This document shows positions 1 to 64,000 of a stretch of 64,000 nucleotides of DNA, piece by piece (the stretch's first letter is position 1; every line of letters starts with the position of its first letter). The notes below the pieces were generated by a model. That model had not been told where the DNA came from and did no database searches. It saw only the letters and a program-made list of their open reading frames with translations. Both the position numbers and the translations under genes were made by a program. Source of the DNA: Verrucomicrobiota bacterium (lineage in GTDB: Bacteria > Verrucomicrobiota > Verrucomicrobiia > Verrucomicrobiales > Verrucomicrobiaceae); NCBI GenBank assembly GCA_025360015.1, contig JANYCZ010000024.1, positions 57,137 through 121,136 on the forward strand, given 5' to 3'.

Positions 1-857
1 GTGAGCGAACCGACGACGAGCAGGAATCCCTGAATCTCGCTGCCAATGATGGAGCCTTCGACCATGAAGGCATCCAGCGCACGGGTGAGGACGACGAAGC
101 CAGCGGCCTTGGAGCCCACGGAAAGGAAAGCCGTCACTGGCGTGGGGGCACCCTGATACACATCTGGAACCCACATGTGAAAGGGCGCAGCGGCGACCTT
201 AAAACCCAGACCGCAGAGCAGCACAGCGGCACCGAAGAGAGCAGTGCTTTTGCTGGTGGCAGGATTGGCGAGCGCTTTGGCGATGCCGTCGAAGCTCATC
301 GTGCCGGTGGCCCCGTAGATCCAGGCGATGCCATAGACGAGGACGCCGGTCGAAAGAGCGCCGAGAATGAGATACTTGACCCCTGCTTCAAGGCTGAAGG
401 CGCTCTTGCGGGCAAAGGCAACAAGGACGTAGAAGGAGACGGTGACGAGCTCCAGCGAGACGAAGACGGTGACGAGATCACGGGCGGAGGCCATCCACAT
501 CATGCCCACGCAGACGATGAGCGGCAGGCTGAACATTTCGCCCAGTTTGCCATCGACGGTGAAGCGCGTGAGATACGGCGCGCATTCGAGCGTGAGCCAA
601 AGTACGAGGATGGTGATGACGAGTGCGAAGCCTTTGTAGAACAGGGCGAGGTTGTCGAGCTGATGCCAGGGCCGGATGAAGCCGGGCAGGCTGGCGCTGT
701 CATGCGGCGCAAAGATGAACAGGACGAGCGCGAGCGCGGTGCCCGCGATGGCGGTGAGACCGAGGGTGCGGCGGGAGATGTCGGGCTTGAAAGCCTCGAC
801 CAGCAGCAATGCAAGTCCGAGGAGGGCGAGGCCGGCTTCGATGGTGAAAACGCTCAT
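1..857 (-). CDS. nuoN: NADH-quinone oxidoreductase subunit N (partial)
   Basis: Proton-pumping antiporter-like membrane subunit of respiratory complex I. The first 285 codons are present; the 3' end lies beyond the left edge. Reading the minus strand from the ATG at 857 gives MSVFTIEAGLALLGLALLLV, a membrane helix. Further in come the NuoN hallmarks KYLILGALSTGVLVYGIAW and AAPFHMWVPDVYQGAPTPVT, whose His-Met-Trp-Val-Pro-Asp stretch belongs to the central transmembrane channel of the MrpA/MrpD-type subunits. Only 7 bases separate it from the stop of nuoM, so it is the last visible gene of the nuoIJKLMN operon. The N-terminal two thirds reads without interruption. Family identity is certain; completeness cannot be judged. 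Confidence 0.95.
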   Translation of the reverse strand, partial: MSVFTIEAGLALLGLALLLVEAFKPDISRRTLGLTAIAGTALALVLFIFAPHDSASLPGFIRPWHQLDNLALFYKGFALVITILVLWLTLECAPYLTRFTVDGKLGEMFSLPLIVCVGMMWMASARDLVTVFVSLELVTVSFYVLVAFARKSAFSLEAGVKYLILGALSTGVLVYGIAWIYGATGTMSFDGIAKALANPATSKSTALFGAAVLLCGLGFKVAAAPFHMWVPDVYQGAPTPVTAFLSVGSKAAGFVVLTRALDAFMVEGSIIGSEIQGFLLVVGSL

Positions 858-864
858 GGCAGGA

Positions 865-2325
865 CTACAGCGCGGATTTCATGAGGTTGAGCAGCAGCCA
901 AGGGCAGCAGCCGGTGACAAGCAGCGTGGTGGCCAGCAGGATGAACGGGACGCGCTGTGAAAACGCAGGGTCGATCATGAAGAGGCCGGTGGCAGGGCTG
1001 CCGTGGAAGATGCTGCGATAAGCACGCAGCATGTAAACAGCGGACATTACCACGCCCCAGAGGGCGAGGATGACGGTCCATTGCAGACTGGTCAGGGTGC
1101 CTGCTTTGAATTCCGTGAAGTTGCCGAGGAAGATCAGCACTTCGCCGGCGAAGTTGGTGAGGCCTGGCAGGCCGATGGAGGCAAAGGTGCCGAAGGCGAA
1201 CAGCACGGTGAACGCCGGCGCATGGGAGGCGAGGCCGCCGAGCTTGTTGTACTCCAGAGTACCGAGTTGATTGCGCATGCGACCGCAGAGGCCGAACAGC
1301 AGCGCAATGGAGATGCCGTGGGCGAACATGAGGATGACCGCGCCTTTCAGGGCGAGGTCCGTGCCTGCGGCAATGCCGAGGAAGATGTAGCCCATGTGCA
1401 TGACGCTGGAATTGGCGAGCGTGTCATCCAGGCGGCTGGCATGGATGGTGACAAGGCCCATGACGAGGATGTTGCCCAGCAGCATGAGGAGCAGCGCGTT
1501 TTGCACCCACTCCACATGAGCACCCTGTGGCAGGAGCGGCAGGGCGATGCGGATGAGACCGTAGAGGCCGAACTTTTTGAGGACACCGGAGTGCAGCATG
1601 GCCACAGGTGTGGGTGCGGTGGCATAAGCAGGCGCAGCCCAGCTATGGAAGGGAAAGAGACTGACGAGCGAGCCAAATCCGAGCAGCAGCACAAAGAAGA
1701 TCTGCGCCTGCTTGGCAGCGGGCAGCGGATTGAGCTGGGCCTGACTGCGCAGGGCTTCGAGATCGAAGGTGAGCTTGGAGCCGCCGCTGAATTCGAGCAC
1801 CAACCAGACCAGTCCGGCGAGCAGCACCAGACTGCCAGCACCGAGGTAGATGGTGGCCTTCCAGGCGACGGCCTTGCGCTGGGCAGGCTCGGCACGCCCG
1901 TGCAGCGCGATCATGAGGAAGGTCGGGATCAACGCGAGCTCATGGAAGGCGTAGATGAAGAAGAGATCCGTGGTGAGGAAGGCCCCCAAGGCACCACCGC
2001 CGATGAGCAGCGAGGAAACGTAGAAGATCGGGGGACGATCCTCAATCTGCCAGATGGCGGCCAGCATCACCAGCGTGGTGAGCAGGGCGAGAATGAGGGA
2101 AATCCCATCCGCACCGACGGCAAAGCTGAGCGAGGGATTTTCGAGGATCGGACGCGAATAGGTGAAGGCGAGTCCCGTTTTGCCCCAGTATTGCACCGTC
2201 GTGGCCAGCACGAGGATCAGATTGATGAACGAGGCACCGAGAGATGCAGCGCGGGCAGGCGCACCGAGGCCGACCGCCAGAGCGGCGAGCAGCGGGAGTG
2301 CGATGATTAGTTCAAGAACGCTCAT
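865..2325 (-). CDS. nuoM: NADH-quinone oxidoreductase subunit M
   Basis: Antiporter-like, proton-translocating membrane subunit of complex I; 486 residues, normal for NuoM. The chain is a run of about 14 hydrophobic helices. Diagnostic stretches are FYAFHELALIPTFLMI-type sequence near residues 125-145 (with the conserved membrane Glu) and FPFHSWAAPAYATAPTPVAM followed by LHSGVLKKFGLYGLIR around residues 225-260, with the paired lysines of the proton channel. The ATG at 2325 lies 12 bases after the nuoL stop, and the stop is 7 bases before nuoN, giving the classic L-M-N order. The HSWAAPAY part differs from the commoner HTWLPDAH but the position and neighbours leave no real alternative. Confidence 0.97.
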   Translation of the reverse strand: MSVLELIIALPLLAALAVGLGAPARAASLGASFINLILVLATTVQYWGKTGLAFTYSRPILENPSLSFAVGADGISLILALLTTLVMLAAIWQIEDRPPIFYVSSLLIGGGALGAFLTTDLFFIYAFHELALIPTFLMIALHGRAEPAQRKAVAWKATIYLGAGSLVLLAGLVWLVLEFSGGSKLTFDLEALRSQAQLNPLPAAKQAQIFFVLLLGFGSLVSLFPFHSWAAPAYATAPTPVAMLHSGVLKKFGLYGLIRIALPLLPQGAHVEWVQNALLLMLLGNILVMGLVTIHASRLDDTLANSSVMHMGYIFLGIAAGTDLALKGAVILMFAHGISIALLFGLCGRMRNQLGTLEYNKLGGLASHAPAFTVLFAFGTFASIGLPGLTNFAGEVLIFLGNFTEFKAGTLTSLQWTVILALWGVVMSAVYMLRAYRSIFHGSPATGLFMIDPAFSQRVPFILLATTLLVTGCCPWLLLNLMKSAL

Positions 2326-2337
2326 TCAGTTTCTCCA

Positions 2338-4224
2338 TCAATGGCCCAGACGGGGCAGCACAAATACGACAAGATAAACCACACCGATGACGCCGCCACC
2401 GAGCAGGAAAGTGTAGCCCTGCAGATGCCCGCCCTGCAGCAGGCGGGTGGCGGCTCCGAGACGGGCGATGATGGCCGTGGGCAAACGTACAATGAGGCCG
2501 TCCACAAACACGCGCTCCAAGGCGGTGACGATCCACGCCAGACGGTCCTGGCAGACACGGACGATGACGGCGTACATTTCGTCAAAGTAGAACTTGTTGG
2601 CAAAGAGCTTGATGTTGACGGGGTCTTTGTCCTTGCCGCGATACAGGTAGATCGCTCCGATCGTACCGATGAGGAACGCAAGGATGGAGGCAACCAGCAC
2701 CGTGGTGTGCGGTCTTTCATGCGCCGGCTTGAGGGCTTGAAGCGGCGTGGCGAAGCCATCCCAAGCGGAGAAGATCGAAAAAATAGCCAGGAGAACCAGG
2801 GGCAGAAGCATGATCATCGGCACTTCGGTGGCGTGATGAGCAGACTCGGTGCGCGGTTTGCCGAAGAAGGCCACGATGAGCAGCCGCATCATGTAAAACG
2901 AAGTGAGTACCGCCGTGAGGGTGCCGGCGTGGAAGAGGATGCTGCAGCCGCTGTCATAGGCCGCACCGAGGATGCCTTCTTTGCTGTAGAATCCACTAGT
3001 GACGTAGGGAAGGCCCATCAATGCCAGGGTGCCGATGGCGAAAGTCCAGAAGGTGACGGGCATGTGCTTGCGCAGGCCGCCCATCTTCCAGATGTCCTGC
3101 TCATGATGGCAGGCGTAGATGACGGCACCGGAACCGAGGAAGAGCATCGCCTTAAAGAAGGCGTGCGTGTAAAGATGGAACATGGCCGGATGGCCGGGAT
3201 TCGGACCGTGCGCCTCGTGGCCGTGCTGAGCAGCCATCGCCACGGCACCGACGGCCATGACCATGTAGCCGAGCTGCGAGAGCGTGGAATAAGCGAGCAC
3301 CCGCTTGATGTCATTCTGCTGTGTGGCCATCAGGGCGGCCATCAAGGCGGTAAAGCAGCCGATGCCGGCGATGATTTCCGCCGCGAGAGGTGAGGCCTCA
3401 ATGAGGAAACTCACACGCACCAGCATGTAAACACCGGCGGCGACCATGGTGGCCGCATGGATGAGGGCGGAGACGGGCGTGGGGCCTTCCATGGCGTCCG
3501 GCAACCAGACATGCAGAGGGAACTGGGCGGACTTGCCCATCGCACCGAGGAAGATGCACAAGGCGGCAGCCGTGGTGAAACCCGCGCTGTAGCCGGGGGC
3601 ATCAGGTGCCAGCGGGCCCGATTTGAAAGCCGTGGCCAGGTCATCGAGATTCACACTGCCGCCATTGGCACCAAAGAGCAGCAGGATGCCGATCATGAAG
3701 CCGAAGTCACCGATGCGGTTGGTGAGAAAGGCTTTTTTACAGGCCTCGGCGGCGCTGGCTTTTTGGTACCAGTGACCGATCAGCAGGTAGGAACTCAGAC
3801 CGACGAGCTCCCAAAAGATGAACATCATGATCAGATTGCCAGCCAGCACGATGCCGGTCATGGAGAACATGAAGAGAGAGAGAGAGCCGAAGAAGCGCGG
3901 TTTGGCGTCGTCGTCCTTCATGTAGCCCAGCGAGAACAGGTGCACCAGCATGCCGATGAAGCTGACGATGAACATCATGCCCCGGCTTTGCTTGTCGATC
4001 AGGACATCAATGTTGGCATGGAAATGCCCGACATCGAGAAAGGGGAGGAGGAGTTTGTTGTTGTTTTCGTCGTCCGCCGCAGCCAGGAGAACCAGGCAGG
4101 CGATGAAGGAAATGATGGAGGAACCCACCGAGATGAGCACGGAGGCCCCTTTGAGCTGGCGGTGCCCCAGAAGGATGACGAGCGCCGAAAAAAATGGCAG
4201 CAGTAGGATGATGCTGGCGTTCAT
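2338..4224 (-). CDS. nuoL: NADH-quinone oxidoreductase subunit L
   Basis: Largest antiporter-like subunit of complex I, carrying the long lateral helix that runs along the membrane arm. At 628 residues it has the expected length. Strong markers are the FWELVGLSSYLLIGHWY segment (about residues 140-155), FPLHVWLPDAMEGPTPVSAL (about 235-255) followed by IHAATMVAAGVYMLVR, and the DIKRVLAYSTLSQLGYM stretch with a channel lysine. The hydrophilic loop with FYFDEMYAVIV precedes the C-terminal helices, as in other NuoL proteins. It starts 9 bases after nuoK ends and stops 12 bases before nuoM begins, so translation is probably coupled. Confidence 0.97.
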   Translation of the reverse strand: MNASIILLLPFFSALVILLGHRQLKGASVLISVGSSIISFIACLVLLAAADDENNNKLLLPFLDVGHFHANIDVLIDKQSRGMMFIVSFIGMLVHLFSLGYMKDDDAKPRFFGSLSLFMFSMTGIVLAGNLIMMFIFWELVGLSSYLLIGHWYQKASAAEACKKAFLTNRIGDFGFMIGILLLFGANGGSVNLDDLATAFKSGPLAPDAPGYSAGFTTAAALCIFLGAMGKSAQFPLHVWLPDAMEGPTPVSALIHAATMVAAGVYMLVRVSFLIEASPLAAEIIAGIGCFTALMAALMATQQNDIKRVLAYSTLSQLGYMVMAVGAVAMAAQHGHEAHGPNPGHPAMFHLYTHAFFKAMLFLGSGAVIYACHHEQDIWKMGGLRKHMPVTFWTFAIGTLALMGLPYVTSGFYSKEGILGAAYDSGCSILFHAGTLTAVLTSFYMMRLLIVAFFGKPRTESAHHATEVPMIMLLPLVLLAIFSIFSAWDGFATPLQALKPAHERPHTTVLVASILAFLIGTIGAIYLYRGKDKDPVNIKLFANKFYFDEMYAVIVRVCQDRLAWIVTALERVFVDGLIVRLPTAIIARLGAATRLLQGGHLQGYTFLLGGGVIGVVYLVVFVLPRLGH

Positions 4225-4233
4225 GCGGGCGGG

Positions 4234-4551
4234 TTATCCTTGAAGTTTGGTGACGGACTCGACATCCACGCTCTGTTTGGAGCGGAAGAGAGCCACGATG
4301 ATGGCGAGGCCCACGGCCACTTCAGCAGCAGCCACGGTGATGGTGAAGAAGACAAGCGACTGCGCGGTGTAGTCCGGCAGGCCGTGGACGAGATGGAAGC
4401 GGGAAAAGCCCACCAGCGCAAGGTTTGCGGCGCTGAGCATCATCTCCAGACACATATAGACGATGATGATGTTTCTCCGGGCAATGACACCTGCCAGACC
4501 GAGGGAGAACAGCATGCCGCTGACAACGAGATAGTGGCCAAGGGTGATCAT
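4234..4551 (-). CDS. nuoK: NADH-quinone oxidoreductase subunit K
   Basis: Small three-helix subunit of the complex I membrane arm, 105 residues as usual for NuoK. The sequence shows the conserved start region LGHYLVVSGMLFSLGLAGV, the helix MCLEMMLSAANLALVGFSR with the membrane glutamate needed for proton transfer, and the last helix VAAAEVAVGLAIIVALFR with the second conserved glutamate. The ATG overlaps the TGA of nuoJ in an ATGA arrangement (4548-4551), a sign of translational coupling. nuoL follows after 9 bases. Confidence 0.97.
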   Translation of the reverse strand: MITLGHYLVVSGMLFSLGLAGVIARRNIIIVYMCLEMMLSAANLALVGFSRFHLVHGLPDYTAQSLVFFTITVAAAEVAVGLAIIVALFRSKQSVDVESVTKLQG

Positions 4552-5126
4552 GGAGCGCTCCTTTCGCGTTTGCTGAGAACAACGACGCCAATGGTGCCGA
4601 CCAGCAGCAGCAGGCCGATCACCTGAAGGTGGAAGCCGTATTGGTCAAAAAGGGTGAAGCCGATCAGCTTGGCATCGGGCAGCTCACCGGCCTTGAGGTC
4701 GTTCGTGATCGTAGGCAGCGCGGCTTTACCTATTTTCCCGGCTGCATCGGCCAAGGCAAGCGGGGTATTCTCGGAGGTTTTCTGCGCCAGCTCGGTGCTG
4801 CCGACCACCGCGATGATCTGCAGAGTGAGCAGTGAAGCCAGGAGCACGCCGGAGACTATGGCAGGCAGATTCAGCTTCTTGCCTTCCTCTGTCTTGATGT
4901 CCAGCAGCATGATGATGAAGAGGAAGAGCACCATGACTGCGCCGGCATAGACGAGAATCTGAATCACGCCGATGAAGTAGGCGTCCAGGCTCAGGAACAG
5001 GGCCGCCAGACCAACGAAGCTGGCTGCGAGCGCGAGCGCACAGGTCACAGGATTGCGCCCGGTGACGACCAAAAAGCCGAAGCCCAGGGTGATCAGTGCA
5101 AAGAAATAGAACAGCAGCGGGGGCAT
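4548..5126 (-). CDS. nuoJ: NADH-quinone oxidoreductase subunit J
   Basis: Five-helix membrane subunit of complex I, 192 residues from the start chosen. It opens MPPLLFYFFALITLGFGFLV and contains the typical AYFIGVIQILVYAGAVMVLF stretch (about residues 52-71), whose third helix includes the flexible segment linked to proton pumping. The ATG at 5126 overlaps the stop of nuoI by one base (TAATG), which is why it is preferred over an ATG 18 bases upstream inside nuoI. After helix 3 comes an insert of about 60 hydrophilic residues (EEGKKLNLPA... to ...AGELPDAK) before the last helix, as in several non-proteobacterial NuoJ proteins. Confidence 0.95.
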   Translation of the reverse strand: MPPLLFYFFALITLGFGFLVVTGRNPVTCALALAASFVGLAALFLSLDAYFIGVIQILVYAGAVMVLFLFIIMLLDIKTEEGKKLNLPAIVSGVLLASLLTLQIIAVVGSTELAQKTSENTPLALADAAGKIGKAALPTITNDLKAGELPDAKLIGFTLFDQYGFHLQVIGLLLLVGTIGVVVLSKRERSAP

Positions 5127-5671
5127 TACTTGAGCTCGTTCCACTTGTTCACCAGCCCCACGCGCTGGCCGCCTATTTCATAGAGGCGCTGTTTGTTGTG
5201 CACCATCTCCTTGCGGGAGAGACCGGTGATGGCGTAATCCTTGCGCAGGAAAATGGCCTGCTCAGGGCAGACCTCCTCACACATGCCGCAGTAAATGCAG
5301 CGAATCATGTCGATGTCGAATTCCTTGGGACGCTTCTCGACCTTGGCCCAAGGATCGTCGCTGGGGATTTCGGCAGGGATGATCCTGATAGCTTTCGGCG
5401 GACAGATGAACTCGCAGAGCTGGCAGCTCACGCAGCGCTCGCGGTCCTGCTCGTCGGTGACGAGGGCGGGAGCGCCCCGATAGTATTCCGGCAGATGCTC
5501 ATCCCACTTCTGCTCCGGGTATTCCATGGTGACCTTGGGCTTGCCCCCGGCGATCTGGAGGAAGGTCTTGATGCCATGCCCAATGGTGATTTTCAGCCCC
5601 TTGTACAAGGTGGAAATGAACCAGCGTTCATGCCAGGCAAGTTTAGGACGTTGTACAATGATAGTGGCCAT
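5126..5671 (-). CDS. nuoI: NADH-quinone oxidoreductase subunit I (2x[4Fe-4S])
   Basis: Ferredoxin-like subunit that carries clusters N6a and N6b and passes electrons from the peripheral arm towards NuoB and quinone. Its 181 residues contain two CxxCxxCxxxC motifs: Cys80, 83, 86 and 90 (CVSCQLCEFIC) and Cys125, 128, 131 and 135 (CIYCGMCEEVC), both followed by Pro as expected. The N-terminus has the amphipathic membrane-docking helix. It is the first gene of the nuoIJKLMN transcript in this window: nothing on the minus strand lies directly upstream, and a promoter with a CRP-type palindrome sits 35-87 bases before the ATG. Confidence 0.97.
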   Translation of the reverse strand: MATIIVQRPKLAWHERWFISTLYKGLKITIGHGIKTFLQIAGGKPKVTMEYPEQKWDEHLPEYYRGAPALVTDEQDRERCVSCQLCEFICPPKAIRIIPAEIPSDDPWAKVEKRPKEFDIDMIRCIYCGMCEEVCPEQAIFLRKDYAITGLSRKEMVHNKQRLYEIGGQRVGLVNKWNELK

Positions 5672-5705
5672 GTATGAGCAGGGAACCGCAGGGGAGTCGG
5701 ATTTG

Positions 5706-5758
5706 ATTATCCGAACGTCGCGCAGTGCGGCAACCGCTATTTGTGAAAAATTTCACAA
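5706..5758 (-). promoter_or_regulatory. nuoI promoter with CRP-type palindrome
   Basis: On + strand positions 5741-5758 read TTGTGAAAAATTTCACAA, which fits TGTGA-N6-TCACA, the consensus half-site arrangement of Crp/Fnr-family regulators. Read on the minus strand, the palindrome is followed after 7 bases by TTGCCG (5733-5728), 16 bases of spacer and GATAAT (5711-5706), a plausible sigma70 promoter. The nuoI ATG follows 34 bases later. The same palindrome, the same 7-base gap, the same TTGCCG and the same 16-base spacer occur before nuoD (36998-37050). The sequence match is direct observation; the regulator is inferred. Confidence 0.7.
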
Positions 5759-5844
5759 GGTCGGGCCGAAATTATGAAATACCCCCAGCGCGTCTCAAAT
5801 CGTCAGGGCCCAGCAGCAGAGTCTCCAAACCTCCCCTGCGCAGG

Positions 5845-6246
5845 CTATTTTGCGTCCTTGGCGTCCGTTTTCTTCGGGTCGGCCTTCTTTTTGGCTTTTT
5901 TCTCCGGCTGCGTAAATCCTGCCTTCGCATAGGCCACCATCTGGGCAAACGTACCCTCCCCGATGCCGTCCGCGCTCACCACCTGGGCCACATCAGGCAG
6001 AGGGCGGACTTTTTGGATGGCCTTGGCGCGGACCTCACCAATGCCGGGAATCGCCATGAGCGCCGCCATATCTCCATCGTTCAGCAGGGACAGCAGCTGG
6101 GCGCGTTGCGGGTCCGTCAGCGTTTTGGCCACGGCCTCCACCTTGGCCGAAGGCTTTTCCGGACTTTTCTTTGCCGGGGCGGTGTCGGCCGCCGAAAGGG
6201 AGAAACTAAGAGCAAGAACGGCGAGAAGCGTGATGAGGTATTTCAT
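5845..6246 (-). CDS. Secreted helix-hairpin-helix protein, ComEA-like
   Basis: A 133-residue exported protein. From the ATG at 6246 it reads MKYLITLLAVLALSFSLSAA, a signal peptide with an AxA-type cleavage site; an in-frame ATG 24 bases upstream would spoil that signal. Residues about 40-105 form a helix-hairpin-helix pair (LMAIPGIGEVRAKAIQK, then a second weaker repeat ending GIGEGTFAQMVAYA), the fold used for sequence-independent DNA binding in ComEA. The C-terminus is a lysine/alanine tail (KKAKKKADPKKTDAKDAK). Function in DNA uptake is possible but not shown: no other competence gene is nearby. It lies alone between the nuoI promoter and a divergent protease gene. Confidence 0.75.
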   Translation of the reverse strand: MKYLITLLAVLALSFSLSAADTAPAKKSPEKPSAKVEAVAKTLTDPQRAQLLSLLNDGDMAALMAIPGIGEVRAKAIQKVRPLPDVAQVVSADGIGEGTFAQMVAYAKAGFTQPEKKAKKKADPKKTDAKDAK

Positions 6247-6399
6247 GAGAGTATCTGTGGAAACGGCCACGGGAGGTTATTAAATTTCGTGCCCAATGGC
6301 GAGTAAAAACAGCGTTTCATCTCCTTTTTCCAGAGTGTGTCAGCGCTGGCAGACGCCTAAAAACTCGACATTTCTCCAAGCTTTCCCCAAAATCCTCCG

Positions 6400-7632
6400 A
6401 TGAACGTCCTTCGCCCCCTCAGCATCGCCCTCGCGCTGGCATCCACTCTTCTCCGGGCCCAAACCGCCGCGCCGGTCATGCATACCTGGACCAGCACGGA
6501 CGGACGCAAGATTGAGGCGGTCTATGTGGCCATGGACGGTGAAGGCGTGAAAATCCGCATGGCCAACGGCAGCACCTTCACCGTGCCGCTGAACCGTCTG
6601 TCCGCCGCGGACCAGTCCTTTGCCAAAAGCCAGGGCGCGGCCGTCCCAAACACTACGGCCACGGCTTCTAAGCCCGGCAGCCCACCTGCCAGCAAGACCT
6701 GGCCGCGCACGGTCGCGCTGGATGAGAAGCCTGCCGTCACGGTGGTGAAAGAGGACTCCGAGGCGCATGTATACATCTACCGCTCACCGCATTATGAGTT
6801 TCAGTGCGACTCGAAGCTCGGAACCAATGTGGTGCGCGAGTTTGGCCGCATGTTTGAAGCCACCTGGCTGATCAACTGCCTGCTGCCGCTGGATTTGAAG
6901 CCGCACCCGGAAAAGCTGCGGGAGATCTTTCTGGCGCGGCTGTTCACCCGGGAGAGCGACTACATGAAGGCGGGAGGCGTCGAGGGCTCCGCAGGCGTTT
7001 ACATGACCTCCCAAAAGGCCCTGATGGTGCCGATTGCCAGCCTGGGCGTGCAGATGGTGGGCAACCGGGTGTCCCTGGGGGAAAGCGCCGCCCGTGACAA
7101 TTCCACGCTCATCCATGAGATCACCCACCAGATGATGAACCACTGGATGGGCATCCTCCCCACCTGGTATGTGGAAGGCAGCGCCGAGTATGTCTCCATG
7201 CTGGACTACAACAGCAACGGCCGCTTCAGCCTAATCGGCCTCAACCGGCAGATCCAAAACTTCACCGGGGGTGGGAAGGGCTTCAACATGATCGACATTG
7301 AGGAGCTGATGACGATCGACTACGAGCGCTGGACAGCAGCGCTGGGGAAGGGCGGCGCCGCCCATGCCAACTATGCTTCGGCAGGGGCGCTGACCTATTT
7401 CTTCTACCATGTGGATGGCAAAGGAGACGCCGCCAACATCATCGCCTGGCTAAGGGAGATCGAAAACGCCAAGGGCGATGAGGCTGTGGCCGCCGCCACG
7501 AAGAAACACCTGCTGCGCGAACGGAGCTATGCCCAGCTCAGCGATGAGGTGAAGAAGGGGCTGCGCAAGGACGGCGTGGATGTAACTTTCTTTCCCCCGG
7601 GGAAAAACGGCCCTGCCAGCTCCGCCAAATAA
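6400..7632 (+). CDS. Secreted SHD1-domain metalloprotease (HExxH)
   Basis: A 410-residue exported putative zinc protease. Residues 1-23 are a signal peptide (PLSIALALASTLLRAQTAA). Residues about 27-75 (WTSTDGRKIEAVYVAMDGEG to VPLNRLSAADQSF) form an SLA1-homology-domain-1 (SHD1) module, which is very common in secreted proteins of planctomycetes and Verrucomicrobia. The catalytic part carries HEITH at residues 239-243 and the third-ligand-like stretch WYVEGSAEYVSM about 20 residues on, a gluzincin pattern as in DUF1570/peptidase MA-like proteins. Substrate is unknown. It stands alone; a short TGGCC/GGCCA hairpin follows the stop (7652-7665) and may be a weak terminator. Confidence 0.75.
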   Translation: MNVLRPLSIALALASTLLRAQTAAPVMHTWTSTDGRKIEAVYVAMDGEGVKIRMANGSTFTVPLNRLSAADQSFAKSQGAAVPNTTATASKPGSPPASKTWPRTVALDEKPAVTVVKEDSEAHVYIYRSPHYEFQCDSKLGTNVVREFGRMFEATWLINCLLPLDLKPHPEKLREIFLARLFTRESDYMKAGGVEGSAGVYMTSQKALMVPIASLGVQMVGNRVSLGESAARDNSTLIHEITHQMMNHWMGILPTWYVEGSAEYVSMLDYNSNGRFSLIGLNRQIQNFTGGGKGFNMIDIEELMTIDYERWTAALGKGGAAHANYASAGALTYFFYHVDGKGDAANIIAWLREIENAKGDEAVAAATKKHLLRERSYAQLSDEVKKGLRKDGVDVTFFPPGKNGPASSAK

Positions 7633-7766
7633 GCTCACGAGAGGAAGCCGTTGGCCTGATGGCCATTCTGCCCTTTTCTTTAGATTCTCAACAATCAGAT
7701 AAAAGGAGTTAGATTTTCTATGGCGTTTCTAATTCATCTCGATTAGAATAGTTCCACAATCAGGAA

Positions 7767-10079
7767 ATGACTCATTCCGATCGCATTCGCATATTGATCG
7801 TTGAAAACGAAGGACTCGTGGGCTGTGACATGGCTACGACACTCGGGAAGCTGGGGTATGTAGTCGTCGGCATCTGCGCCTCAGGGGAGGAAGCCCTGGA
7901 GCGCTACGACGAACTTCGGCCCGATCTGGTCTTGATGGACGTTCACCTCGCTGGGCAGCTGGATGGCATCGACACGGCCCGTGAATTGCAGCGCCGCAGC
8001 CGTGTGGCCATTGTATATGTCACCGCCTGCGCCGACCTCGACACAGTGGCCCGCGCCCGGCAGACGCATCCGCACGGTTACCTGCTCAAGCCTTTCAATC
8101 ACGACGAACTCCGCCTGGCTGTCGAAGTGGCCGCACAGCGCCACTTTGAAGAGAACGAGCGTCAGCGCCGTGAGCACAGCTACTTTGAAGCCTTTCAAAG
8201 CCTGGCGGATGGCGTCATCGCCGCGGATCTGTCCGGCGGCGTGGTGTTCATGAATCCCTCCGCCGCTCGTGCCACCGGCTGGAATGCGCAGGAAGCCGTG
8301 GGCCGCTCCTTGAACGAAGTCTTCCGCATCTATCAAAGTACCGGGGAGCCTGCCGAGATTCTTTCTGTTGAGGCAGCTGCTTCACAAACTGCGGAGCGGA
8401 CCGTCTATCTCACCACTCTGGGGGGCGAACGGGTGCCGATCCAGGACCGCACGGCTCCTCTGCGCGATGCACAAGGCCACCTGACCGGGCTCATCATTCT
8501 CTTCCGTGCCGCTGCGGTGCCAGCGCCCGTAGAAGCAGCGCCCCTTTCCAACCGCAGCACTGCGCCGCTGGTGGATGTGGTCGAAAGCATTTCGGATCCG
8601 CTCTTTGCCCTCGATGCCCGCTGGCGTGTGACGTATGCGAATGCCAGTGCCCTGCGCCTCTTTGATCGCAGCCTGCAAAACATGCTGGGCCTTTCCTTGT
8701 GGGACATCATGCCGACCGCCACCCGCGAGCTGCACCATGAGGCCTTTGCCCATGCCATGCTGCACCGCGAGACGGTGAACCGCGAACTTTACCTCGACGA
8801 AAAACAGATCTGGCTGGAACTGCGCGGCTATCCCTTTGGTGAAGGGCTGCTCCTCCTGGTGCAGGACGTCACCGCCCGGCGTGAAGAAGCCGAGCGCCGC
8901 AACCGCATCGACCGCCTGGAATCCCTAGGCCTGCTGGCGCGTGGGTTTGCGCACGATTTCAACAATCTGCTTACTGTGCTGCTCGGCAACATCTCGCTGG
9001 CTGAGATGCGCCTGCGCAATGCCATCACGCTGCCTGAACTGCACACGGCCAAACAGGCCACGCTGCAGGCGCAGAACCTGGTGCAGCAACTGCTCACTTT
9101 TGCCCGAGGTGGTGCGCCGATCAAAACACAGATACGCCTCGGCGATCTCATCGAAACTTTCTTCACGCATCACACGCGTGCGAATCGTGTGGAGTACCGC
9201 ATCGAAGTGCAGCCCGGACTGCCGCAGATCGCCATTGATGGCGCGCAGGTCCGCCGTCTGATCAGCAATCTGATCCGCAATGCGGAGCAGGCGCAGCCCA
9301 ATGGCGGTGAGATCATCGTGCGCTGCTTCGCCCCCGATCACGCCGAAATGTTCCCCGGTGAAATGGTCACCGACACGAATTTCCAGCCCTCCGGTCTCGC
9401 CATTGAAGTCGCGGACAAGGGAGAGGGCATCCCGGCAGAACATCTGTCGCATATTTTTGAGCCCTACTTCAGCACCCGCAAGGCGGACAACGCCACCGGG
9501 CTGGGCCTCACGGTCTGCGAATCGATTGCCAAAGCCCATGGCGGCTCGCTCACGGTCAGTTCAGAACCGGGCAAGGGCACCACAGTGCGCTTCTACCTGC
9601 CGCTGGATTCCGATGGTGAGGAAGCGGACGCCTTTGGCCTCAGCAAAGTCTTCGATGCGCCACCGGAACTGAACGCGGCGAATCCGCGCATCCTGGTGCT
9701 GGAAGATGATCCGCTCGTTCGCTCATTGATCGTCCGCAATCTCACCAGCAATGGCTTCGATGTCGCAGAGAGCGCCGAAGGCAGCGAGACGGTACGCATG
9801 TACCAGGAAAGCATGACTCAGGGACGAGCCTTTGACCTCGTCATTCTCGATCTCAGCATTCCCAATGGCATGGGCGGTGTGCGGGCGATGGAAAAACTCC
9901 GCGCCCTCGACCCCGAAGTCTTCGCCATCGTTTCCAGCGGCTACTCGGACGATCCAGTCATGGCCAACCCGGCCTCCTACGGCTTTGCCGCCGTGCTGCC
10001 CAAGCCGTACGAGCCCGCTGACATGCTGCGCCTGGTGCGTAACATCCTCGCAACGCGCGGCATCCGCCGTGCGCCGTAG
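7767..10079 (+). CDS. Hybrid histidine kinase REC-PAS-PAS-HisKA-HATPase-REC
   Basis: A 770-residue cytosolic kinase with no membrane segment. Order: N-terminal receiver (about 7-125; phospho-acceptor Asp58 in LVLMDVHLAG, Lys in LLKPFN), two PAS domains (about 140-260 and 270-375), dimerisation and phospho-acceptor domain with His396 in ARGFAHDFNNLL, HATPase with N box NLIRNAEQA and G boxes DKGEGI and TGLGLTV, and a C-terminal receiver (about 640-765; LVILDLSIPNG, LPKPYE). All catalytic motifs look intact. The receiver at the N-terminus means another kinase may feed into it. The ATG follows AGGA closely. A small gene for a DUF2786-like protein lies 47 bases downstream. Signal unknown. Confidence 0.9.
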   Translation: MTHSDRIRILIVENEGLVGCDMATTLGKLGYVVVGICASGEEALERYDELRPDLVLMDVHLAGQLDGIDTARELQRRSRVAIVYVTACADLDTVARARQTHPHGYLLKPFNHDELRLAVEVAAQRHFEENERQRREHSYFEAFQSLADGVIAADLSGGVVFMNPSAARATGWNAQEAVGRSLNEVFRIYQSTGEPAEILSVEAAASQTAERTVYLTTLGGERVPIQDRTAPLRDAQGHLTGLIILFRAAAVPAPVEAAPLSNRSTAPLVDVVESISDPLFALDARWRVTYANASALRLFDRSLQNMLGLSLWDIMPTATRELHHEAFAHAMLHRETVNRELYLDEKQIWLELRGYPFGEGLLLLVQDVTARREEAERRNRIDRLESLGLLARGFAHDFNNLLTVLLGNISLAEMRLRNAITLPELHTAKQATLQAQNLVQQLLTFARGGAPIKTQIRLGDLIETFFTHHTRANRVEYRIEVQPGLPQIAIDGAQVRRLISNLIRNAEQAQPNGGEIIVRCFAPDHAEMFPGEMVTDTNFQPSGLAIEVADKGEGIPAEHLSHIFEPYFSTRKADNATGLGLTVCESIAKAHGGSLTVSSEPGKGTTVRFYLPLDSDGEEADAFGLSKVFDAPPELNAANPRILVLEDDPLVRSLIVRNLTSNGFDVAESAEGSETVRMYQESMTQGRAFDLVILDLSIPNGMGGVRAMEKLRALDPEVFAIVSSGYSDDPVMANPASYGFAAVLPKPYEPADMLRLVRNILATRGIRRAP

Positions 10080-10126
10080 CGCGGGCTTTCGTTGACAACG
10101 AGCGCACGGTTTGAGAAAGAACCGGC

Positions 10127-10558
10127 ATGCGCGAACAGGACCTTCTCGACAAGCTCAGCAAGATTGAGCGCCTCTATGCCGGCGCTGCAACACTGGGTGA
10201 AAAAGAGGCCGCTGCGGATGCCATGGCCCGCATAAAACGCCGGCTGGGTGAAACCGCGAAGGTGGACAAGCCCATCGAGTACAAGTTCACCCTGTCCGAT
10301 GGCTGGTCGAAAAAGCTCTTCACCGCTCTGCTGCGCCGCTATGAACTCAGGCCGTATCGTTATTCGCGCCAGCGGCGAAACACCGTCATGGTCCGGGTGC
10401 CGCGCAGCTTCGTGAATGAAACGCTGTGGCCGGAGTTTCTCGAACTCAGCAAGGTGCTGCAAACCTACCTCGATGAGGTGACCGCGCGCGTCATCTCCCA
10501 GGCCATCCACGCCAATGAAGGCGAGGAAGAAGTCATTGCCGGTGAGTTTCTGGAATGA
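10127..10558 (+). CDS. Conserved protein, DUF2786-like N-terminus
   Basis: A 143-residue soluble protein of unknown function. The first 40 residues (DLLDKLSKIERLYAGAATLG, then EKEAAADAMARIKRRL) resemble the DUF2786 helical module (ILDKIxKLLxLAES...EAxxAxxKA), and the rest contains a basic stretch RYELRPYRYSRQRRNTVMV and ends acidic (EGEEEVIAGEFLE). DUF2786 proteins occur in phages and bacterial chromosomes, and none is understood well. It starts 47 bases after the hybrid kinase stop and ends 6 bases before the convergent sialidase-fold gene. Nothing ties it to the kinase beyond position. Confidence 0.6.
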   Translation: MREQDLLDKLSKIERLYAGAATLGEKEAAADAMARIKRRLGETAKVDKPIEYKFTLSDGWSKKLFTALLRRYELRPYRYSRQRRNTVMVRVPRSFVNETLWPEFLELSKVLQTYLDEVTARVISQAIHANEGEEEVIAGEFLE

Positions 10559-10564
10559 TGCGGG

Positions 10565-11755
10565 CTACTTGCCGTCCTGCCACAGGATGCGCGCGGTATA
10601 GACGCTGTTGTCCGCGCCATACTTGTTGTCGGGCTTGATGATGATGTCAGGACTGTTCTTCTGCATCCACTCGGTCACGGTCACCCAGGTCTCATTCTCG
10701 CTCACCTCGCACACGCCGAAGTTGCCGAGGCGCGCGCCGCGCTCCGGCACCAGGATGCGTTCGGTTTCGCGCTTCACCGTGAGGCTGGCCTTGTCCACCT
10801 CCGCCATGAACAACGGCGCGCGATGGCGGAAGACGTGATCGTTGTTCGCGCCTCTACGGGTGTAAACGAGATAGAGGCTGTCCTTGTGCGCCACCCAGTG
10901 CTGCTGGGTGTTGTAGTTGCCGAGATCGCCGCCGTCACTCCAGTCCCAGCGTTTCGGTTCGCTGAAGTGCAGGCCATCATCGCTGGTGCAAACATAGCCC
11001 GCCAGATCATGGCGCAGCGTCAGATAATATTTCCCTGCACTGCGAATCAAGGATGGCTCGGCGAAACCGCGACCGGATTCCATGGCCAGATCATTGCCCT
11101 GCTCGATGTAGCGCAGCGTGCTGCCGTCAAAACTGCAGCGCAGCACAGTGACGCGGTTGTATTTTTCTCCTTTGGCCTTGAAGTAGATGGGCACTAGGAT
11201 ATCGCCATTTTCCAAATCCACGCGCTGGATGCAGCCGGCACCTGCATTGTAAAACTTCGGGTCTGCAGGCATCGCCAGCGTGGCCCAGGGCGTCCAGGTG
11301 GACTGCTGCGGATCAAACACGGAGAAGGTGGTTTGGCGGGGGCATACATGGATGACCTTGTTGTCGAGATAACGCACCGTGTGGCCAATGCCGAGGAGCT
11401 TGCCTGACTTGGCATGCCACTTCGGTGTGAAGTCGCAGGCCGCCACGATTACGCCGTCCGGCTCCTCACGCCGGCCTAGAGTCGCGGTGTTCTCGACTGG
11501 CGGCGTCCATGTCTTGCCGAGGTCGGTGGTGCTGAGATGGTTCAGGGCATAAAACACATCGCTGCCGGTGAGCAGCAGTTTCTGCATCGTCAGCACGACC
11601 TGCGGCGGGCTGCTAGGAATCGCGCCCGCACGCGCATGCACCCAGCACATTTTGCCATCGTAGCCTTGGGTGATCGTTTCGAGCTTCAGTTCGTACGGCT
11701 CGGCGGCATGGAGTGCCGAGACCAGAAGGAGTGCAGGAATGAGCAGGCGAATCAT
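10565..11755 (-). CDS. Secreted sialidase-fold (BNR repeat) protein
   Basis: A 396-residue exported protein, signal peptide MIRLLIPALLLVSALHAAE. The body has the sialidase/neuraminidase-like six-bladed propeller pattern: an Asp-box-like STTDLGKTW near residue 80, then TSDDGLHFSEP near 260, and repeated blade-like segments such as FAEPSLIRSAGKYYLTLRHD. Planctomycetes and Verrucomicrobia hold many such proteins, usually annotated as exo-alpha-sialidase, and most are of unknown substrate; the full set of arginines of a true sialidase cannot be confirmed by eye. It is followed upstream by an MFS transporter gene 6 bases away on the same strand, so the two probably act together, the enzyme releasing a sugar or acid that the transporter imports. 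Confidence 0.7.
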   Translation of the reverse strand: MIRLLIPALLLVSALHAAEPYELKLETITQGYDGKMCWVHARAGAIPSSPPQVVLTMQKLLLTGSDVFYALNHLSTTDLGKTWTPPVENTATLGRREEPDGVIVAACDFTPKWHAKSGKLLGIGHTVRYLDNKVIHVCPRQTTFSVFDPQQSTWTPWATLAMPADPKFYNAGAGCIQRVDLENGDILVPIYFKAKGEKYNRVTVLRCSFDGSTLRYIEQGNDLAMESGRGFAEPSLIRSAGKYYLTLRHDLAGYVCTSDDGLHFSEPKRWDWSDGGDLGNYNTQQHWVAHKDSLYLVYTRRGANNDHVFRHRAPLFMAEVDKASLTVKRETERILVPERGARLGNFGVCEVSENETWVTVTEWMQKNSPDIIIKPDNKYGADNSVYTARILWQDGK

Positions 11756-11761
11756 GTCTAC

Positions 11762-13003
11762 TCAACGCACCACAGCCGCTGGCTCCTTCGACTTTTGCGT
11801 GTCCCACAGCAGCTTCATGGCTATGACACCGAGCCATGGGGCAAGGCCCGCCATCGCCATGCCGAGATCGAAGGACTTCGTTTCATCCACGACCCGGCCA
11901 AAGAGCTTGTGCATGGGCGATGACACCGCCCACACCCAGGTGCTGAGCAGGCCCGTGAGCCGTCCCACATGCCGGTCGGAAAGCTCCTGCACAAAGCTGT
12001 AGTAGCATGGGAACAAGGCCAGCGCGCCGGCACCCACGACAAGGATCGCGCCCATCAGCGGCCAGCCCTTGGGCAGCCAAAACAGCAGCACGCTGAAGGA
12101 CGTCATCACACAGGCCCCCGCATAAACCCAGCGCCGCGCGCCATGGGCCGAGATGGCAAACCGCCGCGCCAGCCACAGCGAAAGGAATCCTGCGGCGATG
12201 CAGCCGATGTCTGTGCCGATGTAGTAGGCCGAGTTGAAGGCCAGCGCCTCCGTCTCCGAGTAGCCACGGCCTTCCTGCATGAACTTCGGCAGCCACACGC
12301 GGAAGAGATGCCAGCAGGTCTGCGCCCCGAAGATCAGAATGGCCAGCGCCCAGAAGCGGCCGCCGAGCAGGATGTCCCAAAGGCTCTCGCGCTTCGAAGG
12401 ATCATCCTCCACCACGACATCCAGATCACTTTTGCGCATGGAAACAAACCACAGCACCACCCATAGCAGGCCAATAAAGCCGATGGCCTCAAACGCCAGC
12501 CGCCAGCTCGATAGCTCCTCCGTCATGAGCCAGAGCATCAATGGCGGCGTCACCACCGCACCGATGGACGCCCCGCTTTGCAGCACGCTGTTGCCCATCG
12601 TACGCTCCTTCGGCTGCAGCAGGGCAAACGTCGTCTTCAAGGCACAGGGCCAGTGCCCCGCTTCAAAAAAGCCCAGCAGCACCCGGCATGACAGCAGCGG
12701 CCAGTAGCCATGCGTGTGCGCTGAGGCGATCCCCATCAGCGACCATCCGGTCAGCACCACGGGATAGAGCCAGTAGATCCGAAAACGATCCGCCAGAAAG
12801 CCGAACACCAGCGACCCCACCGCAAACGCCCAGCCGAAAGCCAGCTCCACATCGCCATACTGCTCCTGCGACAGATGAAACTCCTTCGTCACCCGCGTCG
12901 AGGCGTTCGCCAGCGTCTGCCGGTCCATGTAGTTGATCGTCGTCGCCAGCAGCAGCAGGCCGCAGAGATACCATTTCCAGAGGGAGGAGCGGGGAGTGGG
13001 CAT
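11762..13003 (-). CDS. MFS transporter, hexuronate/sugar-acid type
   Basis: A 413-residue major facilitator with 12 predicted membrane helices. The N-terminus WYLCGLLLLATTINYMDRQT followed by LANASTRVTKEFHLS and later FGFLADRFRIYW is the signature of the anion:cation symporter branch that includes ExuT, GudP and related organic-anion carriers; Asn-Tyr-Met-Asp-Arg is the helix 1 motif. Helix 4 has RVLLGFFEAGHWPCALKTTF. Likely substrates are sugar acids or other small organic acids, but the exact one cannot be read. It overlaps no neighbour: 6 bases to the sialidase-fold gene downstream, 4 bases to the signal-peptidase homologue upstream, which suggests one transcript covering 14344 to 10565. 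Confidence 0.85.
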   Translation of the reverse strand: MPTPRSSLWKWYLCGLLLLATTINYMDRQTLANASTRVTKEFHLSQEQYGDVELAFGWAFAVGSLVFGFLADRFRIYWLYPVVLTGWSLMGIASAHTHGYWPLLSCRVLLGFFEAGHWPCALKTTFALLQPKERTMGNSVLQSGASIGAVVTPPLMLWLMTEELSSWRLAFEAIGFIGLLWVVLWFVSMRKSDLDVVVEDDPSKRESLWDILLGGRFWALAILIFGAQTCWHLFRVWLPKFMQEGRGYSETEALAFNSAYYIGTDIGCIAAGFLSLWLARRFAISAHGARRWVYAGACVMTSFSVLLFWLPKGWPLMGAILVVGAGALALFPCYYSFVQELSDRHVGRLTGLLSTWVWAVSSPMHKLFGRVVDETKSFDLGMAMAGLAPWLGVIAMKLLWDTQKSKEPAAVVR

Positions 13004-13007
13004 GCGG

Positions 13008-13583
13008 TCAGTGTTGTTGATTTTCTTCTTTCATGGGTGGCCCGTGCTTCAGATGAAACCAGTATTTTTGGCGCAGGTTTTCCACCGGCAGCGGGCCCCA
13101 GTAGCGAGAATCGGAGCTGTTGCCCGAATTGTCGCCCATCACAAAGAGGTGATCTTTCGGCACCGTGACACTTTTGCCTGGAGCCAGGCTCATAAGAGGC
13201 TGGTAGGTGATGCCATTGGCATCGAAATACTCACTCACCGGCTTGTCGTTGACATGCAAAATGTCACCTTTGAATTCCAGGCGGTCACCCGGCAGCCCGA
13301 TGAGGCGCTTGATGTAAATGACAGGCGGGGAATGGCTCATGTAGGGCGACTTGATGCCTTCGGTGGTGAAGGTCACCACCGCACCACGCTCCGGCATTTC
13401 ACCGAGCAGGGAGAAACGTTCGGCGATGATGTGGTCCCCCTTGCTGAGAAAGGTTGCCATCGCGTTGGTGGGGACCGAATAGATCTTCATCATGCCGGTC
13501 ATAGCCAGCAGGGCCCAGATCGCCAAAAGGCCCGCCGTGATGACGCTTACCGTGAGGGCGAGGGTGTTAAGCCAGTTCTTCAT
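13008..13583 (-). CDS. Signal peptidase I homologue without Ser nucleophile
   Basis: A 191-residue S26-family protein with one N-terminal membrane helix (about 8-30). Box C with the general-base lysine is intact (YIKRLIGLPGDRLEF, Lys92), as is box E (MGDNSGNSSDSRYWG). Box B, normally IPSGSMxPTL, reads VPTNAMATFL: the catalytic serine position is Ala41 (codon GCG) and the usual Pro-Thr after Met is also lost. By known LepB chemistry this protein should not cleave signal peptides as a Ser/Lys protease. It could be a non-catalytic paralogue, or use another residue. Start ATG at 13583 is chosen because the open frame upstream is antisense-like. It sits 4 bases before the MFS gene and 2 after the creatininase gene. 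Confidence 0.8.
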   Translation of the reverse strand: MKNWLNTLALTVSVITAGLLAIWALLAMTGMMKIYSVPTNAMATFLSKGDHIIAERFSLLGEMPERGAVVTFTTEGIKSPYMSHSPPVIYIKRLIGLPGDRLEFKGDILHVNDKPVSEYFDANGITYQPLMSLAPGKSVTVPKDHLFVMGDNSGNSSDSRYWGPLPVENLRQKYWFHLKHGPPMKEENQQH

Positions 13584-13585
13584 CC

Positions 13586-14344
13586 TCACCCTTCCCAGCT
13601 CCTTCCATCCCAGGCAATCACACGTTCCAGCATTTTCACGACCGACTCGCTGAAGCACTGAAACAGCATCTCGCCTTTTTCTTCCGTCGCGGAGCGGGGA
13701 TCGCCGACGTGGCCGGGCTCGCTGCGGTCGGGCATGATCCAGCCGCGGGAGGCGGGTTCGAAGGCATTGCCGAAAGGGACGTCGCTTGTCTGGGTCAGAT
13801 CGCCGACGAGTTCGGGGCGCAGGCACAGGACCATGCTGGTCTCCCATTCGCAGGCGTGACCCATGACACGCTGCTGGATGGAAGGATCGCGGGTCCACGG
13901 CTCGGCGCCGAGATTCCAGTAGGTGGCGAAGAGCAGCAGGAGATCGCTGCGGTCACGGTATTTCTGCCGCGTCTCAAACACGGCCTGCTTGCCGGGGATG
14001 TCGTTGCCGCCGTGGCCGTTGAGGAAGACGAGGCGCTTGAAGCCATGGGCGACGAAGTTTTCCATCAGCCCGTTGAGCAGATCGAGATACAGGCGTGGCT
14101 CTGCGGACAAGGTCCCAGGGAAATCCATGTGATGATGCGAATTCCCCAGCCACATCAGCGGCGCAATCAAAATGCGCTCACCCATCTCTGCCTCGGTACG
14201 GCGGATGAGTTCGGTCGTCAGCAGGCTGTCGGTAAAAACCGGCATGTGCCGCCCGTGCTGCTCCAAGGCAGCGACGGGAAAGATGATGGGGGTGTTTTTA
14301 TCGAGAGCGGCCACAGCGGGCCAGGTGAGATCAGCTAGGAGCAT
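13586..14344 (-). CDS. Creatininase-family amidohydrolase
   Basis: A 252-residue metal-dependent amidohydrolase of the creatininase fold. The chosen start MLLADLTWPAVAALDKNTPI matches the usual family N-terminus; two ATGs lie upstream (14371, 14389) without a better ribosome site. Metal ligands are visible: VAALEQHGRHMPVFTDS (Glu, His, Asp), FLNGHGGND (His) and the Glu in ACEWETSMVL. Family members include creatininase, MftE peptide hydrolases and enzymes acting on formamidopyrimidine amides, so the substrate cannot be named. Gene order suggests an operon with the signal peptidase homologue (2-base gap) and the transporter. Confidence 0.85.
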   Translation of the reverse strand: MLLADLTWPAVAALDKNTPIIFPVAALEQHGRHMPVFTDSLLTTELIRRTEAEMGERILIAPLMWLGNSHHHMDFPGTLSAEPRLYLDLLNGLMENFVAHGFKRLVFLNGHGGNDIPGKQAVFETRQKYRDRSDLLLLFATYWNLGAEPWTRDPSIQQRVMGHACEWETSMVLCLRPELVGDLTQTSDVPFGNAFEPASRGWIMPDRSEPGHVGDPRSATEEKGEMLFQCFSESVVKMLERVIAWDGRSWEG

Positions 14345-14416
14345 CCGATTAGAACGCCGTTGGCGATTCATTTTCTGATGGACTTGCATCTTTGTTCCGC
14401 GCTGGAATCCTATCGG

Positions 14417-15976
14417 ATGAAATTATGGCCGCGTTTCCTGATTAGCGGAGTGCTCATCCTGCAACTGACATCCTGCGGGTCTTCCAGGCCCAATACCGCT
14501 GCCGTGCCCACCGTGGGTTTTGGCAGTCAGGAAACCATTGCGCAGGCCTGCCGCCAGCGCACCACCCGGCGCCGGGGCACGGCTGGATTTGAAATGATGT
14601 CGGATGGCCGCGAGGCCTTCCTGGCACGACTGGCGGCGATCGAGGCAGCGCAGCGCACCCTGGACCTGCAATACTACATCTGGAGTGATGATGTGGTCGG
14701 CACCACGATCGCTGACCGCCTGCTCGCAGCAGCAGACCGGGGTGTGCGCGTCCGCCTGCTGCTGGACAGCGCCAGTGATGCGCAGGCGGAGGTGTATTCC
14801 TCCGCGCTGGCGGCGCACCCCAACATCGAAGTAGCTTTTTTCAATCCGCTGGGTGACCTGAAAGGCGTTTTTGCGGGAAACCCCATCCCAGTGATCGGCG
14901 ACATCGACCGCATGCAAAGCCGCATGCACAACAAAATCCTGCTGGCGGACGGGCACATCTTGATTGGTGGCGGGCGCAATCTGGGAGACGCCTACTTCGG
15001 CATTGACCGCCATCACAACATGCGGGATTTGGATTTCATCGCCACCGGGCCGGTGGTGGGTGCGGCCGCCAAGTCCTTTGATTTCTACTGGCGCTCTCCG
15101 CTGACGAGCATCGGCAATGAGACCAAGATCACGGATCGTGAGCGCGAAAAGCTGCGTGATTTGCGCAAGCACCTAATGCGCAAAAAACGCGCGCTCGCGA
15201 CGAAAAGCGGCCACCCGTACCCCCTTTCCCTGAGCCGGGCGGAATCACTGCAAACCCTACAGCATCTGGTGGCGCGCATGATCTGGGCCGAGTATGAATT
15301 CGTGGCGGATCCGCCGGAGCGGATGCTGCGCCAAACTGCCGTCGCCTCGCCGGTGTGGCACAACATCGAAGACGCGCTGCGCCATGCCAGGCATGAGGTG
15401 GTGATGCATGCGGCCTACTTCATTCCGCAGGATGACACCCTGGCACTGATGCAGCAGGTCATCGCACGCGGCGTCCACATGCAGGTGCTGACCAATTCCC
15501 TGGCCTCCATCGACCAGCTGCCCGCCATGACCGGGATCATCAACCGCCGCAACGCGGTGCTGGCCAGCGGCGTCAGTCTCTTTGAACTCAATGCGCGTGC
15601 GCTTGACCGCAAAAGCTACATCCACGCCCGAAAGCTGACCCCTCTGGGCATGCACACCAAAGGGTTCGTGGTTGATGATGATCTGTCATTGATCGGCTCC
15701 TGCAACATGGACCCACGCTCCAAATACATCAATACAGAGACCTGCGTGGTCATCCGCAGCACGGCGTTTGCCGCCCGCCTGAAATCCCATCTGCTGAAGG
15801 GATTCCAGCCGGAGAACAGCTGGCACATCACCCGCGCCGCCAATGGCTCCACACTCTGGACGGGGCGGCGGGCCAACGGGCGGCCAGTCGTCCATCACAT
15901 GGAGCCACAGGCACCGCTGGGCCGTCGGCTGAGTTGCTGGTTCCTGCGTTTCCTGCCCTGGGAAGATTTTCTGTAA
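14417..15976 (+). CDS. Phospholipase D-family lipoprotein, cardiolipin synthase-like
   Basis: A 519-residue lipoprotein. From the ATG at 14417 the signal peptide ends in the lipobox LTSC (Cys20). Two HKD motifs mark a complete phospholipase D active site: MHNKILLADGHILIGGGRN in the N-terminal half and MHTKGFVVDDDLSLIGSCN in the C-terminal half. The layout, with LDLQYYIWSDDVVG and ADRGVRVRLLLDSA, matches the periplasmic/outer-membrane ClsC/YmdC-type cardiolipin synthases and related phosphatidyltransferases. Likely role: phospholipid head-group transfer at the inner face of the outer membrane. Longer open frame upstream (ATG at 14360) is not used because it hides the lipobox. It converges on the SGNH gene with 7 bases between. 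Confidence 0.85.
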   Translation: MKLWPRFLISGVLILQLTSCGSSRPNTAAVPTVGFGSQETIAQACRQRTTRRRGTAGFEMMSDGREAFLARLAAIEAAQRTLDLQYYIWSDDVVGTTIADRLLAAADRGVRVRLLLDSASDAQAEVYSSALAAHPNIEVAFFNPLGDLKGVFAGNPIPVIGDIDRMQSRMHNKILLADGHILIGGGRNLGDAYFGIDRHHNMRDLDFIATGPVVGAAAKSFDFYWRSPLTSIGNETKITDREREKLRDLRKHLMRKKRALATKSGHPYPLSLSRAESLQTLQHLVARMIWAEYEFVADPPERMLRQTAVASPVWHNIEDALRHARHEVVMHAAYFIPQDDTLALMQQVIARGVHMQVLTNSLASIDQLPAMTGIINRRNAVLASGVSLFELNARALDRKSYIHARKLTPLGMHTKGFVVDDDLSLIGSCNMDPRSKYINTETCVVIRSTAFAARLKSHLLKGFQPENSWHITRAANGSTLWTGRRANGRPVVHHMEPQAPLGRRLSCWFLRFLPWEDFL

Positions 15977-15983
15977 AGCTGCC

Positions 15984-17237
15984 TCAGCGGATTTCTTCGA
16001 CCTTGATCGTGTGCGTGACGGGCTTGACGAGCTTGCGCACGCTGGCGTCCATCTTGGCGTGTTCATCGGCCAGTTTCTTTTTCAGTTTGCCCAGAGCAGC
16101 CGCCACTTTGGGCTCTTCCGCAGCTTCAGCGGAAACGACGCGCATGTGTGTGACGAGGCTTTTGATCAGCGTTGTTTCAAAGCTTTCCTTTTGCGTGATG
16201 GCGGCGGTCAATGCGGCAAAGTCGTTGTCGAAGGGCGTCTTGGTGAACTCGGCGGCGAGATTGATGCCTGACTCAAGCTGCTCGCGGGTGAACTCCAGGC
16301 TCTGGCTGCCCCAGGTAACCTTGGCCTTGGCGCTGTCGAGGTTCAGCACTCTCAGGGTGAAGCGGTTGAGGTCCTGATTGAAAGTGGTGAAGGGCAGGAT
16401 GCTGCGATTGCTGCTCGCGGACTTCGGATCGGCATCAAACACAAAGGGCCACTTCGTGCTCGCCACCGTGATGGCTCCGAGTTGCAGGCCTTGGACCGTA
16501 TGCCCGCTGCTTGCCGTGCTGGGACCTTTCATGTCGATGGTGATGCGGCCGATATCGCCGTCCAAGCCCAGCGCTTTCAGAAACGCCTGCGCCATCAGGA
16601 GCTGGCCCGCAGGTGCGGGATGGAAGCCGTCGCCACCGAAGGGGCCGTACTCCTTGCCCAGCGCTGCCTTCGACTTCGTCAGTGCACTGATCATCGTATC
16701 ATACACGTTTGCAAAGGGCTGCTTGTTTTCTTCCGCGAGCTTCTTGGCGATGTCGCGCAGGTGCGCGAGATTGTCGTTGTAGTCCTGGCCGGTGACGCTG
16801 GGTTTTTTGAAGTAATCCGGGTCCACTCCGCCGGGGGAGCCGATGGCCATGACCTTCACGCCGACCTTTTTGAGGCCATCAATCACCAAGCGCATGTTCT
16901 TCTCATACTCGGTGCCGACTTCAGGCGCATAGGGACGGTAGCTGGCGTCGTTCATGCCGTAGCAGGTCGTCGCGACATTGGGATTGAACGTCGCGAGATC
17001 GTTTTCGAGACGCGCTGCGAAGCCGCCTGCACGCTCGCCGCTCCAGCCAAACTGAAACACTTGGATGTCGCTGCGTCCGGTGCAGGCCAGCAGGTAGGTC
17101 TCGATGTATTTGGAATAAATCTTCTGCTCCGTGATGCTGTCACCAATCACGGCGACACGGGCATCTGGCGGCAGGAGGGATTCAGCACGCAAGCTGACGG
17201 CGGCAAGGAGGATGGAAAAAAGCGGGAGGATGCGCAT
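15984..17237 (-). CDS. Secreted SGNH/GDSL hydrolase
   Basis: A 417-residue exported esterase-like enzyme. MRILPLFSILLAAVSLRAES is the signal peptide. Block I is VAVIGDSITEQ (Ser nucleophile), block III GMND (in CYGMNDASY), and block V DGFHPAPAG with the Asp-His pair, so the catalytic set of an SGNH hydrolase is complete. After about residue 240 there is an extra C-terminal region of 170 residues, partly helical and lysine-rich, without a recognised domain. In PVC bacteria such enzymes are usually thought to deacetylate polysaccharides; that is not shown here. Frame is open upstream into recQ, but that part has no coding look and the ATG at 17237 gives the signal peptide. Confidence 0.85.
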   Translation of the reverse strand: MRILPLFSILLAAVSLRAESLLPPDARVAVIGDSITEQKIYSKYIETYLLACTGRSDIQVFQFGWSGERAGGFAARLENDLATFNPNVATTCYGMNDASYRPYAPEVGTEYEKNMRLVIDGLKKVGVKVMAIGSPGGVDPDYFKKPSVTGQDYNDNLAHLRDIAKKLAEENKQPFANVYDTMISALTKSKAALGKEYGPFGGDGFHPAPAGQLLMAQAFLKALGLDGDIGRITIDMKGPSTASSGHTVQGLQLGAITVASTKWPFVFDADPKSASSNRSILPFTTFNQDLNRFTLRVLNLDSAKAKVTWGSQSLEFTREQLESGINLAAEFTKTPFDNDFAALTAAITQKESFETTLIKSLVTHMRVVSAEAAEEPKVAAALGKLKKKLADEHAKMDASVRKLVKPVTHTIKVEEIR

Positions 17238-17298
17238 GGTGGTTGAAATAAGAGAGAGGCACATACCTCCGAAAAAGGGGCTTTCTGGCAAGAACTTC

Positions 17299-19245
<1,947 letters not shown>

Positions 19246-19322
19246 GCGCACTCATGGCACATTCGGGCTCAAGCATGCAATGCAAACCTTGCGGTTGCGC
19301 TCAAAGCAAAGCCTGCCGCAGC

Positions 19323-19356
19323 AAAAATGCGAAGGCCGGCGAAAATTCGCCGGCCT
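19323..19356 (-). terminator. Rho-independent terminator of tig
   Basis: A perfect 11-bp inverted repeat, AGGCCGGCGAA / TTCGCCGGCCT with a 2-base centre (19333-19356), lies 73 bases past the trigger factor stop. Read on the minus strand the hairpin is followed by TTCGCATTTTTGC. The short gap before the T run is not ideal, but the stem is strong and the position fits the end of the tig transcript. Confidence 0.6.
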
Positions 19357-19429
19357 CCAACCTGATTCAATTCAGGAACGTTCAATCAAAGATCTGTGAT
19401 AAGACCACGGAGCCGAGGCTCCGCCGCCA

Positions 19430-20779
19430 TCACTTGCTGTGCGTGTCGCAGTGTTCCGCCTCGGGCTCGGTTTCTTCAACGATGGCCTTGTCCTTGAGGA
19501 ACTCCATGGCTTCCTGCAGGAGCAGGTCGCCGCGGACGTTGTCGATAAGACCGTTCTTCTGAGCTTCGGCAATGAATTTCTTCGCGGGCATCTTCTGACG
19601 CTCGGCGATCTGGGCGAGGGCCATGGCGATCTTCTGGGCGGGAACTTCGAGGGCTTCCTTCTTGGCGATCTGCTCAAGGATGAAGCTGACTTTGACGTTC
19701 TGGCGGGCCTGATTGGTGGCGCTGTTGAGGATCTCGTCCTGCTGCTTCACCAGCTCTTCTTCGCCGATGCCCTGCTGCATGGCGCGCTGGGCGATCTCGT
19801 TGGTGCGGCGCTGAGCTTCGCGGTTCACGACTTCCTGCGGAAGTTCGAACTCCACCTTCTCGAACAGGTGGGCGATGACCTGGTTGGACTTCGCGGCATC
19901 GCGGGCTTTTTCGCGGCGGCGGCGGACGGCGTCACGCACTTCTTCACGCAGGGTTTCGAGGGTCATTTCATCACCGCCGACCTTCTTGATGATCTCTTCG
20001 GTGAGTTCCGGCACGGCCTTGTTCTTCACGCCGTGGCATTTCGCAGTCAGGGCAATCGTCTTGCCGCGCAGGGCTTCAAAGCCGAAGTCGTCCGCAATGG
20101 TGATATTCAGCGTGCGCTCGTCATCTTTGGCGATGCCGACGAGGCCTGCGTAGAAGCCGGGGAGGAAATCGTCTTCTTCGCCGAGGAGGAACCAGTTTTC
20201 CTTCATCTCCTTGAGATGAGCAGGGGCGTCTGGCATGGCTTCAGCAAGCGGCTGGCCATCGAGGCTGCCAGTGACGGTGAGCACGACGACATCGCCCAGC
20301 ACGGCGACACGGTCCACGTCTTCATAGGTGGCGTGGTGTTCACGCAGGTGGAGAAGATCGTGATCCACATCAGCGTCGGTGATTTCGATGCGCGGGAGCT
20401 TGACCGGAATGCCGGTGTACTCAGGCAGCTCAAACTTCGGCGCGAGGCTCATCTCAATGGTGAAGCTGAAGCTCTTGTCGGTGTCGTGATACATCTTGTC
20501 GTTCACGGCCAGGACATTGAGGAGTTCGAGACCTTCGCTCTTCACGGCCTGACGCAGGCCTTCGCTGATGAGCTTCTTCTCGAGTTCGTCCTTCACTTCG
20601 TTCTCGTAGCGCTTGGCGACGATGCTCTTCGGCGTCTTGCCGGGGCGATAGCCGGGCAGGCGCACCATGCTGGCGAAGTAGGTAAGGATCTCGTCACGTT
20701 CTTTGCCGACTTGGTCGGAAGGAACGCGGACGTGGGCGACGGCGCGGCAGTTGGGCTGATGTTCGACGTTGATGTTCAT
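19430..20779 (-). CDS. tig: Trigger factor, ribosome-associated chaperone
   Basis: A 449-residue peptidyl-prolyl isomerase/chaperone that binds ribosomal protein L23 and shields nascent chains. The N-terminal ribosome-binding loop reads MVRLPGYRPGKTPKSIV (about 40-56), a close match to the GFRxGKxP signature. The FKBP-like middle domain spans about 155-240 (VVVLTVTGSLDG and later EDDFLPGFYAGLVG), followed by the helical chaperone arms. The C-terminus is acidic and ends EAEHCDTHSK. The ATG at 20779 is preferred over a longer frame because the upstream part is not conserved-looking. No clpP or clpX follows, unlike the arrangement in many bacteria; recQ is the next minus-strand gene, after a terminator. 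Confidence 0.93.
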   Translation of the reverse strand: MNINVEHQPNCRAVAHVRVPSDQVGKERDEILTYFASMVRLPGYRPGKTPKSIVAKRYENEVKDELEKKLISEGLRQAVKSEGLELLNVLAVNDKMYHDTDKSFSFTIEMSLAPKFELPEYTGIPVKLPRIEITDADVDHDLLHLREHHATYEDVDRVAVLGDVVVLTVTGSLDGQPLAEAMPDAPAHLKEMKENWFLLGEEDDFLPGFYAGLVGIAKDDERTLNITIADDFGFEALRGKTIALTAKCHGVKNKAVPELTEEIIKKVGGDEMTLETLREEVRDAVRRRREKARDAAKSNQVIAHLFEKVEFELPQEVVNREAQRRTNEIAQRAMQQGIGEEELVKQQDEILNSATNQARQNVKVSFILEQIAKKEALEVPAQKIAMALAQIAERQKMPAKKFIAEAQKNGLIDNVRGDLLLQEAMEFLKDKAIVEETEPEAEHCDTHSK

Positions 20780-20918
20780 GAGAAAGAGGTTAGGGGCGAA
20801 GTGTTTTCCATCCGCAAAAACCGGGCGGTGGGAGCCGCGTCCGGGCCGGAGGGGCGCGCATGATAGGCAGTTTGGCGGTTTTGACAAACAGAGAACACAT
20901 CCCCCGATTTAAGCCTCC

Positions 20919-21416
20919 ATGCGTATTTTTCAGAGATTTGAGGTCTGGCTGCTGCTCATCGCAGGCATTATCGCCATCTGGTGGTCGTTTTCACCGGGTC
21001 CAAATCCCGCCGAAACCGGTCCCGGAGCCGAAATAAGCACCGATTCCCCCATGCAACTCCGCCGCTGCACCCTGGAGCGTGATTTTGGCAATGCACGGCT
21101 GGATCTGGAGGTGCGCTACAAAAACACCAGCCCCCGCCCGCTCTCCATGCAGCCGCCGGACGTGCGCCTGCTGAACGCCGCCGGCAAGGACGTGCCTCCG
21201 TTTGTTCTGCCTGTGGAGCGTCCGCCCAGCATCGAGGCGCAGACCACCGGCGACCTCCGCCTGCGCTTCTGGCTGGAAAAAGCCGACCTAGCCGGCCCCC
21301 TGACCCTGGAAATCCGCAGCCAGAAGCTCGAAGTCAAAAACAGCACCCCCCTGGATCTGGAGAAGCTGGAGAACGCCAAGCCGAAGGTATGGACCACTGC
21401 GGAGTGGGTGCCATAG
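20919..21416 (+). CDS. Membrane-anchored hypothetical protein
   Basis: A 165-residue protein I do not recognise. One N-terminal membrane helix (VWLLLIAGIIAIWW, residues 9-22) is followed by a soluble extracytoplasmic part of beta-rich character: DFGNARLDLEVRYKNTSPRP and PTSIEAQTTGDLRLRFWLE-like strands suggest an immunoglobulin- or DUF4352-like sandwich that often carries small exported accessory proteins. A TTGACA lies 38 bases before the ATG, without a clear -10. Downstream, 49 bases separate it from higA; they need not be cotranscribed. Confidence 0.6.
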   Translation: MRIFQRFEVWLLLIAGIIAIWWSFSPGPNPAETGPGAEISTDSPMQLRRCTLERDFGNARLDLEVRYKNTSPRPLSMQPPDVRLLNAAGKDVPPFVLPVERPPSIEAQTTGDLRLRFWLEKADLAGPLTLEIRSQKLEVKNSTPLDLEKLENAKPKVWTTAEWVP

Positions 21417-21465
21417 GCACCAAAAACAGAACTATCGCTGGCTTGCCACGCGGCCCGATCAAAGC

Positions 21466-21780
21466 ATGAAGAAAAAATCAAAACCTGACCTCATTCCGCC
21501 GGTCCACCCAGGCCAGATTCTCCTCACTGAGTTTTTGGAACCCGAGGGCATCAGCCAATACAAGCTGGCTCAGGCCACGGGACTGCCTGCGAGCCGTATC
21601 AGCGATCTGATCAAAGCTCGCCGAGGCGTCACGCCCGACAGCGCCATCCGTTTGGGGAAAGCTTTCGGCACAGGCACCAACTTCTGGCTCAACCTCCAGG
21701 CACATTATGACGTGAGGATCGCGCAGGAGTCGAACGAGGAGGAATACGCTGCCATCCCCCTGTTGAGTGTGGCGGCTTGA
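21466..21780 (+). CDS. higA: HigA-family XRE antitoxin, orphan
   Basis: A 104-residue DNA-binding antitoxin. IPPVHPGQILLTEFLEPEGI is the HigA-type N-terminus, followed by a helix-turn-helix (YKLAQATGLPASRISDLIKA) and TPDSAIRLGKAFGTGTNFWL, typical of the HigA/VapI group. HigB toxins normally sit immediately upstream; here the preceding 49 bases hold nothing and the next gene upstream is an unrelated membrane protein, while downstream lies smr on the other strand. So it is an orphan, perhaps acting as a simple transcriptional regulator. Confidence 0.85.
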   Translation: MKKKSKPDLIPPVHPGQILLTEFLEPEGISQYKLAQATGLPASRISDLIKARRGVTPDSAIRLGKAFGTGTNFWLNLQAHYDVRIAQESNEEEYAAIPLLSVAA

Positions 21781-21795
21781 ATCGCTGGGCGCATT

Positions 21796-22095
21796 CTACA
21801 CCTCTTTCAAAATCACCCAAGTCGCGCCCCAAGATCCGCTGGTTTCATCCGCTGGCCAGATGAACTGCTGCACCTCCGGCAGCCTCGCGAGCAAATGATG
21901 CACGCCGGTTCGGAGGGTACCGCTGCCTTTGCCGTGGATGATGCGGACACGCAGGATGCCGCGCTTGCGGCATTCGGCGAAGTATTCGGGCAGCAGGCTG
22001 CCAATTTCACCGGGGCGGAAGGTGTGGAGATCGAGCTCCGGGCCGATGGGGTGCTCCACCACGTCAGGGATCGGCTCGTCATCGGCTGGGGACAT
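21796..22095 (-). CDS. Smr-domain protein
   Basis: A 99-residue stand-alone Smr (small MutS-related) domain. The conserved ELDLHTFRPGEI near the N-terminus and RIIHGKGSGTLR near residue 60 (HGKGxGxLR loop) define the family, whose members are nicking endonucleases or ribosome-collision RNA cleaving enzymes. The start MSPADDEPIPDVVEHPIGPE is chosen; an ATG 48 bases upstream is possible. It is transcribed towards higA and away from sulP, with 111 bases to the latter's start. Which substrate, DNA or mRNA, cannot be told from sequence. Confidence 0.85.
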   Translation of the reverse strand: MSPADDEPIPDVVEHPIGPELDLHTFRPGEIGSLLPEYFAECRKRGILRVRIIHGKGSGTLRTGVHHLLARLPEVQQFIWPADETSGSWGATWVILKEV

Positions 22096-22194
22096 GGTGG
22101 AAGGTGATTCGATAGATCCCTGAGTCCAGCGGCAATCGAACAAGTACAGAGCTTGTGCTCTGTGCTGAGACGTCTAGTTTGGCCAAGCGTCCCC

Positions 22195-22209
22195 AAGGAG
22201 TTCCTCTTG
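22195..22209 (+). promoter_or_regulatory. Ribosome binding site setting a TTG start for sulP
   Basis: AAGGAG at 22195-22200 stands 6 bases before the in-frame TTG at 22207. The other in-frame starts, TTG at 22153 and ATG at 22282, have no comparable site. This decides the SulP start and implies initiation at a non-ATG codon. Confidence 0.65.
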
Positions 22210-24060
22210 CATTCCCACCTACGAACCTGGTTCCAGCAGCCGCGTGACTTTGCACGCCGGGCGCGGTCATGGTTTCAAGCGATGACCGCCGCGAGCGAGC
22301 TTGACCCCTTTCCGCTGAAGCAGACGCTGAAGGGCTACACCAAGGAATTCTTCAAAGCAGACTTCCGGAGCGGACTGGACGGTGCGCTGCTGGCCATCCC
22401 GCAGGGCATGGCGTTTGCCGTGGTGGCCGGGCTGCCGCTGGCCTATGGCATCACCTGCTCGGCGGTGGCCTGCGTGGTGGGCGCCATGTTGATGAGCTCA
22501 CGGCATTCCATTTATGGACCGACGAATGCCACCGCGTTCATGGTGTCGTCCTATTTCGCCGCCTTTCCCAACATAAACCAGATGGCATCGATGCCGATGC
22601 TCGTGTTTCTCGTGGGCGCGCTGCTGATTTTCGGCGCTTATTTCCGCGTGGCAGACATGGCGCGGTTCATCAGCCGGGCGGTGGTGGTGGCGTATCTCAC
22701 GGGGGCGGCTTTGCAGATGTTTGCGCATCAGCTTCCGGTGGTGCTGGGTCAGCAGATCCCCGAGGCCCCCGGCAAGCATGCAGCGCGCACCCTGGTCTCT
22801 GATCTGCATGACGTGCTGGGCAATCTCTCGGCCATTCACTGGCCGAGCGCGCTGATCTGCGTGCTCGCAATTGGCTGCTACTACGGCCTCAAGCGCTTCG
22901 GCAAACGCTTCCCGGCGCTGACGCTGACGCTCATCCTGATGTCTCTCATCACTGCGGCGATGAACAAAGCGGGGCTGGGTGTGGCCACCTATTCCGATCT
23001 GTCATTCACCTGGCGCACGCTGCTGCCGCCGTTCCCGGACTTCACCAGCGGCAATGCTTCGGCGCAATTTAGCCAGCTCTTTGGGCTGGCGCTTTCCCTC
23101 GCATTTGTCGCGATGATGGAAAACTCCGCGATGGCGCGCACGCTGGCCAGCCGATCAGGACACAGCATCGACGCCAATCAGGACATGCTCAGCCTGGGAG
23201 CGGCGAATCTGGCCTGCGCCTATCTCAGCGGCATGCCGGCCTCCCATTCGCTAACGCGTTCGCTGGCGGCGTATGAAAGCGGCGCGGTGTCGCCCATATC
23301 CGCCATTGTCAGTGGCGTGGTGTGTCTGGTGGCGGCGCTGACGATCGGCCCGCTAGTGGCCTACGTGCCCAAGGCCGCGCTGGGAGCGATGGTGATATGC
23401 GTCGCCGTTGCGCTCATCAACAAGCGGCAGATCCACATCTCTCTGCGCGCCACGGGATCTGACGCCGTGGTGTTTCTCACGACTTTTATCGCCACGCTGC
23501 TCGTGCCTCTGCATGTGGCGATCTTCACCGGCGTCGGCATCTCGATCATTCTCTACCTGCACAAGGCCAGCCAGCCTTCGCTGGTGGAATACGAATTCAA
23601 TGCCGACGGCAATCTGGCCGAGGCACGCCAGGGTGGCCGCCAGCATCCGGCCATTTCCATCGTGCATGTGGAGGGCGATCTGTTTTTTGCCTCCGCCGAC
23701 ATCTTCCGCACGCAGATCCAGCGCTCCTGCGCCGACCCCAATCTGCGCATCGTCATCCTGCGGCTCAAGAACGCACGCCATCTGGATGCCACCTGTGCCA
23801 TGGCGATCGAAGAACTGACGCGCACACTGCGTGCGGATGGGCGTGATCTCATCGTCAGCGGCGTGCTGAAGGATCTCTACCGTGTGCTGAGGGATGCGGG
23901 CATGGTGGAGGTCATCGGCAAGAACAATCTCTTCCTCGCCAGCCCGTCCAATCCCAATCTCTCCACCCGGAACGCCCTGCGTCGTGCGCAGGAGATTCTA
24001 GGCATCAAAGACGCCGACGTGCGTATCTACTACGATCCCTCAAAATCCCCCAAGTCTTAG
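22207..24060 (+). CDS. SulP-family anion transporter with STAS domain
   Basis: A 617-residue permease of the SLC26/SulP family. About 12-14 membrane helices follow a soluble N-terminus; the signature region reads LDGALLAIPQGMAFAVVAGL then PLAYGITCSAVACVVGAMLM with YGPTNATAFM (the substrate-site loop). NSAMARTLASRSGHSIDANQ is the conserved helix-8 region. The cytosolic STAS domain covers about residues 490-600 (ISIVHVEGDLFFASADIF, LKNARHLDATCAMAIEELTR). Likely transports sulfate, bicarbonate or another anion; carbonic anhydrase or sulfur genes are absent nearby, so the substrate is open. TTG start with a good ribosome site; the M50 protease gene follows after 7 bases, suggesting cotranscription. 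Confidence 0.9.
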   Translation: MHSHLRTWFQQPRDFARRARSWFQAMTAASELDPFPLKQTLKGYTKEFFKADFRSGLDGALLAIPQGMAFAVVAGLPLAYGITCSAVACVVGAMLMSSRHSIYGPTNATAFMVSSYFAAFPNINQMASMPMLVFLVGALLIFGAYFRVADMARFISRAVVVAYLTGAALQMFAHQLPVVLGQQIPEAPGKHAARTLVSDLHDVLGNLSAIHWPSALICVLAIGCYYGLKRFGKRFPALTLTLILMSLITAAMNKAGLGVATYSDLSFTWRTLLPPFPDFTSGNASAQFSQLFGLALSLAFVAMMENSAMARTLASRSGHSIDANQDMLSLGAANLACAYLSGMPASHSLTRSLAAYESGAVSPISAIVSGVVCLVAALTIGPLVAYVPKAALGAMVICVAVALINKRQIHISLRATGSDAVVFLTTFIATLLVPLHVAIFTGVGISIILYLHKASQPSLVEYEFNADGNLAEARQGGRQHPAISIVHVEGDLFFASADIFRTQIQRSCADPNLRIVILRLKNARHLDATCAMAIEELTRTLRADGRDLIVSGVLKDLYRVLRDAGMVEVIGKNNLFLASPSNPNLSTRNALRRAQEILGIKDADVRIYYDPSKSPKS

Positions 24061-24067
24061 CTCCCTC

Positions 24068-25171
24068 ATGAAATGGTCCTTTCGCCTCTTCACCCTCGCC
24101 GGCACGGAGGTGCGTGTGCATGCCACTTTTCTGCTGCTGTTGCTGTTTGTCGCCGGTCAGAGTTTTCTCAGCGGGCAGGGCCTTCCCGCAGCGCTGGAAT
24201 CCACACTGTTCATCATCACCATCTTTGCGTGCGTGGTGCTGCATGAGTTTGGTCACGTGCTGGCCGCACGGGGCTATGGCATCCGCACGCCGGACATCAC
24301 GCTGCTGCCCATCGGCGGCGTGGCCCGGCTAGAGCGCATGCCGCGCAAGCCTTCGCAGGAGCTGGTCGTGGCCATCTGCGGCCCCTTGGTCAATGTGATC
24401 ATCGCCACGGTCATTTATCTGGGCTTCGGCATCAGCGCTGTTTTACATCCCGGCTACGACTTCCTCAAATCCGGCAACTTCTTTGAGAAGCTCATGATGT
24501 GGAATGTGCTCATGGTGGCATTCAATCTCATCCCGGCCTTTCCGATGGATGGCGGTCGCGTCCTGCGGGCGCTGCTGGCGATGTTCCTGGAATACGGCCA
24601 TGCCACACGAATGGCAGCCTCCATCGGGCAGGGCCTCGCGATGGTAGTGTCTATCTACATGCTGCTCAACCACACCTTCCAGCCCATGCTGCTGCTCATC
24701 TGCTTTTTCGTCTTCATGGCCGCAGGTCAGGAGGCGGCCACCGTCACCCAGCAGGAAGTCACGCGAAATCTACGCGTGCGAGATGCCATGCTCACGGACT
24801 TCCGCAGCCTGCCCTTCGAGAGCACGCTGCGCGATGGTGTCACGCTGTTGCTGGCGGGCTCTCAGCAGGATTTCCCCGTACTCGACGCCCATGGCTCCGG
24901 CATGCAGGGAATGCTGACGCGTCATGATCTGATCTCAGCCCTCGCCGAAAAGGGCCCCGGTCATCCCGTGGTGGAGGTGATGCGCCCCTGCCCCGCGTCC
25001 ACCCAGCCCGCCAGCGAGCTGACCCAAGCGCTGGAAATCTTGAGCGCCAGCGACTGCACAGCCCTGCCAGTGCTTGATCCCATCGACGGCAAGCTCGTCG
25101 GCCTGCTCACCACTGAAAATGTGGGTGAGACGCTGATGGTGCGCGCGGCGCTGATGAAACTGCGCGCCTAG
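24068..25171 (+). CDS. Site-2 protease (M50) with CBS pair
   Basis: A 367-residue intramembrane zinc metalloprotease of the M50B group. HEFGH at residues 59-63 gives two zinc ligands and the catalytic Glu; NLIPAFPMDGGR with Asp161 gives the third ligand. Six membrane helices are followed by two CBS domains (about 235-360; DAMLTDFRSLPFESTLRDGV and VMRPCPASTQPASELTQALE), which usually bind adenosyl nucleotides and regulate the protease. These rhomboid-like regulators cut membrane-bound anti-sigma factors or other transmembrane substrates. The end overlaps the convergent HD-domain gene by 4 bases (25168-25171). Cotranscription with sulP is likely. Confidence 0.9.
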   Translation: MKWSFRLFTLAGTEVRVHATFLLLLLFVAGQSFLSGQGLPAALESTLFIITIFACVVLHEFGHVLAARGYGIRTPDITLLPIGGVARLERMPRKPSQELVVAICGPLVNVIIATVIYLGFGISAVLHPGYDFLKSGNFFEKLMMWNVLMVAFNLIPAFPMDGGRVLRALLAMFLEYGHATRMAASIGQGLAMVVSIYMLLNHTFQPMLLLICFFVFMAAGQEAATVTQQEVTRNLRVRDAMLTDFRSLPFESTLRDGVTLLLAGSQQDFPVLDAHGSGMQGMLTRHDLISALAEKGPGHPVVEVMRPCPASTQPASELTQALEILSASDCTALPVLDPIDGKLVGLLTTENVGETLMVRAALMKLRA

Positions 25172-26238
25172 GCTGCGCCCTCCGCCTGCGGCAGATGAAC
25201 CGCCGGCAGCGGCGCGACGATGTTCACCGGCCATGGAGGAAACTTCTCAAAGATGCCGGGGCCCAGTTCCTTGCTGCTGGCGTAGCCACGGCGGAACATT
25301 TCGAGCTTGGCGTCAATGTTATCCACATGATGCAGCGCCACCGCTTCCGGTGTTTTTGGCAGGACGGGGGAGCCGAACTCAAGGCTGCCGTGATGCGCCG
25401 CAATGAGATGCAGCAGGTGCAGGCGCACGATCTCTGAGGCGGGCTCAAGCGTGGTCCAGTCTGCGGCCGCAGATGCTTCGAGCATGTCCCGCCACAGCTT
25501 ATTCACCAGCTCAAGACCCAGCGGAATGTGCCCCAGCATTTCGGCAGTGAGATTGTACGGCATGGTGAAGCCGGACTCCACATAGGCGTTTTCCCAGAGC
25601 TTGCCGCAGTCATGAAACAGGACGCCCGCGATCATCAAATCCCGGTTCAACTGCGGATATAGGCCGGCCAGCGCCACCGCACAACGCATCATCTGCGCCA
25701 CATGCTCCACCAGACCGCCACGGCGGGCGTGGTGATTTTTGCGCGCGGCACCTGTGCGGCGGAAGCGTTCGCCATGGCGTTCTAAAAACAGCAGGCACAG
25801 CTTCAAGAGACGTGGATCACGCACGGACTCGACGAAGGCCACGATGTCGGTGTAATCGACCTGCTGGCGTGCCGCGAGATCGGGATCTCCCAGCAGCAGC
25901 GTGCTGGTTTCGTCTTCGGCGAGCATGCGCATCTGCACCTGCCGTGGTTCAAGGCCGTATTTGCCTTCCACCCATTGTCCGGCGAGCTGGATGAAGGCAT
26001 TGCGCGCCAGTTTGGCGGCGTCTTGAAACAGCGGGCTGTTGTCGAAGACACGCCAGACGAATGCATCGGCGGCATCGACGAGCTTCACCTCAAAGAACGG
26101 GCTGCCCGCGCTGGTGGCCTTCTCAATGCGCGATTCGACCTGCAAGTGCAGCCGGTAGGGCTGCGGTGTCTGGCTGGCGACCTGCCGCAGCTGGGTGATG
26201 GTGATGAGGTCGAGGTCTTCAGCCGTGGCGTCTTGCAT
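25168..26238 (-). CDS. YhaM-like HD-domain phosphohydrolase/exoribonuclease
   Basis: A 356-residue protein with an OB-fold-like N-terminal half (RLHLQVESRIEKATSAGSPF then FEVKLVDAADAFVWRVFDNS) and an HD domain (residues about 180-330). The HD ligands are seen as GGLVEHVAQM, GVLFHDCGKLWE (His-Asp) and HLIAAHHGSLEFG. This architecture is that of YhaM/CBF1-type 3'-5' exoribonucleases. The start MQDATAEDLDLITITQLRQV is taken over an ATG 36 bases upstream. The OB part of YhaM binds nucleic acid; here it is only moderately similar, so the call is for the family, not proven activity. Its 3' end overlaps the M50 protease gene tail to tail. Confidence 0.8.
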   Translation of the reverse strand: MQDATAEDLDLITITQLRQVASQTPQPYRLHLQVESRIEKATSAGSPFFEVKLVDAADAFVWRVFDNSPLFQDAAKLARNAFIQLAGQWVEGKYGLEPRQVQMRMLAEDETSTLLLGDPDLAARQQVDYTDIVAFVESVRDPRLLKLCLLFLERHGERFRRTGAARKNHHARRGGLVEHVAQMMRCAVALAGLYPQLNRDLMIAGVLFHDCGKLWENAYVESGFTMPYNLTAEMLGHIPLGLELVNKLWRDMLEASAAADWTTLEPASEIVRLHLLHLIAAHHGSLEFGSPVLPKTPEAVALHHVDNIDAKLEMFRRGYASSKELGPGIFEKFPPWPVNIVAPLPAVHLPQAEGAA

Positions 26239-26290
26239 GCAGGCAGATTGACTGCGGACCAGACACGGCGTCAAGGAGGAAGCGGGCGTG

Positions 26291-27709
26291 CTACATCGCA
26301 GGCTGCCCGATCTCGCGCCATGGGCCCTGTTTGAGCACGATGTCCGGCACGAGCGACTGCCAGTTCATGTCATGGGCGTGGATCATGTTGCGCACCTCAG
26401 CGCTGGTGTGGAAGAGGTAGTCCATGTTGGGCTCGTCCAAGGGCCGCACGCTTTGGGTTTCGATCAGGTAGCGCAGCAGGTGCTTTTGCTCGGGGGTCAC
26501 CCGGGCGTCGTTCACACTGAGGACCTGGCCGTTCATGGGATTGCCCATGGGATAGACATAAGCGCTCACCTGGTTTTTGAAGAGACGCCCAAAGGCTTCA
26601 AGCAGGCCGCCTTCGAGATCCGTGCACCAGCGTTCGTTAAACAGCTCCTGAAACAAAGGCAGGCCCAGCACAATGCCGATAGGACACTGCGTGTGACGTG
26701 CGAGGTAGCTGCTGATGCGATGGAACTCGGGATACTTCGAGATGAGCACGTTTTTACCCAGCGCCTGCAGCACGTCTGCGCGCGCCAGGAATTCGCTGTC
26801 CGGCACCTCGGCACCACTGGCGAGGAGATTGTGCATGGTGATTTCGAGGATCTCGATGTTGTCATGGGCGGCATCACCAAAATCTGCCTGAAATGCGGCC
26901 TGCCCGCGCTCGATCATGTCGAGATTGAGCTTGGTGATGGGGTCAAAGCTGCCGCGCTTGAGAAAGACCGGCTTTTTGTAGAGCACGTCAGAGGCCTGCC
27001 AGATCTCGCCATCGGCACCGAAGAGCGCGGCGTCAGCGAGCCCCAGGCGCACGAGCTTTAGCGCCACGATGCGATCCTGAAACTCAGACGCGGCGAAGGC
27101 GGGTCCGGTGAAGTCGATCATGTCGATCTCAACGCGTTTGCGATTGAGATCGTCGAGCAGGCTTTGGAGAAAGAAGGACAAATCCGCACGCAGATGGAAG
27201 GCGGCGTAGATGAGGTTCACGCCGAGCTTGCCGAGTGCATCGGCCTGACGCGCATTGGAGTCGTCCAGCAGGCGAACGTGCATCTGGATTTCGTTGCTCG
27301 GGCCACCGGGGTCCGTCTGGAAACGCATGCCGATCCAGCCGTGGCATTCCTCCTTGGTGTCGCGATAGGAACGTGCCCGCACAGTGTCTGCCAGCGTGAA
27401 GAAGGTGGTGGTGGCACCACGTTTGGTGTTCAACCGCTGAACGAGCATGGGATACTCGTGCTCCAGCATGTCGCACATGCGCCGGCGCGAGACGTAGCGG
27501 GAGCACTTGCCGTAGATTTCGTCACTGATCGTCATGTCATAGGCAGACATGGTTTTGGCCACGGTGCCGGAGGCGCCGCCTGCACGGAAGAACCAGTTGG
27601 CGATTTCCTGACCGGCACCGATTTCAGCGAAGGTGCCGTAGATGGTGTGCGCGAGATTGATCTTGAGCGCTTTTTCAAGTGTACCGGGGCGGTCGTTGAC
27701 GGAATTCAT
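26291..27709 (-). CDS. Conserved protein of unknown function (operon with midA)
   Basis: A 472-residue soluble protein. I recognise it as a widespread conserved family that databases sometimes label TonB-dependent receptor or nicotinate-nucleotide adenylyltransferase, but no beta-barrel, signal peptide or nucleotidyltransferase HxGH motif is visible. Conserved-looking stretches are FAEIGAGQEIANWFFRAGGA, TMSAYDMTISDEIYGK, TTFFTLADTVRARSY and ECHGWIGMRFQTDPGGPSNE. The middle contains GSFDPITKLNLDMI, which may have prompted the nucleotidyltransferase label. It is the last gene of the minus-strand operon DUF2452-avtA-midA-this gene, 12 bases behind midA. Function unknown. Confidence 0.75.
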   Translation of the reverse strand: MNSVNDRPGTLEKALKINLAHTIYGTFAEIGAGQEIANWFFRAGGASGTVAKTMSAYDMTISDEIYGKCSRYVSRRRMCDMLEHEYPMLVQRLNTKRGATTTFFTLADTVRARSYRDTKEECHGWIGMRFQTDPGGPSNEIQMHVRLLDDSNARQADALGKLGVNLIYAAFHLRADLSFFLQSLLDDLNRKRVEIDMIDFTGPAFAASEFQDRIVALKLVRLGLADAALFGADGEIWQASDVLYKKPVFLKRGSFDPITKLNLDMIERGQAAFQADFGDAAHDNIEILEITMHNLLASGAEVPDSEFLARADVLQALGKNVLISKYPEFHRISSYLARHTQCPIGIVLGLPLFQELFNERWCTDLEGGLLEAFGRLFKNQVSAYVYPMGNPMNGQVLSVNDARVTPEQKHLLRYLIETQSVRPLDEPNMDYLFHTSAEVRNMIHAHDMNWQSLVPDIVLKQGPWREIGQPAM

Positions 27710-27721
27710 GTGGGGTGTGCT

Positions 27722-28687
27722 TTATGATGCGCATGCCTGACGCCGATGCACGAAGCATTTAAAGGCAGTTCCGGCTCCATCGGGGTCGGTGAGCCCGGCT
27801 GGCGCAGCGTGTGCATGCAGAAATTCGGCCAGGGTCTGCTGCGAGGCCTGTGCGAGGCCCAGCTCGCGCAGCCAGGCGGTGTAGTCGGTGAAGTTGATGT
27901 CGGCGGTGATGTCCTGGCGGCCAGGATTGGCATAGATGTCGGCTCCGGTGAGTCTTTGATGCAGCAGATAAGCACGCAGCGTGCCGTTTGGCCGCCGATG
28001 GTAGAGCCGGGGGAAGTCATCGCCGTAGTCGATGGTGAGCATGGCACCGGCCTTCCAATGCGGTGTCCACTGGTGCAGCCAGTCGCGCACGCTGGGGTGG
28101 AGTTCACACCGCTGGCGGTCTGCAAAGGCGGTGTGGCGCAGCGCACTGAAGTGAGCTGCATCAATCGCATGCGGATGAAGCTGCTCCGGCACCCAGACTT
28201 CGAGCCAGCGCTGCTCGGCGCCGCTCCATTGCACAAGCGTGGCGGGAAAGGCGTCGAGAAGTTCGTTGTGGTAGATGAACGCGTGGCCTCCCGCAGCGGC
28301 GAGTGCGGTTTCGAGATCTGTGTGCCACGCCACCTGGCCTCCCAGTTTCTTTTGCTGCTCCTGCCGCAGCACCGGAGATGTCTCGACAATGTGAAATGCG
28401 AACCGCAGCCGTGCCCACCAGCCGAGCGCCTTGCGCACCGTTTGCATGAGCGACCCATCCCCTGCACCGATCTCGATGATGTGACGCACCTGCGGCTGAA
28501 GCTGTGCTTCCGATTTGAGCCAGCGTGCGATGGCCTGCCCCAAAGCCGGCGAGAGCGTGGCAGAGGTGGAGAAGTCTCCGCGTGCCCCGACGGTCTTGAT
28601 GTGCCGGGTGTAGTAACCGCGTTCGGAATCGAACAGGGCACGTGCCATGAACGCGGAGAAGGGCTCAGAAACTGCGGATGATTTCAT
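27722..28687 (-). CDS. midA: MidA/NDUFAF7-family SAM-dependent methyltransferase
   Basis: A 321-residue class I methyltransferase of the DUF185 family. Features: FSAFMARALFDSERGYYTRH (start of the family fold), GDFSTSATLSPALGQAIARW, SAM-binding motif IIEIGAGDGSLM, FHIVETSPVLRQEQ, YHNELLDAFPATLV, and ADINFTDYTAWLRELGL. The human homologue NDUFAF7 dimethylates an arginine of the complex I subunit NDUFS2 (NuoD), so a role in NADH dehydrogenase assembly is a reasonable inference; nuoD lies 7 kb away in this window. The chosen ATG at 28687 overlaps the avtA stop by 23 bases; a shorter form from 28648 would cut the conserved beginning. Confidence 0.85.
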   Translation of the reverse strand: MKSSAVSEPFSAFMARALFDSERGYYTRHIKTVGARGDFSTSATLSPALGQAIARWLKSEAQLQPQVRHIIEIGAGDGSLMQTVRKALGWWARLRFAFHIVETSPVLRQEQQKKLGGQVAWHTDLETALAAAGGHAFIYHNELLDAFPATLVQWSGAEQRWLEVWVPEQLHPHAIDAAHFSALRHTAFADRQRCELHPSVRDWLHQWTPHWKAGAMLTIDYGDDFPRLYHRRPNGTLRAYLLHQRLTGADIYANPGRQDITADINFTDYTAWLRELGLAQASQQTLAEFLHAHAAPAGLTDPDGAGTAFKCFVHRRQACAS

Positions 28688-29915
28688 CGGCGATGATTTC
28701 CAAGCCTTCCTGTACGATGTGCTGCGGCTGCGAGTAGGTGAGGCGCAGGCATTCGTGCGGATGACGCCAGTCTTGCTCCAGACCGAAGGCAAAGTAATGC
28801 CCAGGGATGACGAGCACCTTGCGTTCTTTCAGACGACGATACAACTCCGCTGCAGGGATGGGCAGCCCCTTGATCCAAAGCCAGAGAAAGAAAGCGCCCT
28901 CCTGCGCATGCAGGGCCCAGGGCACGCGATCTCCCAGCGCTTCGGCAAGAACTGCTTTGGCGAAGTCGGAGCGTTCGCGGTAGAAGGGGCGGATGACTGA
29001 GGGGCCGAGTTTGACAAGGGTTTCGTCTTTGAGCAGCGGCATGAGCAGCGCCTGACCGAGATTCCCATTCGCCAGCGAGACGATGGCGTTCATGTTCGAG
29101 AGCGCCTTCACGATGCGCGGATCGGCAACGATCATGGCCGTGCGCACTCCGGGCAGGCCGACCTTGCTCATGCTGATGCTGAAGATCATGCCTGGCTGCC
29201 ACCTGGGCTGGAAGCCATTGTGGATGACGCCGGGAAAGGGATGGCCGTAGGCGTTGTCGATGATGAGCGGGATGCCGTGTGCGTCTGCCAGCGCGTGCAG
29301 GCTGTCGAACTCGTTTTGCGTGAGCACATTGCCGGTGGGATTGGTCGGACACGAGACACACATCGCGGCGATGTCGGGTGTGATGCGCAGTTGATCGAAA
29401 TCGATGTGGTATTTGATCTCGTGCGGTGCGGTCTCGACAATGCGCGGGAGGCATGCGGTGAACTGGCCCGCGCTGAGCGCCTGATTGGCGTAGCCGATGT
29501 ACTCAGGCAGCAGCGGGAAAAGGATGCGCTTCTGGGTGGCACCGGTCTGGCCAGCGAGCAGATTGAAGAGCAGAAAGAACGCTGACTGCGAACTGGGCAT
29601 GACCGCGATGTTTTCATGGGTCACATCCCAGCCGCACTCGCGCTTGAGGAAGGTGGCGAAGGCTTCGCGGAAGAGCGGATTGCCGCCGGGAGGGTCATAG
29701 TTAAGCAGCGTGCGGTCGATGCTGCCATCTCCCAGCATGGCGTGCATGCGGTCGCGCCAGAGCTGCTGCACCTCTGGAATGGCAGCTGGCTGCCCCCCGC
29801 CGAGCATGCGCATGTCAGGGTGCGTGGTGAGCGCGGCTCCGCAGTCATCCATGAGTTCCTGGATGCCGCTGGGGCCGGCGAGACGCTGGCCGATGTCTGA
29901 GAAGGTGGGTTGCAT
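28665..29915 (-). CDS. avtA: Valine-pyruvate aminotransferase
   Basis: A 416-residue PLP-dependent class I aminotransferase. The N-terminus MQPTFSDIGQRLAGPSGIQE with LMDDCGAAL and MLGGGQPAAIPEVQQLWRDR is typical of AvtA, which interconverts valine and alanine with their keto acids. PLP Lys lies in SISMSKVGLPG; NPTGN and DNAYGHPFP provide the cofactor contacts Asn and Asp/Tyr. The ATG at 29915 overlaps the TGA of the upstream gene (TGATG), so an in-frame TTG three bases upstream is not needed. Valine metabolism makes a standalone use plausible, but the operon with midA and DUF2452 has no obvious common theme. Confidence 0.85.
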   Translation of the reverse strand: MQPTFSDIGQRLAGPSGIQELMDDCGAALTTHPDMRMLGGGQPAAIPEVQQLWRDRMHAMLGDGSIDRTLLNYDPPGGNPLFREAFATFLKRECGWDVTHENIAVMPSSQSAFFLLFNLLAGQTGATQKRILFPLLPEYIGYANQALSAGQFTACLPRIVETAPHEIKYHIDFDQLRITPDIAAMCVSCPTNPTGNVLTQNEFDSLHALADAHGIPLIIDNAYGHPFPGVIHNGFQPRWQPGMIFSISMSKVGLPGVRTAMIVADPRIVKALSNMNAIVSLANGNLGQALLMPLLKDETLVKLGPSVIRPFYRERSDFAKAVLAEALGDRVPWALHAQEGAFFLWLWIKGLPIPAAELYRRLKERKVLVIPGHYFAFGLEQDWRHPHECLRLTYSQPQHIVQEGLEIIADEIIRSF

Positions 29916-30370
29916 CAAGAGGCGACCGAGGTTTGCACCCAGTCGCGTATATTGAAACTTGGCGCAGCTTTTTCAATCTGCCAGCGGCCATCCGCGTTCA
30001 GTCTGACACTACCGAGCCAGCGCTGATGCCACTCCTCGGGTGGGATCATGCTGAGCTGGCGCCCGCCCTCGACTTCGTAGAGGTGATAGACCTCACCACA
30101 GACGGGCTCAAAACCGAAACGGCTTTCGTAGATGAGCTTGTTCCAGTTGAAGGCGTCGATGACCTCCATGTAGCGCTCCTGGATTTCGACCATTTCCTGC
30201 TGGAGCACGCGTTCGACACGGGAGACACCGCGGGATTTGAAGCTGGTGAGATCCTGCGGGGTGATTTTGGCAGCCAGGCGTGAAACCGGATACGGCAGGT
30301 AGTTGCCGCGGGGTTCAGGGGCATGCAGAGCAGCGTCGATAGGGTCCAGGGCGGGTGCGTTTTCTCTCAT
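29915..30370 (-). CDS. DUF2452-family protein
   Basis: A 151-residue soluble protein of unknown function. Recognisable family features are NYLPYPVSRLAAKITPQDLT near residues 20-40, a helical middle (RVERVLQQEMVEIQERYMEV) and SMIPPEEWHQRWLGSVRLNA near the end, with YHLYEVEGGRQL. It reads as a small alpha/beta protein without signal or membrane helix. The stop overlaps the avtA start by one base. The ATG at 30370 is preferred because the open frame continuing upstream runs through the divergent lipoprotein gene promoter. It is the first gene of the minus-strand operon that runs to 26291. Confidence 0.7.
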   Translation of the reverse strand: MRENAPALDPIDAALHAPEPRGNYLPYPVSRLAAKITPQDLTSFKSRGVSRVERVLQQEMVEIQERYMEVIDAFNWNKLIYESRFGFEPVCGEVYHLYEVEGGRQLSMIPPEEWHQRWLGSVRLNADGRWQIEKAAPSFNIRDWVQTSVAS

Positions 30371-30444
30371 AGATGGGTCTGCGTCTGCACGGGATGCAAC
30401 GGTGCTTTGATTTGAAAAGCCACAGCGTGGGGTTAGAATGTGGC

Positions 30445-31032
30445 ATGAAGAACGTCTCAAAACCACTGCTGGCCGCACTCCTCTCCGGGCTGCTGGCCTC
30501 CTGCGCCAGCAGAACCATGGACAGCATTCCGACAATGGCGGAACTGAATGCTTATGAAAATGTGATCCGCGCCCGGTATCAGGTTTTGTACGATGAACTG
30601 GAGCACAAGCGCTCCAGCGGCTCCATCAGCAAAACTGAGTATGCAGAACAGAAGCGCCGCCTGGATTCCAAAGTGGCTGAGAGTGTCAACAACGCCGCCT
30701 GGAACAAGCACTACCTCGCTGAATCCGAGCGTAAATCCGACGGCGTCCCGACTCCTGACCAACCTGTGGCGTTGAATCCAGGGCAGGTGGGAGGAACTTC
30801 AATGAGCGGTGCGGTCAGCTCTGGAGGCATTGGCTCGTTTTACCGTCCTTCCTACCAGAATTATGGTGCTGTGACAGGCATGGGAGGCTCGGCAGGCATG
30901 GGCAGCATCCGCAATGCCAGCGACCAGCTTATGCGAACCCAATCCACCCGCAATGATGCCATGTCAGCAGGGGGCAGCTTCCTTTCCGCGCCGCCGCCCG
31001 GCTCCATTTACGATCAGGATGTGAAGCGTTAG
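30445..31032 (+). CDS. Putative lipoprotein, Gly/Ser-rich
   Basis: A 195-residue exported lipoprotein. MKNVSKPLLAALLSGLLASC ends in a lipobox Cys at 20. Residues 30-95 are predicted helical and charged (NAYENVIRARYQVLYDELEH, KTEYAEQKRRLDSKVAES), a short coiled-coil-like region; the rest is low-complexity and rich in Gly, Ser and Met (VTGMGGSAGMGSIRN). No family recognised. It is divergent from the DUF2452 operon with 74 bases between starts, and is followed by a shared terminator hairpin. Function unknown; such proteins are often surface-layer or stalk-associated in PVC bacteria, which is speculation here. Confidence 0.65.
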   Translation: MKNVSKPLLAALLSGLLASCASRTMDSIPTMAELNAYENVIRARYQVLYDELEHKRSSGSISKTEYAEQKRRLDSKVAESVNNAAWNKHYLAESERKSDGVPTPDQPVALNPGQVGGTSMSGAVSSGGIGSFYRPSYQNYGAVTGMGGSAGMGSIRNASDQLMRTQSTRNDAMSAGGSFLSAPPPGSIYDQDVKR

Positions 31033-31092
31033 GACGACGCCTCTTCCTCCCTTCTCTGCTCCGGCCCTCCTCTTCCAGCGGGGCGACGCATG

Positions 31093-31132
31093 TAAAAATA
31101 AAGCCCTGTGAGGAGTGATCCCCACAGGGCTT
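31093..31132. terminator. Bidirectional terminator
   Basis: AAGCCCTGTG (31101-31110) pairs with CACAGGGCTT (31123-31132) around a 12-base loop. On the minus strand the stem is followed by TTATTTTTAC, a good U-tract for ppdK; on the plus strand it is followed by TTGG, a weaker one for the lipoprotein gene. It lies between these two convergent genes, 69 bases after the lipoprotein stop. Confidence 0.75.
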
Positions 31133-31154
31133 TTGGCGGCGGATTGCTCCGCCA

Positions 31155-31179
31155 CATTGACCCCCCTAGGAGGTCAATG
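31155..31179. repeat. Inverted repeat next to the ppdK stop
   Basis: CATTGACC (31155-31162) and GGTCAATG (31172-31179) form 8-bp arms around a 9-base CCCCTAGGA-containing centre. It begins 3 bases after the ppdK stop codon on the minus strand, upstream of the main terminator hairpin. It may stabilise the mRNA end or be a regulator site. Confidence 0.5.
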
Positions 31180-31181
31180 CG

Positions 31182-31277
31182 TTACTTCTTTTTCGCAGCC
31201 TTTTTAGCGGCCTTCTTGACGACTTTCTTTGCGGGGGCAGCCTTTTTGGCGGCTTTCTTTGCAGCTTTCTTAGCCAT
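31182..31277 (-). CDS. Possible histone-H1-like small protein, in frame with ppdK
   Basis: The last 31 codons of ppdK read [20 protein letters not shown] plus a further [13 protein letters not shown] end, a lysine/alanine repeat like the C-terminal domain of histone H1 or chlamydial Hc proteins. The Met codon (31277) is preceded by GAGGA 8 bases upstream, a good ribosome binding site. The 45 bases before it are A/C-rich (AACAACGCAACC) and look like an untranslated leader, but no stop in the ppdK frame separates them. Either an independent start yields a free 31-residue protein, or the tail is part of PPDK. The independent-gene reading is inference. Confidence 0.4.
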
Positions 31278-34124
31278 GGTGTTTATCCTCTGTTTGTTGT
31301 TGGTTGCGTTGTTGTTTTGTTTAGCCGCGGGCGCACTTTTGGCGCTCCCACGGACATTTTTTCCTGCAGCGGCCGGAGCGGCGGCGCGCTTTTCTTCGAT
31401 CGCGGCCTGCGCTGCGGCAAGGCGTGCGACTGGGACTCGGAAAGGACTGCAACTCACATACGTGAGGCCTGCACGATGGCAGAATTTGACGCTCTCAGGA
31501 TCACCGCCGTGTTCACCGCAGATGCCCAGCTTGATGTCGGGCTTGGTCTTGCGGCCTTTTTCGATGGCGATCTTGATGAGCTGACCAACGCCGGTTTGAT
31601 CCAGCGTGGCAAAAGGGTTCTTCTTGAAGATTTCGTTCTCCGTGTAGGGCATCAGGAAGCTGCCCATGTCATCACGACTCATGCCAAGCGCAGTCTGCGT
31701 GAGGTCATTGGTGCCGAAGCTGAAGAACTGGGCGGTCTCGGCGATTTCATCAGCCGTGAGAGCTCCACGCGGCACCTCAATCATGGTGCCGACAAGATAG
31801 TCGAGCTTAATTTTTTTCTCAGCCATCACTTCTTTTGCTACCTTATGCACGATTTCCACCTGCAGGTCGAGTTCTTTCTTGAACCCAACGAGCGGAATCA
31901 TCACTTCAGGTTTCACTTTGATCTTTTGCTTGGCCACATCTGCAGCGGCTTCAAAGATGGCACGTGCCTGCATCTCGGTGATCTCAGGATAAGCGATGCC
32001 AAGACGGCAGCCGCGATGTCCAAGCATCGGATTGAACTCATGCAATGCATTCACACGCGCGGTGACCTTCTCGACAGACACGCCCATTTTCTTGGCGAGC
32101 TCAGCCTGAGCTTTTTCGTCATGCGGCACGAATTCGTGAAGCGGAGGATCAAGCAGGCGGATGGTGGCTGGAAGTCCCTTGAGCGCCTGGAAGATGCCCG
32201 TGAAGTCTTCACGCTGATATGGCAGAAGTTTGGCGAGCGCTTTTTTGCGATCTCCAACGTTGTCAGCCAGAATCATTTCACGCACGGCGTCAATGCGGTC
32301 ACCTTCAAAGAACATGTGTTCCGTGCGGGTGAGACCGATGCCCTGTGCACCGAAAGCAATCGCGTTCTGCGTCTGCTCCGGATTGTCGGCGTTCGTGCGG
32401 ACCTGCATGCGCGTGGCCTTGGCGCACCAGACCATGAGCTGCTGGAAGCTCTTGAATTTTTCGGTAGCCTGAGCGGCCTTGTCACCACTGATCATGCCAG
32501 TGATGATTTCGGAAGGAGCGGTCTTCAGCTCGCCACCGTAAACAATGCCGCTGGTGCCGTCGATGGAGAGGAAGTCACCTTCGCTGAAGGTCTGTCCTGA
32601 CACAGAAACGGTTTTCTTGTCGTAGTCGATGATCAGAGCGGCGGCGCCGCAGATGCAAACCTTGCCCATCTGACGGGCGACCAGGGCGGCGTGGGATGAA
32701 ACACCACCACGTGCGGTGAGGATGCCTTCAGCAGCGATCATGCCGCGAAGATCTTCGGGGCTGGTTTCATTGCGGACGAGCAGAACCTTCTCACCTCTTG
32801 CTTCGGCAAGAACTGCGCGGTCTGCGTTCAGATAGATCTTGCCAGAGGCCGCGCCTGGGCCGGCTGGAAGGCCGGTGGCGATGGCCTTGGCCTTCTTGAC
32901 GTCTGCGAGGTCGAAGATCGGAGCGAGGAGCTGCTCGAGCTGATCGGCAGGATTGCGCAGCACGGCGGTTTCCCAGTCGATCAGCTTTTCCTTCACCATG
33001 TCGATGGAGAACTTCAGAGCGGCGGCGGCGGTGCGCTTGCCATTGCGGGTCTGCAGCATGAACAGCTTGCCTTCCTGAATGGTGAACTCGACGTCCTGCA
33101 CATCCTTGAAATGCTTCTCAAGCTTCTGGCGGACCAGCAGCAGTTCTGCATAGGACTTCGGCATCTGCTTCTTGAGCTCAATCACAGGCTCAGGAGTGCG
33201 CACGCCGGCGACGACGTCTTCACCCTGGGCATTGATGAGGAACTCACCGTAGAATTCATTGGCACCGTTGGCTGGATTGCGGGTGAAAGCCACGCCGGAA
33301 CCGGAGGTCGGGCCGGTGTTGCCGAATACCATGGCCTGCACGTTCACGGCAGTGCCCCACTCGGCAGGGATGTTGTATTTGCGGCGATAAACGATCGCGC
33401 GGTCATTCATCCATGAGCCGAAGACGGCGCCGGCGGCACCACGAAGCTGATCCCATGGATCACTCGGGAAAGTTTTGCCGGTGCGGTCTTTGACAAGCTG
33501 CTTGAAGCGTTTCACCAGTTCTTTCTGGTCATCAGCGTTCAGATCACTGTCCACGATGTCCTTGTGATAGACTTCATGCTTGAAGGTCTCGATGATGACT
33601 TCAAACGGCTCATGGTCTTCACCTTCGAGCTTCTGCACGCCGAGCACCACGTCTCCGTACATCTGAACGAAGCGGCGGTAGCAGTCCCAGGCAAAGCGTT
33701 CGTTGTTTGTGGCTGCCGACAGCGAGAGAACGGTCGCGTCATTCAGGCCAAGATTGAGGATCGTGTCCATCATGCCAGGCATGGAGTCACGCGCACCGGA
33801 ACGCACGGCGACGAGCAGCGGGAAGCCTTTGGCGTCACCGAACTTGTAGCCCATGATTTTTTCCATGCCTTTGACGGCGGTCTCCATCTGCGACTGCAAA
33901 GAAGCAGGATAGGTTCTCTTGTTCTCGTAGAAGTACGTGCAGACGTCTGTGCTGATGGTGAACCCCGGAGGCACTGGAAGGCCGATGCGGCTCATCTCAG
34001 CGAGATTGGCACCCTTGCCACCCAGCAATGGTTTCATCGAACCATCACCGTCTGATTTTCCGGGTCCGAAAAAGTAAACGTATTTCTTTTTGTCTGCGCT
34101 GCCCTTGGATGCTGTCTTTGCCAT
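31182..34124 (-). CDS. ppdK: Pyruvate, phosphate dikinase with Lys/Ala-rich tail
   Basis: Converts phosphoenolpyruvate, AMP and pyrophosphate to and from pyruvate, ATP and phosphate; in anaerobic or gluconeogenic metabolism it links the pyruvate node. The ATP-grasp domain covers the first 340 residues ([28 protein letters not shown]). The swivelling phosphohistidine is His478 in [14 protein letters not shown], and the PEP-site cysteine is Cys869 in [10 protein letters not shown]. Compared with the 874-residue Clostridium enzyme, this 980-residue chain should end at about residue 912 after [18 protein letters not shown]. The remaining part is [16 protein letters not shown], an Asn/Gln stretch and [18 protein letters not shown]..., unlike any PPDK. 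A promoter TTGTCA-N16-TATACT lies 82-109 bases before the ATG. Confidence 0.93.
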
Positions 34125-34205
34125 AAGTAATTTGCAGATCGTCTAATGCGATCCGTGGTTGTGTGTGTGTTCTGTGGGGATTGAAGCGCGGATTTAAATC
34201 GTTGA

Positions 34206-34233
34206 AGTATATGATGCAAGCATTAGTTGACAA
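34206..34233 (-). promoter_or_regulatory. ppdK promoter
   Basis: On the minus strand TTGTCA (34233-34228), a 16-base spacer and TATACT (34211-34206) form a good sigma70-type promoter. The ppdK ATG lies 82 bases beyond the -10, leaving a leader of about 75 bases. Confidence 0.6.
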
Positions 34234-34329
34234 TCAAAAGCCGCGGTGATGGCGGCGCTGCAAGTCTCACAACGGTCATGCATGCCCTTGTTCGCGGCCG
34301 TTGAAGTTGGCGCCGCTTCATGACAAGTA

Positions 34330-34358
34330 TTGACGTGGCGACGCAAAACCGATTAAAT
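34330..34358 (+). promoter_or_regulatory. Pseudopilin gene promoter
   Basis: TTGACG at 34330-34335, 17 bases, then TTAAAT at 34353-34358. Spacing is ideal and five of six -35 bases match. The ATG follows 77 bases after the -10. Confidence 0.5.
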
Positions 34359-34435
34359 GTTGGAGTGGAACGACGATTGTTTTTTTGAATCTTTCGTTCC
34401 CGGCGTCTGCCAAACACAAACCCCAACCTACGATC

Positions 34436-35098
34436 ATGAAAATCAAACCTCGTTCCCACTCTCACATACGAGCGGGCTTCACGCTCATCGAACTGCTGGT
34501 GGTGATCACCATCATTGCCATCCTTGCAAGCCTTGTCACAGCCCAGGCCAACAGGTTGATGGCGGATGGCAGAAAGCTGCAGGTGCAGACCGTCATCAAG
34601 GATCTGCGCGTTGCCATCACAAGCTATCAGGTCGATTACAATCGCTGGCCGGTGAATTCCAGCCTGCTCGCCGGTGCTGCCTCCGGCCAGGACATCCAGG
34701 CTTTGCCGACTGATGAAAACAGCGGGATTGTTGGCGCGCTGACGACGCTGACCTCATCCGCAAATGCCGGCGGTGGCGGTGCCACCACTAATTTGAATCC
34801 TAGGGACATCAAATTCATCGACCTCCCGATCGCGAAGAATGGCAGGTTTGGTCTGGTCAACGCCCAGCCTCCCTACAAACTGGTCGATCTCTGGGGCACC
34901 CCTTATTATGTCCTGCTTGATACCAATGGTGACAAGCAGGTGGCCAATCCTGATTTGAACAACGCGGATCCCAAGATCTCATCCAACCCCATCAGCCCTC
35001 CGCCAAAAATGCTGCCCTTGGAAATCGCCATTTACAGTTGGGGCCAGGACTTGCAAAAGCAGACGCAGGATGACGTGGTGTCCTGGCGGTCCAAGTGA
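34436..35098 (+). CDS. Type II secretion/type IV pilin-like pseudopilin
   Basis: A 220-residue pseudopilin. From the ATG at 34436: MKIKPRSHSHIRAGFTLIEL, where Gly-Phe-Thr-Leu-Ile-Glu is the prepilin peptidase site, followed by the hydrophobic helix LLVVITIIAILASLVTAQA. The rest resembles GspG: LQVQTVIKDLRVAITSYQVD and YNRWP, then LVDLWGTPYYVLLDTNGDKQ, which is the calcium-site region of the major pseudopilin. PVC bacteria carry dozens of such solitary genes, and no other gsp gene is near. The longer ATG (34385) is not used, because it would put 17 residues before the leader. A strong terminator follows. Confidence 0.85.
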   Translation: MKIKPRSHSHIRAGFTLIELLVVITIIAILASLVTAQANRLMADGRKLQVQTVIKDLRVAITSYQVDYNRWPVNSSLLAGAASGQDIQALPTDENSGIVGALTTLTSSANAGGGGATTNLNPRDIKFIDLPIAKNGRFGLVNAQPPYKLVDLWGTPYYVLLDTNGDKQVANPDLNNADPKISSNPISPPPKMLPLEIAIYSWGQDLQKQTQDDVVSWRSK

Positions 35099-35127
35099 GG
35101 CTCTGACATCTGCCTTGACCTTGAGAG

Positions 35128-35157
35128 GCGCAGCGGCAAAAACCGCTGCGCTTTTTT
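35128..35157 (+). terminator. Rho-independent terminator
   Basis: GCGCAGCGG (35128-35136), loop CAAAAA, CCGCTGCGC (35143-35151), then six T (35152-35157). A textbook terminator 30 bases after the pseudopilin stop; it lies just before the convergent nuoE stop at 35167 and probably serves both directions (A run in the loop only). Confidence 0.85.
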
Positions 35158-35166
35158 ATGGCCTGC

Positions 35167-35667
35167 TCAGGCGCGCTGCGCGAGCAGTTCACCCGCTTTG
35201 GCTGGATCGACTTTTTCAAAGAAATCGTCCTCGATCATGCAGACCGGGCCAAAACCACAGCTCGCCAGACATTCGGCAAACTCAATGCTGTATTTGCCAT
35301 CCGCGCTGATGGCGATGGGATGATGATGATCCGTATGCGAACGGTCGATGTTGCCAGCTTTGCAGAGCGCATCCATCAGCTCAAAGCTTCCTGCCATGGC
35401 GCATGACAGAGTGCGGCACACACGGATGTGGAACCTGCCAGGAGCCGTTTGACGGAAGCCGGGATAAAAGGTGACCACTTCAAGCACCTGGATTGGCTCC
35501 AGGGCAAGCTTGGCGGCCACCCAGTTCACCGCCTCATCACTGATGAAACGGAAATGCTCCTGCACCAGGTGCAGCAGCGGCAGCACAGCGCTGCGTTTGG
35601 AAACGGGATAATGCGAGATCGCCTCGTCCATGCGTTTTTCCAATTCGACTGGAACTTCAAAGGCCAT
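35167..35667 (-). CDS. nuoE: NADH-quinone oxidoreductase subunit E (2Fe-2S)
   Basis: Thioredoxin-like subunit that carries cluster N1a in the NADH-oxidising module. The 166-residue chain has the four cysteines in the expected spacing: Cys84 and Cys89 (CRTLSC), Cys133 and Cys137 (CLASC). The N-terminal helices (SAVLPLLHLVQEHFRFISDE) and AKLALEPIQVLEVVTFYPGF are typical. It starts 35 bases behind the nuoD stop, so the two form a small operon. nuoF, expected next, is absent: the following gene is convergent. nuoF and nuoG must lie elsewhere. Confidence 0.95.
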   Translation of the reverse strand: MAFEVPVELEKRMDEAISHYPVSKRSAVLPLLHLVQEHFRFISDEAVNWVAAKLALEPIQVLEVVTFYPGFRQTAPGRFHIRVCRTLSCAMAGSFELMDALCKAGNIDRSHTDHHHPIAISADGKYSIEFAECLASCGFGPVCMIEDDFFEKVDPAKAGELLAQRA

Positions 35668-35702
35668 GCGTGGGGGTGTCTCGGATGAAAAGGTTAAATG
35701 AA

Positions 35703-36962
35703 TCAGCGGTCACATTCGCCCATGACGAAGTCCAGGCTGCCAAGCACCGCAGGGATGTCGCTCAGCATGTGGCCGGGGATGAGCTTGGAGATGATGCTGA
35801 GATTGAGGAAAGAAGGGGCGCGGATTTTCAAGCGGTGCGGCACACCGCCGCCGGTGCTGTTGATGTAGAAGCCGAGTTCGCCCTTGGGATTTTCCGCAGC
35901 GAAGTAAACTTCACCCGCAGGAGCATCAATGCCCTGGGTGGAGAGGATGAAGTGGTGGATCAGCTCCTCCATCTTCATCAGCACTTTTTCTTTCTTTGGC
36001 AGCAGTCCCTTGGCGTCAGCCACATTGATCGGACCTTCAGGCAAAGTGGCAAACACCTGCTTCAGGATGCGCACGCTCTGGCGCATTTCCTCCATGCGGA
36101 CGAGGTAGCGGTCATAGCAGTCGCCCTTGGTGCCGATGGGCACGTCGAACTCGTACTTGTCATAATCGAGATACGGCTTCGCTTTGCGCAGGTCATGCTC
36201 GACACCGGAGCCGCGCAGATTCGGACCTGTGAGACCGTAGCCGATGGCGTCTTCCTTGGAGATCACGCCGATGTCCTGCGTGCGGTCCATAAAGATCCGA
36301 TTGCGCGAGAGCAGCTTGTCGATCTCGTCGATCACCGGCTCAAGCTGGGTCAAGAATGCTTGCACGGCACCGACAAAGCCAGTGGGCAGATCACGGATCT
36401 GACCACCGACGCGAGTGTAGCTGGTGGTGAAGCGCGCTCCGGTGAGCTGCTCGCACAGATTGTAAACCTTTTCGCGCTCGGTGAAGGTGTAGAGGAAGAC
36501 GGTCATCGCGCCGACATCCATCGCAAACACTCCGACTCCGAGCATGTGGGCGGAAATGCGGGCCAGCTCACAGCAGATCACGCGGATAGCCCGGCCACGC
36601 TCCGGCACTTCCCAGCCCATGAGCTTCTCCACAGCCAAGGCGTAGGCCACGTTGTTGGCGAGGGGAGCCAGGTAGTCCAGCCGGTCCGTGTAAGGCACGA
36701 ACTGGTTGTAGTGCATGTTCTCGGCGATTTTTTCGTCGCCCCGATGCAGGAAGCCGACATCGGGATCGCATTTGGTAATGATTTCGCCATCCAGTTCCAG
36801 AATCAACCGCAGCACGCCGTGGGTGGCCGGATGGCTGGGGCCCATGTTGAGCACCAGTTTTTCTCCGACGATGTCCGTGGTGGCTTCTTCCACGGCTTCG
36901 AGCTGCCGCGCCGCTTTGGCAGCGGTATCCGGGGCCTCGTATTCTCGGGTGACAGTGGGCAT
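35703..36962 (-). CDS. nuoD: NADH-quinone oxidoreductase subunit D
   Basis: The 49-kDa hydrogenase-like subunit that forms the quinone-reduction site with NuoB. 419 residues; the N-terminus is about 30 residues longer than the minimal family start but contains no extra domain. Signature: LNMGPSHPATHGVLRLILEL with the quinone-site His, FLHRGDEKIAE, YLAPLANNVAYALAVEKLMG and the conserved C-terminal LGSLDFVMGECDR. This is separate NuoD, not the NuoCD fusion. The upstream neighbour is divergent, so nuoD opens the transcript, with a promoter module the same as that of nuoI. Confidence 0.97.
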   Translation of the reverse strand: MPTVTREYEAPDTAAKAARQLEAVEEATTDIVGEKLVLNMGPSHPATHGVLRLILELDGEIITKCDPDVGFLHRGDEKIAENMHYNQFVPYTDRLDYLAPLANNVAYALAVEKLMGWEVPERGRAIRVICCELARISAHMLGVGVFAMDVGAMTVFLYTFTEREKVYNLCEQLTGARFTTSYTRVGGQIRDLPTGFVGAVQAFLTQLEPVIDEIDKLLSRNRIFMDRTQDIGVISKEDAIGYGLTGPNLRGSGVEHDLRKAKPYLDYDKYEFDVPIGTKGDCYDRYLVRMEEMRQSVRILKQVFATLPEGPINVADAKGLLPKKEKVLMKMEELIHHFILSTQGIDAPAGEVYFAAENPKGELGFYINSTGGGVPHRLKIRAPSFLNLSIISKLIPGHMLSDIPAVLGSLDFVMGECDR

Positions 36963-36997
36963 GAAAAGCAGGGGGCTGGTAGCAGGCGTGAAGACTA

Positions 36998-37050
36998 TCT
37001 ATCTACGCTGCCCAAAGAGCGGCAAGGCGATTTTGTGAAAAATTTCACAA
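36998..37050 (-). promoter_or_regulatory. nuoD promoter with CRP-type palindrome
   Basis: + strand 37033-37050 reads TTGTGAAAAATTTCACAA, the exact 18-mer found before nuoI. On the minus strand it is followed by 7 bases, TTGCCG (37025-37020), 16 bases and GATAGA (37003-36998); the nuoD ATG comes 35 bases later. Geometry is the same as at nuoI within one base, while the surrounding sequence differs, which argues for selection rather than recent duplication. On the other strand the palindrome also lies upstream of the TPM-domain gene, where TATAAT stands at 37093-37098. Confidence 0.7.
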
Positions 37051-37158
37051 GCGCCTGCAAATCGGTCTCAAAACGGACCTCCGCACCCACTCTATAATAT
37101 AGGGGGGCCGTGCCGGAAGTTGCCCACCGGCCAGGTTTGGGACAGATTAACTCCGGCC

Positions 37159-37896
37159 ATGCGATGCACCCCAATCCTCAAACGACGTCTGCTTTTCCCC
37201 GCTTGTGCCGGGGCATGGCTGGCTGTGGCCGCATGCGGCATGGCTCAGACAGCACCGCCGCCGGATGGCATTCTTGACGAAACCCGGGCGCTCACGCCTG
37301 AAACCCACCGCCATCTCGCGGAGGAGCTCAAACAGTTTTCCCTTGATCTGAAATGTGAGGCATGGATCAAAGCCTCCAGTTTCGCTCCCGCAGGAATCAC
37401 TGTCCGCAGGGTGGCCCAGACCCAGCGCCGTGAGTGGAGCGCGACGCGGCCCGCCGTGCTGATGGCTTATGACCGTGCCAGCAACACCAGCGGCATTTCC
37501 TTCGCCCCTGTTTTCTGGGAACGCTACCCCTCTGCCGAACTCGTGGAGATCATGCAAGAGACACGCCGCATTCTGGCCGACCCCAAGCTCACGCTGGATG
37601 AACGGCTCGCTCTGGCCACACGCTCCTGGATCGACCGGCTTCGCAGCATGGAAAGCGTGCGCCTGAAACAATCCCTCTGGCTGCAACGGGGTGAAAAGCG
37701 CTTTGCCATGACCGTTCCCGTCCTGTTTGCAGGCGGTGCCCTCATCGCTGCTTTGCTGGGGTTCATTTCACGGCGGCGCGGTGTCAGCGCTGGCCGCCGC
37801 TTTCTGTTTCCAGAGGTGCAGGTGGGCATGCGCTTCGGCGCAGCCTACGGCGGCGGCGTGACCGCAGAGATCAAAACGAATGCCGGTGCGCAATGA
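37159..37896 (+). CDS. TPM-domain protein, exported
   Basis: A 245-residue protein with a signal peptide (LLFPACAGAWLAVAACGMAQ; Cys inside, so possibly a lipoprotein) and a TPM-type domain, seen in GILDETRALTPETHRHLAEE then LKQFSLDLKCEAWI and FAPVFWERYPSAELVEIMQE (family of TPM/Psb32 phosphatases and membrane-linked proteases). Near the C-terminus a membrane helix VPVLFAGGALIAALLGFISR, then a short Arg/Gly-rich cytoplasmic end. Start ATG at 37159; an upstream frame to 37120 is possible. A TATAAT lies 60 bases before it. It shares its upstream region with divergent nuoD; function here unknown, possibly a membrane quality-control factor. Confidence 0.6.
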   Translation: MRCTPILKRRLLFPACAGAWLAVAACGMAQTAPPPDGILDETRALTPETHRHLAEELKQFSLDLKCEAWIKASSFAPAGITVRRVAQTQRREWSATRPAVLMAYDRASNTSGISFAPVFWERYPSAELVEIMQETRRILADPKLTLDERLALATRSWIDRLRSMESVRLKQSLWLQRGEKRFAMTVPVLFAGGALIAALLGFISRRRGVSAGRRFLFPEVQVGMRFGAAYGGGVTAEIKTNAGAQ

Positions 37897-37902
37897 CCGG
37901 CC

Positions 37903-38205
37903 TCAGTCCTCATCCGTCAGCGGCTCGTCAGCTTCCGCTTCGACTTTGATCCCCATGTCTTCGAGCTTCTTGTCCAGATCCACGACGTACTTCCACGGCA
38001 GCTTTTTGCGCTGATACTTGCGGAACAGCAGATCCCGCAGCTCCAGCCAGCGCTCAGGCGGGGGAATTTCCAGCGGCATCCACTCCTCGCCATCGGGATG
38101 CGCGACGCGAAACAGCCACTCACGCGAATTCCAATAGGCTCGGATGTACTGTTTGCGCCCGTCTTCAAGACGTTCATGCCATTCGTGGATTTGGTTTTTG
38201 GTCAT
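37903..38205 (-). CDS. Small conserved hypothetical protein
   Basis: A 100-residue soluble, charged protein that I do not recognise. It reads MTKNQIHEWHERLEDGRKQY with an aromatic-rich middle (IRAYWNSREWLFRVAHPDGE, WMPLEIPPPERWLELRDLLF) and an acidic end (EAEADEPLTDED). The ATG at 38205 is chosen instead of 38241 because the latter would overlap the divergent CPBP gene. Conserved aromatic residues suggest a folded domain rather than spurious reading. It lies between convergent TPM and divergent CPBP genes. Confidence 0.5.
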   Translation of the reverse strand: MTKNQIHEWHERLEDGRKQYIRAYWNSREWLFRVAHPDGEEWMPLEIPPPERWLELRDLLFRKYQRKKLPWKYVVDLDKKLEDMGIKVEAEADEPLTDED

Positions 38206-38239
38206 TTGAGAGCGCGCAGGATGCGCTAGTATCGCGCCC

Positions 38240-39178
38240 ATGCAAGCCGCCAGCCCCGGCAGTTCCCCTGCCCTGCCGAAACTCCTGCTCTATCTCCTCG
38301 CCGTCATGCTCGGCGGGGCGCTGCTGGCCGTGCCGCTGTTTCACCTTGGCAAAGCCGCCCATGTCTGGCTCTCCACCTCGTCGCTACATGACGTTGGCGC
38401 GGTGAAGTGGCTGCTCTCGGAAATCGAGCGGGCGCAGTTCACGCGCTACTTCAATCGCGCCGTGCTCGTCTGCGCCATGCTCTTCATCTGGCCTTTCATG
38501 CGCTGGGTGCGGCTGGAGCGCTCGCTGCTGCCTGCGTGGCGTCCGTTCAATGCGGGGCTTAAGCAATGGGCCCTCGGCTTCTTTCTCGCCGCCGGTCTGC
38601 TGCTCGCGCTCGGGTTCATCTTCCTCAAGATGGGCGCGTATCAACTGCGCCCCGCACCCGGCTGGTGGAAGCTGGGCGAGCCCATCACCGCCGCACTCGG
38701 CGCCGGTGCCGTGGAGGAATTTTTCTTCCGCGGCCTGCTGCTGGGCCTGCTGCTGCGGACCATGACGCAGACCAAGGCGCTGCTCGCACTCACCTTCGTC
38801 TTCGCCCTCGTCCACTTCCTCAAGCCGCCGGAAGGCTGGCAGATCAGCGATGCAGACGTCACCTGGAGCAGCGGATTCCTGGTGCTCAAACAGATCGCCA
38901 TCGGCTTTGGCGATGTGCAGTTTCTCCTCGCTGAATTCGCCACGCTCTTCGCCGTCGGCTGGGTGCTGGCCAAAGTGCGCATGCAAACCGGGGCACTGTG
39001 GGCCGGCATCGGCCTGCATGGCGGCTGGGTCTTCGGCCTGAAATACTTCAGCGCCCTCACCACCTACGCGGGCGACTGGCTGCCCTGGATCGGCGCGAAT
39101 TTGAAGGTGGGCCTACTGCCTCTGTGCACCGTCCTGCTCACCGGCTGGCTCGCCACCCGTCTGCTACGTTCCCGATAA
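38240..39178 (+). CDS. CPBP-family intramembrane metalloprotease
   Basis: A 312-residue membrane protein of the CAAX/Abi (CPBP) glutamic-intramembrane protease family. About eight membrane helices. Catalytic motifs: EEFFFRG with Glu159, Glu160 and Arg164; FALVHFL with a His; and GLHGGWVFGLKY with another His. Such proteins process or protect peptides (for example bacteriocin immunity) or cut membrane proteins; the target is not evident. Start ATG at 38240. The tRNA-Leu gene follows 51 bases after the stop. Confidence 0.85.
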   Translation: MQAASPGSSPALPKLLLYLLAVMLGGALLAVPLFHLGKAAHVWLSTSSLHDVGAVKWLLSEIERAQFTRYFNRAVLVCAMLFIWPFMRWVRLERSLLPAWRPFNAGLKQWALGFFLAAGLLLALGFIFLKMGAYQLRPAPGWWKLGEPITAALGAGAVEEFFFRGLLLGLLLRTMTQTKALLALTFVFALVHFLKPPEGWQISDADVTWSSGFLVLKQIAIGFGDVQFLLAEFATLFAVGWVLAKVRMQTGALWAGIGLHGGWVFGLKYFSALTTYAGDWLPWIGANLKVGLLPLCTVLLTGWLATRLLRSR

Positions 39179-39229
39179 TTCATTTGCAGCATGCACCTCC
39201 ACACGGAATCATGCGCCCATGCAACTCCC

Positions 39230-39311
39230 GCCGGAGTGGCGGAATTGGTAGACGCGCCAGACTTAGGATCTGGTTGGGAAACTAGTGCAGGTTCGAGTCC
39301 TGTCTCCGGCA
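39230..39311 (+). tRNA. tRNA-Leu (anticodon TAG)
   Basis: Acceptor stem GCCGGAG/CTCCGGC with discriminator A at 39311; the anticodon stem-loop is CAGA-CTTAGGA-TCTG, so the anticodon is TAG, reading CUN leucine codons. A long variable arm (GTTGGGAAACTA) marks it as class II, and the T arm holds GTTCGAGTCC. The 3' CCA is not encoded. Length 82. Confidence 0.95.
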
Positions 39312-39389
39312 CTTGCGAAAGGGGCACTGGGGGTGCCAGCAAAAAATCACATTGAACAAAGCTGGCCCTGCACGCATCTTACCCTCGCC

Positions 39390-39839
39390 ATGGCACTCCT
39401 TCACAAGCGCATCCTGACTTCGCTGGCCGTTCTGGTCGTGGGGTGCGCACAGGTGTTTGGGATGCAGCGTGGTTTTGTGTGTGAGCATCAGGGAACGATA
39501 ATCGAAACGGCTGCGGAGCACTGCCACCATGAGGCGGAGGCCGGAAAAACGGATTTTGTTTCCTGTGCTGAGGATTCGCATACGGATGAGACTGACCACA
39601 ACGACACCGAGCATCATGCACCGCTCGCCGTGAATTTGCAGACCGGCACCGCAGGTCTGACCACTGTTTCCATTCCGGCTTTTGTAGCCGTGTTGGTGGC
39701 GGAAAATCCAGTTCATGAGTGGGTGTCGATTCAGATGCTCACGAAGCATGAAATGATGATGCAGCCCTTGGACACTGGGGGCGAGAGCCCGCCACCTGCG
39801 GCTTTGCAGGTGGCACGTTGCATGGTGATTTTGGTTTGA
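39390..39839 (+). CDS. Exported His-rich protein, metal-efflux operon associated
   Basis: A 149-residue protein with a signal-like N-terminus (RILTSLAVLVVGCAQVFGMQ) followed by a histidine- and acid-rich region (HQGTIIETAAEHCHHEAEAG, TDETDHNDTEHH). Three cysteines are present at positions flanking the His cluster. The C-terminal half is hydrophobic but not a clear helix. No family recognised; histidine richness and position directly before a heavy-metal RND efflux operon suggest a periplasmic metal-binding accessory protein. A terminator-like hairpin follows, so it may be its own transcript or be partly read through. Confidence 0.6.
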   Translation: MALLHKRILTSLAVLVVGCAQVFGMQRGFVCEHQGTIIETAAEHCHHEAEAGKTDFVSCAEDSHTDETDHNDTEHHAPLAVNLQTGTAGLTTVSIPAFVAVLVAENPVHEWVSIQMLTKHEMMMQPLDTGGESPPPAALQVARCMVILV

Positions 39840-39848
39840 GAAAAGTCT

Positions 39849-39892
39849 GCGCCGCCGTCCACGACTGACGGCTGAGGCGCTCTGATTTTTTT
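39849..39892 (+). terminator. Terminator-like hairpin
   Basis: GCGCC-GCCGTC (39849-39859) pairs with GACGGC-tga-GGCGC (39867-39880, 3-base bulge); seven T follow at 39886-39892. Probable terminator between the His-rich gene and the efflux operon. Confidence 0.5.
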
Positions 39893-39948
39893 CTTGGCTC
39901 AGGGCATGGCATGTCCACGCCTGCAAACCTCAAACCACCTCCTTGGCT

Positions 39949-41208
39949 ATGTTTCGTTCATCTCTCTTGTTTACGTCCCTGATGCTGGCTGCTGCCTCTT
40001 CGGCCCCAGCCCTTACGCTTTCACTTGCCGACATCGGCATGAAGGTCCGCACCTCGCATCCCACTCTCAAAGCCGCCCGCCTCGCTGTCGAAGAGGCGCG
40101 TGGGCGTCAGCTCGGCTCTGGCAGGCTCGCGAATCCGACGGTTGGCTACGCTTTTCAAAATCAAAGCAAGGTCAGTCCACAAACGGGGATCTTTTCCATT
40201 GATCAGGCCTTCCCCGTCACCCGCAGGCTGAGCCTGGAAAAGAAGCTCAGCTCTCAACTGGTGGGAGCAGCCGAGCTGGAGGTGCGGGATGCTGAACGGC
40301 GCTTGATCGCGGAGGCGCAGAGCCTCGCCGTGCAATTGATGTCGCTCAATCGGCAGCGTGCTTTGCGAAAGCAACAAAACGCGCTGGCTTCGAAACTCTC
40401 CGAGTTCGTGCGCGGTCGCGCCAAAGTCGGGGAGATTTCCGCTCTGGATGCCGCCCAGGCACAGGTGGAAGCCCAACGGCTGCTGCTGGAGACGCGGAAA
40501 CTGGAGACCACCAGCATCAGCTTGCTGGGCCAGCTCAAACCCATGCTGGGTTTGCAGCCTGAAGACACCCTGACTCTCTCGGGCGACCTGCCAAATCTGG
40601 TCGTTCCCCACATGGGTGCAGGCTGGATGCAGCGCGCGGACTACCAGCTTGCCCAGACCAAAATCTCAGCAGCCATGACAGATCAAGAACTCGCCCAGGC
40701 ACGTCGTTTGCAGGATGTGCGAGCCGGGCTGTTTGCCTCGCGGGAAATGCAGGACGTCACCCCGACAAACCGCCAGTACACCGGATACTACGGCTTCAGC
40801 ATTTCCATCCCACTACCGTTCTGGAACCGCAATCAGGGCGAGATCGCCGAGAAGGCTGCGAGTGCGGAGCGTGCCTGGCTGGAAAGAGAGGCGCTGGGCA
40901 AGCAAATCATCAGCGAAGCCGAAACGGCCCGCCTCGAAATGCAGGCCAATGCCGATCTGGCCCATGAAACGCAGGACAAGCTGCTGCCCCTCGTCATCGA
41001 GCAAACAGACAAGCTCGAAAAAGCCTACGAGCAGGGTCAGACCAGCTTGCTCACCATCCTGCGTGCGCGGGAACAACGCCTGCAACTCGAAGCCGCCGCG
41101 CTGGATGCCGTGCGTGATTTCCATCTGGCCCGCATCCGCTACGAAGCTGCCACCGGCAAGCATGCGCCCGCTGCTTCGGCCGCCTCAGCCAAGCAACCGG
41201 AGCACTGA
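39949..41208 (+). CDS. TolC-family outer-membrane channel of metal RND pump
   Basis: A 419-residue outer-membrane factor of the CzcC type. The signal peptide is MFRSSLLFTSLMLAAASSAP. Two repeats with long coiled-coil helices follow: the first half has TLKAARLAVEEARGRQLGSG and RSVQLMSLNRQR-type helix, and the second half LPFWNRNQGEIAEKAASAER and AYEQGQTSLLTILRAREQRL, which is a CzcC-like region. The start ATG at 39949 is preferred over an in-frame TTG two codons before. It forms an operon with the adaptor (31-base gap) and the pump (2-base gap). Confidence 0.9.
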   Translation: MFRSSLLFTSLMLAAASSAPALTLSLADIGMKVRTSHPTLKAARLAVEEARGRQLGSGRLANPTVGYAFQNQSKVSPQTGIFSIDQAFPVTRRLSLEKKLSSQLVGAAELEVRDAERRLIAEAQSLAVQLMSLNRQRALRKQQNALASKLSEFVRGRAKVGEISALDAAQAQVEAQRLLLETRKLETTSISLLGQLKPMLGLQPEDTLTLSGDLPNLVVPHMGAGWMQRADYQLAQTKISAAMTDQELAQARRLQDVRAGLFASREMQDVTPTNRQYTGYYGFSISIPLPFWNRNQGEIAEKAASAERAWLEREALGKQIISEAETARLEMQANADLAHETQDKLLPLVIEQTDKLEKAYEQGQTSLLTILRAREQRLQLEAAALDAVRDFHLARIRYEAATGKHAPAASAASAKQPEH

Positions 41209-41239
41209 TCGTTCTGCCCTTTCACCCACACATTTCCTC

Positions 41240-42412
41240 ATGAAACGCCCCCTTGCCCGACTCTTCCTCTGCCTCGCCCTGTCTGGCATGGCCCACGCCG
41301 AAGGCGACCCCAAGCGCGCTGCCAACACGGTGGTGCTGGATGAAACCGGCGTTAAAAACCTTCGCATCGAAACCGTCGAGGCCGAGGAGACAGATTTCGA
41401 GGCCACCATCTTCTCACTGGGCCGCATCGAAGCCATTCCGAGCAAGGTGGCTGCCGTGAGCACTCGCATTTCGGGGCGCATTGTGGAGTTGAAGATCGCC
41501 CCCGGTGACATGGTGAAGAAAGATGACGAGGTGGCGAAGATTGAGAGCCGCCAGCCCGGTGATCCACCGCCGGTCATTCCACTCAAAGCTCCGCTCAGTG
41601 GCATGGTCACGCGTGTTGACGCCAGGCTGGGTGACCCGCTGGACCCGGAAAAGGCCCTGCTGGAAATCACGGATCTCAGCGAAGTCTATGCCGTGGCCCG
41701 TGTGCCGGAGCATCAGGCCGGACGCATGAAAGCAGGCACTCAGGCGCACATCAAAGTGGCCGCGCTGCCCAATGAAAAGTTCAAAGGCGAACTGCTGCGC
41801 TTCGGCACCAGTGCGGACAAAGAGAGCGGCACGATTGACGCCATCTTTCGCCTGACCAATCCCGGCGGCCTGCTACGGGCAGGCATGCGCGCGGAGTTCT
41901 CCGTTGTGATGAGCAAGCGCAGCAATGTGGTGAGCGTGCCACGTGCCGCCTTGCAGGGTGAGTCGAGCAACCGCTTTGTCTATGTGAAGGACTTCGATCT
42001 GCCGAATGCCTTTGTGAAAACTCAGGTGCAGGTGGGCGAGATCAACGACCGCTTTGTCGAGATCACCAGCGGCTTGCTGCCTGCGGATGAAGTCGTCACG
42101 CGCGGCGCGTACTCACTGTCCTTTGCTGGAGCCAGCAGTGTCTCGCTCAAAGAAGCATTGGATGCGGCGCACGGCCATGAGCATGCAGAAGACGGCTCTG
42201 AGCTGACCCCGGAAAAGAAGGCCGAGATGGAGGCGAAAAAAGGCAGCGTGGCGCATGACCATGCGCACGAGGAGGAAGGCTCCAGCCCGATGTGGATGTA
42301 TGCCTCAATGGTGCTTTTTGTGCTGCTGCTCATCTCGCTTTTTTCCAAAAAGCGTGGGCTTGGCGACGAGGATGTCGCCGCTGCCAAACCCATCGAGAAG
42401 GAGGCGCAGTAG
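41240..42412 (+). CDS. Metal RND adaptor protein (CzcB/CusB-like)
   Basis: A 390-residue periplasmic membrane-fusion protein. Signal peptide MKRPLARLFLCLALSGMAHA. The barrel-sandwich lipoyl region reads VAAVSTRISGRIVELKIAPG DMVKKDDEV with KLRL-type second half at LKAPLSGMVTRVDARLGDPL, then the beta-barrel and MP domain. The C-terminus is unusual: after residue 320 a His/Glu stretch (AHGHEHAEDGS, VAHDHAHEEEGS) is followed by a membrane helix MYASMVLFVLLLISLFSKK, so the adaptor could be anchored at its C-terminus as well. The His clusters may bind the metal. The gene lies 31 bases after the channel gene and 2 before the pump. Confidence 0.9.
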   Translation: MKRPLARLFLCLALSGMAHAEGDPKRAANTVVLDETGVKNLRIETVEAEETDFEATIFSLGRIEAIPSKVAAVSTRISGRIVELKIAPGDMVKKDDEVAKIESRQPGDPPPVIPLKAPLSGMVTRVDARLGDPLDPEKALLEITDLSEVYAVARVPEHQAGRMKAGTQAHIKVAALPNEKFKGELLRFGTSADKESGTIDAIFRLTNPGGLLRAGMRAEFSVVMSKRSNVVSVPRAALQGESSNRFVYVKDFDLPNAFVKTQVQVGEINDRFVEITSGLLPADEVVTRGAYSLSFAGASSVSLKEALDAAHGHEHAEDGSELTPEKKAEMEAKKGSVAHDHAHEEEGSSPMWMYASMVLFVLLLISLFSKKRGLGDEDVAAAKPIEKEAQ

Positions 42413-42414
42413 CC

Positions 42415-45400
42415 ATGCTGAATAAGCTGATTCATTGGTCGCTCGGGAATCGCGCGGTGGTTCTTGGTATGTCCCTCATTATCATGGTGATGGGCATGCG
42501 CACGGCCACGGAGCTGCCGGTGGAGGTGCTGCCGGACTTGACCAAGCCGACGGTCATCATTCTCACCGAGTCTCCGGGACTCGCGCCAGAGGAGGTGGAG
42601 ATGCGCGTCACGCAGCCCATGGAAAGCGCGCTCATGGGTGTGGCGGGGCTCACACGTCTGCGCTCAAATTCCGACGTGTCGCTCTCGCTCGTCTATGCAG
42701 AGTTCGGCTGGGACACAGACATCTACAAGGCGCGCATGCTCGTGCAGGAACGTTTGCAAAGCGTGCGCGGCCAGCTGCCGCCGGGCGTGCAACCGTTCAT
42801 GACACCGGTGGCTTCGCTGATGGGTGAGATTTTGCTGGTCGGTGTGCGCTCGACCACCAAGGAAGGCGAACCCGGCCACATCCCACCGCGTGATGTGCGC
42901 TCGATGGCGGACTGGACGATCAAGCGCCGCCTGCAAAGCATCTCCGGCATCGCTGAAATCCTCAACATGGGTGGCGGCATCAAGCAAATCGAGATTCAGC
43001 CCGATCCCTACAAGATGCAGGCCAACGGCATCAGCTACGAAGAACTGGAGCGTGCCGCCGCCGAGGCTGCCAACACCACCACCGGTGGCTTTCTCAACAC
43101 GGGCCCCACCGAGATCATGGTGCGCAATCTCGCGATGACCGTGGAGCTCAACGACATCGCCCGCACGATCATCAAGAAGATCAACGACCGTCCCATTGCC
43201 ATCGGTGATGTGGCCAACGTGGTCTGGAGCATCGAACCCATGCGCGGAGACGCCACCGTGAGCCAGTCACCGGAAAAATCGCCGACCTACGGGGTCATCA
43301 TGTCCATCACCAAGGCTCCGGGCTTCGACACTCGCAAGCTGACGGAGCAGATCAAACAGGCGCTCGATGAGCTCCAGTCCACCTTCCCGAAAGGCGTGGA
43401 GACCACGCTGCTGTTTCAGCAGAAGGATTTTATTGATCACGCCATCGGCAATTTGACCGAGGCCATCCGTGACGGGGCCATCATGGTGACTCTTGTGCTG
43501 TTTTTGTTTCTGCTGAACTTCCGCACCACCTTCATCACGCTGATGGCCATGCCGCTGTCTTTTGGCATCACGCTGCTCATTTTCAAATGGTTCGGCATCA
43601 GTGTGAACTCCATGACCCTCGGCGGTCTTGCGGTCGCCATCGGCATGGTCGTGGATGATGCGATTGTGGATGTGGAGAATGTCTTCCGCCGCCTGCGGGA
43701 AAATGCTGCACTGCCCAAACCACACCCACGTTTGCAGGTGATCGCCAAGGCCTCGGGCGAAGTGCGGAACTCCATCTTTTACGCCACCATCCTCATCATC
43801 CTGGTCTTCCTGCCGCTGCTCGGCCTGACCGGCGTGGAGGGCAAGCTGTTCGCGCCCATTGCCATCGCCACGATCATTTCGATGATTGCTTCGTTCATCG
43901 TTTCACTCACCGCCATCCCGGTGCTGTGCTCACTGCTGCTGAACCCCGCCGCAGGCCATGCGCACAAGGACGGCTTCATCACTCGCAGCATGAAATGGCT
44001 GCTGGAGCACACGCTGCTGCGGTTTGCGCTCAATCAACCGCTCATCGTCCTTACACTCGCCGTCGTGCTGCTGATTGCCTCGTTCTCGCTGTATCCGCAG
44101 ATGAACAAGGACTTCCTGCCCAAGTTCCAGGAGGAGACGGCGCTCGTCGCCGCCACCACCGCCCCGGGCACCTCGCTGGAGGAGATGAACAAAATCTCCG
44201 ACGTCATCGAGCAGCAGATCCTCACCGTGCCGGAGGTTCGAAAAGTAGGCCGTCGTCTTGGTCGTGCCGAGCGTGGCGACCACGTCGTGCCCGTTTCCAC
44301 CGCCGAGTTCGATGTGGATTTTCGTGAGATCGAAGGCGAGCACGCAAACAAAAGCCGCACTCGCAAAGAGATCCTCGAAGACATCAGCCGCAAAATTAAG
44401 ACCGTGCCGGGCGTCTTCGCGGTCGTCGGTGGTCCGCTCGCGGACCGCATCGGCCACATGATGAGCGGTGTCTCCGCGCCAGTGGCGGTGAAGATCTTCG
44501 GCCCCGATCTCGACAAGCTGCGCCAGCTTGGCATCGAGATCCAGACCATCGCGAAAACCATTTCGGGATTCCAAGACTGCAAGCTCGACCAGACTTCGTC
44601 CATCCCGCAGCTCCGCATCGAGGCAGATCGTGACCGCGCCAAAGCCTACGGCATCGCACCCGGCAAACTAAACGACCAGCTCTCCAGCCTCATTGGGGGC
44701 AAGGCCGTCGCTGAACTGCGCGAAGGGCAGCGCCGTGTGAACCTGGTCATGCGACTGCCGGTCGAGTGGCGTGATTCCCCAGACAAAATCGCCGAACTGC
44801 CCATCGAGATGCAGGACGAGGGCGATGGCCGGCACCTGCAGCGCATCCCCCTGTCGCTGGTGGCTGATGTGCGCGAAGCCAAGGGGCCGAACGTCATCTT
44901 TCGCGAGAACAGCCAGCGGCGCTTCGCGCTCGCCATCAAACCCACCGTGCGCGATGTGTCTAACCTCGTAGTGCGGCTGCGGGATGATGTCACTGCGAAG
45001 GTGAAGCTGCCCGAGGGTTACTTCATCACCTTCGAGGGCGAGTTCCAGGCACAGCAGGAGGCCACGCAGCGCATCGCGCTGTTCTCTGCCATCGTGTTCG
45101 TGGCGGTCTTCCTCATGCTTTATGGCTACTTCCGCAGTGCCTCGCTGGCGTTGCAGGTGCTGGTGAACATCCCGCTGGCGCTCATGGGCGGTCTGGCCTT
45201 CACCTATTTCAAGCTGAACAACATCAGCATCGCCACGCTCGTCGGTTTCATCGCCGTCGGCGGTGTGGCGGCACGCAATGGCATCATGATGATCAGCCAC
45301 TACCTGCACCTCATGACGCATGAGGGCGAGGGCTTCACGCGCAAGATGGTCATTCGCGGCACGCTGGAACGACTCGTGCCGGTTCTCATGACCGCTCTCT

Positions 45401-45603
45401 CCGCCGGCATCGGCCTCATTCCGCTCGTGCTCGCGGCGGATCAACCCGGCAAGGAAATCCTCCATCCCGTGGCCGTCGTCATCGTGGGTGGGCTCATCTC
45501 CTCCACCTTCCTCGATATGGCGATCACGCCCGCGATGTTTTGGCTGCTGGGCCGTAAAGCAGCCGCCAGAGCCATCGAAAACGAAGCGCCTGCATCTCAC
45601 TGA
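42415..45603 (+). CDS. Heavy-metal RND efflux transporter (CzcA/CusA family)
   Basis: A 1062-residue proton-driven efflux pump with the 12-helix RND fold. The N-terminus is MLNKLIHWSLGNRAVVLGMS. Helix 4 reads GGLAVAIGMVVDDAIVDVEN; this is like the CusA pattern GxxxD...EN and lacks the DFG aspartate seen in CzcA-type Co/Zn/Cd pumps. LKEGVETTLLFQQKDFI-like regions and the periplasmic DRIGHMMSGVSAPVAVKIFG line correspond to the metal-binding porter domain. The metal cannot be settled by eye: monovalent Cu/Ag transport would need a methionine triad, which I cannot place. Start ATG 42415 is used, 2 bases after the adaptor stop; a longer in-frame ORF from 42292 overlaps the adaptor and is rejected. 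Confidence 0.92.
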   Translation: MLNKLIHWSLGNRAVVLGMSLIIMVMGMRTATELPVEVLPDLTKPTVIILTESPGLAPEEVEMRVTQPMESALMGVAGLTRLRSNSDVSLSLVYAEFGWDTDIYKARMLVQERLQSVRGQLPPGVQPFMTPVASLMGEILLVGVRSTTKEGEPGHIPPRDVRSMADWTIKRRLQSISGIAEILNMGGGIKQIEIQPDPYKMQANGISYEELERAAAEAANTTTGGFLNTGPTEIMVRNLAMTVELNDIARTIIKKINDRPIAIGDVANVVWSIEPMRGDATVSQSPEKSPTYGVIMSITKAPGFDTRKLTEQIKQALDELQSTFPKGVETTLLFQQKDFIDHAIGNLTEAIRDGAIMVTLVLFLFLLNFRTTFITLMAMPLSFGITLLIFKWFGISVNSMTLGGLAVAIGMVVDDAIVDVENVFRRLRENAALPKPHPRLQVIAKASGEVRNSIFYATILIILVFLPLLGLTGVEGKLFAPIAIATIISMIASFIVSLTAIPVLCSLLLNPAAGHAHKDGFITRSMKWLLEHTLLRFALNQPLIVLTLAVVLLIASFSLYPQMNKDFLPKFQEETALVAATTAPGTSLEEMNKISDVIEQQILTVPEVRKVGRRLGRAERGDHVVPVSTAEFDVDFREIEGEHANKSRTRKEILEDISRKIKTVPGVFAVVGGPLADRIGHMMSGVSAPVAVKIFGPDLDKLRQLGIEIQTIAKTISGFQDCKLDQTSSIPQLRIEADRDRAKAYGIAPGKLNDQLSSLIGGKAVAELREGQRRVNLVMRLPVEWRDSPDKIAELPIEMQDEGDGRHLQRIPLSLVADVREAKGPNVIFRENSQRRFALAIKPTVRDVSNLVVRLRDDVTAKVKLPEGYFITFEGEFQAQQEATQRIALFSAIVFVAVFLMLYGYFRSASLALQVLVNIPLALMGGLAFTYFKLNNISIATLVGFIAVGGVAARNGIMMISHYLHLMTHEGEGFTRKMVIRGTLERLVPVLMTALSAGIGLIPLVLAADQPGKEILHPVAVVIVGGLISSTFLDMAITPAMFWLLGRKAAARAIENEAPASH

Positions 45604-45672
45604 ATTTCCAACGCGGCCAGTCATCCAACTCTGCGCCGCCAAGGCAAAACCCAACCAGAACACCCACACACC

Positions 45673-46140
45673 ATGAAAAAGCTGCTCACTACCCTCCTCA
45701 CCCTCGCGCTGGCCTTCACCGTCAGTGCTGCCGACAAAGACAAGCACGACCACGAAACCAAGGCCGGCCCCACCGGCGGCAGGCTCATCACCGAGGTCGA
45801 ACCCCACGTCGAGTTCTACGTGAACAAAGACAAGAAGGTCGAAATTCGTTTCATTAACGACGACAACAAAGTCGTCGCCCCTGGAGAACAAGTCATCAGC
45901 GTCACCCTGGGCGACCGCACTGCCCCCACCAAGCTGGCGTTCACCAAAGACGGCGACAAGCTCGTCTCCGACCAGGCCATCCCTGCAGGCAACGACCTCC
46001 CCACTGTGGTGCAGATCCGCGCCAAAGAAGGTGCCAAGGCCGTCAATGAGAAGTTTAATCTCAACCTGGAGCAATGCCCCACCTGCAAGAACAAGGAATA
46101 CGCCTGCACCTGCGCCCATGGGGATGAGGCCAAGAAGTAG
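45673..46140 (+). CDS. Small secreted His/Cys protein of the efflux operon
   Basis: A 155-residue exported protein. Signal peptide MKKLLTTLLTLALAFTVSAA. The mature part begins DKDKHDHETKAGPTGGRLIT and ends CPTCKNKEYACTCAHGDEAK, a cluster of four cysteines with two histidines that could hold a metal. The middle is a beta-sandwich-like segment (HVEFYVNKDKKVEIRFIND, VTLGDRTAPTKLAFTKDGDK) as in small copper- or silver-binding periplasmic proteins. It follows the pump by 69 bases. Likely a periplasmic metal chaperone or sensor; family not recognised. Confidence 0.65.
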   Translation: MKKLLTTLLTLALAFTVSAADKDKHDHETKAGPTGGRLITEVEPHVEFYVNKDKKVEIRFINDDNKVVAPGEQVISVTLGDRTAPTKLAFTKDGDKLVSDQAIPAGNDLPTVVQIRAKEGAKAVNEKFNLNLEQCPTCKNKEYACTCAHGDEAKK

Positions 46141-46190
46141 TCCACCGCCAGTCCCAGCGCGGGCGCGAGCGCCTGGCCTCATTCATGCCA

Positions 46191-46583
46191 TCACACCCGG
46201 ATCAGTTTCATCGCGGCCAGCAGCTTGATGAATTGATCCCGCTCGATGCGGTATTTGATGATCACCACCACATGACGCACATCGCTTTTCATGGCGATCT
46301 TTTCATGCTCATCGACGAGGCTGTCTATGTTCATGTTAACCTTGTTTTCCAGCTCGGCGGATTCGAGGTTTCCATCCGTGGGTTGGAGGTATTTTTTGAC
46401 CGCGTCAGCCACCGCCTGCCGTCGGGCGGGATCGATCTTCAAAGCAGCCGCCATTTGCTGCTTCGCTTTTGCATCCATGCTGCCAAGCTCAATTTTTGCG
46501 AGTGCGCCGGCGTGCGCCAGAGTAAGCGTCTCGTCTTTTAACGACACAAACTTGGGGTTTTGGTAGGCCTTCCCATTCACCAT
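46191..46583 (-). pseudogene. 5'-truncated PVC-type secreted protein remnant
   Basis: From the first ATG the frame gives 130 residues with AYQNPKFVSLKDETLTLAHA and AKIELGSMDAKAKQQ, a pattern common in PVC secreted proteins (DGKTYxNxxFVSLKDGxVTIAHAGG). Such proteins normally begin with a signal peptide; none is present here. The reading frame continues upstream in coding-like form (RWTDKLAWESANEKAAAATQ) without ATG until a TAA at 46665-46667, so the beginning appears lost. Best reading: a 5'-truncated gene remnant, though translation from 46583 cannot be excluded. It lies opposite the kinase gene 46749-47936. Confidence 0.5.
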
Positions 46584-46748
46584 CTGAGTTGCTGCCGCAG
46601 CTTTTTCATTGGCACTCTCCCAGGCGAGCTTGTCAGTCCACCGGCCACCGAGCCGGATCCGCAGTTAGGAAAATGTTAAAAACCTCGGAAAGTCACCACC
46701 AAGCTTGAAACGCCGCAGGTGCGTGATGCCTGCCGGCACTGACCCCGA

Positions 46749-47936
46749 TCAGTCGCGATCCTGGCGGATATGGTCAGCGATGATGCGGTCCAGTTCGCGG
46801 ACGCCGAAAGGTTTGTTCAGGTAGGCGGTGGCACCAGCGGCCATGCACTTCTCTTTGTCTGTGGAACTCAAATGCCCCGAGAGACTGACGATGGCGATGG
46901 CGCGCGTTTTGGGGTCCGTGGAAGCACGAATCTGCCGGATGGCGGTCAAACCGTCCACAACGGGCATGCGTACATCCATCAGGATGAGATCGGGCTGCAT
47001 CGTACAGGCCTGGTGCACGGCTTCACTGCCATCCCGCGCGGTGATGACATGGAAGCCGAGGCTTTCAAGATAGTTGCGTGTGACGGTGAGGAGCGACGGC
47101 TGGTCATCGGCAATCAGAATGGTGGGCTGCTGCGAAGAGGCTGTCACGACAGCTTCCTCGGCAGCCGGAGACTCCGGCAAGTTCGTCTCTTCTGCATCTG
47201 GCAGCCCGTCCATGGGCAGACGGATGGACATGCAGACCTCCTGCCTGGTCGCTTCGTGCACCTCAAAAGATCCGCCATGGAGACCCACCAATTGCTGTAG
47301 CAAGGCCAGACCGATGGGTTTGACTTTCCCCAGCTGGCTGAGCACCTGCGCAGATATGCCGCTGGCGCTGCCGCCCAGAGTTTGAAGCAGCAGCCCCCCA
47401 TCCTCATGAGCGATGCGCAGCCGCAGCCGGCCACCGGTGTGCATGGATAAAATAGTGGCAGAGAGCAGCTCTGTGATGATCTGCTGCAGCCGATGTGGGT
47501 CAGCAAGGACTTCGAGATTGTTCGGCTGCACCTCCGTCATCATCTGAATGGAACGCGACTTCGCCAGCACTGCCACCATGGCCACGCTGCCGGCGCAGGT
47601 CTCACTTACCCTGCATGCGGCCTGCGTCAGCGATGCCGCACCTGCTTCGATCCTGCCGAGATCCACCACGTCTGCGACGAGCTGGAGGATCTGACGTGTG
47701 CTGTCCTGAATGGCGGTGACCGCCGCTTTTTGCGAGGTTTCCAGGTGTCCGTAAACCCCTTCCAACAGTGTTTCCACCTGGGCAATGATATTCGAAAGCG
47801 GATTGCGTAACTCGTGCCCTACGCTGCCGAGGAATTCATTTTTCTCCACGGTGGTTCCTTCGGTTAATGAGAGACGCGGTCGCATGGCGTCATGCGGCGA
47901 AGGTTTAGGAAAGTCTAAATCATTATTCATTATCAT
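46749..47936 (-). CDS. Hybrid kinase HisKA-degenerate HATPase-REC
   Basis: A 395-residue soluble protein. The dimerisation domain has His41 in SVGHELRNPLSNII. The ATPase part is weak: the N-box stretch is ELLSATILSMHTG with no Asn-Ala pair, no DxGxG G1 box is visible, and only the GLALLQQLVGLHGG segment fits. A full receiver follows (about 270-390; LILMDVRMPVVDG, Asp around 320; LNKPFG). Kinase activity is therefore doubtful; the protein may act as a phosphatase, phosphotransfer partner, or scaffold. The gene is divergent from the single-domain regulator at 48013; the 76 bases between hold both promoters. Confidence 0.75.
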   Translation of the reverse strand: MIMNNDLDFPKPSPHDAMRPRLSLTEGTTVEKNEFLGSVGHELRNPLSNIIAQVETLLEGVYGHLETSQKAAVTAIQDSTRQILQLVADVVDLGRIEAGAASLTQAACRVSETCAGSVAMVAVLAKSRSIQMMTEVQPNNLEVLADPHRLQQIITELLSATILSMHTGGRLRLRIAHEDGGLLLQTLGGSASGISAQVLSQLGKVKPIGLALLQQLVGLHGGSFEVHEATRQEVCMSIRLPMDGLPDAEETNLPESPAAEEAVVTASSQQPTILIADDQPSLLTVTRNYLESLGFHVITARDGSEAVHQACTMQPDLILMDVRMPVVDGLTAIRQIRASTDPKTRAIAIVSLSGHLSSTDKEKCMAAGATAYLNKPFGVRELDRIIADHIRQDRD

Positions 47937-48012
47937 GCTTCCACGCTACACGTGCCAGATTTGTTGTATGTTACTGCAGATTTTAGTCATCATCAGAAAA
48001 TAAAGAACATTC

Positions 48013-48468
48013 ATGCAGCAGGCAAATTGGCATTCTAGTTGTTCAGTAAATTCCGGAGTGATCCTGCTGGTGGAGGATCATGATATCTATCGTGAGGTGG
48101 TGCGCGCCGCCTTGGGAAAATACCTGCCCCATTTTGAAATGGTGGAGGCGGGGTGTGTGGCCGACGCGCTGCCGCTGCTGCATTCGCACAAGATTGATGT
48201 GGTGGTCGTGGACATGACCCTGCCGGACGGATCTGCGATTGATCTGGTGGAGCAAAGCGGGCATTTCATCGAGCAGGGAGTCAAAGTCATCGTGCTCAGC
48301 AGTCATTCCACCGCCGACATGCTGCCGGTTTTGAGCCGGCGTGATGTGCATGCCTATGTTTCCAAGGAGCAGGGGCTGAAAAAGCTGGCCGAAACGATCA
48401 CCGCCGTGTGCAGCACTGAAGTCCCTGCCTTGAAGGAACAAGAACTGGCGCTGGCACAGGCCTTGTGA
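48013..48468 (+). CDS. Single-domain response regulator
   Basis: A 151-residue receiver with no output domain. Acidic pocket VEDHDIYREVV, phospho-acceptor Asp in VVVVDMTLPDGSAID, Thr/Ser in VIVLSSHST and Lys in AYVSKEQGL. The last 20 residues are an alanine/leucine-rich tail (EVPALKEQELALAQAL). It is followed after 20 bases by the gene of a giant hybrid kinase on the same strand, the most likely partner. It may act as a phosphate shuttle or sink. Confidence 0.85.
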   Translation: MQQANWHSSCSVNSGVILLVEDHDIYREVVRAALGKYLPHFEMVEAGCVADALPLLHSHKIDVVVVDMTLPDGSAIDLVEQSGHFIEQGVKVIVLSSHSTADMLPVLSRRDVHAYVSKEQGLKKLAETITAVCSTEVPALKEQELALAQAL

Positions 48469-48488
48469 ATGATTGAACCCACTGCTCC

Positions 48489-51400
48489 ATGATCCTTCCA
48501 ACCATGACGACAGCCGCCGCCACCGATGGCTTGGACATCAAAGTTCAGGCCGATTGGTTTCGCAGCGTCTTTGACTGCCTCAATGATGCAGTTTTCATCC
48601 ATGACGTCGTCACGGGGGCCATTCTGGAGGTCAACCAACGGGCCTGCGAAATGTATGGCTGCAATCCTGATGAAATGCGGCGGCTTTCCATAGCGACGCT
48701 GAGCGTCAACACCCCGCCTTACACTCTGGAAGAGTCATTGAACTGGATGCGGAAGGCGATCGAGGAAGGCCCGCAGATGTTCGAGTGGCAGGCCCGCACA
48801 CTCTCCGGACGTGTGTTCTGGGTGGAAGTGAGCATGCGCAAAGCCGACATCGGCGGGAAAGGTCGGCTGATCGTCACCGTGCGTGATATTTCAAAGCGCA
48901 AGCAGGCTGAGAGTGAACTGCGTCAGAGCGAGGAACGGTTCCGGACCGTGCTCGGCAACTCCAAAGACCCGGTGTACTGTCTCAGCCTGCCTTCGCTGAC
49001 CTATGATTACATCAGTCCGGCGGTGGAGCAGGTGCTGGGCTTCAGCATCGAGGAGTGGATCGAGGGAGGTCTTCGCTTTATGTTTTCGCGGATTCATCCC
49101 GAGGATTATCAGTTGAAGCGGGACCGCCTGGAAAAACTGATGGCACGTGATCTGAACGGAGATTTTCAGCCTGTCCTGGAATATCGATTCAAACATAAGA
49201 ACGAGGCTTATCGCTGGATCAGTGACAACCGGTCCATCGTCAGAGACAATGAGGGCAAACCGGTGGCAATCATCGGCAATCTGCGTGATTTCACCACGCG
49301 GCGCGAGCAGGAGGAGGCCCTGCAGCAGCAGGCCCACGCGACGCTGCTGTACCATCTGGAAAACACTTCTCTGGCGCTGGTAGAGTGTGACACGAACAGC
49401 CGCATCTGCCGATGGTCCCCGCAGGCGGAAAAAATCTTTGGCTGGAACGAGGATGCCGTCATGGGCCGCGATCAAAATGATTGGAACTTCGTCCATCCTG
49501 ACGATGTGCCGCGGGTGAAGGCGACGCTGGGCCGTCTGCTGGACCGCTCGGAATCACGCAACACCTGCATCAACCGCAATTTCACCAGCGACGGGCGCGT
49601 GATCGTCTGTGAGTGGCACAATTCCGCCCTGCTGAACGAAGAGGGGGAGTTGCAGTCGATTCTCTCCCTGGCCTCAGACATCACGGTGGAGAAAAAGATG
49701 GAGGAGGCGCTGCGCGCGATGGCCGAAGGCGTGGACGCACGCAGCGGTGAGACCTTTTTCCAATCTCTCTGCCTGCAGGTGGCCCGTACTCTGGAAGCCA
49801 GATACGCCACGGTGGCCATGCTCCTGCCGGAACGCGACCGGATGGTACGCACGCTGGGTTTTTGCGCGGATGGCAAGATTTTACCGAACAAGACGTGCTC
49901 CCTGATCGGCACGCCGTGCTATAACGTGACCAGCGGCGAGGTGTGTTATTATGACCGGGATGTGCGGGAGCACTTTCCTGAAGACCAGCTTCTGCAGGAA
50001 CTGGGTGCCAACAGCTACATGGGCATGCCGCTGCATGCCACGGACGGGCGCGTGATCGGCATGATCGCGGTGTTCAGCGAACATGCCCTGGACCACCGTG
50101 AGCGCCTGCAGGCCATGTTCCAGCTCTTCGCCGTACGTGCGGCGGCGGAGATGGAACGCCACCAGGCGGAACTGGCCCTGCGCCAGAGCGAAGAACGCTA
50201 TGCGCTGGCGGCCACCGGTTCCACCGGCGGTGTCTGGGACTGGGACATCCGCACCGGCGGCGTTTATTATTCGGCGCGTTTTCGTGAACTGCTCGGCTAC
50301 AATCACGAAGAGTTTCCCAGCCTGTTTTTTGCCTGGGAGCAGAGAATGCATCCGGCGGATCTGCCGCTGGTACGCGCAGCTCTGGAGAGCCACCTGGAGC
50401 AGCACAATGAATTCTGCATCGAATACCGCATTCAGGTGAAGGCGGGAGGATACCGCTGGTTTGAGGCCCGCGGCCAGGCCTTGTGGGACAAATACGGCGA
50501 GCCCTACCGCATGGCGGGCTCCGCACTGGACATTCACGAACGCAAGCTGGACGAGCAACGCCTGCTGCGCCTGAACCGGCTGCATGCGATGTCCAGCAGC
50601 ATCAATGAGGCGATCGTCCGCATCCGCGAGCCGCAGTTGCTCTATGAAACGGCGGTGAGCATCGCGGTGGAAAAGGGCAGCATGAAGATGGCCTGGATTG
50701 GTTTCTATGATGAAGAGACACAGATCCTGAAGCCGGCTGCCTGCGCAGGCAGCTATCAGAACTATCTTGACGGACTGACGCTGATCACCCGCGGGGATCA
50801 TCCCTCCGGCCGTGGCCCGGCGGGACGTGTGTTTCGCAGCGGCACGCATGAAGTTTCCAATGATATCGAGAACGATGAAACGTTCTATTACAGAGAACGG
50901 GCCTTGGAGCGCGGCTTCCGTTCCTGTGCCGCATTTCCTTTGAAACCAGGCGGCACCCCGGTGGGCGTGCTGCTGATCTATGCTGATGAGCGCGACTGCT
51001 TCCAGGAGGAGGAAATCCGTGTGCTCAGCGCCCTGGCCAACGACCTGTCGTTTGCCATGGAGACGGTGGAGCGGGAGAAGGAGCGCCAGCAGGCCATCGA
51101 AGCACTGCGTGAAAATGAGCGCATGATCTCAACGCTGATGGGCAACCTGCCCGGTGCCGCGTACCGCTCTCTCATTGATGAAAAATGGACGCTGGAGTTC
51201 ATCAGCGAGGGCTGCCTGGAGCTCACAGGTTACGAAGCGGAGATCTTCGCCGGCAACGGCGAGGTCTTCTTCGGAGATCTGATTCACCCGGAGGACCGGG
51301 ACCATGTGCGTGAGACGGTGGCAGAGGCTGTCGCGGCAGGGAAGCGCTTTGAGATGAGCTACCGCATCCGCACAGCGGAAGGCGCGGTGAAGTGGATCTG

Positions 51401-52643
51401 GGAGCGCGGCCAGGGGATTCCCTCCGAGGACGGGGTGATGCGGCACATCGAAGGCTTCATGACCGATGTGACTGAAAAACGCCGCATGGAATCACAGTCC
51501 CTGCGCAACCAGCGGCTGGAAAGCATCGGCACGCTCGCCGGCGGTGTGGCGCATGATTTGAACAACGTGCTCACGCCCATTCTGATGTCGCTCACGATTC
51601 TGCGCATGAAACTGCAGCAGCCGCGCGACGTCGAGCTGCTGAACGCCATGGAGAACAGCGCGAACCGCGGCGCGGAAATGGTGAAGCAGATTCTAAGCTT
51701 TGCGCGCGGTGTCGAAGGCCGCAGCATGCGCCTGCGCCCGCAGGATGTGCTGCAGGAAATCGAACAGCTCATTCACGAAACCTTCCCCAAGTTCATCAAA
51801 TGCCGCATCGCCTGCCCCGAGGAGACGTGGAACGTGGAGGGAGACCCCACCCAGCTGCACCAGGTGCTGCTCAATCTTTGCGTCAATGCCCGGGACGCCA
51901 TGCCCGGAGGTGGTGAACTCGACATCAACGTGACCAATGTGATCGTGGACGAGCAGTTTGCCAGCATGCATCCTGACGCCAATACGGGACCTCATGTGGT
52001 GCTGGAAGTGCGGGACACCGGCACGGGGATTCCCATCGAAGTGCGGGATCGCATTTTTGATCCGTTCTTCACCACCAAGGAAATGGGCAAGGGCACCGGA
52101 CTCGGCCTTGCCACCACGCTGGGCATCGTCAAATCTCACCATGGGTTCATTGATCTCACCAGCCGGATGGGCAAGGGCACGGTGTTTCGCATTTATTTGC
52201 CGGCCAAAACGGACGTGGAGAACCGGGAAATCCAAGTGGTCGAGTCCACGCGCTGCCTAGGCCAGGGGGAACTCATCCTGGTGGTGGATGATGAACCCGC
52301 CATTCTGACCGCCACCAAGCACACCCTGGAAGCCTTTGGCTACCGGGTGGTGGCCGCCTGTGACGGCACCGATGCCATCGCGACCTTCTTAAAAAGCGCT
52401 GAAAAGCCGGCGGCGCTCATCACGGATATGATGATGCCCAACATGGACGGGCCGACGCTCATCCAGGCGCTGCTCAAAATTCATCCCGCCCTGCCGATCA
52501 TTGGCGCGAGCGGGCTCAGCCATCAAATGCAGGCGCAGGTCAACAGCCTGGGGGTGAAGCATTTCCTGCGCAAACCCTACAACGCTGATGCCTTGCTGGA
52601 AGCGCTCGGCGACGTGCTGCAGCCACTGCGGAAAGCAGCCTGA
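48489..52643 (+). CDS. Giant hybrid kinase, 5 PAS, 2 GAF, HisKA-HATPase-REC
   Basis: A 1384-residue cytosolic sensor kinase with no membrane helix. By eye: PAS (20-140), PAS (143-280), PAS (285-410), GAF (420-570), PAS (575-700), GAF (710-880), PAS (890-1010), phospho-acceptor His1022 in [11 protein letters not shown], HATPase with [23 protein letters not shown] and [10 protein letters not shown], and C-terminal receiver with [13 protein letters not shown] and RKPYN. All catalytic motifs look intact. GAF domains have no obvious chromophore Cys to support bilin binding, and the signal is unknown. It follows the lone receiver gene by 20 bases. The similar architecture of the next gene (52658-56386) suggests a shared origin by duplication. 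Confidence 0.9.
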
Positions 52644-52657
52644 GCTTTTGACTGGGG

Positions 52658-55600
52658 TCAGTGCTCGTGCAAAACGTTGTGCAGAGCCCGCAAAATAGTT
52701 TCGGCCGTGTAGGGCTTGGGCAGGAACTGCCGAACCCCCGTACCCGCAGCCTTCGCCACTCCATTGTTGGAATTGATGCCGCTGGCGGCGATGATGCAAA
52801 CCTCGGGGTTCATTTTCATCAGCACCTGAATTGTGGTGGTGCCGTCCATGACCGGCATCCTCATGTCGGTCAAAACCAGGGCGATGTCGTTTTGATGTTT
52901 TGAGTAGAGGGTCACCGCTTCCGCGCCATCCGCAGCCAGCAGCACCCGGTAGCCGTAGGCTTCCAAGGTCTGGCGCGTGATTTCGCGCACGGCCGCCTCG
53001 TCATCGACGAAGAGCACCAGCTCGTTATTGCCGCGCGGCAGCACCTGTTCTTCCACCACCTGGTGCGCCGTGACCTGTGCGGGCTGCGCGGGAAGATACA
53101 CACGGAAGCAGGAACCATGTCCCAGCTCGCTGTAAACACGGAAGAAGCCGCCATGGCTTTTCATGATGGCCAGCGAAGTGGACAGCCCCAGCCCGGTGCC
53201 TTTGCCCATTTCCTTGGTGGTGAAAAAGGGGTCGAAGATTTTAGGGAGAATTTCCGACGCAATGCCTACACCATCGTCCTCGACACTGATCATGATGTGC
53301 GGCCCGCCACGCGCTTCGATGTTCATGGCGGCGTATTGCGCATCGATCAGAATGTTGGCCGCGCTGATCGTGAGCGTGCCTCCGGCGGGCATGGCGTCCC
53401 GCGCATTGACGCACAGATTGAGCAGCACCTGATGGATCTGCGTCGGATCGCCTGACACCGTGTCGGTTTTGAGCAGTTCATCATGCGTCCGGAGCTGGAT
53501 GTTTTTGGGAAAGGTGTCTCCGACGATGCGTGCCAGATCCTGCAGCAGACGGCTGATCTGCAGACGCATCTTCTGCCCTTCCATGCCCCTGGCAAAGGAC
53601 AGCACCTGGTTGAGCATGTCCGCCCCGCGGCGTGCACTGGAGGCGATGGTCTCCAGCGTTGCCCTGCAGTCCGCGTCCTTGATGCGCAGATTGAGCAGAT
53701 CCACCGACATCATGATCGGGGTGAGGACATTGTTGAGATCATGGGCGATGCCGCCCGCCAGCGTGCCGATGCTTTCCATGCGCTGGGAGCGTAGAATCTG
53801 ATCTTCCAGCCGTTTTTGCTCGGTAATGTTCGTATTGATGGCGAGCACGCATTTGGGCCTGCCTTCAGCGTCGCGAACGAGAGTCCAGCGCCCCTCCACA
53901 GTCAGCTCTTCCCCGGTCTTGGTCACCTGCTGGATTTCACCCGCCCATTCCCCCTCGGCGAGCACTCTGCTGTTCCTTTCCTCGAACTGTGTACGATCAA
54001 TGTAGAGCAGTTCGGAGATCTTGCGCCCCTTCGCCTCCTCGGCGGTCCAGCCGTAGAGCAGTTCGGCGCTTTTGTTCCAGTAGGTGATGCTGTGGTCAAG
54101 ATCACGCACCAGGATGGCATCGTTTGCCTTGTCCAGCAGCGAGGCCTGCTGGCGCAGCATGTCCTCCACCTGTCTGCGCTCCCATTGGGCAAGCACGAGG
54201 GAAATGAAATGGGCCAGCGAGGTCGCAAAGCTTTTCTCCTCTGGCAGCCAGGTCCGTAGCGGGCCGACATGCTCATGGCAGAGCACTCCGGCCAGCACCC
54301 CGCCCACATGCAGCGGGGCATCCAGCATGGAAGTGATCCCCAGCGGCGAGAGATAGGTTTCGGTGAATTCACGGGTGCGCGGGTCATTGCGCGCATCATC
54401 CGCCGCAATGGTTTCATTTTGCGCCATGGCGCGGAAATAGGTCGGGTAATCTCTGCCCTGCAGTTCCGGGCCGGAGGAGTGTCGCCGCGCGCCAGCCTCA
54501 AACAGCACCTGGCAGACGATGCTGCTGCGATTTTGATCAAACCGCCAGATGCTGACACGCTCCACTTCCATGGCGTGGGCGATTTCTTCCGTGATCAACC
54601 GGAATGCCGTCTCCAAATGGACCGCCTGCATGACGCCGCCACGGATCATCCGTGCCAGTGCGAGGTGCTGCCTTTCATAGCGCAGATTACTCTGCCAGAG
54701 CCGATCAGCAGCCTCCTTGCGTGCAGTGATGTCCCGCTGAACCGCCACAAAATGAGTCGGCCTGCCGCTGGCGTCGGTGATCGGCACGACATCAATCTCA
54801 ACACAGAAAGGAGAGCCGTCCTTCTTGTAGTTGATCAGTTCCTCCTTGCTTGGCAGCCCTTGGGCGAGGGCCGCGTGCATGCGGCCGAGCGCAAACCGGT
54901 CAGTGGCCGGCCCCTGCAGGAAGCGAGGGTTGCGTCCCAGTGTTTCTTCCCGGGTGTAGCCGGTATGCCTGGTGAAGGCATCGTTCACGAAAACGATGCG
55001 CGGGCCGGGTTCATTCAGTGGCTCAGGCTCGGTGACGAGGACGATGTCACTGAGATGAGCTACACACGTTTCCAGCAGCCGTAGCTGTTCCTGATTGTGG
55101 CGTGATTCGGTGATGTCTTTGCAGAGCACCACCATGTTCAGAACCACCCCGGATGCATCCCGAATGGCGGAGACGCTGTTTTCCACCCAGGCCACCTCGC
55201 CATTTTTGCAAAGGTAGCGTTTTTCAACGATGAAGTCGTGGATCTCTCCATCAATCAATTTCTGGTTCAGCCCCTGCTTGCGCACCCCGTCGTCAGGATG
55301 AGTGATGGAGGCAAAGGATCTGCCGATCATTTCGTTTTCCGCGTAACCGGTGATCTGGCAGTAGTGTTTGTTAATATGGAGGATGATCCCTCCCATGTCC
55401 GTGATGGCAAAGCCCACGCTGGCATTGGCGAAGGCATGGCGGAAGCGCAGCTCGCTGGTTTTAAACACCTCCTCGGCAAGCTTGCGCTCCGTGATGTCAT
55501 GCGCCGTGCCCACCATCCGCAAGGGCTGGCCAGTTTGCTCATCCAGAAATATCTGGGCGTCTTCGTGGATGTGCCGTACGTTGCCTTGCGGCAGAATGAT

Positions 55601-56386
55601 CCGGTGGTCGATCGAATAACGCCCATGGGTGCGAATGGCCTCGCTGACGGCCTGGCGGATCATTTCACGATCATCGGGATGAACCGCACGAAAGAAATTT
55701 TCATTGGAGGCTTCGATGCCGTCCACTTCATGACCAAAAATGCGAAAAATCTCATCCGACCAGCGCAGCGCATTGCGGCCAGGATTGTCCAGGTCGGTCA
55801 GATCAAGTTCCCAGCTGCCGAAATGTGAAATGCGCTGGGCTGCGGCCATGGTGGCCTCGCTATGATGTGTCCGTTCCTGCGCTTCCTGATGGCGCAGTTC
55901 CAGTGCTGCCTGCTTACGGGAGGAAATGTCAATGCAGGTGATGAGGGCGCCCGCACTGTCATGCACTGGCAGCGGGAGGAGGGTGATTTCGATCCAGCAG
56001 CCAGGGACGGATGCCAGAAGATACGATTCAATGCGAACGCCCTGCGATTGGTGTTCCAACACTTCCTTGAGAGCCTGTGACCATCGGGCCGCCCCTTCAA
56101 ATCGGGGCTCGCATTCCCTAGCAAAGAAATCAAAACAGCTGCCGCCGGTTTCCGGCAGGCGCAGCTCCTGGCCCTGAGCCGCCACCAGGCGATCCAGCCC
56201 GCCATTCACTTCACGAATGAGACCGTGACTGTCTACCCTGATCACCAGGCTGCAGGGGAGGGACTGCTCCTGCACATTCAGCGCGGAATCTGGAAAGGCA
56301 GGCTTCATGGCTGAATGGCTGCCAATACTCTCACCTCCAAGAGGCACAATATCATTTTCGCCTCTGGGCAAATAATACGTGGGCAT
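52658..56386 (-). CDS. Giant hybrid kinase, PAS/GAF multi-sensor, LOV-like domain
   Basis: A 1242-residue soluble kinase convergent with the previous gene (14-base gap). By eye: PAS (40-160), PAS (180-300), PAS (305-430), a LOV-like PAS (430-560), GAF (575-745), PAS (760-875), His882 in [11 protein letters not shown], HATPase with [23 protein letters not shown] and TGLGLSTSLA, receiver at the C-terminus (LTDMRMPVMDG, LPKPYT). The LOV-like domain has LGRNPRFLQGPATDR: position 487 is Pro where photoactive LOV domains have Cys (GRNCRFLQG), so flavin-Cys photochemistry is not expected. Otherwise the domain follows LOV closely. Confidence 0.9.
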   Translation of the reverse strand: MPTYYLPRGENDIVPLGGESIGSHSAMKPAFPDSALNVQEQSLPCSLVIRVDSHGLIREVNGGLDRLVAAQGQELRLPETGGSCFDFFARECEPRFEGAARWSQALKEVLEHQSQGVRIESYLLASVPGCWIEITLLPLPVHDSAGALITCIDISSRKQAALELRHQEAQERTHHSEATMAAAQRISHFGSWELDLTDLDNPGRNALRWSDEIFRIFGHEVDGIEASNENFFRAVHPDDREMIRQAVSEAIRTHGRYSIDHRIILPQGNVRHIHEDAQIFLDEQTGQPLRMVGTAHDITERKLAEEVFKTSELRFRHAFANASVGFAITDMGGIILHINKHYCQITGYAENEMIGRSFASITHPDDGVRKQGLNQKLIDGEIHDFIVEKRYLCKNGEVAWVENSVSAIRDASGVVLNMVVLCKDITESRHNQEQLRLLETCVAHLSDIVLVTEPEPLNEPGPRIVFVNDAFTRHTGYTREETLGRNPRFLQGPATDRFALGRMHAALAQGLPSKEELINYKKDGSPFCVEIDVVPITDASGRPTHFVAVQRDITARKEAADRLWQSNLRYERQHLALARMIRGGVMQAVHLETAFRLITEEIAHAMEVERVSIWRFDQNRSSIVCQVLFEAGARRHSSGPELQGRDYPTYFRAMAQNETIAADDARNDPRTREFTETYLSPLGITSMLDAPLHVGGVLAGVLCHEHVGPLRTWLPEEKSFATSLAHFISLVLAQWERRQVEDMLRQQASLLDKANDAILVRDLDHSITYWNKSAELLYGWTAEEAKGRKISELLYIDRTQFEERNSRVLAEGEWAGEIQQVTKTGEELTVEGRWTLVRDAEGRPKCVLAINTNITEQKRLEDQILRSQRMESIGTLAGGIAHDLNNVLTPIMMSVDLLNLRIKDADCRATLETIASSARRGADMLNQVLSFARGMEGQKMRLQISRLLQDLARIVGDTFPKNIQLRTHDELLKTDTVSGDPTQIHQVLLNLCVNARDAMPAGGTLTISAANILIDAQYAAMNIEARGGPHIMISVEDDGVGIASEILPKIFDPFFTTKEMGKGTGLGLSTSLAIMKSHGGFFRVYSELGHGSCFRVYLPAQPAQVTAHQVVEEQVLPRGNNELVLFVDDEAAVREITRQTLEAYGYRVLLAADGAEAVTLYSKHQNDIALVLTDMRMPVMDGTTTIQVLMKMNPEVCIIAASGINSNNGVAKAAGTGVRQFLPKPYTAETILRALHNVLHEH

Positions 56387-56684
56387 TTCTTACGCCGGAG
56401 GGATCTGTGTGCAAAGAGACACATGTTGGAACACAACGGCCAGGATGTGCTTATCCTTGGAAGGGATTTGCTCCGGTAAGCAACAGAAAGACAATAAAAT
56501 AGGGGGGCGAGCCATGCCGTTCAATCGGTCATTGGCCGATGTGGTCAAGACCCTGTGCATACCAAATAATGGGGTGTGGACAATTTGAGAAAAATTCCAT
56601 GTCCACTATGCAGACTGGAGGTTTCCTCTGTTCCCTTGTTTGAGGTGAGCAGGGGCCTTTATAGCCTGCCTGCGCTGTGTCTTC
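56387..56684. other. Intergenic region with 17-bp palindrome
   Basis: 298 bases between two minus-strand kinase genes. ATCGGTCATTGGCCGAT (56524-56540) is a palindrome with one mismatched pair, and on the minus strand it follows TTGACC by 2 bases and ends before TTGAAC, so it could be an operator inside a promoter. Nothing else is recognised, no ORF has coding character. Confidence 0.3.
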
Positions 56685-58493
56685 TCACAACCGCGCCGGC
56701 TGCAGCAGAGCCTGGCCGACGATATTGAGCAGTTCCACCATGCCAAAGGGCTTGGGCAGGAAATTTTCACCGGCTTTCAGTTCCTTCGCATTGCTCAGAC
56801 TAGTCGGAGAATAGCCGCAGGTGAATATGACAGGGAGCGTCGGATCTTCCGCAGCCAAGGCTTTTTCGAGGTCGAAACCGCTGACTCCGCCGGGCAGCTT
56901 AACATCAATGAGTGCGAGCTTGATGACCGCAGACTTCTCGCGCCAGACGGCCCAGGCTTCATTGGCATCCGCGGCCGTGAGCACCTTGTGCCCCTGGCTG
57001 GTGAGCACGTATTCCATCACCTGGCGCACCGAATCCTCATCGTCAACGATCAGAATGGTCGATGCTTCATCCTTGGCATTGGTGCCCAGGAGTTTTTTCT
57101 CCGGCGTTGCGGGTGTGGGCGCGGTGCCAGTGGCGACTGGCAGATAAATGGAGAATTCCGTGCCGACTTCCAGCACGCTCCTGGCATCAATCCAGCCCCC
57201 TTGCATGCGCACCAGACCCTGCACGAGGATCAACGCGATGTCCGCACCGCCTTCTTGATCAGAAGCCAGTTTGGATGAGTCGAACAAGCCTGTCAGCTCG
57301 GCAGGTGTCAGCCCCTTGCCGGTGTCAGAAATCGTCATGACAATATGATCTCCTGGTTTGGCCTCCGCATGGATCTGACAGGCGACCGCAGCGTCTGGTA
57401 TGAGCAGCTGCCTGGTTTGAATCATCAATCTGCCTCCCATCGGCATGGCTTCACGCGCATGGAGGAGGAGATTGAAAATGATCTGTTCCAAGGCGGCCTG
57501 ATCCGCCATGACACAGGGCAGGTCAGGGTTATGGCTGATTTGGATGGCGATCTGTTCTCCAATGGCTTTCTGCAGCATCGAAGCCTGGCCGTCGATGATC
57601 TGTCCGAGGTGCAGGGGGGTCGGCTGCAGGTATTCGCGCCGGTTGAACGACACAAACTGTGAAGTGACTCCCGCAGCGCGCTGCGTGGCGAGGATGAGCT
57701 CTTTGAGAGTGGCTGGGGGCAGCACGCTGGAACCAGCGTCATTCTGGGTGTGCTGCGCCACTTCCAAATGGCCCTGAATCGCGGTGAGATAGTTGTTAAA
57801 AAAGTGAGCCATCGCATCCGCAAAACGTCCAACGCTTTCCAGACGCTGGTTCCTGCACAGCTGATCCTCCAACTGCTTGCGGTGATCCTGCTCCATACGC
57901 AGCCGATTGCTGACGTCTTCGAAGCGTGAAGTTACCTCAAGCAGCTGGGCACTCAGGCTAAGATTGCGATGCGAGGTTTGAGTTTCCGTACCCTGCCGGG
58001 TCGTGAGGGTGCGGATGAGCTGAGTGATTTCGAAAGGAACCAGTCTGAACTTGAACACTAGAAGCTGCGGACTGGCACCCAGGTCGATGGGGATTTGCTC
58101 GAATGACTCCAGTTGGGAAACGGCATGCAGCACCACATGCAAGTCACGCTGGGTCTGCCATAAGCGGTTGATGATGTGGCGATAATCTTTCCCATAAAAA
58201 AGACGTCCATCTATAATGACAGCGGAGAAGGGTCTGTGCCCCTGTGCTGCCGCTTCGACCAGTGCCAACGCCTCTTTTTCATTCGCAGTGCAGACCACCT
58301 CGGGCGCTGGAGCCGCCGATTTGGCTTTGTTGCTGACATGCGTAGCACCCAGCGGCGCAGAGGAACTGCCGCTGGCGTTCATGTTCTGCAGGGCGTGTGA
58401 GATGCGCAGGTCCTCTTGCAAGGATTGCTCTTCGGTCACAATCAGAATACGACTGCAAGTGCTCACGTTGTGCTGAATGGTATTTAGATACAT
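56685..58493 (-). CDS. Hybrid kinase with pseudo-receiver and degenerate N box
   Basis: A 602-residue soluble protein. Residues 15-150 form a receiver-like domain (SRILIVTEEQSLQEDL, VIIDGRLFYGKDY) without clear catalytic acid pair. A coiled-coil linker leads to His230 in DAMAHFFNNYLTAI. In the ATPase domain the N box reads NLLLHAREAMPMGG (His where Asn is expected for Mg-ATP binding), while G1 DTGKGL is present and the GLGL-type lid is altered (EGGADIALILVQGL). A full receiver closes the protein (ALIDVKLPGGVSG, LPKPFG). Its upstream region is AT-rich and shared with a divergent kinase gene. The missing Asn points to a pseudo-kinase or phosphatase. Confidence 0.8.
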   Translation of the reverse strand: MYLNTIQHNVSTCSRILIVTEEQSLQEDLRISHALQNMNASGSSSAPLGATHVSNKAKSAAPAPEVVCTANEKEALALVEAAAQGHRPFSAVIIDGRLFYGKDYRHIINRLWQTQRDLHVVLHAVSQLESFEQIPIDLGASPQLLVFKFRLVPFEITQLIRTLTTRQGTETQTSHRNLSLSAQLLEVTSRFEDVSNRLRMEQDHRKQLEDQLCRNQRLESVGRFADAMAHFFNNYLTAIQGHLEVAQHTQNDAGSSVLPPATLKELILATQRAAGVTSQFVSFNRREYLQPTPLHLGQIIDGQASMLQKAIGEQIAIQISHNPDLPCVMADQAALEQIIFNLLLHAREAMPMGGRLMIQTRQLLIPDAAVACQIHAEAKPGDHIVMTISDTGKGLTPAELTGLFDSSKLASDQEGGADIALILVQGLVRMQGGWIDARSVLEVGTEFSIYLPVATGTAPTPATPEKKLLGTNAKDEASTILIVDDEDSVRQVMEYVLTSQGHKVLTAADANEAWAVWREKSAVIKLALIDVKLPGGVSGFDLEKALAAEDPTLPVIFTCGYSPTSLSNAKELKAGENFLPKPFGMVELLNIVGQALLQPARL

Positions 58494-58600
58494 GTGCGGA
58501 AGGCTAACTCCAAATTGTTATAAAATTAATAAAACTAGCTTTATTCTATCAAAAAAATAGGCCTTCTGTCACTAATTATAAAGAGAACATAACGGATCGC

Positions 58601-58638
58601 ATTTAGGTCAAACCTAAATATTAAATCAATATTTAGGT
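58601..58638. repeat. Three ATTTAGGT half-sites in overlapping inverted repeats
   Basis: ATTTAGGT (58601-58608), ACCTAAAT (58612-58619) and ATTTAGGT (58631-58638). The first and second form a palindrome with a CAA centre; the second and third form a 10-bp inverted repeat, CCTAAATATT / AATATTTAGG around AAATC. They lie 68-105 bases before the 58706 ATG, and about 108 bases before the 58493 start on the other strand, in an AT-rich gap. The pattern suits cooperative binding by a dimeric regulator. Confidence 0.6.
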
Positions 58639-58705
58639 GCTAATTGGCGTGGAATGTGGTTTTTCTCAATGAAGCGAAACAATGGTTTAAATCATTTAGC
58701 TCCAC

Positions 58706-59413
58706 ATGCCCACCAAAGCCCTTGAAATGGAAAGAAACTCAGCCGCGATGCTGCTACAGGCGCTGAGCTGTCTGTTGAAGGAAGAAGATGCTCAACGAGT
58801 CGATCTCGCCCATTTGCTGCACAAAGACATGGCCGGCGGCTTGGTGGCCTGCGCTTCGCTGGGCGAAATGATGCGGCACGAACTTGCCAACGGCGGGGAT
58901 ACGGCCAGCGTCGGCAAATTGCTGGCCAGCCTGGATGCCACCCTGCGGCAGACACTGCAGCTGGTGCGGGACATGACTGAAAAGCAGTTTCCTCCCGTTT
59001 TAAAAGCTTTCGGACTGCATGTGGCCCTGCAGCAGCTGGTGCGCAATGTGGGGGAAAATTTTGCCGGCTCACTCGTGCTTCACATCAACGGTGACGAGCC
59101 GTCGTTCGATCTCGCCAGCCGGCTCAATCTGTTTCGAATCATGCAGGCGCTGCTGAAGCATTGCGTGCGCTTTGCCAACACCTCCTGGGTGGAGGTGACC
59201 TGCCGGGGGTCGGCTGAGAAACTGGAAATCACCATTGATCACGATGGGGGTGACAGCATCTGGAAGGAGATGGTGCCGGGGTCAGAAATGGGCGTCATCG
59301 AAGCCAGATGCGCCCTGCTGGGATCCCGCATCCAAGTCATGGGCGCCGGCCCGGCCGGCAGCTCACGGATATGCCTGATGGCGCTGCCGGCATCTTCACA
59401 GTCCCCCGCATGA
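58706..59413 (+). CDS. HisKA_3-type sensor kinase, degenerate
   Basis: A 235-residue soluble protein with the shape of the short NarX/DegS-type kinases. A histidine lies at 39 in HLLHKDMAGGLVACASLG, compared with the usual ELHDDLGQ motif; the dimerisation helices continue to about 95. In the ATPase part the N box reads FRIMQALLKHCVRFANTSWV (His for the usual Asn) and G1 is DHDGG, so ATP binding is questionable. The NarL-type regulator gene follows after 16-28 bases and is its obvious partner. No sensor domain is visible, so it may take its signal from other kinases in the island. Confidence 0.7.
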   Translation: MPTKALEMERNSAAMLLQALSCLLKEEDAQRVDLAHLLHKDMAGGLVACASLGEMMRHELANGGDTASVGKLLASLDATLRQTLQLVRDMTEKQFPPVLKAFGLHVALQQLVRNVGENFAGSLVLHINGDEPSFDLASRLNLFRIMQALLKHCVRFANTSWVEVTCRGSAEKLEITIDHDGGDSIWKEMVPGSEMGVIEARCALLGSRIQVMGAGPAGSSRICLMALPASSQSPA

Positions 59414-59441
59414 ACCCCTCATTACCACTTTGAATTCTCTC

Positions 59442-60089
59442 ATGTCCTCCCCCCCGCCATTCAGCATTTTGGTTGTCGATGACCATGCGCTGGTGCGTGA
59501 GGCCTTCACGAGCATGCTGAGGGGGGAATTTCCCCAGGCCACGGTGGTTTCCACGGGCACTTGTGCAGAGGCGATGGTTGAAGCCCGCCTGCGCAATTAC
59601 GAGATCGCCCTGGTGGACATTGAGCTGGGAGACCGATCAGGCATGGAGCTGACCACGGAACTGCGCACGCTGCCCACTCCGCCCAGAATCATCGCGGTTT
59701 CGATGCATCAGGAGGAGACGTTTGTCTCACGCACCATGCAGCTCGGAGCGCGCTCGTATGTGACCAAGGATGCGCCGCCGCATGAGCTGTTTGATGCGAT
59801 TCGCAGCACCCTGGAGGGACGCAGCTACATTTCCAGAGAACTGGCGCAGAAGTTCGCGGATCGGTCGATCCGCAAAGGCTCCGCCGGGCAGGTGCATGAG
59901 AAGCTTTCCAACCGTGAACTGGAAGTGCTCATGCAGCTGGCTCGTGGCAAAAGCCTCAAGCAGGTGGCGCTCGATCTTTCTCTCAGTCCACGAACCGTGG
60001 CCGTGCACAAACACAACCTGTGCCGCAAAACCGGGCTCAAAGGAACTGTCGAAATTCTCAGATACTGCCAGTCCAACGGACTCGCCTGA
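59442..60089 (+). CDS. NarL/LuxR-family response regulator
   Basis: A 215-residue regulator. Receiver: VVDDHALVREAF, phospho-acceptor Asp in ALVDIELGDRSG (Asp59 from this start), VSMHQEETF and Lys in YVTKDAPP. The LuxR helix-turn-helix covers about 145-210: LSNRELEVLMQLARGKSLKQ followed by VALDLSLSPRTVAVHKHNL. The frame is open up to a TTG at 59430; the ATG at 59442 is preferred. It pairs with the HisKA_3 gene before it, and the FadL gene follows after 19 bases, so the porin may be cotranscribed with it. Confidence 0.9.
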   Translation: MSSPPPFSILVVDDHALVREAFTSMLRGEFPQATVVSTGTCAEAMVEARLRNYEIALVDIELGDRSGMELTTELRTLPTPPRIIAVSMHQEETFVSRTMQLGARSYVTKDAPPHELFDAIRSTLEGRSYISRELAQKFADRSIRKGSAGQVHEKLSNRELEVLMQLARGKSLKQVALDLSLSPRTVAVHKHNLCRKTGLKGTVEILRYCQSNGLA

Positions 60090-60108
60090 CCCTGACCACT
60101 TCCCAACC

Positions 60109-61359
60109 ATGAAAACACACGCCTTCCATCTCCTGCTCGTCCTGAGTTTTGCCATCGCGACGGCTCATGCGGCCGAAACACTTTCGGTGGTGCCTGATTC
60201 CGCCCAGGCGCTGGGCATTGTGGGCGGCAGATATGCGAACCTGAAAGACGCCTCCTCCGTGCGGGTTTCTCCGGCCAACATTCTGCAAATCGAAAAGAGC
60301 GAACTGCTGATCAATACCGCGATCTGGCATGGCGACATCCGCTTTGATTCAAACAGCGGGCAGTCAGTCCAGATGAACAAGCCATGGGTTTTCCCTGCCA
60401 GCATGTACTTCGTGCAGCCGATCATCCCTGGAAGGCTGTCGTTTGGCCTCGGTGTCAGCACCCCTTATGGCATGGCTGCTTCTTACCCAAAAGACACGAG
60501 CGGACCTCTGCACTACGCCTTGCCCTACTCGACCAACCTGCTGACGGTGGACATCACCCCGGCCGTGGCATTCAAAGTCACCGACAATCTGAGTGTGGCC
60601 GTCGGCCTGGACATCATGTACGCCGACCTGCGGCTGAAACAGTTTTATGATTGGAGCGGTTTTGGCGGCTCGCCGAATGGAGACCTCCAGCTGCATGGCC
60701 AGGGCTGGGGACTGGGCGCTTATGCGGGCGTCAACTGGACCATCGCCAAAAGACATCGTCTGGCACTGGTGGGCAGGCTGCCGGTAAAGATCAATTTTGC
60801 CGGTGATTTCAGGGCCTCCGACATGCCACCGGCGCTCTATCCGCTGGGCTTCCGCCCGTCCAGCACCTTCAACTCCGACATGACCTTCCCGGGCTCGATC
60901 GCTGTGGGCTATGGCTTCGATGTGACGGACCGCTTCACCGTGGGTTTTGACTTCAAGTGGTCTGACAATTCATCCCATGACGATCTGCCACTGCAGATTG
61001 GCAGCAATCAGGCCCTGCTGGGTGGCGCAACCAATTCCGTCTTCGGCTGGAGAAACTCCATCGATCTGGGCACGGGCATGACGTACCGGTTGAATGAGAA
61101 CTGGACACTGCGCGGTGGTTATCTGTATTCGGAAAATTCCCAGACCGCCACCTACTACACCCCCGTCGCACCCTCCAATGACAGGCATGTATTCAGTCTC
61201 GGCGTGGGGTGGCGTGGAAAGACCCGCGGCGTGGATGTGACTTACGCCTACGTTTACAATCCCACACGGGTGGTCAGTGGCGCAGTGCAGCCGCTGTTCG
61301 ATGGCAACTACAAACACCAGTGGCAGGTGCTTTCACTCAGCTTCACCCAGCGGTTTTAA
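60109..61359 (+). CDS. FadL/TodX-family outer-membrane transporter
   Basis: A 416-residue outer-membrane beta-barrel. Signal peptide HAFHLLLVLSFAIATAHAAE. The hatch-like N-terminus reads ALGIVGGRYANLKDASSVRV and SPANILQIEKSELL, matching FadL's NPAxL region. Periodic amphipathic strands follow: LSFGLGVSTPYGMAASYP, VGYGFDVTDRFTVGFDFKWS, LTYRLNENWTLRGGYLYS-like segments, and the chain ends KHQWQVLSLSFTQRF with a terminal Phe. FadL proteins carry long-chain fatty acids or other hydrophobic compounds across the outer membrane. Start ATG at 60109. It lies between a NarL-type regulator (19 bases) and a PhcB-like methyltransferase gene (142 bases). Confidence 0.85.
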   Translation: MKTHAFHLLLVLSFAIATAHAAETLSVVPDSAQALGIVGGRYANLKDASSVRVSPANILQIEKSELLINTAIWHGDIRFDSNSGQSVQMNKPWVFPASMYFVQPIIPGRLSFGLGVSTPYGMAASYPKDTSGPLHYALPYSTNLLTVDITPAVAFKVTDNLSVAVGLDIMYADLRLKQFYDWSGFGGSPNGDLQLHGQGWGLGAYAGVNWTIAKRHRLALVGRLPVKINFAGDFRASDMPPALYPLGFRPSSTFNSDMTFPGSIAVGYGFDVTDRFTVGFDFKWSDNSSHDDLPLQIGSNQALLGGATNSVFGWRNSIDLGTGMTYRLNENWTLRGGYLYSENSQTATYYTPVAPSNDRHVFSLGVGWRGKTRGVDVTYAYVYNPTRVVSGAVQPLFDGNYKHQWQVLSLSFTQRF

Positions 61360-61501
61360 TTCAAAATGAATGACAACATGTTTGTTTCCCCCGTATGTCT
61401 CCAGCACCTTCGCGGTGCCATGCCAAAAAAGGCTGCTCACTTTCTCAAGAAAGCTTGTGCTGTCTTCAAGGCGCAAAACGCTTTAGCGGAGGATCTGTCA
61501 C

Positions 61502-62950
61502 ATGGAGAATAACGATAACGCACTGCCCAACCTCGCTCCATCCGGGGAGCGTCTCAGTTTCATCATCTGCCGCAACAGCCAGGGGGCTGAAGTGCGCGGC
61601 ACTCTGCACCGGCTCACACGTTATTTGGGCGTGTTTGAGGTCTATAATCCTTACAGCATCGTACAGCTCTCTGAAGTGCTGAATGACTTCAGGATCATGA
61701 TGAACGACCGCGTGGTTTACACCGGCAGGGCCACCATCGCCAACTTGGTGAACACCGGCATCATGCTCATCTGCGAGGCATCGCTGTCTGATGAGGGCTG
61801 GATCGACATCGACATCCTCTCCCCCTCGCAGAACAAGGGCCGCCTGCTGTCAGATTTCGCCGATTTCCTGCGCGAGACGGAAAAGAGCTATCGCGTCGTG
61901 CCGGAGTTTAAAATCGTGGTGGCGGACATGCACACCATGCTTTCTGACCTGCGCAGGTGGATGGAGCAGGTGGAGCTGGGCGTGCGCTCACTGCCAACGG
62001 GAGACCGCATCCAGGCTGAGCGTGAAGTGCTCCTGCAGATGGAGGAGCCCATCGTTCCAACGGTGTATCCGCTGATGAAACGGTTTGAGGAATCAGCCGC
62101 CAGCATTCCGCTGGATCAGCAGCCGGTGCATCGCAGCTACATCAAGCGCCAGCTGCATCCGCTCGTGCTCTGTGCGCCGTTTGTTTACCGGACTTATCAC
62201 AAGCCGCTGGGCTATGCTGGCGACTATGAAATGGTCAGCATGATGCTGCGTGATCCGTATGAAGGCAGCTCGATTTTTGCGAAACTGCTCAACAAGCTCT
62301 ATCTGGACATCCCGCCGGTGATCGCCCACCGCAACCGCATCGGTTATCTGGTCGCGCAGTTAAAGACTGAGACGACGCGTGCGGCCGCCCAGAACCGTGT
62401 CGCCCGCATTTACAATCTGGGCTGCGGCCCGGCTCAGGAGATTCAGAACTTCCTCACCCATGAGCCCATTTCTGACTCGGCAGACTTGCTGCTGCTGGAC
62501 TTCAATGATGAGACGATCATGCACACGACGCGATCACTGGAAGATCTGCGCAACCGCCATCGTCGCCGCACCGGCCTGCGCTTTGAGAAAAAATCCGTGC
62601 ATCAGGTTTTGAAAGAGTCCGGCCGTGCGGCGGCCCAGGCGGGCACGTACGACATGGTCTATTGCGCCGGTTTGTTTGATTACCTCTCCGACCGCATCTG
62701 CAGGCGACTTTTGGAGATTTTTTATGATCTGCTCGCCCCCGGCGGACTGCTGATCGCCACCAATGTTCACCCCAGCAATCCCTGGCGAAACTGGATGGAG
62801 TATCTGGCGGAATGGCACCTCGTTTACCGTGACGAGGAGCAGTTTCTCAAACTCGCGCCTGATCGCGCCCCCCCGGGCTCCTACTTGGTGAAACCAGATG
62901 CCACCGGCGTGAACATCTTCCTCGAAGTGCGCAAACCTCTCGATGTCTGA
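61502..62950 (+). CDS. PhcB-like SAM methyltransferase with PilZ-like N-terminus
   Basis: A 482-residue protein. The first 130 residues look PilZ-like (SFIICRNSQGAEVRGTLHRL, FEVYNPYSIVQLSEVLNDFR) but lack the RxxxR c-di-GMP motif. Conserved HKPLGYAGDYEMVSMM at 233-248, then the SAM fold: ARIYNLGCGPAQEI (302-315), LLLLDFNDETIM and MVYCAGLFDYLSDRIC. This is the family labelled extracellular factor (3-hydroxypalmitate methyl ester) biosynthesis, named after Ralstonia PhcB; homology of function is inference. GGAGGA stands 8 bases before the ATG. The last 8 bases overlap the start of the membrane kinase gene, so both are translated together. Confidence 0.75.
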   Translation: MENNDNALPNLAPSGERLSFIICRNSQGAEVRGTLHRLTRYLGVFEVYNPYSIVQLSEVLNDFRIMMNDRVVYTGRATIANLVNTGIMLICEASLSDEGWIDIDILSPSQNKGRLLSDFADFLRETEKSYRVVPEFKIVVADMHTMLSDLRRWMEQVELGVRSLPTGDRIQAEREVLLQMEEPIVPTVYPLMKRFEESAASIPLDQQPVHRSYIKRQLHPLVLCAPFVYRTYHKPLGYAGDYEMVSMMLRDPYEGSSIFAKLLNKLYLDIPPVIAHRNRIGYLVAQLKTETTRAAAQNRVARIYNLGCGPAQEIQNFLTHEPISDSADLLLLDFNDETIMHTTRSLEDLRNRHRRRTGLRFEKKSVHQVLKESGRAAAQAGTYDMVYCAGLFDYLSDRICRRLLEIFYDLLAPGGLLIATNVHPSNPWRNWMEYLAEWHLVYRDEEQFLKLAPDRAPPGSYLVKPDATGVNIFLEVRKPLDV

Positions 62951-63884
62951 TGCTTCTCCAGTTTTAGCTGGTAGCCTGAAAGGAACCTTTCAGGCCTACG
63001 AGCAGGACATCCGAGTCCGCAACTACCAGCTTTGTGGCATCCTGGCCGCAATTTTCATGGTGGCGGGGAGCTCGCTGGACTGGGTGGTGTTTGGCTGGGA
63101 TGGGGTGCGGAATTTTTTCATCGCGCGGGTGCTTTCCGCCGTGGTCATGATGGTGATCTGGGGGATCTTGAACACCGCATGGGGCAAACGCATGCATGGT
63201 CTGCTGGGCCTGCTCATGTCCTTGCCGCTCATCGTTTCGATTTCATGGATGATTTACGCCAAGGAGGGTGCGGACTCGCCCTACTATGCCGGGTTGAACC
63301 TGGTGATGCTGGGAGCCGCAATCCTCATGCGCTGGACGCTGCAGGACAGCATCATCGTGGTGGTTTTGACCGTATCAGCCTATTTGCTGGCGTGTTATTT
63401 CCATGGCCCGATCCTCAATCGCAGCATCTTCTTCAACAACTTGTACTTTCTGTTCGTCACGGGGGTCTTCACGACGGCGGGCACCTGGTTTTACAACAGC
63501 ATCCGCTTCTCCGAGTTCAAACTGCGTCACGATCTGGACCTCAACCGCGCCGAGCTTGAGGCCAGCAACCAGAAACTGCGTGAGCTCGATGAAGCCAAGA
63601 GCCGCTTCTTTGCCAACATCAGCCATGAACTCCGCACGCCGCTGACCCTGCTCATTGCGCCATTGGAAAGCCTGATCCAGCGTGCTGAATCCACCCGTCC
63701 CCAGGAAGAGCGTGACCTGATGGACACGATGCATGGCAACTCCATGCGCCTGCTGAAGCTCATCAATGATCTGCTGGATCTGGTGCGCCTCGAATCTGGT
63801 CGGGCGCAGGTCCGCACCCAGCGTGTGAATGTGAACGATTTCATCAAGGGCCTCGCCACCGGCGGCGCAATTTTTATTCTGTAA
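62943..63884 (+). pseudogene. Six-TM histidine kinase (PhcS-like) truncated by IS
   Basis: The 313 codons encode six predicted membrane helices (about 30-46, 59-78, 86-104, 115-130, 135-153, 164-183), a coiled coil (EFKLRHDLDLNRAELEASNQ), and the phospho-acceptor His228 in FFANISHELRTPLTLL. Normal sequence continues to VNVNDFIKGLA (residue 305), where the usual kinase would go on into its ATPase domain; here it reads TGGAIFIL and stops. The ATPase domain is absent, and an IS256-type transposase end lies just beyond. The 5-6 TM N-terminus followed by HisKA resembles PhcS/LqsS autoinducer kinases. Truncated, so probably inactive by itself. Confidence 0.75.
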
Positions 63885-64000
63885 AAGTAGCGATCAGGTT
63901 TGGGGTGGCTCAGAGGAGTTCATGTTGAGGTAAATTTTGCCGGTGCTCCACTCGTCGTTCTGCTCGCAGAGCAGGGCGGAGACCAGGCGCAGCAGCGAGG
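63858..64000. mobile_element. IS256-family insertion sequence, left end
   Basis: The coding sequence of the kinase loses family likeness after 63857. From 63894 leftward end inward the minus strand encodes a typical IS256/mutator transposase C-terminus. The exact boundary lies somewhere in 63858-63880 (sequence CCGGCGGCGCAATTTTTATT then CTGTAAAAG, resembling IS256-type ends that carry a TGTAAAA element). The right end and target duplication are outside the window. Confidence 0.65.
63894..64000 (-). CDS. IS256-family transposase C-terminus (partial)
   Basis: Last 34 codons of a minus-strand gene that continues past the window edge. They read SLLRLVSALLCEQNDEW, then STGKIYLNM and a Ser/Pro-rich end SSEPPQT, stop TGA at 63896-63894. 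RLVxAxLxExxxEWxxGRxYL is the standard C-terminal line of IS256 (mutator-type) transposases, which use a DDE active site lying outside this window. Being short, the assignment rests on that one pattern. Confidence 0.75.
   Translation of the reverse strand, partial: SLLRLVSALLCEQNDEWSTGKIYLNMNSSEPPQT

Follow-up and report, generated by a model that had tools for sequence, protein, structure and literature searches.

The right end of the stretch of Verrucomicrobiota DNA analysed here (64,000 nt, 'the window') carries genes for a FadL-family porin, a PhcB-like methyltransferase and a membrane kinase side by side, which raises the question whether they form a Phc-type signalling cassette. We consider it reasonably probable that they do: a methyl ester would be made by PhcB, sensed by a variant of PhcS and passed by the FadL porin. 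All coordinates are positions in the window, whose right end (64000) is the end of the contig.

Gene layout of the locus

An earlier note on this DNA listed five genes in one direction, the last two overlapping by 8 bases. All five ORFs were recovered at those positions, with the overlap between the methyltransferase and the last kinase frame (Table 1).

Table 1. Features at the right end of the window
Feature	Position	Strand	Remark
Degenerate UhpB/NarQ-like cytoplasmic kinase, 235 aa	58706..59413	+	Accessory, not core
NarL/UhpA-type response regulator, 219 aa	59430..60089	+	Accessory; domain and NCBIfam matches
FadL-family outer-membrane porin, 416 aa	60109..61359	+	Toluene_X, E 2.7e-48
PhcB-type methyltransferase, 482 aa	61502..62950	+	38% identity to Paraburkholderia graminis PhcB; trees
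5′ part of PhcS-type hybrid kinase gene, coding for the membrane sensor and the first HisKA (His228)	62943..63860	+	
Kinase open frame including read-on into the insertion sequence, 313 aa	62943..63884	+	
Target-site duplication of the insertion sequence	63851..63860	.	Second copy at G000:C21:138-147
IS256/Mutator-type element end with transposase C-terminus	63861..64000	-	Reaches the contig end

The first gene had been described as coding for a degenerate HisKA_3 kinase. The 235-aa protein has no HisKA_3 match in Pfam, and its HATPase_c match (0.049) fell below the cut-off, but it does match UhpB in NCBIfam (E 6e-13). Its histidine is kept, whereas the asparagine of the N-box motif is absent in 16 of 16 aligned rows; the protein is thus a degenerate kinase that has been conserved and is not in decay. 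The next gene codes for a NarL-type regulator as claimed, with response regulator and GerE domains; it is a possible output of the cassette. The pair occurs together in just 15 of the 32 loci of the genus, too few for it to count as part of the core.

A full-length PhcB-type methyltransferase

The 482-aa protein has a Methyltransf_12 match (E 4e-7) and aligns over 454 aa with PhcB of P. graminis (E 3e-106), the first gene product of a plasmid-borne phc operon. Identity to the 19 betaproteobacterial rows of our PhcB alignment is 38-40%. Invariant columns are spread along the full 50-row alignment, and conservation with betaproteobacterial PhcB runs along the whole protein, N-terminal domain included. 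In the phylogeny proposed in the earlier note, a branch with 100/100 support sets the PhcB proteins apart from methyltransferases of Roseateles and Rhizobium; a grouping with non-signalling families, named there as a refutation, was not seen. Judged by identity, alignment and trees, the protein is thus a full-length PhcB-type methyltransferase, including its N-terminal domain, and the earlier reading of it as PhcB-like holds.

In the AlphaFold2 model (pLDDT 85) an N-terminal beta-barrel domain (residues 19-95) is followed by a helical part and a Rossmann methyltransferase domain. A fold search with the whole model returned just general methyltransferases (best 3ocj, E 1.4e-10, 17% identity), and a sequence search of the PDB gave no convincing relative. 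For the barrel domain, Pfam yielded no usable match with three N-termini at E values up to 10.

The first tree nested betaproteobacterial PhcB within Verrucomicrobiota on starred branches. Derivation of the former from the latter was set aside as a claim, being unsupported by the AU test: with nine long or odd rows dropped, a single Verrucomicrobiota PhcB clade was not rejected (p 0.279), so that phcB may have been transferred in either direction.

The sensor gene is split by an insertion sequence

The last gene had been read as coding for a six-TM histidine kinase. Six TM segments are plausible by eye; a hydropathy scan showed five peaks, of which two overlap. The gene is not intact. Pfam finds HisKA alone in the 313-aa frame, and an IS256/Mutator element interrupts the gene at 63860/63861, at the contig end. 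The remainder was located near the start of another contig of the same genome (G000:C21:133-1911), where it corresponds to residues 302-894 of the relatives' protein at 91% identity and is followed by a PhcQ-like gene (G000:C21:1929-3176).

Several features identify the element. Five further contig ends in this genome carry the sequence that starts at 63861; the copy on contig C12 has a Transposase_mut match (PF00872, E 1.3e-14); a partly shared terminal repeat, TTCTGTAAAAG, lies near both ends; and a 10-base target-site duplication, CCTCGCCACC, flanks the insertion. With a Mutator transposase, terminal repeats and a target-site duplication, the element is, on its sequence features, a member of IS256/Mutator. 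It resembles that family in its transposase C-terminus, imperfect terminal repeats, short target-site duplication and many copies; it differs in that here just ends are seen at contig borders, without any assembled full copy. The insertion-sequence end, the target-site duplication and the remainder on the other contig rule out the 313-aa kinase as a natural short form.

This genome thus has no intact PhcS sensor kinase from the cassette, and since the gene is split between the first HisKA and the ATPase, the sensor copy here is expected to be non-functional. The genome has another PhcS-PhcQ pair at a different place, which is intact and might be able to respond. The split could also be the first step of loss, with the whole cassette functionless here; a related locus (L073 in genome G003) retains only one fragment of PhcB and several of FadL beside an intact PhcQ-like gene. 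We regard such decay as doubtful. The methyltransferase, FadL and the remaining kinase frame are intact, PhcB shares 96-97% identity with its counterparts in the seven nearest relatives in the genus, and decay would in any case concern one genome, not the system.

Relatives encode a PhcS with additional kinase and receiver domains

In relatives the kinase has ∼894 aa and consists of a PhcS membrane sensor, an added HisKA-HATPase and receiver, and a PhcS-type kinase; the receiver-kinase of the genus cassette sits inside the PhcS variant. A relative's protein matches PhcS of a phc operon with both its membrane part (E 3e-37) and its C-terminal kinase (E 3e-42), in agreement with the PhcS-like assignment made earlier. 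Of the 58 Verrucomicrobiota loci mapped, 42 have the added domains.

For the C-terminal kinase, matches to PhcS in the 12 reference loci listed reach 1e-36 or better, and those to PhcR, where there are any, get no better than 1e-17. The variant may or may not be a plain fusion of PhcS with PhcR: its second kinase is nearer to PhcS than to PhcR, yet in one member of the phylum (G187, locus L212) the parts of the PhcS variant are encoded as two genes, in the manner of S followed by R.

The PhcQ-like protein (416 aa) is 34% identical to PhcQ, and ∼42-45% over the first ∼155 residues in most loci listed. The PhcQ match lies in the receiver, while a PhcR match covers the length of the protein (27-31%, most loci listed).

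Conservation of the cassette in Verrucomicrobiia

Relatives keep the order FadL-PhcB-PhcS-PhcQ in a single direction. Among the 32 loci of the genus, PhcB is followed by the PhcS membrane part in 31, by PhcS through its second kinase in 30 and by PhcQ in 30; the gaps are contig ends (L042 and L070) and the decayed locus L073. The order phcB, phcS and PhcQ-type receiver gene in one direction is therefore kept in the genus, and free variation of the neighbours, which would have spoken against a cassette, was not seen for the core. The porin is less constant. FadL lies upstream of phcB in 24 of the 32 loci, as the proposed porin-methyltransferase-kinase order would have it, but six have phcB with no FadL within 10 kb; four of these six genomes have no FadL-family gene, and two have a distant one only. 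PhcB relatives were found in 79 of the 384 genomes sampled from the class.

Linkage of FadL to phcB

The claim of a FadL-type porin was borne out. Toluene_X/OMPP1 (PF03349) covers residues 17-419 of the translated stretch, and the gene starts with ATG and codes for a signal-peptide-like N-terminus (judged by eye), MKTHAFHLLLVLSFAIATAHA. With the domain over the whole protein and a putative signal peptide, the product is, as far as sequence can tell, a FadL-family porin.

In a first sample of the phylum, FadL was found within 10 kb of phcB in 8 of 22 cases, versus 0.12 expected. In a fresh sample of the class the figure was 32 of 57 phcB-bearing genomes versus 0.25 expected by chance. Both expectations assume independent genomes, an assumption that does not hold; the spread of the linkage over 14 of 25 families in the fresh sample is the safer number. 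The linked gene lies upstream on the same strand in 12 of the 32 cases, upstream on the opposite strand in 16 and downstream in four. Two FadL clades account for the linked FadLs, which make up 22 of 25 rows in one and 19 of 23 in the other; three smaller clades, with five, five and two members, contain unlinked FadLs only.

Order kept in relatives, together with proximity of FadL and phcB recurring across the class, indicates that the cassette is more than chance. FadL could still be a bystander, drawn to phcB through shared lipid or envelope regions and without a role in signalling: FadL is missing within 10 kb of phcB in 25 of the 57 class genomes (12 of these have no FadL match at all), and from the vicinity of phcB in all 82 reference loci (80 betaproteobacterial, two plasmid). 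This absence implies that not every Phc-type system needs FadL. The excess over chance, the number of families, the varied orientation and position, and the restriction to two clades while others from the same lineages are never linked have already weakened the bystander reading, and we hold it to be highly improbable. The porin is likely the outer-membrane route of the predicted fatty-ester signal, to judge by this neighbourhood in the 32 further class genomes.

FadL proteins classically import long-chain fatty acids, and a linked FadL suits supply of a substrate equally well as entry of a signal. The locus might then serve nutrient sensing: FadL would import long-chain fatty acids from the environment, PhcB would methylate them intracellularly and the PhcS variant would read the ester as a measure of external lipid, so that the porin would serve the substrate and not the signal. 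This genome has two FadL-family genes, one of them in the cassette, which fits such a function. However, PhcB in the known Phc system acts on the cell's own acyl pool, 12 of the 57 class genomes with phcB lack any FadL match, and the polyketide synthase found ahead of phcB in some lineages suggests chains made in the cell. We consider nutrient sensing unlikely.

The same synthase bears on the identity of the product. Six loci (L213-L218) have an ORF of ∼2,080-2,360 aa directly upstream of phcB; the one scanned (L213) encodes a type I polyketide synthase with KS-AT-DH-ER-KR-ACP domains. The acyl chain may therefore not be a 3-hydroxy fatty acid, and the layout could be Phc-like with a different signal, such as an ester of a polyketide chain or another methylated product; identity to betaproteobacterial PhcB of just ∼40% leaves room for this. 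We consider it quite unlikely, given whole-length residue conservation with betaproteobacterial PhcB and no such synthase within the mapped neighbourhood of the genus cassette.

Proposed mechanism

The signal made by the PhcB-like methyltransferase is, by homology, likely a fatty acid methyl ester; its acid may be a 3-hydroxy fatty acid, with the porin as predicted carrier. Esterification of a (hydroxy) fatty acid by PhcB would take place in the cytoplasm, and the ester would build up with cell density. Presumably too oily to pass the outer membrane unaided, it would be taken in through the FadL gate and bind the membrane sensor of the PhcS variant. Phosphate would then be transferred from the sensor via the internal receiver and the PhcS-type kinase to the PhcQ-like receiver; the histidine of the PhcS-type kinase, which corresponds to His230 of PhcS, would be His669 in a relative. 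The wider proposal, that Phc-type quorum sensing is native and widespread in Verrucomicrobiia, with FadL repeatedly recruited as a dedicated gate and PhcS built as a phosphorelay, is put forward tentatively, at a little short of even chances.

Accounts of quorum sensing in Verrucomicrobiota are, to our knowledge, few. In titles and abstract openings of the open-licence literature we found no description of a Phc system in this phylum, nor of a FadL paired with a Phc signal. Since the porin gene adjoins those for synthase and sensor in many families, the way in which long-chain signals get across the outer membrane could be studied directly here, in non-pathogens that grow in the laboratory.

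Comparison with known systems

The Phc system has been described in a plant pathogen and related bacteria, and the PhcB relatives in the sampled class would extend its range considerably. In Ralstonia, Cupriavidus and Paraburkholderia it includes the LysR regulator PhcA. The cassette described here shares with phcBSRQ of these genera a full-length PhcB relative, the gene order B-S-Q, a six-TM-like PhcS sensor part, a PhcS-type kinase domain and a PhcQ-like receiver protein. It differs in the extra HisKA-HATPase and receiver carried by PhcS, in a PhcQ-like protein that includes a PhcR-like kinase part, in the apparent lack of a separate PhcR gene from the genus cassette, in the linked FadL gene and, in this genome, in the broken sensor. 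In the known system the ester is reported to be the quorum signal (PMC8578825). The closest parallel for the porin comes from Sinorhizobium, where FadL is reported to take up long-chain acyl-homoserine lactones (PMC9938287). In both cases a FadL-family porin would bring a long-chain hydrophobic quorum signal inwards; the signal there is an acyl-homoserine lactone, whereas here FadL adjoins the genes for a predicted ester synthase and its sensor.

Window genes and the interrupted sensor kinase

All five open reading frames described in the earlier note are present in the window, and near-identical proteins (96–97%) carry Prosthecobacter names. The proposed porin was confirmed as a FadL-family member (PF03349, E 2.7e-48), and domain search identifies the 482-aa protein as a class I methyltransferase. 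The claim of a histidine kinase following it holds in part: the ORF does run to 63884 and a HisKA domain is encoded, but HisKA was the only domain found and the gene is not intact.

The window (G000:C54:57137-121136) ends where its contig ends. This genome (G000) has five further contig ends that repeat the final 140 bases of the window, which represent, on the reverse strand, a transposase end; a longer copy, from C12, gave a Transposase_mut match (E 1.3e-14). This IS256/Mutator-type element is a likely cause of the assembly breaks. Contig C21 starts with the opposite element end, after which the 10-base CCTCGCCACC appears again, followed by residues 302–894 of the relatives' kinase (91% identity) and then by a PhcQ-like gene (94% identity). 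The rebuilt empty insertion site aligns with a relative without gaps. The cassette kinase gene of this genome is disrupted by the insertion, which separates the sensor from the second kinase, as judged from the counterpart of the PhcS histidine motif in the second kinase of a relative.

Features of the cassette, its surroundings and the second Phc-like system (window positions unless a contig or locus is named)
Feature	Position	Strand	Remark
Two large hybrid kinases (1242 and 602 aa)	52658-58493	-	directed away from cassette
Degenerate UhpB/NarQ-like kinase	58706-59413	+	
NarL-type regulator	59430-60089	+	
FadL porin	60109-61359	+	
PhcB-type methyltransferase	61502-62950	+	
PhcB N-terminal barrel	61556-61786	+	residues 19-95
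PhcS-type kinase	62943-63860	+	disrupted
IS256/Mutator-type element end	63861-64000	- (transposase)	
Second intact PhcS (480 aa, ordinary layout), then PhcQ-like (418 aa)	G000:C42, L179:6457-9161	-	
Short PhcB-like methyltransferase (315 aa)	G000:C52:1720-2415, L074:1717-2664	-	

The cassette in genus relatives

Among 76 genomes searched for PhcB, 46 were same-genus relatives; 31 of these encode near full-length PhcB (60–97% identity) and one, G003, a fragment, giving 32 genus loci. Gene order, which the earlier note had wished to see compared in relatives, is kept: FadL lies upstream of PhcB in 24 loci and the PhcS membrane part follows PhcB in 31. The kinase is complete through its second kinase in 30 of the 32, and 30 loci include a PhcQ-like gene. 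The upstream kinase and NarL-type regulator, earlier taken as cassette members, occur in only 15/32 and are accessory rather than core. The relatives' kinase (∼894 aa) has a receiver flanked by two HisKA–HATPase units; their 416-aa PhcQ-like protein combines a receiver with an ATPase part.

In the other eight genus loci no full upstream FadL was seen: in L041 the contig ends first, L073 has FadL fragments only and six (L056–L059, L062, L063) have none. A FadL-family gene is absent from four of these six genomes, and a distant one is present in two. Locus L073 (G003) is a cassette remnant with PhcB residues 1–175, FadL fragments, no kinase and an intact PhcQ-like gene.

The two large hybrid kinases occupy the same place beside the cassette in many genus relatives. 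In the degenerate kinase the N-box asparagine is absent from all 16 aligned rows; since this loss is kept, the kinase may act without ATP.

Distribution of phcB and its linkage to FadL

PhcB relatives were found in 22 of 387 genomes sampled from the phylum (E 1e-40) and in 79 of 384 sampled from the class (E 1e-60; 44/171 genera). The 58 mapped loci have PhcS of hybrid (42) or ordinary (10) type, or neither as a single gene (6): L212 carries it as two genes, L223 has none beside phcB, only short pieces were found in L271 and L275, and L267 and L278 meet contig ends. Three loci (L068 and L069 in G064, L221 in G280) have a receiver domain fused ahead of the PhcB-like methyltransferase. In six Verrucomicrobiota loci (L213–L218) phcB is directly preceded by an ORF of ∼2,080–2,360 aa; the one scanned, in L213, encodes a polyketide synthase of type I, a hint that the predicted signal may have a different acyl chain.

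In the first phylum sample, a FadL-family gene was located within 10 kb of phcB in 8/22 genomes versus 0.12 expected. A fresh set was made up of the 57 phcB-bearing genomes from the class sample that had not been examined earlier. FadL was above cut-off in 45 and within 10 kb of phcB in 32, versus 0.25 expected for random FadL placement, an expectation that ignores genome kinship and hence is too lenient. The argument for linkage therefore rests on the family count (14 of 25 families) and on varied arrangements (upstream in the phcB orientation in 12, upstream in the opposite orientation in 16, downstream in 4). FadL was unlinked in 13 of the remaining 25 genomes and missing in 12. Among the 13, G461 is uninformative on linkage, since its phcB and FadL each sit at a contig end. 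In a FadL tree built from fetched loci (41 linked and 21 unlinked rows), linked rows fall into two clades (22/25 and 19/23) and three clades are purely unlinked; thus two kinds of FadL have been drawn to this operon.

PhcB model and proposed signalling route

The AlphaFold2 model of PhcB (pLDDT 85, pTM 0.70) has a six-strand N-terminal barrel, helices and the methyltransferase domain. The barrel is conserved with betaproteobacterial PhcB and matched no Pfam family; it may be reminiscent of PilZ folds.

Onto the observed homology, gene order, FadL linkage and insertion we place a predicted route: the PhcB-type methyltransferase would synthesize an ester, which would enter via FadL and be sensed and relayed by the kinase system. 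The available text of PMC9938287 describes uptake of long-chain acyl-homoserine lactones by Sinorhizobium FadL, an analogy that makes FadL a reasonable entry route for the predicted ester.

A second Phc-like system in the same genome

No methyltransferase adjoins the second PhcS–PhcQ pair on C42; this PhcS was found in 37/47 genus genomes. The short methyltransferase on C52 shares 26% identity with PhcB across 251 aa. In five genus genomes (G018, G019, G034, G042, G046) such a gene lies 270–420 bases upstream of the second PhcS, which suggests a second ester-like signalling module.

Relation to known Phc systems

A plasmid protein search gave a single near full-length match (94% of query), a Paraburkholderia graminis plasmid gene with 38% identity, behind which lie genes for a kinase and two response regulators. 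In a relative, both the membrane sensor (E 3e-37) and the second kinase (E 3e-42) match the P. graminis kinase, and the relatives' 416-aa protein matches the last gene of that operon (E 2e-41); comparison with the cassette proteins gave no real counterpart of its short middle regulator. Scanning genome contigs with six PhcBs produced at least 569 confirmed matches, from which 80 loci, betaproteobacterial by titles, were kept; their genes run B, S, R, Q, in agreement with the published phc operon (PMC8578825 and PMC6989110, in the portions available). An iterated FadL profile detected no FadL in the 82 reference loci, these 80 and two from plasmids (flanks up to 9 kb, cut in some). His230 is the demonstrated phospho-accepting histidine of PhcS (PMC11960443, available portion). 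The corresponding motif is at 233 in P. graminis and, in G000's second PhcS, at 266; in relative L040 it lies within the second kinase, at 669. Ralstonia PhcQ, as described in the accessible part of PMC13320629, binds and stabilises PhcA.
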